From Pegea sp. RAD2-039 (taxonomy: Eukaryota; Chordata; Thaliacea; Salpida; Salpidae): 64,000 nt of DNA. Position 1 is the first letter of the stretch. The number at the start of each line of letters is the position of its first letter. Below, one piece after another: positions 1 to 64,000 of this stretch. The position numbers and the translations under genes were made by a program. Below the pieces are notes generated by a model. The model saw only the letters and a list, made by a program, of their open reading frames with translations. It ran no database searches and was not told the DNA's origin. The stretch spans positions 806,001 through 870,000 of the forward strand of contig JAQGEQ010000084.1 of NCBI GenBank assembly GCA_034620365.1, given 5' to 3'.

Positions 1-1647
1 TAAGCAAATTTGTTGCTTAGTTAAGATCTTTGGTATTTTGTTGAGGAGATTTCTGTCTGGATCCTGTTTATCACTTCTTCTTCTTCAAGGATGCTGACTT
101 TTTAAATTAGACTTTTAATCTCTGTTTGAATCTTGGAGCTTTGCCTTGGTTTCATGATCATTTACAGAGCACAGTCTTTACAGTGCTTTTTGGACTTTGT
201 ATAGTTTTCTAACATGTAGCTCGTAAAACCACTTATAATGTAATGAGACATTAATTGGTATGTCTAGCGGTGATCTTGTTTACCTTGTACTAAAGGTAAA
301 AGAAATTGTTAGATATCAGCAGTGGCTCTATACTTCATAGCTCGAGAACTTAAGTCATCTTTCGATGGTGGCTTCGTTTCACACGAAAAAAATCCTAAAA
401 TCCTTATTTAAATTCATTTAAAAAGATTTTCTGTTATATTTCATTTAATAAAAAGTTTTATAAAAAAAAACCGTTTCTTGTGATAGATTTGTAAGTCAGT
501 TACTTGATAAGGTTTATAGAATTTTAACTTATTTGTCGGATTTTTAAAAACCATATAAATCAACTATTTTTGATTTAACCTCTAGATTTGTACAAAGTTG
601 TAATTTAAGGTAGTTTTGTGAACTTGGCACTTTGGCTAGTAAAGCCTTTTCGGATAAAGTTGATCAACTTTGCTCTCGAAGGTTTAAAATAATCACTTTC
701 TTCAAATAATGTATGATTTTTTTTTAATAATAACAATACCGGATTCAGTTAAATCTACTTTAGGTGTAATATACATTTCAAAAAAATACAACTTTAAATT
801 TACCGTATGCTAAGTTAAGTGCTATGTTATAATTATTCATTTTATTCTCAAAATTATATTAATTCTTAATATTTTTATTTGGAGTTAGTTGTAAATATTC
901 ATGTGAAGCTTTCAATTGTAAAAACACTTCTGCTGTAAAAAACTTTCCCCGAGATGTATTAAAATTGGATTTTTTAATTTAAGGGTTTTTTGGTACACGT
1001 ATTGCGATTTATTTTATTTTTGCTTTTATTTTTCAATTATAGTTTTTCTTTAATTTTTTAAACAAAATTATTATTTTTGATTTTAAGTTAATGCGTTATA
1101 TATTTTATTAGTAGTTTATTTATTTAAAATTATTAAAAAAAAAATTGTTTATTGATTGAAGAAGTCAAGATAATCTATTTATTTGTTTTTAACTAATTTT
1201 TACTTTAATTGAAATGTTCTAACCATTTATGCTAATAGTTTGATATTATTTTTTGGTTAGAAAATAATATAGTATATTCATGGTTGGTAAAAACAGTTAT
1301 TGATCTATTTGAAACAGTTTTAATCTTCTGATCATTTTCTTACAAACTTTCATTTAAATTTTATAGAAACTCAATTTTTTCATTAAAAACTTTCATTTTT
1401 TTCAGTTATAATTTCATTGAAAATCCTATTTTTTTAAACATTTTAATTATTGAAATTATTCTATAAATATATATTTTTATAAGCTAAATAATTATTATAA
1501 TTATTTTTTGAATACTTTGAGTAGCTTGTATAATTTATATATCTTTCATAAATCTTAAACGAATTAATATTTAATCTATAAACTTTTGTTATTCAGTAGG
1601 ATTTATTAAATTATTAAAGATAGATAAATTGAAATTAGTTATACAAG
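1..1647. other. AT-rich DNA upstream of SEC11
   Basis: No gene can be defined here. Positions 1-220 are less AT-rich, and on the minus strand hold short coding-like open stretches (a Lys/Glu-rich run read from about 105 down to 20, and a short Cys/His-containing run near 170-215). I could not join them with consistent splice phases, so they may be exons of a minus-strand gene running off the left edge. The rest, with long T and A runs, looks non-coding and should include the SEC11 promoter. Confidence 0.3.
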
Positions 1648-2804
1648 ATGTTGGATTCAATAGATGTGTTTGCAGAAGTTCGACGAATGAATAAACGTCA
1701 AGTAAGTTGACATTTTTTCTACTTGCTTCATTAATTTGTTTTTATTCAAGGTGTACTTCCAAGCCTTAAATTTTGCCATGATTGTAGCTTCAGCCTTAAT
1801 GATGTGGAAAGGGATGATGGTTGTAACTGGTAGCGAAAGTCCAATTGTAGTTGTTCTGAGGTAAAAAATTGAAATTTGTACAAAGTCTAGTAAACTTGTC
1901 TTCCTGAAATTTATTTTAATTCTAAATTTTTGTATCTTCTTTGCAAATATAATAATTCAAAATCAAGATTTTCTAAGTTTTCAATCTAATTATATTTTAT
2001 AAATTTAGGTTTTAGTATGAAAGATATGCTAACATGAAATGATTTGAAAAAATAGAAGTTTTATTTTTAATAATAGTTTAAGTAATATATAAATAATCTA
2101 TATTTGCTAAAAATGTTGATGCTGAGTTTGAAGCTTTTCTATCTTCAATGTTACTCACAACCTTATACATTACCAAATATTTTCCATCTACCTTTTTCTG
2201 CTAACCTTCCAACTCATTCATTATCTAGTAAGCCTGTGATCCTCAGTGACCTGGTTGGTGGCTGGCAAACTGCTCTGCCTTTTATTTATTCAGTTATTTT
2301 TAATCTTTATTTTCATTTTAGTGGGAGCATGGAGCCTGCTTTTTTTCGAGGCGATCTTTTATTTTTGACTAATTATCAAGAAGATAAGATTGAAGCCGGA
2401 GAAATTGTTGTTTTCAAAATTGAAGGTCGTGACATTCCTATAGTCCACCGAGTGATAAAACTTCACGAGAAGTAATAAATTTTTATCTGAATTTGAAATT
2501 TAATTTTTTTTTTAAATAATTTTTATAGTGAAAATGGAAAAGTGAAATTTTTGACTAAAGGCGACAATAATGAAGTAGATGACAGAGGTCTGTACAAGCC
2601 AGGACAGTTATGGGTGGAAAGACAGCATATTGTAGGACGTGCACGAGGGTTCGTCCCTTACATTGGAATGGTCACCATTTTGATGAATGATTATCCAAAA
2701 CTGAAGGTAAAAATGGTTTTCATGAAATCATCTGAATTCAATTTCTTTTTCAGTTTGCAATCCTAGGATTTTTAGGGTTGTTCGTTCTTCTTCACCGGGA
2801 ATGA
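1648..2804 (+). CDS. SEC11A: Signal peptidase complex catalytic subunit SEC11
   Basis: Catalytic subunit of the ER signal peptidase, which removes signal peptides from proteins entering the secretory pathway. Five exons with GT-AG junctions and matching phases: 1648-1701, 1751-1860, 2322-2471, 2529-2706 and 2754-2804. They encode 180 residues, against 179 in vertebrate SEC11A. The N-terminus carries the family's RRMNKRQ-type motif and one membrane segment (about residues 20-40). The serine motif SGSMEP holds the expected nucleophile Ser57, PIVHRV holds His97, and KGDNN with VDDRG supplies Asp117 and Asp122/123. The protein ends with the hydrophobic LFVLLHRE tail typical of SEC11. The third intron is only 57 bp. 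A poly(A)-type AATAAA lies near 2960. The gene looks intact; identity is very secure, exact splice sites nearly so. Confidence 0.95.
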
Positions 2805-3400
2805 ATCTTCATCCAAGAGATCTTCGATTTGATTTTGGTGGCTGCGTTATTATTTACTTCACTTTTATTTAAAAATATTTTACAAAATAAGATTAATTGA
2901 ATTTTCATTTAAGTTTTTTTATGGGGATGAAATCTTTTAAGGTCTTTTGAGAAGATTTTAATAAATAGATTGATTAAATTTTTAATATTTTTGACCGACT
3001 TTTTGAAGAGTTTATTTTTCAACTTGTAAATTCTTTTTGTTTCTTGAACTGTTTGAATTTTGCCTGTGTAAAAAGAATCATGAAAAAGATGTCTTTCATC
3101 TCACATTTTCAGCTGGAATACCAATCAGTTAAAAATTTGTTTTTAGCATTTCTACATTGGTTTTCGTACAGATATTTACAGTTTTAAATTTAGCGATAAT
3201 CTATTTTATTAAAACTTTTATCACTAATCAAACTGAATTAGATATATTCAAGCTTTTATTTTATGTTTCTGATAACCACTTAGATTTGTCATCCAGAATT
3301 TTTCCCTTTAAACTTTTTATCACAACATAAATGGAATTTTTTACTTTACTGTCCAGAATATTTCAAAGTTTCAAAACCCTCATTGATTAAAATTGAAATA
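2805..3400. other. SEC11 3' flank
   Basis: AT-rich sequence after SEC11, probably its 3' UTR and terminator region. I see no other gene. Confidence 0.4.
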
Positions 3401-3410
3401 TTTATGTAGG

Positions 3411-3932
3411 CTGTGAGTTCTAACAACCTTGTTGAACTTTCTTGATGTAAGTGTTTATATAACTTCTAACCATAATTTACCTTCTTAGTGTAGCTAACAA
3501 AGAAGAGCTTCAATTTGTTGTCAGCTTGCTGTCGATAGTAAAGATTTACAACCAGATTTCGCTGAAATATTTTTTACTGTTAAAAGCATACCAAAAAAGG
3601 CTTTTTAAAACTTCATTAATTTCAAAGTGATTAAAAAATGAAATAATTTTTAAATACATGAAAGGGAATCAAATTATTCTTTGCAGTCACTTTTAGAAGA
3701 TTCTAAAAAAATTATTCTTTCAATTGCTAAAAATAGTTTTACAAAATTAGAGGACCTTAACTCGGCAAAAACCGATCTAGTCATTCATCAAAAGCTGCCA
3801 AAACATGTTTTAGATGTAATAAATCAAAAAACCATCTTCTAAATTGAGTCATTTAGTTTTCCTCCATCTAACACAGTCTAATTTATTTGTGGCCTACATT
3901 TGCAGAAGAACCTTGAAGTAAAAGAATTATAA
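3411..3932 (+). pseudogene. Terminal exons of an unidentified, possibly frameshifted gene
   Basis: Three plus-strand pieces have good splice signals and one consistent phase: 3489-3537 (16 codons rich in Leu and Val), 3687-3815 (43 codons, Lys/Leu/Ser-rich, helical looking) and 3906-3932 (KNLEVKEL then stop). An ATTAAA poly(A)-type signal follows. The piece before them, about 3411-3445, ends at a good GTAAGT donor, but in the required frame it holds stops, while a neighbouring frame is open and coding-like. That suggests a one-base frameshift or a mistaken first exon. No ATG is found in the usable frame. I do not recognise the protein family. It could be a decaying gene or the end of a gene whose 5' exons I could not find. 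Confidence 0.3.
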
Positions 3933-4039
3933 AGTTTATTAAAAACATTAACCATATCTTATGGCAACACAGCACATCAAACTTGCATCTAATGACTAAA
4001 CTAACTGGCTTCTTCAACACCTTGGTGTACTAATCTCGT

Positions 4040-4400
4040 TCATCTGTGTGACGAAGCAGATACTATACCTACCAAGCGGGTGGTTCCGGGTTCGAGCCCA
4101 GGTGGACACATATTAGTGACAATGAAAGTTCATATAAAAAAACCCGGATAGAAGGGCCCTGTGAGCCTGGTAAAATGGCAACACTTCTAGGAGACTTAAA
4201 ACTACGAATTTTAAGCCGGAGTTGGAGCCCCGTAGGCAGTTCCCTCTACTCATTATCATTCTGGCAAATCCTGCGATGCCAGCTGCAGCTGAATCAGTTT
4301 GTCTGTACCGCTGCATAATTTGTTAGCGTGGAACCCTGCTGCATGGGCAACAACTGGATAAGTTCTGATCTGGCACATATATACGCATAACCGTTCGCGG
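4040..4400 (+). repeat. tRNA-derived SINE, family 1, copy A
   Basis: A GC-richer island of about 360 bp. Its head resembles a tRNA and includes a near-perfect pol III B box, GGTTCGAGCCC, near 4090. The body that follows is found again, inverted and diverged, at 63060-63445. Shared blocks include the GGAGTTGGAGCC motif, the CCGCTGCATAA block and the AAGTTC...CCCGG.TAGAAGG block. Presence of the same head and body at two unrelated places marks a SINE family with a long central domain. The open frame on its minus strand is a by-product. Confidence 0.7.
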
Positions 4401-4868
4401 CCGAGTCCACTTTCTTCTTCCATCTACTACTCAGTTACACTTAAAACTTCTAAGAGTTCCACTTTTTTGTAAGTAATGTCAGAACTCAGCAAACCGCTAT
4501 ATTTTTTATAAAACAGCAAAAGAAGCAGATAAATTTCGGAATTTTTTTAATTTTATTTATAAATACTTTATTAGTATTCAATTATTAATAGTATTAATAG
4601 TATTCAAGTATTTAATAACTTGTGTGCTATTTGCTCATAACATTCTGTTATATGAGTTTTTCAGTGAATTTTGAATCAAGGAAATTCGATTAAGGATTGA
4701 TTCTTATAGTTTGGAAGAATATTTATTCTTCAAGTAAACAAATATTTGCTTTTTTTACTTTTAAGCTGTTCTTCTGCTAGATGATTGTACTTGTGATGAT
4801 GTTGGTGAGCATAAGACTTGAGTAATGAGTTCATGATGATTTTGTTTCTCAATGATGTGTAGAAAGTA

Positions 4869-5208
4869 TCAAAATAGTGTGAAGCTCTTATCCTTTGCAG
4901 GAAAGTTTGAAACGAAAACTTGATTTTCAGCATCATCCGCCATAGGGGTACAATTTGTGACCAAAAATTTTTCAATTGAGACTTCTAGCACCTGTAAGTC
5001 GGGTCATTACTTTATAAGATTTAAAATAGATTACAAATCTTTATAAATAGTAACAATTTGGTTTTTAGTTGATTACTAACGCTGGGATCAATCTCGTAAT
5101 ACAATTTATCTGATAAAATTAAACTTTGATGATCTATATTTATGAACATTTCATATTCTTCAGCAGCCAATTTTTCTTCTGCAGTAAAGCATTGACTAGG
5201 GCACCTGA
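4869..5208 (-). pseudogene. Possible last exons of an unidentified minus-strand gene
   Basis: Two pieces have splice signals and a continuous frame: 5208-5081 (about 42 codons, Glu/Leu-rich, acceptor AATAG, donor GTTAGT) and 4991 down to a stop at 4869 (40 codons, acceptor TTACAG, containing MADDAENQV). After that stop the same frame is open again for about 30 codons, and an overlapping frame runs to 4730 with an AATAAA just beyond its stop. This may be a disabled gene or a misplaced stop. I found no first exon, and the H1-like gene occupies the DNA upstream. Family not recognised. Confidence 0.25.
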
Positions 5209-5477
5209 CTATTTTAAGTGCTTAACAGACAATAGTTACCATCATAACTTAAATCTGAAATATTTCAGTTTGAGTTTTGTAAGATATATTTTTTTATAAC
5301 TCTGCAAGTTAAAAGAATGCTAGCAGGCAAACTTTAGTATTAAAAGTTTAGATTTTTTTCTTTGATTAGTTGTAAAAAAGACTATAGCATGATGATTCAA
5401 AATTTTTATTTGACATTTTCAGTTCATTACACAATTTGGAAGTCAGCAAGAGGGTTAGTTTTGTAAATAAATTACTT

Positions 5478-6248
5478 TCAACATCTATTTCTTTTAACCT
5501 TCTTTTTTTCACATTTGATAACTTTCCGTCTTTTAGGGGCACATTTGTTAACTTTCCGTCTTTTAGGGGCACGTTTGTTAACTTTCCGTCTTTTAGAGGC
5601 ACGTTTGTTAACTTTCCGTCTTTTAGGGGCACATTTGCTAACTTTACGTTTCTTTATCGCTGATCTTTTTTTCTTGGAACTTTTTTGTGACTTTTCAAAG
5701 CAAACTTTGCGATTAAATTTCTTACCTTTAGTATAGGAAAGAAGTTTTCCTTTGGGGGTCATGAGATAAGTACCTCTGACAGAATGATACAGAAACCCTG
5801 ATCGAGTCATTCGTTTCAAAGCTAAACCCACCCCTTTAGTACAGCTTGACTTGGTCAAATACTTCTCTTTCGAAGCTATCCATTTAATGATAGCTTTTCG
5901 GCGAGCACCTTTCCCACCTCCAAGGGCGGCAATTGCTTCTTTGATTAGTATATCATAAGGTGGGAAGAGAGGGAAGATACCCGCCGAAGGAGAAATTATC
6001 ATGGGGCCATATTTTTCACAAGTTTTTTGCAATTGTTTTTGTTCTTCTTCATTGTAACCCATGTTACTGAGTGTTTTTTCAAGTTCTTTGGATTTAGTAG
6101 CTGATTCATAAATAATAGCTTTGGTATTTTTTCCCGAAGAATCTGAATCTGAGTCATCTTCTCTGTAAAATAATCCTACGCTAGGTTGAACCATCATTTT
6201 CATATACGAAATTAATCCTTCGTTTAAAGACTGCTCGAGTGACTCCAT
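5478..6248 (-). CDS. H1-like linker histone with Lys/Arg decapeptide repeats
   Basis: Intronless gene of 256 residues. I chose the ATG at 6248 because the longer open frame upstream lacks an ATG. Residues 1-90 form an acidic/polar N-terminal extension with a DSDSDSS patch. Residues about 95-170 form a linker-histone winged helix (PPYDILIKEAIAAL, then GARRKAIIKWI, a glycine-flanked third helix and SFLYHS/GTYLMTP-like wing). Residues about 197-246 are five 10-residue units of type KRRKVxKxAP, followed by a basic tail. Five cysteines lie in the tail or just before it. The role is likely nucleosome and linker DNA binding. The long N-terminus and Cys-containing repeats fit a variant or germline/sperm-type H1 better than a somatic H1, but that is inference. 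A perfect CRE (TGACGTCA) lies 125 bp upstream. Confidence 0.85.
   Translation of the reverse strand: MESLEQSLNEGLISYMKMMVQPSVGLFYREDDSDSDSSGKNTKAIIYESATKSKELEKTLSNMGYNEEEQKQLQKTCEKYGPMIISPSAGIFPLFPPYDILIKEAIAALGGGKGARRKAIIKWIASKEKYLTKSSCTKGVGLALKRMTRSGFLYHSVRGTYLMTPKGKLLSYTKGKKFNRKVCFEKSQKSSKKKRSAIKKRKVSKCAPKRRKVNKRASKRRKVNKRAPKRRKVNKCAPKRRKVIKCEKKKVKRNRC
5518..5662 (-). repeat. 30-bp coding minisatellite in the H1-like tail
   Basis: Nearly identical 30-bp units (core ACTTTCCGTCTTTTAGGGGC on the plus strand) in tandem, each encoding one KRRKVxKxAP decapeptide. The array also stays open in two plus-strand frames, which are shadows. The near identity of the units suggests recent expansion or homogenisation. 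Confidence 0.85.
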
Positions 6249-6372
6249 TTTCACAAAAACAGTTACGAACAAACATTGACAAAAATCGTTGGTTAGCTAT
6301 TTGGTGCTTATTTATAATTTTTTGTGGACCTCGTTGAAACTCTAAACATATGTTTGATCATTTTAGATTTTA

Positions 6373-6380
6373 TGACGTCA
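6373..6380. promoter_or_regulatory. CRE palindrome upstream of H1-like gene
   Basis: A perfect TGACGTCA, the CREB/ATF-type site, 125 bp upstream of the H1-like ATG. Distance and orientation fit a promoter element; function is inferred from the motif only. Confidence 0.45.
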
Positions 6381-6541
6381 TAATAATTCAGTTAATATGT
6401 TTATTTAACAAAATTTGCATATTTTGTACTTATTTTACCCTTCCGTTTTTGGTATTTCTACTTTGGGCAGCTACAACAATGCTGCCTGAGCTTCAGCTTC
6501 TTACATAACTTTGATTAATTTTTCAATTATAATTTTAACTA

Positions 6542-6735
6542 TGATTTAATTAAATTCGATTATTGGTATCTTTTATAAACAAGAAAAATATTTCAAAACT
6601 AAAATTCTTGCTTAAAGTAAACAAGGGAAATTCCCAATTTATTATAGATTTAAACATAGGTAAATATTTAGAAAAACTTGTTTTTCTGCTCTTATTTGTA
6701 CATTTAATATCTGGCAATGAACGTCATGATTTTTT
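6542..6735 (+). repeat. Truncated outer copy of the GNAT upstream segment
   Basis: Repeats the first part of 7400-7860. It shares diagnostic bases (GTAAACAAGGGAAATTCCC) with the outer right copy at 21640-22070, whereas the two inner copies share GTAGACAAGGGCAATTCCC. So there is an outer pair and an inner pair, and the outer pair belongs to the same inverted duplication. Confidence 0.8.
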
Positions 6736-7399
6736 GAATAATTTTTTCGTCATGAATCTGTTTAATTATATAATATTTTGTTATTTTAGAATTAATACCT
6801 ACAAAAAATAATTAAAAAGTCATATTTTAAATCATATTTAATGTTTTAAGTATAAATGATTATCGATTTTGCGAATGACAAACTCAGTAAAAACTTGAAA
6901 GTTTGCTAAAGATGCTTAAAAAGTATTATTTTTAGGTTTAAAAAATATTCTTAGAATAATTCGTAAATAAATATTAATAAAAATCTATACAAAATTTCAA
7001 ATTAAAAATTTATATAGAGTTCGTTTTTTCAAGTGGTTTCAAAATTTCCTTGTAAAGCTTTATAAAAACTTTTCAGGAAGTGTTCACTACAATTACAGCA
7101 GAGCAACTGCTAGAAGCAAGCCCACAGTGAAAAACTATACGAAAGCTAACAATTTTTTGTTTGTTTTGTTGGTTGAAAAGCCTTTTTATTTTTTATAGTT
7201 AGATAGTAGTATGGCTAGCTTCAGTTGTTAACGGCCATCGATACAAGATTTATCATTTTTTGTAACTCATCCAGAAATATCAGTAATTTCTAGTTAGTTA
7301 ATAAAATTTGTGTAATAATTTAAAGATTTTATTGATAAAAGATAATTATTTAAAAAAATACGGATAGTTGACTATAGGCAGTTACAAAACTCTCCGATT

Positions 7400-7860
7400 T
7401 AATTAAAATCGTTTATTGGTATCTTTTATAAACTAGAAAAATATTTCAAGACTAAAATTCTTGCTTAAAGTAGACAAGGGCAATTCCCAATTTATTATAG
7501 ATTTAAACATAGGTAAATACTTAGAAAAACTTGTTTTTCTGCTCATTTTTGTACATTTAATAACTGCCAATATACTGCCAATAAACGTCATTGATTTCTC
7601 ATTCAAAAGTTTGTTACACCTTTTCTGAAGTCAAGCTTTTTAAATTTATATTTTTATGTTTGTTATAAAAGCTGTAGAACTTATCATCGGCAAATATATT
7701 GGCAAAATATAATTATGTAAATGAGAAATAGTTATTTCTAATTAAAAAACCGAGATTATTTATAGGCTGTGTAGGATAAATGTTGTAACAAAGCGTGTAT
7801 GTATATTTTATTAATTCTATATTAATTACTTTTTTATAGGTGTTACTAACAAACTGAAAA
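7400..7860 (+). repeat. GNAT upstream segment, left inner copy
   Basis: About 460 bp directly before the GNAT gene, present four times in the window (also 6542-6735 truncated, 20340-20785 and 21640-22070 inverted). It ends in a pyrimidine-rich stretch and AG just upstream of the GNAT start, which could be a 5' UTR intron acceptor or a trans-splice acceptor. It differs by a few bases from the right copy. Confidence 0.8.
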
Positions 7861-7883
7861 CAAGCATAACAACAGGCATCATA

Positions 7884-8576
7884 ATGCCTTTTGATTCGAA
7901 AATTTTTCAACAAAGTTTTGGGATGCTGAAACACCGAGAAAAATTTTTGTTTAGGTTTTTAGCTTCAAAAGATTTCCGACAAGCCAACAAACTGGTTTCA
8001 ATGTTTTTGACTCAATCAAAAACTTCCAGAGGTTTTAACTTTCCACTTAAAGAAGCAGAAGTCATATCAAAGTGGTATTTAGACAACAATCTCTGCAATG
8101 GAATGTCATTTGGTTGTTTTGAACAAAGCACCAAAAACATGGCGGCTGTAATGCTTATTAGTCTAAAAAATTATGGTAGTGAGTATATACCAGCAAACTA
8201 TCCAAAAGAATATGCTATCAGATTAAGATTACAAAGTGCTGCAGAGAGCAACCTGATGTCAGGAAAACCAGCAGAACTTGGAAGGTATCTAAACTCACTT
8301 GTCGTTTCAGTACATCCCAAGTATTTTGGGCATGGGATAGTAGCTGAAATGATTAGTATTGGTTCAGAGATTGGTAGACCCTTAGGATGTTTGGAATTCG
8401 TAGCAACAATGTCTAGTGATAGCGCTTTAAAAGCAGTTTTAAAAAATGATGTTGTTATTCGAAATGTCATTGAACTTTCAGAGTATGTAGATAGCGAGCT
8501 TGGGATTAAACCTTATGAAGATGCTAAAGCTCCGAACGACAAATTTTATTTTGTTTCAAATAAAATTAAATATTAG
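7884..8576 (+). CDS. GNAT-family N-acetyltransferase, left copy
   Basis: Intronless, 230 residues. GNAT enzymes transfer acetyl from acetyl-CoA to an amine. Support is the acetyl-CoA loop: residues about 139-160 read as a beta strand (LVVSVHP), then KYFGHG (146-151), matching the R/Q-x-x-G-x-G/A motif with Lys in first place, then a helix. Its size and the LVVSVHP-type strand recall arylalkylamine/polyamine-like animal GNATs, but the substrate cannot be told. The N-terminal 60 residues are not distinctive. The ATG follows the repeated upstream segment. The protein is identical to that at 19606-20298, and the DNA stretches I compared are also identical. The minisatellite starts about 225 bp downstream. 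Confidence 0.75.
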   Translation: MPFDSKIFQQSFGMLKHREKFLFRFLASKDFRQANKLVSMFLTQSKTSRGFNFPLKEAEVISKWYLDNNLCNGMSFGCFEQSTKNMAAVMLISLKNYGSEYIPANYPKEYAIRLRLQSAAESNLMSGKPAELGRYLNSLVVSVHPKYFGHGIVAEMISIGSEIGRPLGCLEFVATMSSDSALKAVLKNDVVIRNVIELSEYVDSELGIKPYEDAKAPNDKFYFVSNKIKY

Positions 8577-8800
8577 TTTAAAATATCTTTCATTAACTTT
8601 CTATCATTTTGTTGAGCTTCATTGATTTAGTAATAAATTAATTGGTTAGTTTGCGATGCACATATAATATTTGTTCAAGTTTATGATATTGTTCATTTTT
8701 GAGTTTCGTTTACATGATCTATTAAAAACTCTCAATTTAAAAACAAACTTATCGATTTGGTAAAGTGTTTTCTGAATAGCTTAATGGACGAATTGCTTAT

Positions 8801-10206
8801 TTGCTACAGGTATTAATATTTGGTACAGGTGTTAATACTTGGTACAGGTTTTAATTTTTGGTATAAGTGTTAATATTTGGTACAAGTGTTAATATTTGGT
8901 ACAAGTGTTAATATTTGGTACAAGTTTTAATATTTGGTACAAGTGTTAATATTTGGTACAGGTGTTAATACTTGGTACAGGGTATTAATATTTGGTACAA
9001 GTTTTAATATTTGGTACAGGTATTAATATTTGGTACAGGTGTTAATATTTGGTACAAGTGTTAATATTTGGTACAGGTATTAATATTTGGTATAGGTATT
9101 AATATTTGGTACAGGGTATTAATATTTGGCACAAGTTTTAATATTTGGTACAAGTGTTAATATTTGGTACAGGTATTAATATTTGGTACAGGTGTTAATA
9201 TTTGGTACAAGTGTTAATATTTGGTACAGGTATTAATATTTGGTATAGGTATTAATATTTGGTACAGGGTATTAATATTTGGCACAAGTGTTAGTTTTTG
9301 GTACAGGTTTTAATATTTGGTATTGGTGTTAATATTTGGTATAGGTATTAATATTTGGTACAGGGTATTAATATTTGGCACAAGTTTTAATATTTGGTAC
9401 AGGTATTAATATTTGGTACAGGTGTTAATATTTGGTATAGGTATTAATATTTGGTACAGGTGTTAATATTTGGTACAGGGTATTAATATTTGGCACAAGT
9501 GTTAGTTTTTGGTACAGGTTTTAATATTTGGTATTGGTGTTAATACTTGGTACAGGTGTTAATATTTGGTATAGGTGTTAATATTTGGTACTGGTGTTAA
9601 TATTTGGTACAAGTTTTAATATTTGGTACAAGTGTTAATATTTGGTACAGGTATTAATATTTGGTACAGGTGTTAATATTTGGTACTGGTGTTAATATTT
9701 GGTACAAGTTTTAATATTTGGTACAAGTGTTAATATTTGGTACAAGTTTTAATTTTTGGTACAGGTTTTAATTTTTGGTACAGGTTTTAATATTTGGTAC
9801 AGGTATTAATATTTGGTACAGGTTTTAATTTTTGGTACAGGTTTTAATATTTGGTACAGGTATTAATATTTGGTACAGGTTTTAATTTTTGGTACTGGGT
9901 ATTAATATTTGGTACAGGTATTAATATTTGGTACAGGTTTTAATTTTTGGTACAGGTTTTAATATTTGGTACAGGTATTAATATTTGGTACAGGTTTTAA
10001 TTTTTGGTACAGGTTTTAATATTTGGTACAGGTATTAATATTTGGTACAGGTTTTAATTTTTGGTACAGGTTTTAATATTTGGTACAGGTATTAATATTT
10101 GGTACAGGTTTTAATTTTTGGTACTGGGTATTAATATTTGGTACAAGTGTTAATATTTGGTACAGGTGTTAATATTTGGTACATGTGTTAATTTTTGGTA
10201 CATGTA
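8801..10206 (+). repeat. 19-bp minisatellite, left array (about 74 units)
   Basis: Tandem array with unit TTAATATTTGGTACAGGTG, variants at the AGGTG/AAGTG/GGTAT end and TTTTT for TATTT, and some 20-bp units with an extra G. It has the reverse-complement partner at 17267-19386. The first and last few units match the partner in variant order; the middle differs in length and order. No coding potential. Confidence 0.95.
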
Positions 10207-10950
10207 TTGTTCATCGGCATTCAATCAATTTTTGTTTCTAATGATTTTAACAATCGAGTCTGATTCGGCTGAGAACGGCCAACTGAACACAAATTTTGAT
10301 TTTAGTCTTTTCTAGAATAGCAATTGATGGTTGATATCGTCTATATTGTCCAGTTTTGCTAAAAGATAGCAATAATACTTGACTTTGACATCGTCAAGAT
10401 TCTACCTGGGCGACATCTAAATAGGGTTATTTGGTCCAGGGCAGTGAAACGACCTGTTTCTAAACTATTTGTGCAGAATTGAGATATTTATTGTTTAAGT
10501 AGCCTGCGCTCAATCTAATCTCATCTAACTATGGAGTTTTCTCTTATTTAAATAGAATCCACTTAAAATCGATAAGAAATTAAATTGTTAAAATAAAAAC
10601 CAGTAAATATTTAAAAAAAAAGAAGGAAAGTAAATATTAACAATTAATCGATATTTATACTAAATAGTAATGATGCATTCAAAACAGCAATAAAATTAGC
10701 TTATTGAAGAAGCAGGGCGATACTAAATTGGACAAACTATCTTAATCAATTCAACTATCTTATTTTGTAAAGAGTTTTTTTCGAGAGGATTGATAAGTAA
10801 TCTTGTAATTTAATACAAGACTATAATTGATAAACAAAGTTCACTATCTGAATAAACAAAATTTTATTTACTTATAAACCAAATAAAATCAATTTCAAAA
10901 GATTTATTATTTTTCTAAAGTTTTGCTAATCTTTAAAGCAAAACTCAACT
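10207..10950. other. Arm sequence between minisatellite and tRNA
   Basis: Non-coding sequence repeated in the right arm at 16525-17266. I see no gene. Confidence 0.6.
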
Positions 10951-11022
10951 GCCTCCAGAGAGAATCGAACTCTCGACCCCTGGTTTACAAGACCAGTGCT
11001 CTAACCCCTGAGCTATGGAGGC
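10951..11022 (-). tRNA. tRNA-Thr (TGT), left arm
   Basis: 72-nt cloverleaf: 7-bp acceptor GCCTCCA/TGGAGGC, D arm GCTC..GAGC, anticodon stem CTGGT/ACCAG around loop CTTGTAA (anticodon TGT), T arm GAGAG/CTCTC with TTCGATT. No intron. A TTTT pol III terminator follows about 9 nt after the 3' end. The body is identical to the copies at 14633 and 16453. Confidence 0.97.
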
Positions 11023-11289
11023 TGATATTCTTGTTGATTACATTATAACAAATTTTGTGGAAGTCAGTTTGTTGTTATTTTGTCAAGTGCTTTCTTTTGT
11101 CAAATTCAGTAACTTCAAAATCAGTTTGTATAAAATCGTGGATTGAAAAATTTCAAGAAATTTTGTAGTAAATTAAAGAATTTTATAATTATATTTTGAT
11201 CTAAAAGCCACTATTGAAACGTAAAAACAAATCGCGGAAAGTTGTACTTGGAAATTTAAATGAGGTAATTAATTAGAAGTTTTATATTA

Positions 11290-11460
11290 AAATCACTCAG
11301 ATCGGATCTTCTCCCTCCAGCTCTCATTATAGAAAGATAGAACAGTCATCATGATGTAAGATCAAAAGATCCTCCATCAACCTTCCTGCTCAGAAGGAGA
11401 TCCCAATCCTCATCATCGTGATTGGTCTGCCGCCATGATTAAATGACGTAGTCAAGATAC
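11290..11460 (+). repeat. GC-richer repeat element E, left-arm copy
   Basis: A GC-richer stretch starting CACTCAGATCG, recurring inverted at 16025-16185 and, diverged, at 12700-12895 in the same orientation. It is surrounded by very AT-rich DNA. It could be a short transposable element or a structured RNA; no terminal repeats or coding frame are clear. Confidence 0.5.
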
Positions 11461-12699
11461 ATCCTTTAGAAATGATCCCTAAAAGTATGATCTTAGTTTA
11501 AAGCTGAATACGACGGAATATAATTAAAAACATAAGTTTAAGGTTTGTGGGTACTGGTGACGTCAAAAAGCGAGACTGAACATAAAAAAAAAAAGTTTTC
11601 TTTTGAAGATTCGTTTCACAGTTTTAAGATGTTTTTATATTTATTAGAAATAGAAACTTACAAAATCCCTAGAATACTTGAAAACATGTGATTAGTTTTT
11701 ATCGTTTTATTTTTTCACTTCAGTTGTTACCCAAAGTTTGATTTTGAACATTATGCTTTTCAAAGAATTTAAAAGTTCAAAAATTATTTCGTTGCAGAAA
11801 TCTTTTTGGATTAAATTCAAGGAAAACTTAGTTTGACTACAATATATTAATAAATAAACTATTTCAATTTATTCTAAAATAACTGTATGGAAATAACGTT
11901 TACAAAAACTGTAGTAAAGTTTTTATTGAATTGATTACAGATCTGAACTGTTGCAGTTGGAAATAGTTTACAAATCCTACATCAATGTCGAGTAGTAAAC
12001 TTGCTACAGCGAGTACCCGGCAATAAAATGTTTTAAATACCTTTCCTGTTTTTATCTCACCTGTAATGATGTATTTTAAGCAATAGAATTCAAAATGTTG
12101 TTTTTTGTACAAACTTTTTCATACTAAATGGTATTCGTTTAGTGCCCCAACTACTTTGTTAAATCCAGAAGCATTTTGATATGATCTAATTCATATCTTA
12201 ACTATATATTCTTTTTTTGTCATTAAGTTAATAAAATTACTGAACTCAATTCAAGCAGTAACTCAATTATGATTTCTTCACACAAAAAAAGAGCATCGCA
12301 ATTCTGTTCTTTGATGTCCGCTAAATATTCGTTAAAAATAGCAAGGTTGATCAAATGAATTTTCCAATTTTTATTAAAAATAAAAGATAGTTAAAAAATT
12401 GAAGAAATTAGTTTTGAGGATTTCCTGAATAAAGTCATAATTTCTAATCAAATATACCTTTACTGGAGGAATATAACCTTTTTTACCTACTATTAACAGT
12501 AGTAGGGGAATTCTTACCATTACCACCTCAAAATCTTTCTTTGAGAAAAGTTTTTCAGCCTAAACTTTTCATACGACAATTTTTGTAAATTTTCATTACA
12601 TAATTCATTCATGAAATACAAATGGCTTTGGCTAACTACATGTGAAAGATTCGTTTGATGCAAATCGCAGTCATTTGATGTCAGCTAGATTTCGTAGAG

Positions 12700-12895
12700 T
12701 ACTCACTCAGATCGAATCACCTCCCCTACAATCTTTCTGCTTTCGAAAGAATGTGCGACTATCGTCACAACGATTGATGCATTTGATCGATCGTCATAAG
12801 TTTAGAGACAGATTGATTCATTTGTAATCAATCTTGATGCCAAGGGGAGATGTCGAGACATCATCACCGCGAGTACGTGTCCGCCCTGATCAGGA
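12700..12895 (+). repeat. GC-richer repeat element E, diverged spacer copy
   Basis: Begins CACTCAGATCG like the arm copies and keeps matching blocks (GGAGAT...CATCATC.CCG, GTCCGCCCTGAT against GTCTGCCGCCATGAT), but is clearly more diverged than the arms are from each other. The short open frame across it is not a gene. Confidence 0.45.
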
Positions 12896-14189
12896 GCTGA
12901 CTGAGATTAACTCTTTAAATTAATTAGAGAGGTTATCCAGATCGAAAGTGAAATTAATCACTTTATCTGATCAGTTAAGTCTAGTGTTTGTGGGTTAAAG
13001 TTATGGTAATGTTTAAAGTTAAAAGGCAACATTTCAAATAACGATACAAACTGAAAACTAGATCAGATTGCCATACAAAAGTTTACGAAATACGATTCTG
13101 TTAGCGTAGAAAAAGATTCTAAATCATTTAAAACGAAGATCTGATTTGTTTTCGAGAAAGAAAACCTTAGATTGCTATTTGAGCAGTTAACTTCTTATAA
13201 AATGCTTGTCAAAATAATTGTAACTAATTAAAGTAATTGTTAAATGTTTTCTGTAAAAGTTTTAATATAGCTTCGCTTTAAAGCAGATTTTCTTTGAACA
13301 CTTTAAAGATAACAAACTTAAAAATAGACAAAGTCTTATAAACAATTCATATCAAATATTTATAAGTTCCTCTGCTGTTCTACAGAATTAAATGTTTTCA
13401 AAATGATTGAGTAATAAAAGTTATTTTAAATAACTTGCTGCATCAATAAGCTTCTGCATTTATCATGATGGCCTCTTAGGGTTTTAATAACTAAAAAAAT
13501 AAAAAGTTTAAACTCGAGATAAAATTCTCTTAGTAGAAAGTCTCTTAGTGTCTGATTTGGAAATTTTCATCTATAAATGTTAGGCTTGATGTTATTCTGG
13601 GTCAGCTTCCAGGGCAAACTCTAGCTCAATATTTTCTTTCCTCACCTACTACTCTTTCAACTGAGTTTCCCGTCTATCTCGTATGTACCTCAAAGAGTCA
13701 GTTTTTATAATATGAGACAAGTTTTGGGATTATTGCCAAGTATATCGATTTGAAATGATGGATTATTGATTTAATAACTAATAAATTTTAACTAATTTTA
13801 AATAATTATTCTTGTAGCTTGAAATTTTGAAGAATTACAGAATTTCCTTCAAGATTTTTATTGAAAAAAAATAAAATCAGATTCACTTTGGAAGTAATTT
13901 AGAATTGCAGTTGTAAGTTGATGCAGTTTTGTAAGTTTGAATATTTACCAAGTTTGATAAACTACCAATGAATAAAAAATAATCTTTAATTTAGAAATTT
14001 CACTTTGTTCTTTCATCGTATCATCATTGTCGCTAGATGGCGTAAACAGCCTAAATACTAAACTTAATCTTTTTTTAAACTCTGTAAACTTTATGCATGC
14101 GCACAAATTCTTATTATAACATTTGTTTACAGTGTTATTCGGTAATTCGACTTTTTAGATCCGCTGTTTAGTGACAAGCTAGTGGCACT

Positions 14190-14345
14190 ATTTACCATTA
14201 ATTGGGATAGATACTTTTCGCGATCACCAGATGACGCTTTTATCGTGTAGAGTATGTCAGATCTTTGAAGATGAGGTGGGATTTGAACACATGCGTACAA
14301 TGCACAATAATTTAGCGGCCAATCGATTTAATCTTAACACAATTT
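14190..14345 (-). repeat. tRNA-derived SINE, family 2, copy A
   Basis: On the minus strand it reads as a degenerate tRNA head with B box GTTCAAATCCC, followed by a body with GCGTCA...GCGAAAA...ATCCC. Head and body both align with 24636-24800 (plus strand), including the shared AAGAT.AAA start. It does not fold as a good tRNA, so it is a SINE rather than a tRNA gene. Confidence 0.6.
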
Positions 14346-14465
14346 ATAAGGTAGCTTTAAATTCATTTACAATAGTTTTAACCCCATCGTAGTATTTAGT
14401 CTGCAAAGAAAAAGCAAAATTGTTTTACAGATTTGATTAATCTAGTTAAATTAAGGCAAAATATA

Positions 14466-14723
14466 ATCATAAAATTCTTTAATTTACTAAAAAATTTCTT
14501 GAAACTTTTCAATCCACGATTTTGTACAAACTGATTTTGAAGTTACTGAATTTGACAAAAGAAAGCACTTGACAAAATAACAACAAACTGGCTTCCCCAA
14601 AATTTATTATAATGTAATCAACAAGAATATCAGCCTCCATAGCTCAGGGGTTAGAGCACTGGTCTTGTAAACCAGGGGTCGAGAGTTCGATTCTCTCTGG
14701 AGGCAGTTGAGTTTTGCTTTAAA
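14466..14723 (+). repeat. Third copy of the tRNA-Thr segment
   Basis: Matches right-arm 16285-16545, including about 165 bp upstream of the tRNA, then stops abruptly about 19 bp after it. It has the right-arm orientation and a few point differences (for example GGCTTCCCC against TGACTTCACC). Confidence 0.85.
14633..14704 (+). tRNA. tRNA-Thr (TGT), spacer copy
   Basis: Same 72-nt cloverleaf and TGT anticodon as the two arm copies, with an intact acceptor, all stems and a downstream TTTT. The body is identical although the flanks have drifted, consistent with a working gene. Confidence 0.97.
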
Positions 14724-15300
14724 CATAAATAAAATGATAGTTAATTTCCAAAAAGTTCAAGAAATAAGCGGCATTCATAGGAAATTCATTTTTAAGTAGT
14801 TTGATAAATCAATGTTTTAAACAAAAATTCAGTCAACACCTGATAGAGACCGGTTGATAGCATTATAATTTCCACGATAAAAATTCCGTTTGCTTGAAGT
14901 TTTAACGTTCATGGAAAAAGTTCGATGGAGCTTGAATTCCATCATGTTGTGATCGCATATCGGAGCAAAAGGTTGTTTTTCATCAACTTAGATAATGTTC
15001 TCAGGTTTTGATGTGCCAAGAAGATCCAAAGTATTGCCACTAAATTGGGTTGGAAAAGTAACCATCTGAGATAAGTTGTTGGCATCAAGGAAGCTTACAA
15101 AGGCATGACTTGAAATGGATGAATTAGGATTGTGGCTGTCTAAGTTTTTACTTTCATGGAAGATTTGTCGTGTAACCTAACCAAAAAATGTTGAATCGAT
15201 TTCTTATCCAGATAGAATAATTTATCACAATTAATATACAAATCACTACTAAAAATAATTTTATTACAAACACTATTCAATATAATATAACCTGAAAACC

Positions 15301-15757
15301 TTATTCAAATAGAATTAACTGATTTATCATCCACAATCTTACAACTATTACTACTGTTGTTCTTTCTATTATTACTAAACGGGTTTGTTCAAACCAATTA
15401 TCGAAAAAGTTAAAAACTGAAAATGCTGAAGAAGACCAAGAAGAAATTCTGAATAAAAATGATTCTTCAAAAGATGTAGATTTGTTTGAGATATAAATTT
15501 GTGAAAATATAAATTCTATTATTACACTTTCATCAAATTCAGAAAGTTTTGATTTTAATTTTGTACAATTATTGAGGAAATAAATTGAATTGATTCTGTT
15601 ATTTTTCAGTGAATCAGTTTTTATGTTAAACTCTTCCTCGTCACCATTTTCCTTGAATTTAATCCAAAAAGATTTCTGCAACGAAATAATTTTTGAACTT
15701 TTAAATTCTTTGAAAAGCATAATGTTCAAAATCAAACTTTGGATAACAACTGAAGTG
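15301..15757 (-). CDS. Hypothetical open frame at the inner edge of the right arm
   Basis: An open frame of about 150 codons, rich in Ser, Ile and Phe, following a good acceptor-like TTTTTTCACTTCAG at about 15758. It is not recognised and has no clear domain. Its first 30 codons lie inside the duplicated arm. The left arm copy (about 11743-11826) breaks just there and runs into a stop, so the left copy is truncated. It could be an exon of an unknown gene or a chance frame in AT-rich DNA. Confidence 0.25.
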
Positions 15758-16024
15758 AAAAAATAAAACGATAAAAACTAATCACACGTTTTCAATCATT
15801 CTAGCGATTTTGTAAGTTTCTATTTCTAATAAATATAAAAACATCTTAAAACTGTGAAACGAATCTTCAAAAGAAAACTTCTTTTTTTTTTATGTTCAGT
15901 CTCGCTTTTTGACGTCACCAGTACCCACAAACCTTAAACTTATGTTTTTAAATATATTCCGTCGTATTCAGCTATAAACTAAGATCATACTTTTAGGGAT
16001 CATTTCTAAAGGATGTATCTTGAC

Positions 16025-16185
16025 TACGTCATTTAATCATGGCGGTAGACCAATCACGATGATGAGGATTGGGATCTCCTTCTGAGCAGGAAGGTTGATA
16101 GAGGATCTTTTGATCTTACATCATGATGACTGTTCTATCTTTCTATAATGAGAGCTGGAGGGAGAAGATCCGATCTGAGTGAATT
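16025..16185 (-). repeat. GC-richer repeat element E, right-arm copy
   Basis: Inverted partner of 11290-11460 with very few differences. Confidence 0.55.
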
Positions 16186-16452
16186 TGATATAAAACTTCT
16201 AATTAATTACCTCATTTAACTTTCGAAGTACAACTTTCCGCGATTTGTTTTTACGTTTCAATAGTGGCTTTTAGATCAAAATAGAATTATAAAATTCTTT
16301 AATTTACTACAAAATTTCTTGAAATTTTTCAATCCACGATTTTGTACAAACCGATTTTGAAGTTACTGAATTTGACAAAAGAAAGCACTTGACAAAATAA
16401 CAACAAACTGACTTCACCAAAATTTGTTATAATGTAATCAACAAGAATATCA

Positions 16453-16524
16453 GCCTCCATAGCTCAGGGGTTAGAGCACTGGTCTTGTAAACCAGGGGTC
16501 GAGAGTTCGATTCTCTCTGGAGGC
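16453..16524 (+). tRNA. tRNA-Thr (TGT), right arm
   Basis: Identical 72-nt tRNA body to 10951-11022 (inverted) and 14633-14704, intronless, anticodon TGT, TTTT terminator downstream. Confidence 0.97.
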
Positions 16525-17266
16525 AGTTGAGTTTTGCTTTAAAGATTAGCAAAACTTTAGAAAAATAATAAATCTTTTGAAATTGATTTTATTTGGTTTA
16601 TAAGTAAATAAAATTTTGTTTATTCAGATAGTGAACTTTGTTTATCAATCTCGTCTTGTATTAAATTACAAGATTACTTATCAATCCTCTCGAAAAAAAC
16701 TCTTTACAAAATAAGATAGTTGAATTGATTAAGATAGTTTGTCCAATTTAGTATCGCCCTGCTTCTTCAATAAGCTAATTTTATTGCTGTTTTGAATGCA
16801 TCATTACTATTTAGTATAAATATCGATTAATTGTTAATATTTACTTTCCTTCTTTTTTTTTAAATATTTACTGGTTTTTATTTTAACAATTTAATTTCTT
16901 ATCGATTTTAAGTGGATTCTATTTAAATAAGAGAAAACTCCATAGTTAGATGAGATTAGATTGAGCGCAGGCTACTTAAACAATAAATATCTCAATTCTG
17001 CACAAATAGTTTAGAAACAGGTCGTTTCACTGCCCTGGACCAAATAACCCTATTTAGATGTCGCCCAGGTAGAATCTTGACGATGTCAAAGTCAAGTATT
17101 ATTGCTATCTTTTAGCAAAACTGGACAATATAGACGATATCAACCATCAATTGCTATTCTAGAAAAGACTAAAATCAAAATTTGTGTTCAGTTGGCCGTT
17201 CTCAGCCGAATCAGACTCGATTGTTAAAATCATTAGAAACAAAAATTGATTGAATGCCGATGAACA

Positions 17267-19386
17267 ATACATGTACCAAAAATTAACACATGTACCAAAT
17301 ATTAACACCTGTACCAAATATTAACACTTGTACCAAATATTAATACCCAGTACCAAAAATTAAAACCTGTACCAAATATTAATACCTGTACCAAATATTA
17401 AAACCTGTACCAAAAATTAAAACCTGTACCAAATATTAATACCTGTACCAAATATTAAAACCTGTACCAAAAATTAAAACCTGTACCAAAAATTAAAACT
17501 TGTACCAAATATTAACACTTGTACCAAATATTAAAACTTGTACCAAATATTAACACCAGTACCAAATATTAACACCTGTACCAAATATTAATACCTGTAC
17601 CAAATATTAACACTTGTACCAAATATTAAAACTTGTACCAAATATTAACACCAGTACCAAATATTAACACCTATACCAAATATTAACACCTGTACCAAGT
17701 ATTAACACCAATACCAAATATTAAAACCTGTACCAAAAACTAACACTTGTGCCAAATATTAATACCCTGTACCAAATATTAACACCTGTACCAAATATTA
17801 ATACCTATACCAAATATTAACACCTGTACCAAATATTAATACCTGTACCAAATATTAAAACTTGTGCCAAATATTAATACCCTGTACCAAATATTAATAC
17901 CTATACCAAATATTAACACCAATACCAAATATTAAAACCTGTACCAAAAACTAACACTTGTGCCAAATATTAATACCCTGTACCAAATATTAACACCTGT
18001 ACCAAATATTAACACCTATACCAAATATTAACACCTATACCAAATATTAATACCTATACCAAATATTAAAACTTGTACCAAATATTAACACCTGTACCAA
18101 ATATTAACACCTATACCAAATATTAACACCTATACCAAATATTAACACTTGTACCAAGTATTAACACCTGTACCAAGTATTAACACCTGTACCAAGTATT
18201 AACACCAATACCAAATATTAAAACCTGTACCAAATATTAACACCTGTACCAAATATTAACACTTGTACCAAATATTAACACCTGTACCAAATATTAACAC
18301 CTATACCAAATATTAACACCTGTACCAAGTATTAACACCAGTACCAAATATTAACACCTGTACCAAATATTAACACCAGTACCAAATATTAACACCTATA
18401 CCAAATATTAACACCTGTACCAAATATTAACACCTGTACCAAATATTAACACCTATACCAAATATTAACACCTGTACCAAGTATTAACACCAGTACCAAA
18501 TATTAACACCTGTACCAAATATTAACACCAGTACCAAATATTAACACCTATACCAAATATTAACACCTGTACCAAGTATTAACACCAATACCAAATATTA
18601 AAACCTGTACCAAAAACTAACACTTGTGCCAAATATTAATACCCTGTACCAAATATTAACACCTGTACCAAATATTAATACCTGTACCAAATATTAAAAC
18701 TTGTGCCAAATATTAATACCCTATACCAAATATTAACACCTGTACCAAATATTAATACCTGTACCAAATATTAACACCTATACCAAATATTAACACCTGT
18801 ACCAAGTATTAACACCAGTACCAAATATTAACACCTATACCAAATATTAACACCTATACCAAATATTAACACCAATACCAAATATTAAAACCTGTACCAA
18901 AAACTAACACTTGTGCCAAATATTAATACCCTGTACCAAATATTAACACTTGTACCAAATATTAAAACTTGTGCCAAATATTAATACCCTGTACCAAATA
19001 TTAATACCTATACCAAATATTAATACCTGTACCAAATATTAACACTTGTACCAAATATTAACACCTGTACCAAATATTAATACCTGTACCAAATATTAAC
19101 ACTTGTACCAAATATTAAAACTTGTGCCAAATATTAATACCCTGTACCAAATATTAATACCTATACCAAATATTAATACCTGTACCAAATATTAACACCT
19201 ATACCAAATATTAACACTTGTACCAAATATTAACACCTGTACCAAATATTAATACCTGTACCAAATATTAACACTTGTACCAAATATTAAAACACTTGTA
19301 CCAAATATTAACACTTTATACCAAAAATTAAAACCTGTACCAAGTATTAACACCTGTACCAAATATTAATACCTGTAGCAAATAAG
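17267..19386 (-). repeat. 19-bp minisatellite, right array (about 111 units)
   Basis: Plus strand reads as tandem ACCAAATATTAACACCTGT-type units, the reverse complement of the left array. It is about 713 bp longer. Local multi-unit blocks recur (for example the ACCTATACC / ACCTGTACCAAGT / ACCAGTACC order), indicating expansion by blocks. Both ends match the left array in variant order. Confidence 0.95.
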
Positions 19387-19605
19387 CAATTCGTCCATTA
19401 AGCTATTCAGAAAACACTTTACCAAATCGATAAGTTTGTTTTTAAATTGAGAGTTTTTAATAGATCATGTAAACGAAACTCAAAAATGAACAATATCATA
19501 AACTTGAACAAATATTATATGTGCATCGCAAACTAACCAATTAATTTATTACTAAATCAATGAAGCTCAACAAAATGATAGAAAGTTAATGAAAGATATT
19601 TTAAA

Positions 19606-20298
19606 CTAATATTTAATTTTATTTGAAACAAAATAAAATTTGTCGTTCGGAGCTTTAGCATCTTCATAAGGTTTAATCCCAAGCTCGCTATCTACATACT
19701 CTGAAAGTTCAATGACATTTCGAATAACAACATCATTTTTTAAAACTGCTTTTAAAGCGCTATCACTAGACATTGTTGCTACGAATTCCAAACATCCTAA
19801 GGGTCTACCAATCTCTGAACCAATACTAATCATTTCAGCTACTATCCCATGCCCAAAATACTTGGGATGTACTGAAACGACAAGTGAGTTTAGATACCTT
19901 CCAAGTTCTGCTGGTTTTCCTGACATCAGGTTGCTCTCTGCAGCACTTTGTAATCTTAATCTGATAGCATATTCTTTTGGATAGTTTGCTGGTATATACT
20001 CACTACCATAATTTTTTAGACTAATAAGCATTACAGCCGCCATGTTTTTGGTGCTTTGTTCAAAACAACCAAATGACATTCCATTGCAGAGATTGTTGTC
20101 TAAATACCACTTTGATATGACTTCTGCTTCTTTAAGTGGAAAGTTAAAACCTCTGGAAGTTTTTGATTGAGTCAAAAACATTGAAACCAGTTTGTTGGCT
20201 TGTCGGAAATCTTTTGAAGCTAAAAACCTAAACAAAAATTTTTCTCGGTGTTTCAGCATCCCAAAACTTTGTTGAAAAATTTTCGAATCAAAAGGCAT
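19606..20298 (-). CDS. GNAT-family N-acetyltransferase, right copy
   Basis: The 230-residue product is identical to the left copy at 7884-8576, with the same KYFGHG acetyl-CoA loop at residues 146-151. It is transcribed toward the spacer, as is the left gene, so the two genes converge. Both copies appear intact. It shares with its partner the repeated upstream segment ending in an acceptor-like AG before the ATG. Confidence 0.75.
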   Translation of the reverse strand: MPFDSKIFQQSFGMLKHREKFLFRFLASKDFRQANKLVSMFLTQSKTSRGFNFPLKEAEVISKWYLDNNLCNGMSFGCFEQSTKNMAAVMLISLKNYGSEYIPANYPKEYAIRLRLQSAAESNLMSGKPAELGRYLNSLVVSVHPKYFGHGIVAEMISIGSEIGRPLGCLEFVATMSSDSALKAVLKNDVVIRNVIELSEYVDSELGIKPYEDAKAPNDKFYFVSNKIKY

Positions 20299-20339
20299 TA
20301 TGATGCCTGTTGTTATGCTTGTTTTCAGTTTGTTAGTAA

Positions 20340-20785
20340 CACCTATAAAAAAGTAATTAATATAGAATTAATAAAATATACATACACGCTTTGTTACAAC
20401 ATTTATCCTACACAGCCTATAAATAATCTCTGTTTTTTAATTAGAAATAACTATTTCTCATTTACATAATTCTATTTTGCCAATATATTTGCCGATGATA
20501 AGTTCTACAGCTTTTATAACAAACATAAAAATATAAATTTAAAAAGCTTGACTTCAGAAAAGGTGTAACAAACTTTTGAATGAGAAATCAATGACGTTTA
20601 TTGGCAGTATATTGGCAGTTATTAAATGTACAAAAATGAGCAGAAAACAAGTTTTTCTAAATATTTACCTATGTTTAAATCTATAATAAATTGGGAATTG
20701 CCCTTGTCTACTTTAAGCAAGAATTTTAGTTTTGAAATATTTTTCTAGTTTATAAAAGATACCAATAAACGAATTTAATTAAATC
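20340..20785 (-). repeat. GNAT upstream segment, right inner copy
   Basis: Inverted partner of 7400-7860 with scattered substitutions (for example CAGAG for CCGAG, TAGAATT for TATAATT). Confidence 0.8.
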
Positions 20786-21639
20786 GGAGAGTTTTGTAAC
20801 TGCCTATAGTCAACTATCCGTATTTTTTTAAATAATTATCTTTTATCACTAAAAATCTTTAAATTATTACACAAATTTTATTAACTGACTAGAAATTACT
20901 GATATTTCTGGATGAGTTACAAAAAATGATAAATCTTGTATCGATGGCCGTTAACAACTGAAGCTAGCCATACTACTATCTAACTATAAAAAATAAAAAG
21001 GCTTTTCAACCAACAAAACAAACAAAAAATTTGTTAGCTTTCGTATAGTTTTTCACTGTGGGCTTGCTTCTGGCAGTTGCTCTGCTGTAACTGTAGTGAA
21101 CACTTCCTGAAAAATTTTTATAAAGCTTTACAAGGAAATTTTGAAACCACTTAAAAAAACGAACTCTATATAAATTTTTAATTTGAAATTTTGTATAGAT
21201 TTTTATTAATATTTATTTACGAATTATTCTAAGAATATGTTTTAAACCTAAAAATAATACTTTTTAAGCATCTTTAGCAAACTTTCAAGTTTTTATTGAG
21301 TTTGTCATTCGCAAAATTAATAATCATTTATACTTAAAACATTAAATATGATTTAAAATATGATTTCTTAATTATTTTTTGTAGGTATTAATTCTAAAAT
21401 AACAAAATATTATATAAATAAACAGATTCAAAACGAAAAAATTATTAAATTGTGTGAAAGTATGAGAAAAACTTTAAAAACAGGTTCAAGCTAATTTTTA
21501 TCTAGTAAATAACTTTTTACTGGTATTAAGCAAGTTAAGATAATGTTTGATGTAAAACTTTAAAAGTTTAAATTCGACTATAAGAATATAAATTTCTCTT
21601 TAAGATTGAAAAATCAATCAAAATTATGTAGGAAGTTTC

Positions 21640-22070
21640 TTAGCTACACCTGTAAAAAAGTAATTAATATAGAAATAATAAAATATACATACACGCTTTG
21701 TTACAACATTTATCCTACAAAGCTTATAAATAATCTCTGTTTTTTAATTAGAAATAACTATTTCTCATTTACATAATTCTATTTTGCCAATATATTTGCC
21801 GATGATAAGTTCTACAGCTTTTATAACAAACATAAAAATATGAATTTAAAAAGCTTGACTTCAGAAAAGGTGTAACAAACTTTTGAATGAGAAATCAATG
21901 ACGTTTATTGGCAGTATATTGGCAGTTATTAAATGTACAAAAATGAACAGAAAAACAAGTTTTTCTAAATATTTACCTATGTTTAAATCTATAATAAATT
22001 GGGAATTTCCCTTGTTTACTTTAAGCAAGAATTTAGTTTTGAAATATTTTTCTAGTTTATAAAAGATACA
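21640..22070 (-). repeat. GNAT upstream segment, right outer copy without a GNAT gene
   Basis: A nearly complete copy of the upstream segment, including its pyrimidine-AG end, but followed by unrelated sequence with no acetyltransferase. It pairs with the truncated copy at 6542-6735. It suggests a former extra GNAT copy that was lost, or an upstream segment duplicated by itself. Confidence 0.75.
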
Positions 22071-22076
22071 ATTGTA

Positions 22077-24480
22077 TTGTTTGTTGTTGATATGGACTCA
22101 ATAAAGAAATATGCCAACGCAGCTTTCACCTGTAGTGTATACTTAGATAACATCAATGATAAGAAATTATCAGGAATAAAGGGCATGCACTGTAAAGCAT
22201 TGAGTCATTTCAAATGCTGCACGACAAAAGAAGTATCTGTTCTTCTGTCTAAAGTAAATAATGTCAAGAAGAGGTCATTGGTTTCTTTCTGTCTTCTCAA
22301 ATGCTTGTGTAAAAACTGTAAAGTTCTCATTAAACCAAGTGAAAGTAGTTCTCTTTTGGCAAGTACTAAGATACACGATGAAATTAAGAACCTGATTGAA
22401 AGGAAATGAACAAGTTAATCAGTTTTCTTTAATGGAGAACAGCTTAAGAGCAGTATCCTCTAACATTACAACAACTATGAAATTCCAAGCTGAATTTACT
22501 GCAAAAAAGGGAATATTTCAACGTATGTATCTTCAGCATCCCGAGTCTAAAACAGATGATCCAATTCTCAATACTCAATTCTCAATAGATTTTCAAACTT
22601 TCTTAAGCTCGGTGGAGGACAGAGTTCCTCTGACAAAAGATGACGTCAAGACGTTTTACTGAGTCGGTTCAACATCTTCTAACAACAGACCAATTATCAA
22701 GAAGCTCTCTAATCAATCAACTAAAAATAAACTACTTAAACTCTGAAACCTCATCATCAACTGCCGTGACCAAACTAACCGTGGGTACATACATCCAGAC
22801 CGAACTAAAAAGCAGCAAGAGCTTCACAAGAGACTGGTAAGAGAGCTGCGTCAAAAACGAGAGGCTACCAAGGTGAGTAAGAGCGGTGATAAATTTGTTA
22901 TTATCAATGATTCGGTTGTCAAGCTTTCTCTTCAGCTAAATTTTCCTTCCTTTTTTTACCACCTGCGAGCATTTAGTTATCTCTTTTCAAGTTCATTTTA
23001 AACCATCTATAAATCCTCTCAATAGTGATAGAACTTTTATAGAACTAACTTCAAAAGATTAACATCTATCTGTTCTCGTCTAAATAAAGAGCTATTTTTA
23101 CGATAACTTCATACAAGTTCTGAATAATTCTATTCAAATGTTTGTCCCACTAAAAGCTCCCTCCCATCCCAATGGCACAAAACTTCACCACATATTAAAC
23201 GTTTATTAACTGGAAAGCATCTCTTATACAAAAAACTCTAGCAAACTACAAGCTCAAGTTTAAGGAATATAAAATTGAAGTTGTTAAGTGGTATGACTAT
23301 AAGGAAAGTAAAATTTGTGACAGCGGCTCTTCACTTAAATCCTATAAATCTATTAAACCAAAATTAAACTTCAGATCATCAATACCACTTCTTGATAAAA
23401 ATTAAAAGTTTTATCTCAGTGATCTTAAAAAGGCTGAACTTTTTAATCTTTGCTTTCAGAAGGTCTTCACAAAAGACAACGATTATAAAAACATTATTCT
23501 TAAAGCAAAAAGATCTAATCTTATGAATGACTTTTTTATCACTGAATTTGACATCTTCACTACCCTCCACAACATCAACGACAAATCAACTTGTACATCT
23601 GAAAATTACCTTTATACTTTAATTGAGAGATCTATCTATTCTATAGAAAACCTGTGTTTCATGCCTTTAATATCTTATTCTCCTCCAGCACTTTTCCAAT
23701 GAAAGAGGTCTTTATTATCTCAGTCCATAAAAAAAGCAACAGAAGTAATTCACTACGCCGTCAACCAATTTCTCTCAGTATTAGCTCGAGTCGATCTTTC
23801 AAATTGATTTGTTCATACAAAATTCAAATTCATCTTCTCCACAATAACTTACTCTCTGATGGTCAATTTGGATTCCTTCCTCAAAGATCCTCCAGTGATC
23901 AGCTGTTGTTTTGGCTTCACCACTGGCTATATTCAACAACCAACATCATCTATACAGACATTCACAAAATCTTTGACTCATATTCGCATCGCATATTAGT
24001 AAAAACTCTCAGATAGCTTGATACTTACCTCACTCTTGTCTTTTGGATAGAGCAATTTCCTAACTATAGACAACAGCAAGTCATTATTTACAACTGTCTT
24101 TCAATATCTATATCAATGACAGATCAGACTGTTCTACATCACTAAATTGTTCTGGAAATTTAATGCTCTTTGCTAACAATGCCACACTTTTTAGTTCTTA
24201 TCAGTTGCTTTTCAATCTTATTTGGAGTTTACTAGCTTATGGCTTCAATCCAGACAGCTCAAACTCTCTGTTGATGCATAATTCAGCTAAAACGAAACCT
24301 ATAAACTGACCAAAGGTTTTTTATATCAAGTTTTCTATTCTATAGAAAATATGTGTCTTATGTCTTTAATTCTTAATTATCTTTCAGTTACACACCCTTA
24401 AAATGGAAGAGCTCCATCATTACTAGAAGCATTTTTCATCAGTGAATTTCTGACATTTTACATAAAAAGTTAAGACTTAT
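22077..24480 (+). mobile_element. Decayed non-LTR retrotransposon (LINE type A)
   Basis: Several broken frames in order. At about 22440-22960 an ORF1-like segment ends in the motif GYIHPDRT..Q..H.RLV.ELR..RE, close to the RPDLT..Q...LR.EL.RRR motif seen in ORF1 of animal CR1/L2-like LINEs. At about 23210-23640 is the linker before the reverse transcriptase. At about 23650-24016 reverse transcriptase pieces follow (IPxHKK-like VHKKSNRS, QFGFLPQRS, a degraded D-K-FDS motif). Stops and frameshifts are many. A short internal repeat of 23630-23700 occurs near 24330-24400. The endonuclease is not recognisable. Not functional. A related fragment is at 41490-42420. Confidence 0.75.
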
Positions 24481-25732
24481 AAAGATAAACTTCTAAAAGA
24501 AATTTTGCTAGCACAAAGTCTATTGATAACATCAGAACGATAAGAACATCTACAGATGTTTTGGGAGTTACCACTGCTCAGACTTCATTTGATTAATATA
24601 ATGTGAATAAAGGAATTATCAAGTTGTTTAAAGTGAGGCAAGATCAAACAGTGAATTAGCTGATAATCTAATTGAGCTTCGAATGTATTAGTTCAAATTT
24701 CGCCTGTCGTTGAAGATACATTTGCCGCGCGTTGTTACGTCACTAGCTAACGAGCGCGAAAACTAATCTTTCCCTTTATGGGTGAACGATGCTTTATAAT
24801 TTCAGGAGTAGTAAAGACTTTGGATCTAGGCCAAAACAGACAAACTACAATTTGTTAATCTAAATTTAATTATCCTATGTCAATGGACTATTGCGAATAA
24901 GCGCTGTTATACATCAATCAGACCAAATTACATCAGAGCAAGTTTATTGAACATGCATTCTGTATGTAGAAAAGTTTGCTAAAATATCTACGAGAGTTGC
25001 TACTTGTGTGAGTTTTCTAGTTTAAAAATAACAATAAATTATATCAAGTTTGGCAATTAGGATATTCTATGAAAAATCTTTTACAATTTTTACTCTGCTT
25101 TTAGCTAGAAAAAGGTTTTTGTTGTAGGTTTTTAAATAAATAGTAGAATAATTTTGCTTACTTCTATAGTTTTTGATAGCGATTGGTAGAATTTTGTCAG
25201 CTAATCTGTTTTTTAATTGATATTAGTTCTTATTTTTAAAAGTTTTCACTTGTCTTCAAAAATAATATGCACTTCTTACAAAGATAGCTGAAATTTTTTA
25301 ATCATTAGCTGTAGTTACTTAAGATAAAAAAAAATCAAAGCAGCTCATTGTTCTTTGAAGTAAAAACAAATCTGTGGTACAACTGACTTTTTAAAACTTT
25401 TTTCTTTTTTTAAGGCTGATATCTTTGAAAAAAATAGTTATTCAAAATAAGCTGCGGTAAGTTTCACGGAAACAAGTTTTTTAAACAGTATATGATGTTG
25501 TGATTAAACAAAAGTTTTAATGATGAACACTCACTTTTTTGACGAGTATTTTTAAGAAGAAATATTTTGAATATCTCTCATATCTTCTTTTAACTTTTTC
25601 CTAAAAGTTTACATAGATTTAATTAAAGTTTCACTAAAGTTGTTTTTTCAGTTAAAGGATTAAGCTTAACCAACATTTTTGTGCATAAAAAGTTTATAAT
25701 TCTTTTTCAACTCTAACATCTGGACAACAACA
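24420..25732. other. Region upstream of the aquaporin gene
   Basis: Apart from the SINE at 24636-24800, this is AT-rich DNA without a gene, presumably including the aquaporin promoter. Confidence 0.4.
24636..24800 (+). repeat. tRNA-derived SINE, family 2, copy B
   Basis: GC-richer island. The tRNA-like head (AGGCAAGATCAAAC..., B box GTTCAAATTTC near 24691) and the body with GTCACTAGC...GAGCGCGAAAA...CTTTCCC align with the minus-strand copy at 14190-14345. Confidence 0.6.
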
Positions 25733-28039
25733 ATGACTTCTAGATACAGTGAGTTTTGCTGATTTTTTGTTATTATCTAAAAATAACTTGCATGTAACGT
25801 TTTACGGTTAGTTAGTTTTTTTGCATTCATTAGTCAAGCTAGAAATGCAACAACTAATTAAAAAATTAGATTCTCTAAAATTTACGACTAATAGCCTTTT
25901 CAAGTGATGATTTAAAAGTAAATTTTAAATCTAATAGTTTATTAATAAATTTGATTAAAAGCTGGAGAAATTTGACTTAAAAACGATACAAAAAGTCCAA
26001 AAGCAAAAATGTTTAAAGAAAGTTTAAAAAAGCGCTTATTCTAGAAAGATATTCGGATAAGTTTTCTCAAAAATTTAAAACATTTTTTAAAGTTCCCAAA
26101 ATAAATGTCTAAATTGCCTCGGGCAACTGATGCACTTAAATATATTGACTCAAACATTTAGCATATATTCAAATCGCTAAATATTTAAAATAATTTTTGA
26201 AAGAGACTTATCAACTGAGATTTGAAGATGGCAAAGTTTCATGTTTTAAAGAATTTTAACCACACTATCTATTGTGCTGCAAAACAACAAGGAATATTTT
26301 GCAATAAAAATTGTGCTTTTTTGATTGAACAGATAATTTTCTTAAAAGTGATCAACTGAAATCATTTTTCAATTTGTTGAAAGTCAACAAACCTGTCATA
26401 CGAGAAATGCTGGCTGAATTTTTAGGAACTCTGATATTGACTGTGAGTGAGCATTAAATAAAATAAATAAGATTTATTAAAACCACTATTTAAAAAACCA
26501 ACTCTTAAATAAATTTGTTGTTGATGCAATTTTTATTAGTGCTTTGGAACTGGATCTATTGCGCAAAGTGTATTAAGCAGAGGCGCTTTTGGGGGTTTTC
26601 TTTCAATTAACTGGGGGTTTGGAATCGGTGTTGCAATGGCAGTCTATGCTTCAGGAAATATTTCAGGTAACTTACAACATTTTAGATTATATAAAGAAAT
26701 AATCAACAGCAATATTTGTTTTAAATAAATTGTTTGTAAATTCAGGAGGTCATGTAAACCCTGCAATGTCGGTGATGTTTAGTTTTTTTGGACAATTACC
26801 TTGGTGGAAATTACCACTTTATATTTTTGCTCAAATGTTTGGAGGCTTTATGGCTGGAGCTATCGTATACTCAGCTTATATAGGTGATTAAAAGTGAAAG
26901 TTAGTTTTAAAACATACAAAATAATAAAAATAAATTTTATATATACTTGTATTTGCTCTGATTTAGTTCTTTTAGATTTAACAGGAATTGAAACAAAAAT
27001 GACAGATATTAGATTGTAATTGATGAAAATAAAATTGAGATAGGTTTAATTAAGATTACATCATCAATTTTCAGATGCGATAAACGCATATGACGGAGGA
27101 AAGTTTATTGTGTATGGTGCTAATGCAACAGCAGGAATATTTTCTACATACCCACAAAGTTTTGTGTCCCTTTCGACAGGGTTTTGGAACGAAGTAATGC
27201 TAATTTCTTAAAATCATTATCATTTATATTTTTATGATATATTTTGACAATTTTACAAAATTTGTTGTTGTTGTTGGTATACAAAACGTTTTTTGACTAA
27301 TTGTTTCTATAACATCTTTATAAAAATTACTAAAAAAGAAACAACAAAATTAAAAAAATGCTGATAAACAATAATCTAAAATTAAAACATAAAACCAGGT
27401 AATGATTAATTGGATTGTTGAACTAAAAGATTGAAAACAGTTTTTAAAACTGTTTCTAGCATCTTATATCTTAATTTTATTTTAAGTATTTTTTGCATAC
27501 AATGTTACTTCCGAACAGTTTCAATTCTCTGTTTACTTTAGGTTATAGGAACTGCGTGGTTATCTCTTCTGATACTAGTAGTAACTGACCGTAACAATAA
27601 TAAAGTTGCTGATGGACTGACGCCTGTTTTAATTGGATTTATTCTTATGGCAATCGGTGATAAAAATTCAAAAAGATTTTCTGTGGTAATATAAAAAGAA
27701 ATATAAAATATGTTATATAAACAGGTCTGGCATATGGTTTTAACACCGGCTTTGCACTTAATCCTGCTCGTGATTTTGGACCGAGACTGTTTACTTTCGT
27801 TGTTGGATATGGTTCAGGGGTTTTTACGTTAGTTAAATTCTAAATAAAAACTAAGTGACAATTTCAATCATTTCAATTATAGTGAGCCCAAAGGAATGTT
27901 TTGGTGGTGGGTCCCAATAGTGGCACCTATTATAGGAGCTTTACTTGGTGGCCTTGTATACAAGTTGTTAATCGGACATCACTTTCCTTCTAACCAGAAA
28001 CGACGCTCAAAATGTATGGATGAAGAGATTGAACTGTAA
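25733..28039 (+). CDS. AQP: Aquaglyceroporin
   Basis: Membrane channel for water and small solutes such as glycerol. Eight exons with fitting phases: 25733-25748, 26333-26442, 26540-26666, 26746-26883, 27075-27193, 27542-27656, 27725-27827 and 27883-28039, giving 294 residues. The first exon is only 16 nt (MTSRY) but has a perfect GTGAGT donor and the right phase. The protein shows six hydrophobic segments and both pore NPA boxes: NPA at 89-91 and NPARD at 221-225. The Asp after NPAR, the extended third extracellular loop and the G-rich WGFGIGVA stretch point to the glycerol-conducting subfamily rather than to water-only aquaporins. Intron sizes range from about 55 to 580 bp. No damage seen. 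A LINE sits about 300 bp downstream. Confidence 0.93.
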
Positions 28040-28339
28040 TTAATTAGAATTTTAGAAAGCTCACTGCGTCAGTATGTAAGATACTGAGTTAAAATTTCGT
28101 TAACATTAAAATTCAATTGTACAACGGTTCAGTTGTTTTTCAAACTTTACAAGTTGTTATGCTCATTTAATCAGCTTCAAATAGATTTACTTGATTCGGC
28201 TGAGTAGCTTCAGAACAAATATTTTACCAAATAATTATAGATCATTTGTTGATATAAGATATTGATCTCGATGTTATATTTGAATTCAGCTTATACATCA
28301 TCTAGCAAAAAAACGTTTTTTTTTCGTTTCATAAATTAG

Positions 28340-30062
28340 AAGCTTAAGGTGAGATCTCAATTACCTCCCTTACTTGATAACAGCGACCAGCTTTTGATGA
28401 AACCAGAAAATAAAGCTGAAATGCTAAACAATCAGTTTAATAGCGTTTTTATAACCGATGATAGCAATACTCCTTCTCTCTCCTACTCCGACATTCTTTC
28501 AAATGTCTCTGCAGATCTTGACATAACGGTCGATATGGTATTTAAGGCCATTTCTTCTTTAAAATCATCAGTTTCCAACACCCCAGATCAGATCCCAGCT
28601 TTGTTTTTAAGAAAAACTACTTCCTCTTTATCACTATCTTTATCGCTACTTTTTAACATGACTCTGATCTGAGGAAGAATTCTTCAAATTTGGAAGTAAA
28701 CTATTATTACTCCAATTCATAAAAAGGGTCCTAGAAACACCGCACTTAACTACAGACCAGTTTTGCTGACTTCAGTTATCTGTAGAACTCAAGAACATAT
28801 CATTCACAATCATATGACCAGTCATTTGGTGGAGCACCATCTAATACCTGATGTCCAGCATGGCTTTGTGAAACGGAGATCTTCCCTGACTCAATATCTC
28901 ACTTTTCTTAATGAGCTTACAGCCCATTACGAAAGTAACACTCCCTGTGACATCATATACCTCGATTTTGCTAAAGCGTTTGATTCTGTCTCACACACTA
29001 AATTCTTTACTGCATTAAAATACTTAAAAATCAACAGCTTTATCTTACAGTGGTTTGAAAATTACTTATCAGGTAGAACCCAACAAACTAGTGTTAAAAG
29101 ATCTTTATCTACTCCTAGTCAAATCACCAGTGGTGTTCCTCAGGATTCTGTTCTGGTTCTCCTTCTCTTTTTAATTTTCATCAGAAGACTAGTAGCAGTA
29201 GATGATGTCAGAGTGTTTGTGTATGCAGATGATATCAAGCTATTATCTTATAATCCTCCAAAACTTCAAACTGCACTACACACTGTAGAAAACTGGTCTA
29301 CGAATTGGTAGTTCAGAATCCAACCCACAAAGTCTGTACTTATAACTTTTTCTCGTAAACCAGCTGTAAATTCCTTGAACCAATACTCCATCAATAGATT
29401 TATTATTCAACGAGTATCTTCGGTCATAGACCTTGGCATTACTCTATCATCTGACTTTAAATCACTCACTTTAACTGTTTCTAAAATCTTTGCAAAATCA
29501 ATCAACTTTGTCTTCCTTATTATAAAGATCTTTAATTCTAAGGATCAATACTTCTTTATCAATCTTTTCAAATTCTACTTACGTCCAATTCTTGAATACA
29601 ATGTTAGTGCATGGATGCCATATCAAGTTAGTGATATCAAAAAAATTGAGTCTGTTCAGGTCACATTTACGAAATTGGTATGCAGGAAACTTAATATTAA
29701 ATATGATAGTTTTAAACATCGTCTCAGCTTCTTAAATTTAGATACTTTGGAAATTCGACGAATTAAATACGACTTAATTCTTATTTTTAAAATTATCCAC
29801 AATTCAATTGAACTTCAGTTCGATGATTTCTTTTCCATTAGTCTTTTTCTCAAGTTATATCAACTCATTATATAATTAGTACATGGAACCAGCTGCCAAC
29901 AGACATTGTCATGTCAGAATCACTCATGTTGTTCAAGCAGAAGTTGAACCGTTATAATATTGCCAACATTGTCATTTCTAAACTGTGATTTTTTATTTTT
30001 TATTTAATATTATTATGATTATATGTAACTGTTTTAGGTCATCTGAAATCTATTATATAATG
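28340..30062 (+). mobile_element. 5'-truncated LINE type B with damaged reverse transcriptase
   Basis: Starts in the linker before the reverse transcriptase, so it is 5' truncated. Motifs in order: TPIHKKGPRN (frame change near 28675), QHGFVKRRS, YLDFAKAFDSVSH, SGVPQDSVL (usual SGVPQGSVL with Gly to Asp), the catalytic FVYADDIKL, then thumb and a C-terminal region ending in a LPTDIV..ESL.LFK-like motif in another frame. There are at least three stops or frameshifts (near 28670, 29309, 29875). The layout fits the CR1/Jockey-like group; the exact clade needs a tree. Not functional. Confidence 0.85.
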
Positions 30063-30408
30063 TGAAAAAATCTGTTTTTTTACAAAAACTTTCAAAGTAT
30101 TACATTATCAAACAAAACAAATAAGCTAGATTTTCATTTAATTGACAAATTTGAAATATGTCAAGATTTGATAAACACATTCCAACAAAAAACGTTTTAT
30201 AGGATCACTCCAAATGCCTAAAAATTGTTTAAGTGCTTTCAACTAAATTGTTGCTTAGACAAAAACAGCTATAGTTCGAACAACAAATATGTGATTAGCA
30301 AACAGATTTTCCATTTTCTATATTTATTTAAATATTTTCAAATATCGAAAAACAGTTGATAAATACATAGAACAAAAAGATTGAAAAACTTTCAGACTAT
30401 TTGAGAAG
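30063..30408. other. AT-rich gap
   Basis: No gene seen. Likely the 3' flank of the SAC3-domain gene on the minus strand. Confidence 0.4.
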
Positions 30409-31738
30409 TTATAAAAACTTATCAGGTGGCACTTTTAATAAGTGTTTAAAACAGGGACAGTAATTAGTATGAGAGGATTTGGCAGAAACAAAGTCAGTTT
30501 TTGATAGTTTCACTTGTTTGTTTCTTACTACTTCCAAACCAAAGTTGGTACAAAAATTTTCTGTATTTTGCAAATTTTCAAGAAAAAGCCATTCAGTCAA
30601 AACTTCCAAAGGAAAGAAACTAGATTTAGAATGATGTGAATGACACAAAGTATGAAGCAAACACTTTCTACAGTTTGCAGCATTCAACGAAAAAATAAGT
30701 TTTATAAAATTAGAGGATTCATCATCCAGAACAATACTTTTAATTATTTTTAACATTCCAAAGAAATGTTTTGTGAGGTTTAAAAGACAAAACTTGATAG
30801 CCTTCGAGAAGAACTTCTCTGCTTTTACACCACTGGAATAGTTTAATATTTTCATTAAAACAGAATGATCATTTAGGTTAAGAAGCAAACATGCAATCAT
30901 CACTTCCTGATTCTGGAAGCTCATGTTGGCATGTTTCCACAATGATTCAGTTAGATAAAGATCAAGAAGAGATGAAAGACAATCTTTAAGATGATTTGAG
31001 TTAATATGCTCATCAATTTTGAACTTTAAGTCAGTTATGTGTTTAAATTTTGCATAAATATAGTATTTGGTGCATTTTTCAAGTATATCAATCGCTATGA
31101 ACGGATTTTTCAAGATAATTTGTTGAATAATGGCATCTTGACGAACACATCTTAATCTGAAATCAACAAATTTAGTTTACAACTGAAAAAGTATTTTCCA
31201 AAATCACTAAATACTTGAAAAATTTCTAACCTGTCAAAAACAAAATTATAAACCAAAGTTGATGAAACGTCAGTACGAAATGAGATTTCCTCAAAAAGGT
31301 ATTTTATTGTTTCCAACAATGTTTTTCCTGGCCTAAGACTCTTTGGGTTAGAGATGTTTTCTCCCGCAGCAGAACGATGGAATTCCTTCACGCATAGCTT
31401 CTCTTCCACCTAAAAAATATCCAACTTAATCTCTTGAAGTTAAATTTTAAAAATTTGAAGTTTTTTAAGTATCAGCATTTGTTTAAATATTTTGTCTAAT
31501 TAGAAACTAAAATAAAGTTTGAAGAAATGTTGAAATTTCAGTTATATTAACACTTGATTGCTTTTATATCTACAAAAATGATCAAAAATAAAATAAATAG
31601 TATTGATGATATTACTTTGCCTTCAGCATTTTTCTCTAGTTTATGAATCAGATTATTCTTTCTTCTAAAATTAAACTCTTTCTTAGGGCACATTGCAGTG
31701 CAAAGACCTTTTGGTAAGACGTTATGTCCATCTTCCAT
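30409..31738 (-). CDS. SAC3D1: SAC3/GANP-domain protein (SAC3D1-like)
   Basis: Three exons in consistent phase: 31738-31616, 31409-31231 and 31156-30409, encoding 349 residues. The N-terminus has the SAC3 signature GLCTAMCP.KE (residues 11-21). It is followed by VKEFHRSAAG (the VKEYSRSAAG block), the S.RTD.....YNFVFDRLRCVRQD block across the second junction, and an EKCTKYYIY block, all in family order. SAC3/GANP proteins act in mRNA export complexes; the short SAC3D1 type has been tied to centrosome and spindle function. The single-domain size (349 residues, no long N-terminal FG or C-terminal MCM3AP part) favours SAC3D1 over GANP. The C-terminal 130 residues are Cys- and Leu-rich and less conserved. 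Gene looks intact. Confidence 0.88.
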
Positions 31739-34123
31739 TATTTTTATTACTGATTTCTATAAACAAAAACATTTTAAAAGATGTTTGAGATTATAAAAAC
31801 TTAATTTATAAATTAAATTTCTTATATATAAAATCAAATTGTAACAATTAGATAATATAAATATTTATTTGCTGTGTAAAATATTCAAATAATAATCTTT
31901 ATAGTATAAATAAGTTATTTTTAATATTTATAATAATATGAAAGTTGGTTTATGAAGTTTTCAAAACTAAAACAAGTTATCAGCCCAAAATTAACTTTGT
32001 ACATTTTATAATTATTATTTTTTTACAATAATGATACTTTTAAATAAATATAATTACTCTAATGCCTCTTTTGAAATAGGTGAATATATAAAGGTAAATA
32101 TCAAGTTTATAATTTAAAAGTTTTAAATTGAATGATAATTTTATTACTACTAATAAAAAATGAACAAAAATTAAAGTTCTTCTTATTTAATAATCAAAAT
32201 TAAAAAAATAAATTTTATTTTTGTCAGAAAATTATTCTATGGAAAATTTATATTTATAATCAGCTATAGTACCAGTAGTTACATATATATTTTTTTTATG
32301 TTAACAAGCTTCTGAAAAATTATATTGTTACTATTTAACAAACAAATTTCAATAGAATACCTTTTAAAAGATAAATTATGTCAATTAAAATAAGATTAAA
32401 ATATTGTAAAATTTAGTTAGTGGAAACAAAATGGCTTTTTTGTAAAATAACTTTTTTATTTAATCTTAATTTATTAATATGAAAATAATTATTTAAAAAT
32501 CATTTTAATGCAATTAAAATTGAATCAATACAACTTATGTTTAATTTTCCAAAATATTTTTTAGTTCCACTAAGATTATAAAAATTAGCTGTCTAATACC
32601 TTAAGAAAAAATGGTTTGACAAAATACACCAGCATTATAAAAATCGAATTAAAATAAGTACTTATTAATAGGAAGGAATAAAATAGCTTTTTTGGTATAA
32701 ACTTTTTACAGAAAGTAGAAGTAAAATCTACTTGAATAAAAGACAATATCACTTAGAATAAAGATAAAATGCTATAATAATTTGGTTGAGATTATAATAT
32801 TATTTTTAAATTTAAAGCCGGACAATAAATCTTTATACAAATTATCAGCTAGATGTGATAATGAAGAAGTGAAAACTTAAAGAAGAATGGCTTAACTGTT
32901 GGTATCATCTTCTGGTAAACCCTCTGATAACATTCGTCTCACAGAACACATTTGTATTTTTAGTTCTCCAGACTCAATTTGCAAACTTTTGTTAATTTAA
33001 CCTTTATTTGTCTTCAGTAAAACTTTAGTAGCCAAAAATATAGAGTAATAAAAAATAGTTTCTCTTAGTTCAATTATTAATCCATTGAATTGATTTTCAA
33101 GATGTAATGATGAGATAAGAAATATATATTTGATTCAATTGCCAGTACGAACATTTTTCACAAGTTTTTCTGATTTCAGCAAAAACACTTTAAGATTCTT
33201 TTGATAAGAAAACAAATATTTATTGATATTTGTTTGTAAACATTTGGTAACTACCAATTCGTGAAGCCTATAATTAGGACTTATAATTGAAATTTAATCA
33301 CGAATGCGATTATTGCCAAAAGGACAATAAACTGCCTGTAAATAATATACTACTTTTTAGTGCTGATTGCTAAGATGTCTAAACATTTCTAGCTAGAATC
33401 CTCAGATTATGGTTGGTCAAAAAGTTATTATAGAGTTATGATATCAATGTAATTTCAAATCTCTAGAGAAGATAACTTTGAAATGTTCAATAATAACAAA
33501 TGTGGGTTGAATTTGAAGCAAAAGTTTTTCCTAAATAAATAACAGATTCACAAAATGTTGTTCATTGAAATTCTTGTTTCACAATCTTTAATATTTTGAT
33601 AAAGCAAACATAGTTAGTTTAAATGCTGTATTATATAAATTTATACTGTTATTGTCTTTATTACTTTATGTTTTTATTTTTTGCGTTAAAAAACCTTTTT
33701 TTAGAATACATTTTTTATGGTTTTTATTAAAAAAAACGGCAATAAAGTTAAACAATTTTATACTGAAAAGTTCTACTTAAGAAAAATGATTATTTATTCT
33801 TAAACAGTTCTTGTGTAATGACTAAACATGCAAATTGATATTAGCTGTTTTATACATCAAATTCCTTTTTCTTTTTAGAACAATTTACAAAAAGCAAGAC
33901 ACCGAAGAATAGTGACGAATGAAAAATGAAGTTAGAATAAATTATAAATTACTTTAAATTAATTCACAAATTTTACATATTTTAATTTTTTTACATAGAA
34001 CTAACTAAAAGTTTTATTAATTTGTTCAAAATGTATATCAATAAAAAATGTGGAAAAGGTAAAAATGGACTAACCTAATTTAAATGAAATATTTTAGATA
34101 TTTTCTATATCAATAATAATCGT
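31739..34123. other. Long AT-rich intergenic stretch
   Basis: 2.4 kb of AT-rich DNA between the SAC3 gene and the 3' end of the lectin gene. I see no coding region, RNA gene or clear repeat. Confidence 0.45.
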
Positions 34124-37100
34124 TTAAGAGAAGATAAAGTATTGACAGACATAGTTCATTCTTTCAGTACAAGAAGCTTGATTCCAAAACCATTTTGATC
34201 TTTTGCTATCATAAGAGGTTGAAACACAACTTTTACCATTTCTTGCACCACTTCTTCGAGTAAAACCATCATACCATTTCGTCCAATCATCACGACGTAC
34301 CTGACTTCCATCCATATAGTTGTAGGCTGATCTGTTGAAGAAAGAGTCTTGTTCGACTCCAATCCAGTATGAGTGTGTTACATCAGGAAATTTTTCTGTG
34401 ATGAATTCCTATAAAGATGTATTTAAATTTTTACCCAACAATTTGTGAATATGTCGAACATATATTTTAATTAGTTAAATAAATTATAAATATAATTTCA
34501 TCTGAAACCAGTAAATAGACTCACAAACTCAAACTGATTTTTGATCATGGCTAATGTCGCATATGTCCCGTACAGCTCTTTACATAATGAACTTGCTTTC
34601 TGCTGAGTGGCTTGTGTTTCATCAATTGCATAACAATGTAATCCATAACGATAGTGTTTGAGAGGACAAACTGTTAACAAAACTAAAGTTGTCACTTTGA
34701 AAACAAGTTAATTGCTTAGAATAGTTTTGCAGGCAACAAAAACGTTTACAGTTCATCATTTTAATGAATTAGCTATGGCTTTATGGAAAAGTATTTTATT
34801 CAAAATTAATTTTGCAAGAGAAAAAATAATATTTATAAAAAGTAGAAATCTATTTAAATTTGAAATCTTAAATGATTCGAAAGAAGTGAAATTAATCTTT
34901 CATTCTTTCTATAAAACTTTAAGGTTTGGTATTTATTCAAAGAAGCTATTTACTCATTAAAAATCCATTGGTAACTGAAGTTGTAAAAGTTATGTTCAAC
35001 TAAAAACATTTGTTTAACCTTCAACATAAAAATGTTTCTTGTAATTTAGAATGATATAAAAGAAATTAAACTAATCACTAAAATGTATTGCAACAGATAA
35101 AAAGAAAACAATTAAAAGTAAAATTTATTCAATGTTTGTGATGAAAGTAAGAAAAAAACTTATATTTACATATTGTAGCATGCGTTGTAATTTGATTTAG
35201 TTTGATTTATTTGTTTCAAAAATCTTTATATACCTAGCATATTATTCTTATTTAATAAAATAACTTGAACAAAAAGCAGATCAATAAATTTAGAATACAA
35301 TTTTAAACAAATGTTAGTCAATACAATGTTACTTTTATATATTTAACATATAAGTATAAGCACCTGTACTTAGAGAGTTTTTCATCAGCATATCTCCAAT
35401 TTTTTCTTCAAAAACTAGAAATGAAAACTAAATTGTTTATAAAGTGCAAAAATGCTGGTTATAATTTTGTAAATTATTTTTTTTCTGTTTAACTAGTTCA
35501 TTACTAATAACTTATTAAACTAGTTTGGCACAAAAATATTGATATATTTTGTTATATATTGCACACAAAAGTTTTTAAATATTTTGAAAAATATTTAAGT
35601 ACCCAACGTTTAAACTTAAGTTGATTTCAAATTGAAATGAATTAAAAAGCGTCTGCAGAAGTATTTAAAAGGTTTAACTAAAAATGAGTCTAAATTTGAT
35701 ATCTCTGAGCAAAATGCATCAATCTTAATCTACATTGAGTTTGGCATCTAGCAAGGTTCTTGCAATTTTGTTTTTTTAGGTTTTTAATGATTATACTTAA
35801 AATATTATTTTTTTCCTCAAAGAATCGATATTATGTTCTAAAATTAAAACACTTTCAAATAATTCTTCATTGAAAATCAGTTTCAACTTTAAACAGATAA
35901 AACTGTTCTAAATATTTTCATTTTATATTTTGTGTTTTCTGTGGTATACATTAAACATACTTCTGATTTGATGTTTGATTTGTGGAATTTCTCTTATGTT
36001 GGTTATCTGTGACGCAGTCAGTTGTTCCATTTCTGATACTTTACTTGTAACTTCTAGCTCGGAAATTTCCATATCCACAAACCTACCGAAGTTTATCAAA
36101 ATGTTCATATTTTAAACAAGAAATTTGAATAATAGATAAAATATATATAGTTACATTAAACACAAAAATATATCTTCTAAACTTTTTCAGTAATATTTTG
36201 TTTTAGTGAAACGTATTTTTCGCCAAATTAACAAAATATATTTTTAACTCAAAAGTCTTCTGAACCTGTCACATTGGTTTTCCACGTCATCTAACCGTTC
36301 TCTCAGATCATTCAACGTTTCATCAAGACCAGTGAACCTTGACCAAATCGCTTGTTGCTCAGCAGACTTGGCGGCTTCTGTAAGTTGAACCTCTCTATCT
36401 GTCATCGGCTTCCGGTCTACAGCTTTTGGAGCTACTTCCTGGGAGCACGCGACGACACAGTCTTGTCGCGTCATGGCTGCAAAGGATTTGTTATCTTTAA
36501 GAGTGGTTTGTAGCGAGTTTCCGTGGTTAGTTGTAACTTGACATCATGACAGAAGCAATAAAACTTAGTTAAAAATGAACTGATAAAACTAGACTGGAAA
36601 AATTCACTCAAACAATATTTCTACAGCTCTTTTAAGCTTCCAAAATAGATTTGAGTGGATTTTTTGTAATGATTTTTATAAAGATTTTAAAGGTCAGTTG
36701 TTATTTCCCAAAACAACAACTGTTTACTTTTAAGAAATAATATTTTTATTAAAACAAAAATATTTTCTTTCAAAGGGTTGGAATCTATTAATGGTCATAA
36801 AATTGTTGATAAATATCTTTCTAAATACAAATATCTTCTAAAGTTATTTGTTCATAAATTATTAAAATCAAGCAAAAAAAAAATAGTTTAAACTCACACC
36901 AATTCAGAACATACTTAAAAGTTTGTAAATGAAAATGAAAATTTTGTGAAAAGTTATCAAATTAAAATAAATTTTCTTCAAGTATATTTATATTTATTTT
37001 TCAGACATTGCATAAAAATTAGATGTTTAGAAAATCGATAAAACCAAATGGAAAATGTATCTCTTGAATGTTGTGAGTATTTTAACTTAAAAAGAAATAG

Positions 37101-40062
37101 AAAGCTTGATACCAATTTCTTAAAGAGATTTTTCAAATTAATTTAAATTATTTCAAAACGTTTACAAAAAATACAACCAGAAGCTAGATAAGAAGAATTT
37201 ATTAATTTTAACAATTTTATTGCACATGTTATTCTACTTAATAATTCATTGCCAAAAATTATTTTTATCAACATTTTTAAATACTTAATGATGTAAACAA
37301 TTATATTGCAGAAATGGATAATTAAAATAAAACACGTTTTCTTTTCAAAGTCATGTTTTCACTTACCTTAATATAATTACAGATAAAATCATCTAAAAAA
37401 TTTGAATAATTAAAGTAGCAATGGTTAAAAAATAATTATTTTAAAGTTTAAAAACTTTAATCTCATCTTAGAAAAATCACTATCCCTAGAAAAGTGCTTC
37501 TTTAGTTTACTTGTAAAATTTCAATAATAAGTAAACAGAAGCTAAAACATGATGAGAAAAATTGTATTTAAGCTGATTTCAAATTCTGTGTTTGGAACAT
37601 CATTCAGCTGTTCACTTTTTTTATTTTTCTATGGTATTAGTATGATTTATTTTGTTATAGAAACAAGCGACTTCCATTGATTTTTTCAAGAATAAATCTA
37701 AAGACTTCAGTCAAGCTTTTTAAGAGGTTTGTATCAGAAGCAATTTCCTATTTAAAAAAATAATATTGTTTATTCACATCAAGTTTTTTCTTCTTTAAAT
37801 TGTCATCAACAAAGTAGAAATAACTTTTATAGTGAAAGTTATTAATGATTCAAATAAGCACTTATACAGCAATTTGATGTCAAATTAAGTTGTTTCCACC
37901 TCCCATATGTCACAATAATTATTAAAATGTTTTTGTCTTTTTCTACAAGTTTACAGCTGATATAAAATCTTACTTTAATTTAACTTACATTTAATAACTT
38001 TGTTTAAAAATAAGTTTCTGCTGAAATTTTGTTTTGTTGTAAGATGTATTCTAATACCACATTGAAAGATCTTTACACACCTCTGTGATTGAGACATTTC
38101 GTAATATTATACAATTTGTGAAATCAATATAGATAAGAGGAAGATAAAATAAAAGTATTTTTATCTGTGAAACATTTGAAAGTTTAGGTTCGACTTTTAA
38201 TTTAAACAAAATAAAAGTTGTCTTTCCACAAAAACTTTTGATATTTATCTTTTTTATAAGAGATTTAATCAAAATCTGACAGCAGAGTTCAACAATTCAA
38301 GCAATCAAATAGAAACAAAATATTAACAGCTGGGAGTTTGATGGTTGAAGCAATCCAAAACTTCAAAGTAGTTTTTAAAAATAAGGATTCAATGGTGAAT
38401 AATAATCAATACAGCAGACGGAATCCGTGACTCGCTGAATCACCTTTTCACCTTCTAAGAACTGCTCACCTGCATCTAACTCTTCTTTCTCTCCTTCATG
38501 CTATTTGGCGTTTGCAGTGAGTTTAATCGATTCAAGCAGATGGAAGCAATGTAAATATGTAAGTTTTTGAGCGTGCAAGTTTATGTTATCAAATTCTATC
38601 TTCACTTGTACATATGTTCATTTCTACTTTTTGTTTTGATGCGTAAACAAAGTTTTGTAAAAGTTTTCAGATTTTTGGGTTAAAAAATCTTCAATTTAAT
38701 TCTTTTAATAGTCAACAGAATTTTTCAAAACTGACACCTAAGATTATTTTATCAAATTTGGAAAAGTTAAAAAAAAACACAATATTTGCAATATTTGGTT
38801 TTAGCATTTATACTTTTGTGTTGAAGTAGAAATTTTCAAATTTCAAAATGTTAACTGTCCGTAATATAGAATTATGAATTATTTAAGTTTTTGACTAGAC
38901 TTTTTTTGTTTCATTCTAAATTTAAAAGTTAGGGGATAAAGAAGTTTGACTCACTAGGTTAGCCAAACAATTTCTGTTATCTAAATTCAATTTGTTCTGA
39001 GCCATGTAAATAGCTAAAAAATAAATTAATTTGCAAATGATAGAGCTGTAAAAATTTGTTTTATAAAAGTATTTGAAGTAAAATTGTTAAAGTTTTTTTA
39101 CTGGATGTAAAAATTTTAAGGAATAGTAAGTAATGTATTTGAATGAATTATTTATATAAGATACATCATGTGCGACAATCCATGCACCATCCATCAAACA
39201 ACACTTTCATCCATTTTAATCAAGAAGTAGACTTTACACAAAAGACATATTTTTCATATACCGGTCGTTAAAAACTAAAATTGATCAAAAAGCGATTCTA
39301 CTTTAGAAGTTTTAGTGGAAAGTTATTTATGGAAAATTGTTGGTGAAAAACTGTAAGTAGGGATTTACTTAATTGATTTTAAATTTAAATTTTTGATCAA
39401 GAAGCTCAAAGGTTTGCTGTCTGATTCAATTTTATGTCATAAAATGGTTTAAAGGGTGGCTGCAGCATTTCTGGTTAAGACATGCAGTTGAACACATATC
39501 AAAATTATAATTTGGAAATATAAAAAGTTGTAAAGCATTTCAAAAACTCCTTTTAGAAGAATATTTTTTCTATTTAAAATTTTAAATTATTGATTTTGAT
39601 ATTTTTTAGCTGATTAGTTTAACAGTCTAGTCAAAAACACAAATTCTGAATAACTTTTTTAGTAGCTTGAATGTTATTAATATACTAAAATGGTCTACAT
39701 CTATATTCAAGAAGCTTAATTTCGTTTTATCAAACTACTTTTGAAGACATTTACGTTTTGTTCACTTAAATTAAACCTAAGAGTAAATGTTTATTTATTT
39801 ATGAGATATATAAAAAAAGAAATTTGAACAAAGTTTCCTACAGATGAAGAAATTAAATTTTAATGAAACATTTGAAAGAAATTACAAAAATTTACATAAT
39901 TTTGACCTTCAAAATGTTGACAAACTTACTTAAAAATGAGACTACTCCAATTAGAGCGATGTTAGTTAGAAAAAGAAGAAGAATAGAGATTTTGATCCAA
40001 ATTGGAGTGGGTTGGGGAGGAACGCGATAAGGATTCGAAGCAGTGTCGCGATTTTTCAACAT
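34124..40062 (-). CDS. Type II membrane C-type lectin-domain protein with stalk
   Basis: Model of six exons in phase: 40062-39930, 36476-36266, 36082-35961, 35414-35364, 34670-34525 and 34408-34124, giving 315 residues. Residues 1-20 are a short Pro-rich cytoplasmic tail and 21-44 a hydrophobic segment (IWIKISILLLFLTNIALIGV), with no signal cleavage context, so it is probably a type II anchor. Residues about 65-165 form a Glu/Leu/Arg-rich stalk that looks like a coiled coil. Residues 174-313 form a C-type lectin-like domain of the long form with an extra N-terminal disulfide (Cys174/Cys184), WIG at 236-238, and the late cysteines in KSC, ASC and YVC. The sugar-specificity tripeptides EPN/QPD are absent, and the usual WND reads WNQ, so calcium-dependent sugar binding is doubtful. 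Two small extra exons may exist in intron 1 (see findings). The domain is certain; the link to the distant first exon is good but rests on phase. Confidence 0.75.
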
Positions 40063-41489
40063 TTTAGAGTCAAAAGCAGAATTCAGAACAAAGTTTACAA
40101 ATACTCATTAACAACTCTACAAATATAAAAAATAGTTGTTCTTTCTATAAAAGTATTTTGATAATATTCAAAAATCAATTTCAAGTCTATCTGCTCTCTA
40201 ACTGAATTTCTTAATTTATTATATTTAACATTCAAATTCTCATAAAGTCTAAAAAACAACTTTCTAATAAACTTAATTATCAGGACTTTGCAGCGTCACT
40301 TGATTTTACTTTTGCTGTAAACTATTCAAAGCCTTAAACATATTAGAAATGGACGAAACAGTGGTTTGCTGACCGAGTTAGAAAAAGCTCCGACTGTTAA
40401 ATAATTGATTTGTTTTTAGCAAGAGTGCGCATGTGCTGTAGACGGTTGTAGAGGGTTTTACTCAAAAAAAAATTCATGCAAATATAATTAGTTGTAGAAA
40501 TTAATTGGTTTTCGATTTATTTGTCTCTGAAAATTTATTCAAATTTTATTCTTTGAAAAATTATTAAATCTTTTTTTAGTAATTATTTTAAGTTTTAAAT
40601 CTTTAAAAATATTTTAATTAATTATTCATTGACGAGGTAAAAGGTATTAGTCAAATTTAAAAGGTCTTACACAAATTATAAGCTAAACTTAAATATAAAA
40701 TAGAGCAACAAGTTTTACCTACTTTTCAACTAGTTTTAATGTTTTGTTATTTATTAACCTGTTTTGACGGTTAAAAACAAAACGTTTGCTAAATAGCTGA
40801 CAATAATATTTGTATGAAATAGGTAAAAAAATAAATATTGTATTTTCACTATAAGACATTATAAAAACTTCATTTTTACTTTTAAAGTTTGTCAGTTATG
40901 TTAAGTTTTATTGTAATATGAAAATTAATAAAAAAATGATTTTTTTTTGTTATTTGAAATATTATTATACATAATATTATTTGTGAGAATGTGTGTTAGC
41001 GAGAAGTGTTCCTTTTTTGCCTTTCTCCAGCGTTTTTATTGTAATAAATATTCATAGTTTTTACCTATTAAAAATGCTTTAACTTTATTAGTTATTTAGG
41101 TTATCTATTTCAAAGTTTAAAAGCTCCTAAATAAAATTTAAGACTTTCTAAATTCTTTTAATTTATCATCAAAGTAAAAATATGAAAAACATTCAAAGGT
41201 TCTCTAGATTAATGTCACATCTGATCAGATTTTGGAGTAATCTTCACTTTCATTGAGCTTGTAAAATATAGAAACGAAACGTTTTAAATGATAAGTTTAA
41301 TGAAAGTATCAAGATTGACTGCCTCAACTTTTATACATATTAAATGTGAGTCAAACAAACCTTGAAAGCTTGATTTAGATGAAAACATGTCATAAAGTTG
41401 TTAATTGATTTGGATGTTAGACTTTTAAAAGATATATCCTCCTCTAATTCAAAATGTAAGCTTAATGAAGAGATATCTTTACAAACTAA
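40063..41489. other. AT-rich stretch with a possible LINE 3' tail
   Basis: Mostly featureless. At about 40985-41055 the sequence CTTTCTCCAGCG...TTTATTGTAATAAATA resembles the LINE type B tail near 53980-54010 and may be a short 3' remnant. No gene seen. Confidence 0.3.
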
Positions 41490-42420
41490 ATTCTGAGCAA
41501 TTTTATTCAAATGTTGTCCACCAAAAGCTCCTTCCAATCGTATTTAGATTCCATCACACTCTTGTTATCCAACAAAAATCTAAAGTAGAAAACTTATAAA
41601 AAGCAAACTACAAGCTTAAGTGTAGGGATATGAAACTGAAGCTAGTCAGCAACACCATTATAGGAAAAGTAAAATTTGTGACAGCGGCTCATCACGCAAA
41701 TTCTATAAATCTATTAAATCTAAATTAAACTTCAGATCACCCATACCACTTCTTATTGATGATGTATATCTCAGTAATCTTGAAAAAGCTGAACTTTTAA
41801 ACCTAAACTTTCAAAAGACAACGACTGTAAAAACATTATTCTTAGAGCTAAGAAATATAATCTTATGGATGACTTTATCATCACTGATCTTGAAATTTTT
41901 CCTCTACAACATCAAGATTACTTCTTTATTTTGTTAAACGATTTATCTATTCTAATACCTTATCATCTTAACTTCACAGATTACTTTATAGATCGCAATA
42001 CGTCCTCAGAGGTTCTTCAATCAAAACTAAACCGCTCAACAAATTTTAAGAACACCCAGTGGAGTAACAGCTTTTTTAATATGGTAACCAAGGTTTGGAA
42101 TTCCTTTCCCGATTCCATCAAAATCTATCGCATCTTTTAAAATTTTGTTAAAAAGACAAGATTTAAGTAGTTTCTTTATCAGGTGATACGTTACACTATC
42201 AGTTTCCTCACTTTCTTCTTCTAATTTATGATATCAAATTCTTTAATTTACGTTTTACTTATGCTTCTAGAGTTTTTCAATTCTTTCTGTATTAATCTTA
42301 AATTGTGATACCCAAAACCTTCCAATTACCTCTTTACTTATAATATTTGGTTTTTGTTTGTTATAAGAGCTGTTGAATTTGTCAGTCGCAGCCATTGGTT
42401 GAATAAATTAAAAAAATAAA
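41490..42420 (+). mobile_element. Internally deleted LINE type A fragment
   Basis: Its first half matches the pre-reverse-transcriptase linker of the 22-24 kb LINE (the CTACAAGCTTAAG...GTGACAGCGGCTC...CTTCAGATCA blocks around 41610-41760). It then jumps to a LINE C-terminal end (WNSFPDSIK near 42095-42120) and a 3' UTR ending in an A-rich tail, so the reverse transcriptase core is deleted. The 91-codon open frame at 41865-42140 is part of this relic. Confidence 0.75.
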
Positions 42421-45400
42421 ACTGAAGAAAATATATTTATATCTATCGTAATCTTAATAACTTACTTGACAATTTTATTACTCATAATTTACATATGCAT
42501 TAAGATAATCTTCTGTTATTCCCATACAAGTCTTTTACATGTAGATTAATATCAGTCCAAATTTAGTTATTTAATTAGTCACATTAGATTGTAACAAAAC
42601 AATAAATCACTAACAATGAAACTAATCACTTTATTATCCTATAGATTATTCTTAGAAATATTCTTTGAAATTATATAAATACTTTTGAAATAAAACAATC
42701 TAATGAACTAATTTGTAAAACACTCTCTATACTTGTAACAAATTTCTAAAAACTAACTACAAAACAAAGAACTCAAATCTACAAACTTATTTTCTTCTAT
42801 TTATTAAGTAATCAGATGACATGGAGAAACTTTTCATCTGAATTTTGAACTGCAAACTTTCATTAAAGTTTCTTTTCAAATAATTGGAAATACTGGAGTT
42901 AAATTAGCAATATTTGAAAACTTTTATAATGTTACTAATTTCAATAACTTGATGTTTAATAGTCACAGTTTAACAAAGTGAAGAACTGGAAAGTTATATT
43001 TTACCAGTGTCGATATTCCTGGGATAATTACGGGGTGAAGTTCTAATATTTTAGAAAAAATTGTTTATATAGCTAATTAGGTGAATTGAATATTACTACT
43101 CAGTACTTTATACAGAAAAACTTAAAAGTTTAAATTCAATTAAAGTTGACGCATTTATGTTACAAGAAGTATTATTTTATCATTTTCAGTTTTTTATTAG
43201 GTAAACTTACAATACACTATTTTATAAGTTTTAATAAAGATTTATTGATGTAAACTTCTGAAAACTTATAAGATTTCATTCATTTTCCTTTTTATGATAG
43301 TATGCTAAAAAGTGACAATTTTTGTGGAATATCCCTGAATGGATAAAAAGTTGATTGCATTGACGTCTTACCAACTTCTTCAGCAATTATAATTAATTAT
43401 TATTTTGTTTTTACTTTTTAATTTGTTTCCATTATTTTTTAATTTGGTTAAAAATATTTTTCTAAGATTTTCACTTGACATTTTCATCAATAGATTTTTA
43501 AGTTTTGGCGCAAAAACTTTTACAATCCTCTAAATCTTCTCGACCTAGAAGTAGAAAACGACATAAATTAGATTTGAAACAAACAAATGATGTACAAAGT
43601 CATTATGGCTTTAGATGAGAATGGAAGAAATAGACCAACAACAAAAAAATGATAAGGTTTGAGATTAAGATTCATTTTGAAGGAGTTGAATAGCTAAAGA
43701 GCTGTAAAAATGGTTTATAAAATTCTTATTAAAAGTTTAATCAAAAATAAATTAGCTTTTTATAATTAGTCTTGCTTTAAATCGAACAAACTGAATTCTG
43801 CTAATTTTAAGTCAACTATTTTTAAAGGTCATAATAGCAAAGGAATTTTTAAATTAGAATTACTTTATCGCTTGGTTCTGTTTTTATATTCGATCGTTTG
43901 ATTTTAATTTTATTCTAATATTATCTCATGATTGAAAAGTATTTTGAACTCTTTGGCTTCAAAAAAAATTTGATAAACTACTTTTTAATTCATCACAAAA
44001 GTCTTTACAGAAAGTAGTTTTCATCTCATGCATTCATCATACCCTCTCCACTATTTAGGAAACAATAAATCATCAATTTAGATTGGAATTTAGAGTAATT
44101 AGTTTCCACATTTAACTTAATTTTGTACCCTGAATAGTTAATATTCTTAATCTATGTTTTGAAATCCAAATAAAGTAACAAATTTTCAGAATATTTTTAA
44201 CTTAAGTGAGAGTTTTAACTCTTGTTAAATAAATTGATATTTAAATGAATTAAATTTCTAGTAAAATTGAAAAATTAACTTTAAATTTTTATCTTTATTT
44301 CAGAACTACTTTAGCGGTGAGTTACAAAAAGTTTTAATGAAATATCAAATATAGTTTTGTTGCTACCAAAAAACTACAAAATCTTATTCTTTTAGGCAAG
44401 TGAACCTCTCCAGTCAGACAATTATGTCTCTAAATATTAGAAAAAGTGAATAAGTGTTAAATGGATTTAAAATCAGACGCATATAGATAGAAAAAAGAAA
44501 ACTTGTTGACTTCATTTTTTAATATTAATTTTTCAATAATACAGTTTACAATTTACAAGAACAAATGTTATTGCAACAACAATTTTGATCAGATTATCTT
44601 TCAATAAATTGCAATTTATAAAGGCAAAATAAACGAAGAAATATAAACAACAATTTAAGAAGTAAATAGTTTATGTAAAGCGGAAAACCTTGATAAGCTG
44701 GAAGTGTTATCACCATTTGATAAATCATCGGAAACTCTGCAGAGATCAAAAAATAGAAAAATTAAGTCATCACATCAACTATTAAAACTTATAAGCTAGT
44801 GTGACTTGGTACAAAAGACTGATATTTAGTTGTCTATAACACCAAGAAAAAAATTTGATTAAAATTTCTATTAAATATCAGAATAACAGATCAAACATTT
44901 TCAAGTTTTGTAAAGAGATAAATATATGTAGTGAGAAGGGTAGTTTATGAAATTATTGAGTAAATACAGAAGTTATTCAAACTTAATTATCGAAATATAT
45001 TTGAAGATAATAGAGGCTGTCAGTATATTCGGTATGAACTTTTTAAGAGTTAAATATTGAAACTTTCAAATAAGTTAAAATCGAAATATTTAAGTTTAAA
45101 AAGTTAATTTTATTACTCGATTTTTGTACCCATATTCCATAATAGTTTGCTGATAACGTGTAAAACGTTTGTAATTATATTTCAAAACTATATCACTAAC
45201 AGTTATATCATAAGAAGTTTACTATAAACTTAAAAGAAGTTTTGTAAACACAGAACGAAACATTGCAAAAGTTTGAAATGAGAAAAGGTGATGTCAACAT
45301 CTTTAGATCGTTCAATTCAGTGGTGAATGAGGCATGCAACGATCATGTGACTAACACACCATTCAGTTTATTCAATTTACTTACCTAGTTTTAAACAAAT

Positions 45401-46420
45401 CTTATCTCAAAGTTTTGTTAATTTTAGATAAATTGTTTATAAAAAAATCATATTCTTTCTGTTTATTTATTAAACTGAAGAATTTTTATATTTTTAAAAC
45501 TAAAAAATATTTAGTGAATGTTTGGTGTATTGATAAAAACTCAAATAAAATATTTACAAAATTCTATAGAAGTTGAATAACTAAGATTTATTAAAAAGCT
45601 TTGACATCAAATTGGTGCTGACCATAAAATGAATAAAAGAAGTTCTTATTGAAGCGTCAATTTAACTTTATTTCATCTTTATCTAAAAGTTATTGAAATA
45701 AACAAAGGATTTTGTTCTGTTAGTATGAAAGTTTGAAATGATAGCATTTGAAAGAGAAGAAACTTGAAATTTGACTGAAAATAGTTCTGTTCCAAATGAT
45801 ATTTGTAAGCAAGATGGAGGCAGTTAAAATATTTAAAACAAGGGTCAAGTCTGAACTGAAATAATCATACCAAGAAATTAGATTAGTTTTAATGTGTAAT
45901 GATGTCAAATAGCAAAAAGATTCTAAAATTATTGATAGATTACAAGTTAGCTTCAAGTGATTAACTCTTTTATAAAATCAAATCAAGGTCTTGTTCAAGG
46001 AGCTTTTCATAAAAGTCATCTTTTTCATAAATATTCCAACTGAATAAGCTTAAAGTTGTCACAATTTTCATGAGTTATGAAAAGAGTCTGATATAATCAC
46101 TCAACGTGTGTGCATCAGTTGACCTAATGAACAAAAAGAAAAGAATTTTTGCTTGTAAGCATTAAAGCGACACCAAAAAAGCAAAAAGAAAAAAAGACAA
46201 TTTTGATTGATATAAAGAAATAAAAGATTTTACAAACAAAAACAAAAGTCTTTAGATCAACTGTAGGTTAGATTAGGACGAAGGTAAGAAGACTGCTCTA
46301 AAGTGCCTCAAATAGTTAAGATTGTCTTTGAAGTTAGTAGTATACACGTGACAGATTTTAGATGGCTAAACTGGACAAACACTAGAGACGTATTTAATGA
46401 TTATGTAAACTCGTCCACCA
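42421..46420. other. 4-kb AT-rich intergenic stretch
   Basis: No gene I can support. Small coding-like bits with splice signals exist on the plus strand (for example 43500-43665, and a pair around 44305-44445 ending in a stop), but I could not assemble them. Confidence 0.35.
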
Positions 46421-49400
46421 TCACATATAAGTCCAGCTAGCTAAGGTTTCAGGCATTCGGTTGCGCTGTTGTTGATGTTGGCTGGTCTCCTTCCTAAACG
46501 TCACAAAATATTCATGCAAAAACAAAACAACAAAAAACATAAATAGTAATCAAACACGAAAATATTTGATTTTCACTTTTACATATCAAAAAAAACAACA
46601 AAAACGACATGCAGTGTGTGGCTTCAAGCATGCATCTAATAGCTGATTTCAATTAAACAGCAAATATTAGTACGAAGAAAGCTTCTACAAATTAGTTAGA
46701 CTGATTAGAAGGTTTTTGATCGCATATTAATTGAGAGATAAACTTGGCAATTGAAGCAATAAATTGTAATAATTAAGTGGTTTAGGCTAATAAGAGTCTT
46801 ACCAATGATTTCTTATCTCGTTTAGCTTGTATTTGTCAAGTAACTGAAAATTGATGGTCATAAAGTTTGTTAATAAGCCTCAATCATACTATTAGAAGTT
46901 GAAGCAAGTATTTAAACAGTTTTGTTATCTTCAACAAATCGGGGTACGATATTGAACTAATAAAGCAAATTAGTGTGAACTAAACAGACATATAAATCGT
47001 CCCTTTCACCACTAGTACTAGCAAGTTCCCCTTGTTTAGCTATCTATTACAGGCAACTATAAGCAAGTTACCATGTGTTAATTTTCATTGTTTATTTATG
47101 ACTCTCATGAAATATCGTTTAGCATCAGACCAATTATCACTGTAAGGTATTATCGAGGATTTATCTACTTTCAATCTATTAAAGAAGGAAGTTGTACCTG
47201 TGTACATGACCTGGGTGTAGCCTCCGGTTGGACGAAGCCTGTCGTTGTCTGGCTAGGAACGATTGTCCTGGGTTTGTGTGTGATAATCTTTCATCTACAG
47301 CTTTTCTGTGTAATTGCATACCCTGAAAAAAGTCTTTTTAATCCAACTACCAACTTAGATGTCTACTGACCATGTTGTACCATGCGTTGACGATATATTT
47401 CTCTTCTTGGTCCCTAACTTGTGAAGATTTTTCGTAATCTTTCTGTAACATCAACATCACAACATGATTATTTTCACAAATCATCTCAAACTTTACCTCT
47501 AATTGTTTAATATATTTCTCTTTATCTGCTATCTCCATCTTCAGTTTGGTTAGTTGCGGGTCAGAGGCTTGATTTTGCCTGGAGTCTAAATTTCGAATTA
47601 CTTTCTTCGCTTTTTCCAAATAACTGAAAATGTAGATAGAAGTTAACATCTTGAGCTTATGTGGTTGATTCAAATACTTTTTGTATCTTTCTTCCATCAA
47701 CTTCATATCTTTTTCTTTCTGCTGAAGCTGTTCTTTCAATTCATTAACAATTTTCTCTACAAAAAGATTAGAAAATTACAAAAAGTGGTTTTGAACAGCA
47801 GCCTAATCACCGTCTTGAGCAATATGCCCTTCAAAGGTATCGATGTATTTGTTCTTTCTTTGTAATTCTTCATTAGTTTGTTTCAACTTTAACCTTTGTT
47901 TGAAAAAACAACAAATTAATCACCAAATATAAAACAACTTTCCTTTCTATGACTTACAGGTGTTCAGTTACCTTCCTTCTTAAAGCAGCATTCTGTAAAA
48001 AAACAAAAAGTTGTAGATTACAAATTTGACAAATAAATAAATTCGAATGAAAAGTTTCAGCGTGCAAAATAATAAGTGGGACTCACATTTGACTGAAAAG
48101 TAGAGACATGCATGATAAGTGAGAAGAGTTAGTGAGGTTTACATGCAAACAAAAAATGAATTTATGAAAAACAACGAAATAGGGTTAGTTAGGAGTCGTT
48201 AGAAACTGATGAAGTTAAATCAACATCCCGAACCTCATCATCTGAATCACCGTGATCTTGGAGTTGCTTTTGTAGCTCAGCTATTTGTTCCATCAGTTCA
48301 GTAACTCTTTGTTTGCTGATCCTAAAATAAGCTCTTGTGATTGGTTGAAGGTTAACCAATCAGAACAAACTTGTTTTCAGTTTCAATTTCGTTGATTCTT
48401 GAATTTGCAGCATCCAAATCATCATTGAGTGAATTGATTCGTTCATCACCTCGTTCACCCTGCTCTAATTTTAACATCTTGTTTTCATGTTCAAGCCGAA
48501 TCACTTTCTCCCTAAGACAAAGTCAACTTTAGTGTCTTTAGAAAAGATCACAGAAGAAATCCTACTTCAGTTGTAGTTGAGTTTCGTGACTTCCTTCTGA
48601 GAGTAATTGTTCATTCATAAAACCATGCTGGCCTGAATGAGCAAGTTGCAGATCTTCATTAGTTTGCCGAAGTGAATTCCGCTCAGCAATCAGTCTCTGA
48701 TATTTCAAAGATCAAGCAAACATATTTGAAGATGTAGTTAAAGACCTCTTTTTCCGATTGCAAATTTTTGATGCTTTCATTCTTGTTTTGAATCTCAAAC
48801 TCAGCTTTGCTGGCTCTTCTAGTCTCTTCAGCTAATCTTGTTTGAGTGTCAACCAGCTGCAATTTGAAGAGATCATTTTCAAATGATCAATCGACGAATC
48901 AATTTACTTTTCTTGTATTTGATTCTTGTTGAGCTTTAGCTACTTGCGCCTTCTTTAGATCATCTTCAAGTGCTACAATCTTACCTACATATTCAGTGTT
49001 CTTATCTTCCGATAACTTCAACTGAAACATCAAAACTTCCTTCATCAACTCTCTTTCTTATTTTTACTGATCACCACCTGATGACGAAGTTCGTTGAACT
49101 CGGTGAGACGATCTTTATAGGTTTGAACTAAATCTTCCAGTTTCGTCGCTTTATCATTTGCAGACTTCAAGTAATCAACTTCATCTTTCAATTTCCTAAA
49201 GACACAAATCATCATCATCATCGAGCTGATGACGTCACACTGTACCTGGATTCTTCAGCCAGATCCGAATATTCGACTTGTTTAGCTTGGGACTCTGAAA
49301 GATCATGCTCTAGGACCTCACACTTTAACTTGTAGTCTTCCAGGGCAGCTTCTAACCTTCAATTGAATATGTAAAGGAGTTTGAGTATAAAAAGATCGTC

Positions 49401-51604
49401 TTCTACTTGTAAGTCTCCTCTTGAAGCTCATTTATTTGATGAATCATTTGAGTATGTCTTATAGAAGCAGAAGAGTTTGGATCATCGTAACTATCCGTGT
49501 TCAACCGCTTTTGTAACTGATCATTTTCAACTTCAATATTACTTTTCTCTTCTTGCAGGACTGCCACCTAGTGACAGAAAAATCGAATTTGGCATCATTT
49601 AAAAGACTGTGTGATGTCATACTTGCATGTCCAGCTCATGACAGCGCTGAGCCATCTCTTCTTTTTCACCAACCGCATCATTTAACTTATCTTGCAAATC
49701 TTTTAACTGTTGATTGAAATTAACTTCCTCGGATGCAGGGCTCTCATCATCAAAGTGATCCATAACATCCTAGGATTATGATTGGTTAGCTACAAAAGTG
49801 CAAGAAGATATCTACCTGAATCGCGGTCATTACGACTTGTTGGATGTTTGCATCTAGCTGCATCAAATCCTCGATGTATTCTAAGATGAAAGAAATTTAC
49901 AACTCCTTGAAGTTCTCAATTAAAAACTCGAAAGAGGGTCAGAAAAACATGAAGATGTCAATAAAATGTAAATGGGGGGCTTTGAAAGTGTAAAAACCAA
50001 TCAATTGAAGATAAAAATAAAACTATAAAAGTGGGAATTCAATCAAAACAATTCTGATTGAAATAAATGTCACTTACTTTGCTTGTTCGGACAGCTAACA
50101 GCAAGTCCTAAAAGAACTTGAAGCAGTTGACTAACATGGTAAGGGTCAGAATGTTCACAGATACGATTTACATCAGGCATTTCGTAAAATATCATTTTGA
50201 ATCCACAAACCTACTCAGAAGACATTGAATTACTACAAAAACCAGTTGATGAATCTTTAAAATAGTTGGTAAGAAAAGATGTTTTATAATTTACCTTGAA
50301 TAAGTTTACTGATTTCAGATTTGTTTGTTTACAGTTATTATTTTAGATGAAAAAGTTTTAAAGGTAAGTTAGCTATAAGTCTATCTTTAAAACATTCTTT
50401 GAAAAAGGTTTAAACTAAAATCTTTAAAAAAATACTTAGGAAAAAAGTATTTTACAAATAGAAAAACTTTAATGAATTAGACATTATTAAAAAATGTGGA
50501 TAAATTCATGACTTTCTTAAAAATATATATAAAACAGCTATAAGAATAACATAGTTTTTACTTCTTTTAGATATTCAGCCATCTTAAAGATTACTTTTTT
50601 TACGTTGCTTGACTGAAACAAAAAAAAATAAAATTTATGTAATCAGCTTTTTTGTAAATTTCAAAATAACTTTCATCTAAGAATAATCACTCTTAAGTAA
50701 AATAGAAGAACACCAATCGAAAGAGAGATTAAGTAGAATCAGATTTTACTGAATCAAACTCAGCTAGACTTATACAGTTAATTGTACCGATTATAAAGAA
50801 CAATATTTTAAATCAAACTAAAGAATATATCCTAAAAAGTGAACAGTAAAAAACCTTCAATCTAAGATTATCTCCAACACCAAGCTTGATGCGAGTCAGC
50901 CATTCATCAGAAAAGTGATCTGAATCTCTAGAAGCAATTGATTAATCATTAGTAAAGATAGATTTGATTAAATACCACAAATATTTTACAAATCATTTAA
51001 TATAGATGCTTGAGTTAAATAAAGTAAAATTTTCTAAGCTGTATAAGTCTTATGCTATATGATTATATAGTTCATGTGTTTGTTTATAAAAAATTAGCAG
51101 ATGTAAGCCTAGTACAGACAAGGTTAAATAAACATCCCTTTTTTTAAATAGGTTTTATAATCATTGAAAAATATATCCAGCATCAAATATGTAATTGAAG
51201 TTTAACAAAAACAAAACAAAAATAATATTTAAAAAGTTACTTTAGTTCATTTACTCAATGCTATGACACATACAAGTTTATTATAAAGGTTTCATACTAA
51301 CTTTTGATCATTTAAATAGTACTAACAACAAATCAAACTTACATCAGATGTAAGACTTTTGCAACAACAACGCCATCTGTGAAGTTTCGTACTTGTGTAT
51401 GTTCTACATCAATATTAAAAGTTGATACCTACCAAAAAGAAACAAAATACTATGATAAAAATCACTTACAGCTAAACTCTTAAGTCTTATGATATCATCA
51501 AATAATGCAAGTTATCAGAAAGTTTTTGAGACAAATACTTATCAAGGTTTAAAATAACTTACCCATAAAATTAAAGAGTCACAAAGCTGGGTCGGATCAA
51601 CCAT
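46421..51604 (-). CDS. HOOK: HOOK dynein-cargo adaptor
   Basis: HOOK proteins link cargo to dynein/dynactin on microtubules. Exons, all in phase: 51604-51563, 51428-51343, 50927-50855, 50612-50562, 50210-50078, 49880-49816, 49769-49623, 49567-49407, 49356-49246, 49195-49078, 49021-48908, 48856-48746, 48696-48566, 48511-48371, 48321-48234, optional 48092-48087 (6 nt), 47992-47958, 47893-47811, 47756-47678, 47623-47497, 47442-47371, 47322-47198 and 46493-46421. This gives about 723 residues; human HOOK3 has 718. The N-terminal Hook domain keeps ESLLTW-like, FTDGVVVAKVL, W..RIK..VGDN and PDVN.I.EHSD motifs. Long coiled coils follow (AQRCHELDMQVAVLQEEK, RLEHENKMLKL). The C-terminal EEKYIV.AWYNM and GQSFLARQRQA motifs are present. 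If the last intron is not removed, the frame ends at 47179 with a different short tail and an AATAAA at 47096-47091. Confidence 0.93.
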
Positions 51605-53300
51605 TTTAAGTTTTATCAAAAGTAGAAATCAAAAGCAATAAAAATTTTAATTCTCTACATAAAATGAAAAATTCTGTTTTAGAGAAAATTAAAAAAGTAT
51701 ATAAAATATTATAAATAACAATTTTGATGAATTAAATAAATATGAAATAAACATGCAAAAACCAACCACAAATAAATATATATACATAATTAACTAGGCA
51801 ACTGTAAAGTAATTTGTATGGTGATATAAAGTCAAAGTTTAATTTGGCTTGTTACCAATAAATAAATAAAAATAAAGATCATACAGTAGGAAATATAAAC
51901 CATCAAATAATAGTTTTAAAAATGTGCATATATTTATAAACAATGGTATTGCTGATAAAATATCATAATAAGGTTTATCTGAATAATTAGTTGAATATAA
52001 CATCGTTTTTATCTTTATATGATTATAAGTGGCTTATACAAGAATATGAATAATAATTTACTTTTATAAAATGATTATGTTATACTTTAATAAAAACATT
52101 TATAGTTTATATACATCAAAATACATGAAAAATTATATTAAATTTTAAAATTACAACAATTTGTTATAAAAATAATATTATATAATTAGAAAATACTCTT
52201 GAGAAATTACAATTATTTTAACAACCTAAATAAACATAAAATTAATAAGGCTTAATTTTTTTTAATAATCGAAAAACAGATTAGAGCGCATAGTTTGCGT
52301 GACCTGTTCATTAAAAATATTTCGTAAATACATGCAAGTTTTTAGATTTCACAAAGTTAAAAAATAATTAGGTTAAAAAATAAACAAACAAAATAACGAT
52401 AAAATAGAATAAAACATTTTTTCGATAAATTCTTATTGACCAAAGCAGCTTCTGGAAAAAGAGCCATTTTCGAAGTAATGCAAAATTATTAGCATTTTTC
52501 TTGAAAAATAGCTTAAAATTTTAATAATCTATTTTTTAGCTTGATATTTATTCCGTAATGATAATTAATAGAAATAAATATACTTTAACGTAAAATAAAG
52601 CTATACAGTACCACACAGGTTATACTTAACGTTAATAATACAAACAAAGTATCACAAACAAACACCATAATGAATAATAGAAATAATTTTAAAAAATAAT
52701 AAAAACAAAATACCCGGAACCTCCGGTTTGGTAGGTTGGTAGCATTTGAATAAATAGTAAAGATTACATATGTCAAAAATTACATAAGACTATTCAAATA
52801 TTCAAATAGTCAAAATTCACATTATTCTATGACCATATCCATACGTATGTTGGATGATTTTGAAATCTATAAATAATAGGAAATTGTAAAAGAAATTAAG
52901 AATCAGGTCATAGCTTGACCTTTTTTAGTATAAATACAAGAATGCTAAATAACAAAAATAATCAGTTTAATTATTGTGCATCGTGAACTATTTTGAAAAC
53001 AATATTTATTTCATGTCAAAATTAGCTAAATAAGTTTATTTCAGTAAAAGGGTTCTGAACAAATACTCGAGCAACATTTTTTAGGCTTCGGTATCTTTAT
53101 TTGCAAATGGCCAGGTCTGAAATTACATGTTATCTCAGCTATGTTACCTTAGGAAACAATGTTAAATGTCATTTTTAAGTCATATAGATTTTATCTTTTT
53201 TCGATTTAGCTTATTAAGTCGGCATGCCACAGAAATTATGGCATTGGCTTTTATCAGAGTTTGCTTAGAAAATTTACAACTTACAAAAATTAAAGGAACA
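51605..53300. other. HOOK upstream region
   Basis: AT-rich DNA, presumably including the HOOK promoter. No gene or recognisable repeat seen. Confidence 0.4.
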
Positions 53301-54010
53301 ATTTCAATTAAAAATTTAACTTCTTAAACATAGATACTTTAAAAATTCGACGGATTAAATACGACTTAATTTTCATCTTTAAAATTATCCACAATTTAGT
53401 TGACCTTAAATTCGATACATTTTTTTCCACTAATCCTTCTCTCAAGTTATATCGACTCAGCCGACACATATTACACCTTAATAAGCCCATAATTTAATTG
53501 GTAATTTAATTAGAGTAAATTTTTTCTCATAATAGTAATAAGGACCTGCTTTGGTAGAGAATGACCATACGGGATGTGCTCTGAGTGATGATGTTAAAAA
53601 ACAAAGCACAGTGAGATGCGGAGGAAGTATACGAGCAAGTGAAATGGAATATAAAAAGTCTTTAGGGTTTCTATCTTTTCATTAGAGCTGGGCTTTCTTT
53701 TCTCTTCTTCAGTTTTTTTTTATACTGCACAATTAATACTTAGAATCAGTTGCTATCAGACATTGGCATGTCAGAATCACTCATGCTGTTCAAGCTAAAG
53801 TTGAACTGTTTTAAGATTGCCACAATTATCATTTCTAAACTGTGACTATTTTTCTCTTTTTTATGTTATTAGCATTCTGTGTTGTTATGCATCGTTATAT
53901 TGAACGAAGATTTCTGAACTGCCATGTACTACATCCTTTTTTTCTACTTTTTTATCTAAATTATATATAATCTTTTCAGGCACTCTCCTTCGCATTTATT
54001 GTAATAAAAT
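53300..54010 (+). mobile_element. LINE type B 3' fragment with an insertion
   Basis: 53310-53490 matches 29730-29880 (C-terminal part of the LINE type B protein, DTLKIRRIKYDLI and a following LKLYRLSRHILHLNKPI block). 53740-53850 matches 29885-29990 (the HVRITH/SESLMLFK end and 3' UTR). Between them lie about 250 bp of GC-richer, unmatched sequence. The element ends near 54010 in a TAATAAAATAAAAATAAAA tail. Non-functional. Confidence 0.75.
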
Positions 54011-56238
54011 AAAAATAAAATTAAAGATTAAAACCATATTCTTATATTTCCATTTTGTAGACATTGAAAATAATTTTTTGGCGTAGGTTTCGATTTTAAA
54101 GAAAAATTTTAATGAATTAGAAACTGATTAAAATAAATTCTTTTTATTTAATTGAGAAATCCCCAAAGCTTCATAACCTTTTATTATTGTTTTTAGCTTT
54201 ACCACTATGTTTACTATCGACGTTTAGTAAGAAAAAGTAAGAAAGCATGAAAATTAACTTTCACTTAATCCTAAACAAACTTCAGTTGGTGTTGCTGGCT
54301 AGTTTTATTCCTTAAATATGAATGAATTAGTTATCAACAAAATGTGTAACACAATTATCAGCTGGTTAGTTTAGCTCAAAATATAATGTTAAATCAATAT
54401 GTTGAATTATATTTGTTGGTTTCTTGTGCTTTTGTAGCTTTTCAATCATTCCATTTGCTAGACAATTGATTTTTACTGTTACGCTTCTACAGCTTTATGG
54501 CGTTATTTTGTTTTGCAGCAGCTTACAGCATTTTGTGTTCAGTTTTAGTTATACAAAATCTCTTTTAGATGAATATAAGATAATTAAATTTCAAAGTTTT
54601 TGTGAAATACTCCTTAATTGTAGCTTAGAAATCAAAAACATGTAAATGTTTAATTTATATATATAATATCACAATATCTGCCAATAGTAGTTTCAAACTT
54701 TCTATTGATAACTATTGATACAAACTGATTTGTATAAAATCAAAAATGTTAGTTAGTTTAAAAAGTTATTTCGGTTTTTATTTGAGTTTAAATTCAGTGT
54801 GAACAAACTTAATCGAGTATTAACAATAAGAAAATTCTTCTTGTTCAAATCGATAATGAAATATCTTTAAATTCAGTAGGAACTTATATTTAAAAAGTAT
54901 AGTTTGATGTTTAAAATTAACTCAATTATCAATTAGGTTATAAATAACTAAAACAGATTTGTGTTATTATAAAAACTAATTTTTTTTTTCATTTATTTAA
55001 AGTCATTTTGTTTTTAATTACAATTGGAGACATAAATAATATTTAGCGACATCCTGTATAACAGCTTAAAATAGAGAGAAGAGCCCCTATGAAGCATATG
55101 GCTAGGAAATATCTTATTATTACTAAAAACGAACATCTGATTAAAATAATTTAAGAAGAAGTCGAAATCTAATCAAGAATACTCAGATTACTTTTTCATC
55201 ATTTCATAGTCTCTAACATTTTGCTTGAGACAAAAATTTTGGTTTTAGCTTTAACAAGATGAATAAACTTTCATATTCTTTGACTTTCATGAAGTTTTTA
55301 GCTTCGTTTTTAGTTAAAGAACTTCAGCAGTTTCGCTTTCTACGAATTTATCAGTTATTTGATACTTTGAAAGAATTTTTAGAAGTGAACTAGAATAAGC
55401 CTAAAATATTTTCGCAATCTTTTGCGAAAATACTGGATAGTTTAATTTGTGGAATAGGAAAACCAAATTAATTTTTTATTGTAAAAAATACTTGAGCTCG
55501 TGAAGTTCGTTTATCGATAACAGGAAGCAAAAAAAAGGCTCAACTTTTAAAAAGCAGCAAATTTTTTAAAGACTTTTTCAAGTTAAGGAAAGTTGTTTGA
55601 AAAATCATTTAAGATTAAGTTGATGAATCAAAAGTAAAACTGAATACTTTTCAAATCTATTTTTGCCTTGCAAGAAGTCCTTTATCTATTATAAATCAAA
55701 GATCTTATCAAGCTATCAGTTCGTAGACACAAAAATTAGTTTAACAGAAACTTATCTTGTATAAAATTCAACCTAAATAAATATAAAAGGTTTGTTTATT
55801 AACACAGTAGAGATAACAATTTAGTTAAATTACTAGTAAAATAAAAGCAAAACTGAACTACAGCACGTAAAGTAAAAGCTACAAAACATATTTCATATAT
55901 TTCTATTGTTTAATAAAAAAAATAATTTTCTATTAATTTTTAAATGATTTTTGTGGTAGAAAGTATTTCCAAACAAGTTTTTTAAATCATCGGAAAACCA
56001 TTCTGACGTTTTTATATTTTTTTACTGTAATCACCATCTAAATACTTTGTTTAAGCTGAGAGCTAATGGAGATCTAACAATTGTATCACAAAAACTTTGT
56101 CCACAATGATGACCTTACGTACGTGCAGCTAAAAAGTGATCAGCTCAAAAAGTTGATCAATAAAAGCAATTTTTCTTTTATATGATACTAGAAGACTTTC
56201 ATCAAACTGAAAATAAAGATTTGGAGTTTAGTAAAATA
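54011..56238. other. AT-rich intergenic stretch
   Basis: No gene or clear repeat seen. The open frame at 54424-54645 lacks splice support and codon character. Confidence 0.4.
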
Positions 56239-59200
56239 TCAAAAAATGATTTGAATTAAAGAAAACTCACTTTGTTCTTCATCTTGTTGAAGTTTGAACA
56301 TCTGTGTTTCTTGCTGCTTATTCCTTGATTGTATTTTTGGAATCGCCAACTCTAGCTCATAAACAAATCTTTGAGTCTTCATCCGCTGAGCAGACCATTC
56401 AATCACGTGACTTATCTGAAGTAACAAATAAGGTCTTAATGATTTATAAATAGTTTTGATTAAAAAAAATTTTATTATCAAGCCAAACAGAAGCTGGTCA
56501 GATATTTTGTTGAATATTTAGCTTAAAGATTTTGATTAATTCTATTTCGAACCTTCATAGCTCGTTGTATAAAGAAGCAAGTATCATTAGAAGATGCGGA
56601 CTCTTTTATCATCTTTCTCATCCCTGGGCCAAGGATAAAAATCAACTTTGATTTTGTTTCCATCGATTTTTCAAAACTCTAAATATTATCAAATTTGTAA
56701 AATCAAGAATAGCTTTATCAACAACTAATCAACTTTTTGAAGCTTAAAAATACTCCAATTATCTTCAATGAAGTCTGTAGAAATAAGAAGAAGGACCACT
56801 CTGTCGCATCCACTAATAATAGCTTCCAAGTCTTCAGTTGTATCTGTTTAGTTTTAACAAACTCAACACTTGTTAATTAGACTACGCAAAGTAGTGATGA
56901 CTCACTAAAGGATACTCTTCCATCACGATTTTCATCGAAAGTTTCACATCCAAATCTTTTCAGATGACAATCGATGGATTGAACCGACTCTTTCACCATC
57001 TTCTGGGCATTCTCATTCATCTCACTCGAGTAACGATAGAAAAGAAATACTTTACACGAATCTACAAGACATTTCTCCATAGTAGAAATTGATTTGCTTA
57101 GATGTCATACCTATACTACTTCGTATGAAGCTTCTCTTGATACAGATCTTTATAAAGACTCGATAGTAAACTCCAAGAATGATGAGAAATATTACAAGTA
57201 AAAGAGCGCAGATAGATGCAATGAGACGATTTGTGAATTGCTGCTTTGGTTGCTTTAAATGAATGCGACATTTTTTGGGTTCTGCGTGACCTATCCGAAA
57301 TATTTGGAACTCATAGAAGCCAAGATCGCTCTTCTTTAGCTTTCTATAAATTAGATCGAAATCATATTTAACTGATCTTCCTAATGATTTCTGCAGACTT
57401 ACTTGAAAAATAGTTGCGGATGGTGAATGATTTTATCAGGTTCTCGCATCTTATCGACTGGAGGTTTTAGAAAACATTTGTTTTGTGTTTTAGATCTGTG
57501 AAAAATCATATTTTTGAGTATTAGTTCGATGTAAGGCTAATCAAATCACTTTTCAGTGTCAGTGATTAGTGAACACGTGATATCATCGTTAATTCCTGAG
57601 GCTCTTATTATATCAGCATCTTGATTTTCACAGATTAAATTTGATGACTTAGTAGCCTTCTGCAAATCTATGTTTAGTGAAAGAAGCTCGAGGATTCTAT
57701 TTACTTCACTAATCTTGTACCAAGATGAGAACGTGGTAAAAGTATTTGTATTTCCAATACCAAGCTGTGTGGTGAGAGTAAGATTAAAACTGTATCCCAA
57801 AGATGCTTCGATATTCTTTCGACAAATAACAGAAGGCTCCGTAATATGATCGAAGTCTGAAGTTAATTGAAATTATCTTTTAATTGTATCAAGTTCTAGA
57901 AGTGACTTACGTCTAACACAAACTTTGTAATGAGAAATAAACTTTGTCATGTTCCGGTAAGTTGCTGCACACGTATAAACACCCGGATGGTCAAAGGTCA
58001 TTCTCATCACTGCATACTTGTCGAAAAAAAGAGATTTTTATGAGTCTACAAGTTTTTAGGAACAAACTCACTCGGTTTTTGTCTCCATTTTCTATTGGTT
58101 CACAGTTCTTAAACCAAGTAAATCTCATTGGAGAAGATGTTGTGTGATTATTTTCTTCTACTGATTCATACTCAATGTTTTGATCTACATCTAAAAAATA
58201 TTTTAAATTTTGTTATCTTAGGTTAAAATGTTAATTATTACGAATAAATACTAAAAGAATTAGTAAAACCAATAAGTAATAGCTTATTAAACTTAGGTAG
58301 TAATACTCAGTAGCTGCAACTGTTTAGTTTGTACAGCTAAACTACACCCTGTTGACAGAATTTTAAAAATGTTGAGATTGCTACTTGAAAAATCTCATTG
58401 ATTTTTAACTTTGTTTAGTGGCTTGCATATTGCATCAAACCAGTTTCATTAAAATCTAAACCACTAGATGAGCTGATTTCAAAAACCTTTCAGAACTATT
58501 AAAATTAGAAAAATTAAAACTTTAACAACTTTTTTATCAACCAAGTAAGTTTTTCAAATGTATATGACAGCTTCACTTTTTGCTGGATTAATTGTTAAAA
58601 TGTTTGTTTACTTGTAGACAACTTCCCTTTTATCAAATCTCAATTAAGTATTCAAAATTTAGAGAAAATTCATAACTTCTAAATGTTAAAAATAATTTTG
58701 TCACAATTTTCTTGAATATAAGACTCTGATATTTAGGTTTAAAGGTAATAGTAATTGGTTTCTTATACATCTTACCATAAAATATAATTTATAATATAAT
58801 TAGGTTAGTGAGTATAAACAGTAAATTAAAAAAAGATTTAAAAAGCTGTTACCATGACAAAGAAAGGTTTTTTGACGACCTTCTTCTGCATCTGAAAGCA
58901 TTAGGTTGCTGTGATTAACCGCTTGCTGACAAGTTTCTTGTTCAAACTTGACCACTTTGACATTTACATTAGTTGCAGAACAGATCGAAAAGTTGGAGTA
59001 GATAATCTAAACAAATAATTTGAATAACCCACAGAGACTTCATCGGTTTTTACATCTTAATATTAAGCAGTATTTGTAATTAATTACGGTATTTTCAAGA
59101 AGACACACATTTTATTTTGTTTTTTAAACTGATCAATAATTCATGATTTTTCTTCAAATTGGACAGAAATAGTTTAAATTCAAGATAATAGCTGAACAAA

Positions 59201-60776
59201 TGATAAATATTCTAAAATTGTTTGTAACAAATTTACAAAAAATAAATCTATATAGACCTATTCTAGCAACTCATTTTCTACAAGATCATTAATACGAAAT
59301 CATTGCTTTTTAAAGCATCAACGAATAGTTAACACCTTTATCATGATCTTGTAGTTTACAGAAGTATTCATAAACTTCTCAGAAACTCTGTATTCTGGAT
59401 AGCTTTCAAACGGGTCATCCAGCAACAAGTCGATCGTTTCATTCAAAAGAATTATCTCTTGATCCTCATCACTTATGTAACACTGTGAAAAATATATTTT
59501 TTTATTTGAATAAAGTAAGTTTTCAAATTATCAAGAATATTCTAGGTTTGAAAGCAATACTTATCTAGAAGTGTTATTTTTGGAGTAATATATTTTCCTC
59601 TTTTCTATTACAACGAATTATATATACCTCATTTGCAATATAATCAGAAAAATATTCAAAGAAAAACATGAATGAAGAAATATATATCAAATTTAACCTG
59701 TAAATTTATTCTTAGATTAAAAGAAAACTGTTTGAAAACTCAAATTTAGTTTGCTACAAGTTTGGTTTTGGTTCAGTTTTAGATTGATAAAGTATTTATT
59801 ATAATTTTAAATTCGATTAATTATTAATTTACAATGTTGCAAGGTACTTATTATTTCAAGATTTGGTTATAATTAAGCTTTTCATTTCAGCAATATCAGA
59901 AAATAGTGTCATCATGAATAATTACTTAAGGATTTTTTCACCTTTAATATAGTGTCTTGTGTAACTTCAATTAGTTTTACATAAATATCGGATAGGAAAT
60001 TATAAAAAAAAAATTATGATTTTGAAAAGTCATACGTAAATTTACCTGAACTCTCGAAGTCTCATCTTCTCGTTCTATGTAGAACATAGCTTCATCACAT
60101 GATAGTTTTAAAGGCCAACCATTGTCGACAGTGATCGTTTTATTTGTTTCAACCGTACAGTTCCAATCAAGCCCTACTAAATTAAATCAGCTGATTTGGA
60201 AATGTTATACTGAAAATTATTTTGAGAAATGAGTTTCTATTGCAACGGTTAAGTTGAGTAATTCTGGAGGTTTTATTGATTTTTCTTAAAGTTGTAATGA
60301 AAGTAGAGATATTTTGTTTCAGCAAACTAAAAATGAAACTGTTTTTAAATTACACTGTAACCATTAGATATTATAGAAATTGGTATTAACCTAATTTAGA
60401 AAATAATGTATTTCAACAGTATATATAAAAATATAGAACAAAAATAGATGAAAAGTATCATATACTGTCTGAAACGAAACAATTTTGAACTTTTGAATAA
60501 TCTTAATCAGCTGGCATTTTTCAAATACTTTTAAAACTTTAAAAAGAAAACTTTCACTAGGCTATAAATAGTTTACTAAGCCAGAGAAAATTGAATAATG
60601 TCAAATATTTAATGTCATAATTATTAAAAAAAATATATAAAAATTTAGATTATATTTCGAAAATATTGAAGATTAAATTAGTGAATAGAAAACAAAATTA
60701 ACTTACCGTTAGTTGTAGTTACAATCCATGAAATGGCTAATAAATAACTAGCAATTTGTAAGCTTATAGAAAACAT
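56239..60776 (-). CDS. Ig-TM-TIR receptor, interleukin-1-receptor-like
   Basis: Single-pass receptor. Thirteen exons in phase: 60776-60707, 60176-60046, 59482-59336, 59006-58853, 58190-58072, 58016-57911, 57856-57550, 57495-57403, 57343-57111, 57061-56906, 56843-56734, 56678-56553 and 56415-56271 (about 632 residues). Residues 1-22 are a signal peptide. The ectodomain to about 412 has Ig-type features, clearest at W193 and GVYTC (219-223), with many Asn glycosylation sites. A membrane helix lies at 416-436. The cytoplasmic part (about 455-620) is a TIR domain: CKVFLFYRYSS (box 1-like), FDENRDGRVS (box 2-like), CDRVVLLLIS.DFIEDNW, and RFVYELELAIP in the place of box 3. It would signal through MyD88-type adaptors in the IL-1R scheme. 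The last donor (56270) is strong, but the downstream exon is unclear; reading on gives a stop at 56239. Confidence 0.85.
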
Positions 60777-63059
60777 TTCATATGAATCTAACAACGAGTA
60801 TCTACTGAAATTAACATCAGTTAGAAAATAAAATTTTCAACATTTTGTTCTTGAATGACTTTTAATAGAGAAGCGTTTTCAAATAAAGAAATTATCTCAA
60901 ACATGGTAATTACTGAAGGTACAGACAACAGGCTTAATAATAACGCTCATAATTCTCGTATAATTCTGTAATCACTTAAACTTTAAGTATCAAAATCTGC
61001 TTTTAATTTTAAGTCCACATAAAAAGCGAACTCAAAATATCTTAAAGATTGTTTAAGTGACGTTTTAACTGACGATATAAAGATATAAATTAAGAAATTA
61101 TCAAACAACTCAAAATATCTTGAAGTTTATTTTTAGTTACATTTTTATGAAGTGAAAATTTAAATATAAACTTCATAAATTATATCGGTATATCAGTAAT
61201 ATAATAATATATAAATATTATTCCATCAATTCAACCACAAAAGTAGTAGCTGGGCTACAGGCGAGATACTTTACTTTTGAAAATTATACTAATATTTATT
61301 AATCATAAAAAAAAGTATATATTTATTTATTTTGTTACTATTTTGAGTAAAGAAAACTGTTTAGAAAAAAAAAACTTTTCAAATTTCATGTAATTTCTAA
61401 CATATTAATTATATATAGATACCTAACTTTAAAATGTTCTAATTATATTCTGCTTTTTCTGTGTCTATGTCCTAAGGCCACTTAAAATTATGCATACCAT
61501 CACCTAGCTTTCATCTCATCCTAGTAACACTATTCTTTTCTTTTTTTACAAAAAGTTTAATCACCTTTTTTCTCAGTTTTATATAGCTCATTGCTATGAC
61601 GTCGATCAAACAATTTCCTTTAATTGGCGAATTGTTATTCCGAAAAACGGTTTGTCGAAACTTTCTGAAAATCTTAATCTGCTTAAACTGTAAAGTTGTG
61701 AGCTAGAATTTGTTTGGATAAATACTAAGTGAACAAGTTTTTCTCAATTTGTCATTAAAATTATTTTTCTATTTTGATTTTAATTATGTTGTTGCGGTTT
61801 TTTAGACTTTACAGAAGCCATCATAGCTCCAACAATCTTTCTGATTTTAAATCTATCTATTAATGACTCACTTTTATTCTGCCTTTTATTAATGCTTTAA
61901 AACTTATTCAACAAAAGTAAAACTTAATCTATCAACAGTTTTGAAGTCTATTCTAGATCAGCTTTCGACTAAAACAGTATTGTCAATATATTAATCTGAA
62001 GCTTCTTTTTTTTTTTTTATTCTTCCAATGATATCTTTATTGATTATCTTGATTAATAACTTTCTCTTCTGTCATGATAATTTAGGAGTATGTTCTATTA
62101 AAAACAAATTATTTTCATTATTATCTAAATTTACACACCAATGTTGTTATTATATTATTTAATACAAAATAAATTTTTATAATCATTATAAAACCAATTT
62201 TTTCAGAATGAATCTGTGTCTAGTCTATTTATGTTTAATATTTTAAAAGTTAAGATAAGTCTGACAAGTAAAAATACAATCTATTGATTTCATCTAAGAT
62301 CTCAGATACTTAACTATTTTTGGCCTAGAAATCAACTTCATAAAACATTTTTTTTTAAATATAATAATGAATATAAAATGAGTTTTTCGTTCAATTTATT
62401 CTTTAAACTTTATATTGCACATTGTAATAAAAATAACTTTTTAATATAGCTTTATTGTATTATACATTGGACACAACACAAATGGTAAATAATACAGAGC
62501 AACACTGCTTTATATTATACTAATCACATTTTTTTGAATAACCCTATTCAAAGATCACATACATTCCTTTAATTTCCCTTCTATTCTCATCTAAAACCGT
62601 CACTATTTGGCACGACAATTTCGTGTTTATTTCATTTTTAAATATTTACCGCCAACCACTAAGTTCTAACTCAAGCATTTTATATGACTTTCGAGAAAAT
62701 CCAATTTCAGCACCAACTCTACACGCAAGCTGTCAATGACAAATTGCTTTCTACTCTTATATAAAGTTATTTACTGTTTCTTTAATAATTCCAACTATAA
62801 TAATTTAACTGAACTTTCAAGTTCTTCAGCTGAAATGTCAAAGTTTCATTCACAGTTTTCTATAAAGTCGGTAAAAGTTTTCTTCCAGTGAAGCCACTTA
62901 CTGGCTGCCGACAGACTATTTAAGCAGATATCTCGTCCAGGTCAAACAGCTTATCCATTTTTTCTTCAGATATAAAACAAAATAACAACTAAAATAGGAT
63001 ACAAGATTTATGTAATATATACTAACAAACAACGAAACAAAGCAACTGGCAACAGTTTG
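60777..63059. other. AT-rich upstream region of the receptor gene
   Basis: No gene seen. Contains a TGACGTCG-type half CRE near 61598 and otherwise AT-rich sequence. Confidence 0.35.
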
Positions 63060-63445
63060 CATAACAACAATCATAAATGATTTGTAATAAATGGTCATGT
63101 TGTAAGCCAGGGCAGAAGTTATGTAAAACCAGCCTTTGACTATGTAGTAGGATTCCACTCTCCACGCCAACAAGGTTATGCAGCGGAACAGATGGATTGA
63201 TTCTGGCGTCACAGGAACTGTCAGAACCACACTGAATACACTGAAGAAGTACCTACGAGGCTCCAACTCCGATCTTAATTTTAGAGTTTCGTGTTCCTTA
63301 AAATTTTGTCATTACCAAACTAACAAGGTCCTTCTACCCGGGTTCTTATGAACTTTACCTTGTCGCAAATATGTGTCAGTCAAGCTCGAAAACTTCCGTG
63401 TGTTAGGTGGGCGTGATGACAGCTATAGTACAGAGACGGACAGTG
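63060..63445 (-). repeat. tRNA-derived SINE, family 1, copy B
   Basis: Minus-strand partner of 4040-4400. The head reads TATAGCTGTCATCACGCCC...TTTTCGAGC (B-box-like), followed by ACACATATT, AAAGTTCATA, CCCGGGTAGAAGG, GGAGTTGGAGCCTCGTAGG, CCGCTGCATAA and CATAACTTCTG...CTGG blocks in the same order as copy A. The 116-codon minus-strand open frame at 62916-63266 runs through the SINE and is not considered a gene. Confidence 0.7.
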
Positions 63446-64000
63446 CCGGTATAGACTTAAATAAAGTTATATTTACATATGCGGTAGGATAATCTTCTAC
63501 AATATCATTTAATCTATCAAACACATAACAAAATAAACTTTGTAATGTAAATAAAAATAAATTTTTGATTTGAATTTAACATTAAATAAGGTTTTAATAA
63601 TAAAAAGAGAAGTTGTTTTCTAGTAAGGTGCAACTATTCTCCTTTTAAAAGTAGCATCTGAGTTAGATGATTTAAGTCAACTTTATGTTGTACAATTTTA
63701 AAACAATATCTACCGAATAAAATTTGACTTTATGTCTTTATGACTTTTAGATATTTTTCTCGAAAGTTGGTGTTGAAGGCCGAACAATTTAATTGATTCG
63801 AATAGGTTTTCGCCTTAATCTTTCAACTTGAATTGGAATTATCACCACTATTAGAACAAACCAACATTTTTGTTTGATTATGAAAGTTGAAGCAATTATT
63901 ACTAAGTTTTAACATATTTTATCTACAAGTAAATTTCATTCTAGTTATATTCTGTATTTTATAAGATTCAGAATTGAAATAAGTATTCTAAGAACATTTG
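63446..64000. other. AT-rich right edge
   Basis: No gene or repeat recognised. Confidence 0.4.

Follow-up and report, generated by a model that had tools for sequence, protein, structure and literature searches.

The locus raises the question of whether a mirror-image arrangement in the assembled genome of Pegea sp. RAD2-039 is a natural inverted duplication, and whether its two arms have exchanged sequence with one another. The window, by which we mean the whole 64,000-nucleotide stretch analysed (C11:806001-870000), belongs to a genome of 105.7 Mb in 387 contigs. The G+C content is 28%, and sequences detected include an exon for the signal peptidase SEC11 (best PDB chain 7p2q, E 1.1e-23), a reverse transcriptase and a linker histone. 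At the level of the assembly, a stretch of 5-6 kb occurs twice in mirror orientation, each arm carrying a GNAT-like open reading frame (ORF), a minisatellite, a tRNA-Thr(TGT) gene and a U3 snoRNA gene. The layout, with arm pairing taken from a self-BLAST of the whole window with minisatellites masked, is as follows:

6566-11826 (+): left arm, with its core at 6734-11826 and a less certain extension outward at 6566-6718
15647-22069 (-): right arm, with its core at 15647-21449 and a less certain extension outward as far as 22069
11827-15646: spacer of 3820 bp between the arms

Positions 6734-8797 align with the reverse complement of 21449-19385 at 98.8% identity and 10209-11826 with that of 17265-15647 at 98.6%, so that the original prediction of two reverse-complement arms around a 3.8 kb spacer, and the mirror pairing expected of their self-alignment, are borne out. 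The coordinate sums also agree (8797+19385=28182 and 10209+17265=27474, the side earlier called "inside" being the spacer side of the array), but "very large" overstated a duplication with arms of only 5-6 kb. Apart from these segments, the 264 kb of C11:606001-870000 (arrays masked) hold no repeat pair that exceeds 1 kb with an identity of at least 95%. Of the 56 repeat pairs of at least 200 bp in the same 264 kb, 34 are inverted, and this locus accounts for at least four of those. A repeat fragment in the spacer (14819-15122) is 86% identical to C11:794695-794998. The structure is best read as a natural inverted segmental duplication.

The genes and arrays of the two arms are located at:

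7884-8576 (+): GNAT-like ORF, left arm, 230 aa (stop-to-stop frame 7815-8576; family assignment weak)
19606-20298 (-): GNAT-like ORF, right arm, same as the left copy (stop-to-stop frame 19606-20367)
8798-10202: 19-bp minisatellite, left arm, 74 units
17272-19384: 19-bp minisatellite, right arm, 111 units
10950-11022 (-): tRNA-Thr(TGT), left arm
16453-16525 (+): tRNA-Thr(TGT), right arm
11292-11494 (-): U3 snoRNA gene, left arm
15981-16183 (+): U3 snoRNA gene, right arm
14457-14734 (+): third, partial copy of the tRNA-Thr/U3 cassette, in the spacer (278 bp; tRNA-Thr(TGT) at 14633-14705, +)

The ORF is identical between the arms, synonymous sites included. Two paralogues of it are among the matches listed, on contigs C4 and C142, with protein identities of 59 and 61%; the window ORF has dN of 0.26 and 0.25 and dS of 0.96 and 1.00 against them, values that indicate an ORF under constraint. 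By sequence the product weakly resembles arylalkylamine N-acetyltransferase (GNAT). Pfam searches returned no family for any of the three paralogues (E up to 5), and the match to PDB 4fd7 is weak (E 0.03 for the single sequence, 0.086 when a profile of three rows was used), which makes the earlier label of "enzyme gene" tentative. A structure model of the GNAT-like protein made from the single sequence had a mean pLDDT of 41.6 and was unusable.

Divergence is unevenly distributed along the arms. Differences occur in 48 of 3686 unique aligned columns, with none in 7752-8797 or 10209-10821, while elsewhere the arms differ by 1.8-4.1% per segment, the highest value being at the outer end. The longest difference-free run comprises 1659 columns and lies on both sides of the array; in 20000 shuffles the longest run averaged 334 columns, had a maximum of 939 and never reached 1659. 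With the ORF stretch (7840-8576) removed, 2949 columns are left, of which the clean run covers 922, the longest run in 20000 shuffles being 695; coding constraint is thus not the explanation. Arm-to-arm gene conversion, at which the original prediction had only hinted, thus gains direct support from the 1659 clean columns and from the 922 outside the ORF stretch. The putative recent tract has these bounds:

7752-10821: conversion tract, left arm (7752-8797 and 10209-10821 clean in their unique columns; array with exact blocks)
16653-20430: conversion tract, right arm (bounded by differences at 16652 and 20431)

At ~3 kb, the proposed tract would be of the size reported for the human palindrome P6, for which the available part of the source gives a mean minimum of 2068 bp (PMC3723533).

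The minisatellite interrupts the clean columns and differs between the arms in length. Array copy numbers of 73.6 (left) and 110.6 (right), or 74 and 111 by unit counting, agree with the expected difference of about 37 repeat units. The arrays share long exact blocks, left 9058-9251 being identical to right 19198-19005 (194 bp) and left 9252-9916 to right 17993-17329 (665 bp), and further exact blocks of 166 and 155 bp span the two array edges. One stretch, left 8867-9057 against right 19315-19199, has no simple alignment. Two blocks are confined to one arm:

17994-19004: right-only block of repeat units, 1011 bp (its neighbours adjoin in the left array at 9251/9252)
9917-10145: left-only block of repeat units, 229 bp

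The two arrays are therefore copies of each other, and most of what separates them lies in block indels of 1011 and 229 bp. The exact blocks shared in and across the arrays suggest that the array lay within the homogenised tract and changed afterwards mainly by gain or loss of blocks. A text search with three strings of the TGACGTCA motif found no relevant paper among those listed, as judged by titles and the first parts of abstracts.

A tRNA gene had been expected in the arms, and tRNA-Thr(TGT) is present in both; the U3 snoRNA gene that accompanies it in each arm had been overlooked. The U3 genes score 125.4 and 121.2 bits against an Rfam gathering score of 34 and cover model positions 1-219 of 219, and U3 is followed by the tRNA on one strand with 269 bp between them. 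Relatives of this cassette occur elsewhere on the contig as another inverted pair (C11:424960-425628 and 436717-437385, 97.3%), ~0.38 Mb from the locus, and as a direct pair (C11:1609541-1610914 and 1617333-1618704, 97.5%), ~0.78 Mb from it. A cassette tree of six rows and 654 columns outside the clean tract, in which the homologous part of the 437 kb copy was used, groups the two window arms (support 100/97); a second split, supported at 100/100, sets the pair of 1.61 Mb cassettes apart from the remaining four, and the placement of the two 0.43 Mb cassettes is not resolved. Within the cassette region, and with four conflicting sites, the arms are nearer to each other than to their paralogues elsewhere. 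Between the two arms, 1.6% of 940 cassette columns differ, and the 425 kb cassette differs from the left arm in 2.8% of 940 columns and from the right arm in 3.7% of 939, so that by this measure the next cassette outside the locus is not much farther away than the other arm. The first ~300 bp of the 437 kb row are non-homologous and its distances (0.19-0.21) were left out. At sites 11123 and 11131 the left arm matches the 437 kb copy, and the right arm matches the 425 kb copy together with the 1.61 Mb pair; at 11255 and 11288 the right arm matches the 1.61 Mb pair and the left arm both 0.43 Mb copies. These four sites against the grouping of the arms make it likely that exchange with other loci has occurred as well.

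The inner edges of the arms suggest which copy is derived. Two features of the edges are relevant here:

6543-6718 (+): short element, outer left copy, found also inside each arm and in a longer copy at 21634-22069
15340-15646: sequence past the right arm's inner edge, with a homologue at C11:1600916-1601451

The latter homologue (81% over 565 columns) extends beyond the right inner edge, at the point where the left arm stops. On the evidence of this one outside locus the right inner edge is ancestral; with that junction kept on the right and lost by truncation on the left, it is the left copy that is probably derived. The outer edge is more complex. Self-BLAST pairs 6566-6718 with 22069-21918 (95.4% over 153 columns), although most of the right outer extension to 22069 has no counterpart at the left outer edge; if the two are so paired, ~468 bp on the right (21450-21917) stand opposite 15 bp on the left (6719-6733). 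This fits the 460-bp deletion proposed before, which is unproven and represents one possible reading of this edge. The element also lies inside the arms at 7396-7571 (left) and 20611-20785 (right), its outer right copy resembles the inner right one (97.0% over 437 columns) more closely than it does the outer left copy, and ~40 bp around 6497-6540 align out of order. The extra element copies of 176-437 bp and the short out-of-order stretches point to a history with more steps, and the pairing of the outermost 0.2-0.6 kb appears less certain than that of the rest.

Taken as a whole, the locus has likely passed through an inverted segmental duplication, followed by recent gene conversion between the arms over ~3 kb that include the minisatellite, and afterwards by block changes in the array. 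A ~5-6 kb stretch with the GNAT-like gene, the minisatellite, the tRNA-Thr and the U3 snoRNA would have been duplicated in inverted orientation, the inverted copy perhaps arising by template switching, possibly at forks stalled near tRNA genes. The arms would have drifted apart by about 2-4% before one overwrote the other across the central ~3 kb by non-reciprocal homologous recombination, wiping out substitutions, and the minisatellite within the tract would later have been altered mainly through gain or loss of unit blocks. We infer that the process was gene conversion, and that it was one event rather than several.

It is unlikely that the structure is an assembly artefact, in which haplotypes were joined head to head, a read was folded back, or cross-polishing erased the central differences. 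The identical part does lie in the middle of the arms, where placing short reads is most difficult, and cross-polishing of the consensus is possible for the identical tract alone. However, whole-window self-comparison finds no mirror-position match between the stretches left of 6543 and right of 22069; the one match that joins the outer flanks (4105-4332 with 63161-63377, 71% over 234 columns) is out of register. A fold-back would not give the 48 differing columns or the differences in the outer edge and the arrays, and another inverted pair of the cassette exists at a distance on the contig. Both a head-to-head join and a fold-back are thus disfavoured, because the flanks are unmatched and the arms differ in substitutions, arrays and outer edge; the earlier argument from arm differences against a simple fold-back is strengthened by the non-matching flanks.

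We regard it as very unlikely that break-induced replication or a double crossover, and not ordinary gene conversion, re-copied the middle; the spacer might also have flipped in such an event, as it does between the flip/flop repeats of Saccharomyces. The complex outer edges would suit such an event and yeast inverted repeats with homogenised arms do flip, according to the available part of that report (PMC9731477), but nothing in the present data separates either process from conversion, and in human P6 the portion of the source available to us counts 56 conversions against 3 inversions among 83 phased chromosomes (PMC3723533). A single inverted duplication without conversion, its middle kept identical by selection, is highly improbable: the tract does hold a gene with the constrained dN and dS values given above, but the synonymous sites of the ORF are identical too, as are the 922 columns outside the ORF stretch, a run beyond all 20000 shuffles, and this identity outside the ORF disfavours selection alone.

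A bolder extension of the preferred history, inverted duplication followed by conversion, is that the cassette has been a recurrent seed of inverted duplications on this contig and that the minisatellite is the break site from which arm-to-arm conversion starts. Inverted pairs at 0.42-0.44 and 0.81-0.83 Mb and the direct pair at 1.61-1.62 Mb would favour seeding, yet we consider the combined proposal unlikely. Initiation by the minisatellite is a guess, as the tract brackets the array but a single tract cannot show cause.

The features of the locus have counterparts in three known systems, compared here with the parts of the reports available to us. The human Y palindrome P6 has arm-to-arm conversion with multi-kilobase tracts, as is proposed here, but at our locus homogenisation is confined to the middle and the arms are much shorter; arms of human Y palindromes are >99.9% similar (PMC3723533). 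Long inverted repeats in Caenorhabditis likewise have mirrored paralogous genes with intergenic DNA, near-identical arms, a spacer and inferred homogenisation, and were traced across three species, whereas ours comes from one genome; two examples there have intergenic arms of 124-160 bp and spacers of 126-414 bp, and the available text mentions neither a minisatellite nor a snoRNA gene (PMC1803023). The Saccharomyces flip/flop repeats resemble our locus in that they are gene-bearing, measure ~4 kb, contain a tRNA gene and show homogenisation within strains, but they enclose a 24-kb interior with 15 genes and show an inversion polymorphism, compared with a 3.8 kb spacer in one genome here (PMC9731477). 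Among the titles found in our literature searches on analogous systems, which were aimed at no single species, none names the present locus.

The locus is a compact natural case that cleanly illustrates something already known, inverted repeats that carry genes and have homogenised arms, and not a new kind of system; it leaves knowledge of inverted repeats in general unchanged. With readable tract borders and exact blocks common to the arrays, it allows duplication, gene conversion and minisatellite turnover to be ordered from one sequence. If the cassette does seed duplications and the minisatellite is the break site, array turnover could be timed against substitution, the tract being bounded on both sides.

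The arms of the inverted duplication are accompanied, at the right arm's inner edge and in both flanks, by the following features of the window:

5478-6296, minus strand, linker-histone ORF (E 3.4e-8)
15301-15777, minus strand, open frame of 158 aa, possibly coding, spanning the inner edge of the right arm
23627-24013, right flank, weak reverse-transcriptase match (E 0.0062) that fails the Pfam cut-off
28700-29308, right flank, reverse-transcriptase match (RVT_1, E 2.5e-21)

The linker-histone ORF lies immediately outside the left arm and contains a tandem 30-bp repeat, which gives rise to a lysine-rich repeated tail. No Pfam family was found for the 158-aa frame; a frame elsewhere on the same contig (JAQGEQ010000084.1, hereafter C11), at C11:1600871-1601116 on the minus strand, is in part similar to it.

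Within the 30 bp preceding the U3 snoRNA genes, a cluster of changes (window 11496-11524 and 15951-15979) is common to both window copies and absent from the other U3 copies compared. Farther upstream, CCCACAAACNNTAAACT is retained in all seven of the U3 copies compared, and TATGTTTTTA, which follows, in six of the seven. The motif TGACGTCA occurs 46 times in the 20 kb of C11:420001-440000, as against 5 times in the 64 kb window, and one example near C11:431650 presumably falls within what looks like a short intron in a formin-like (DAAM-like) gene.
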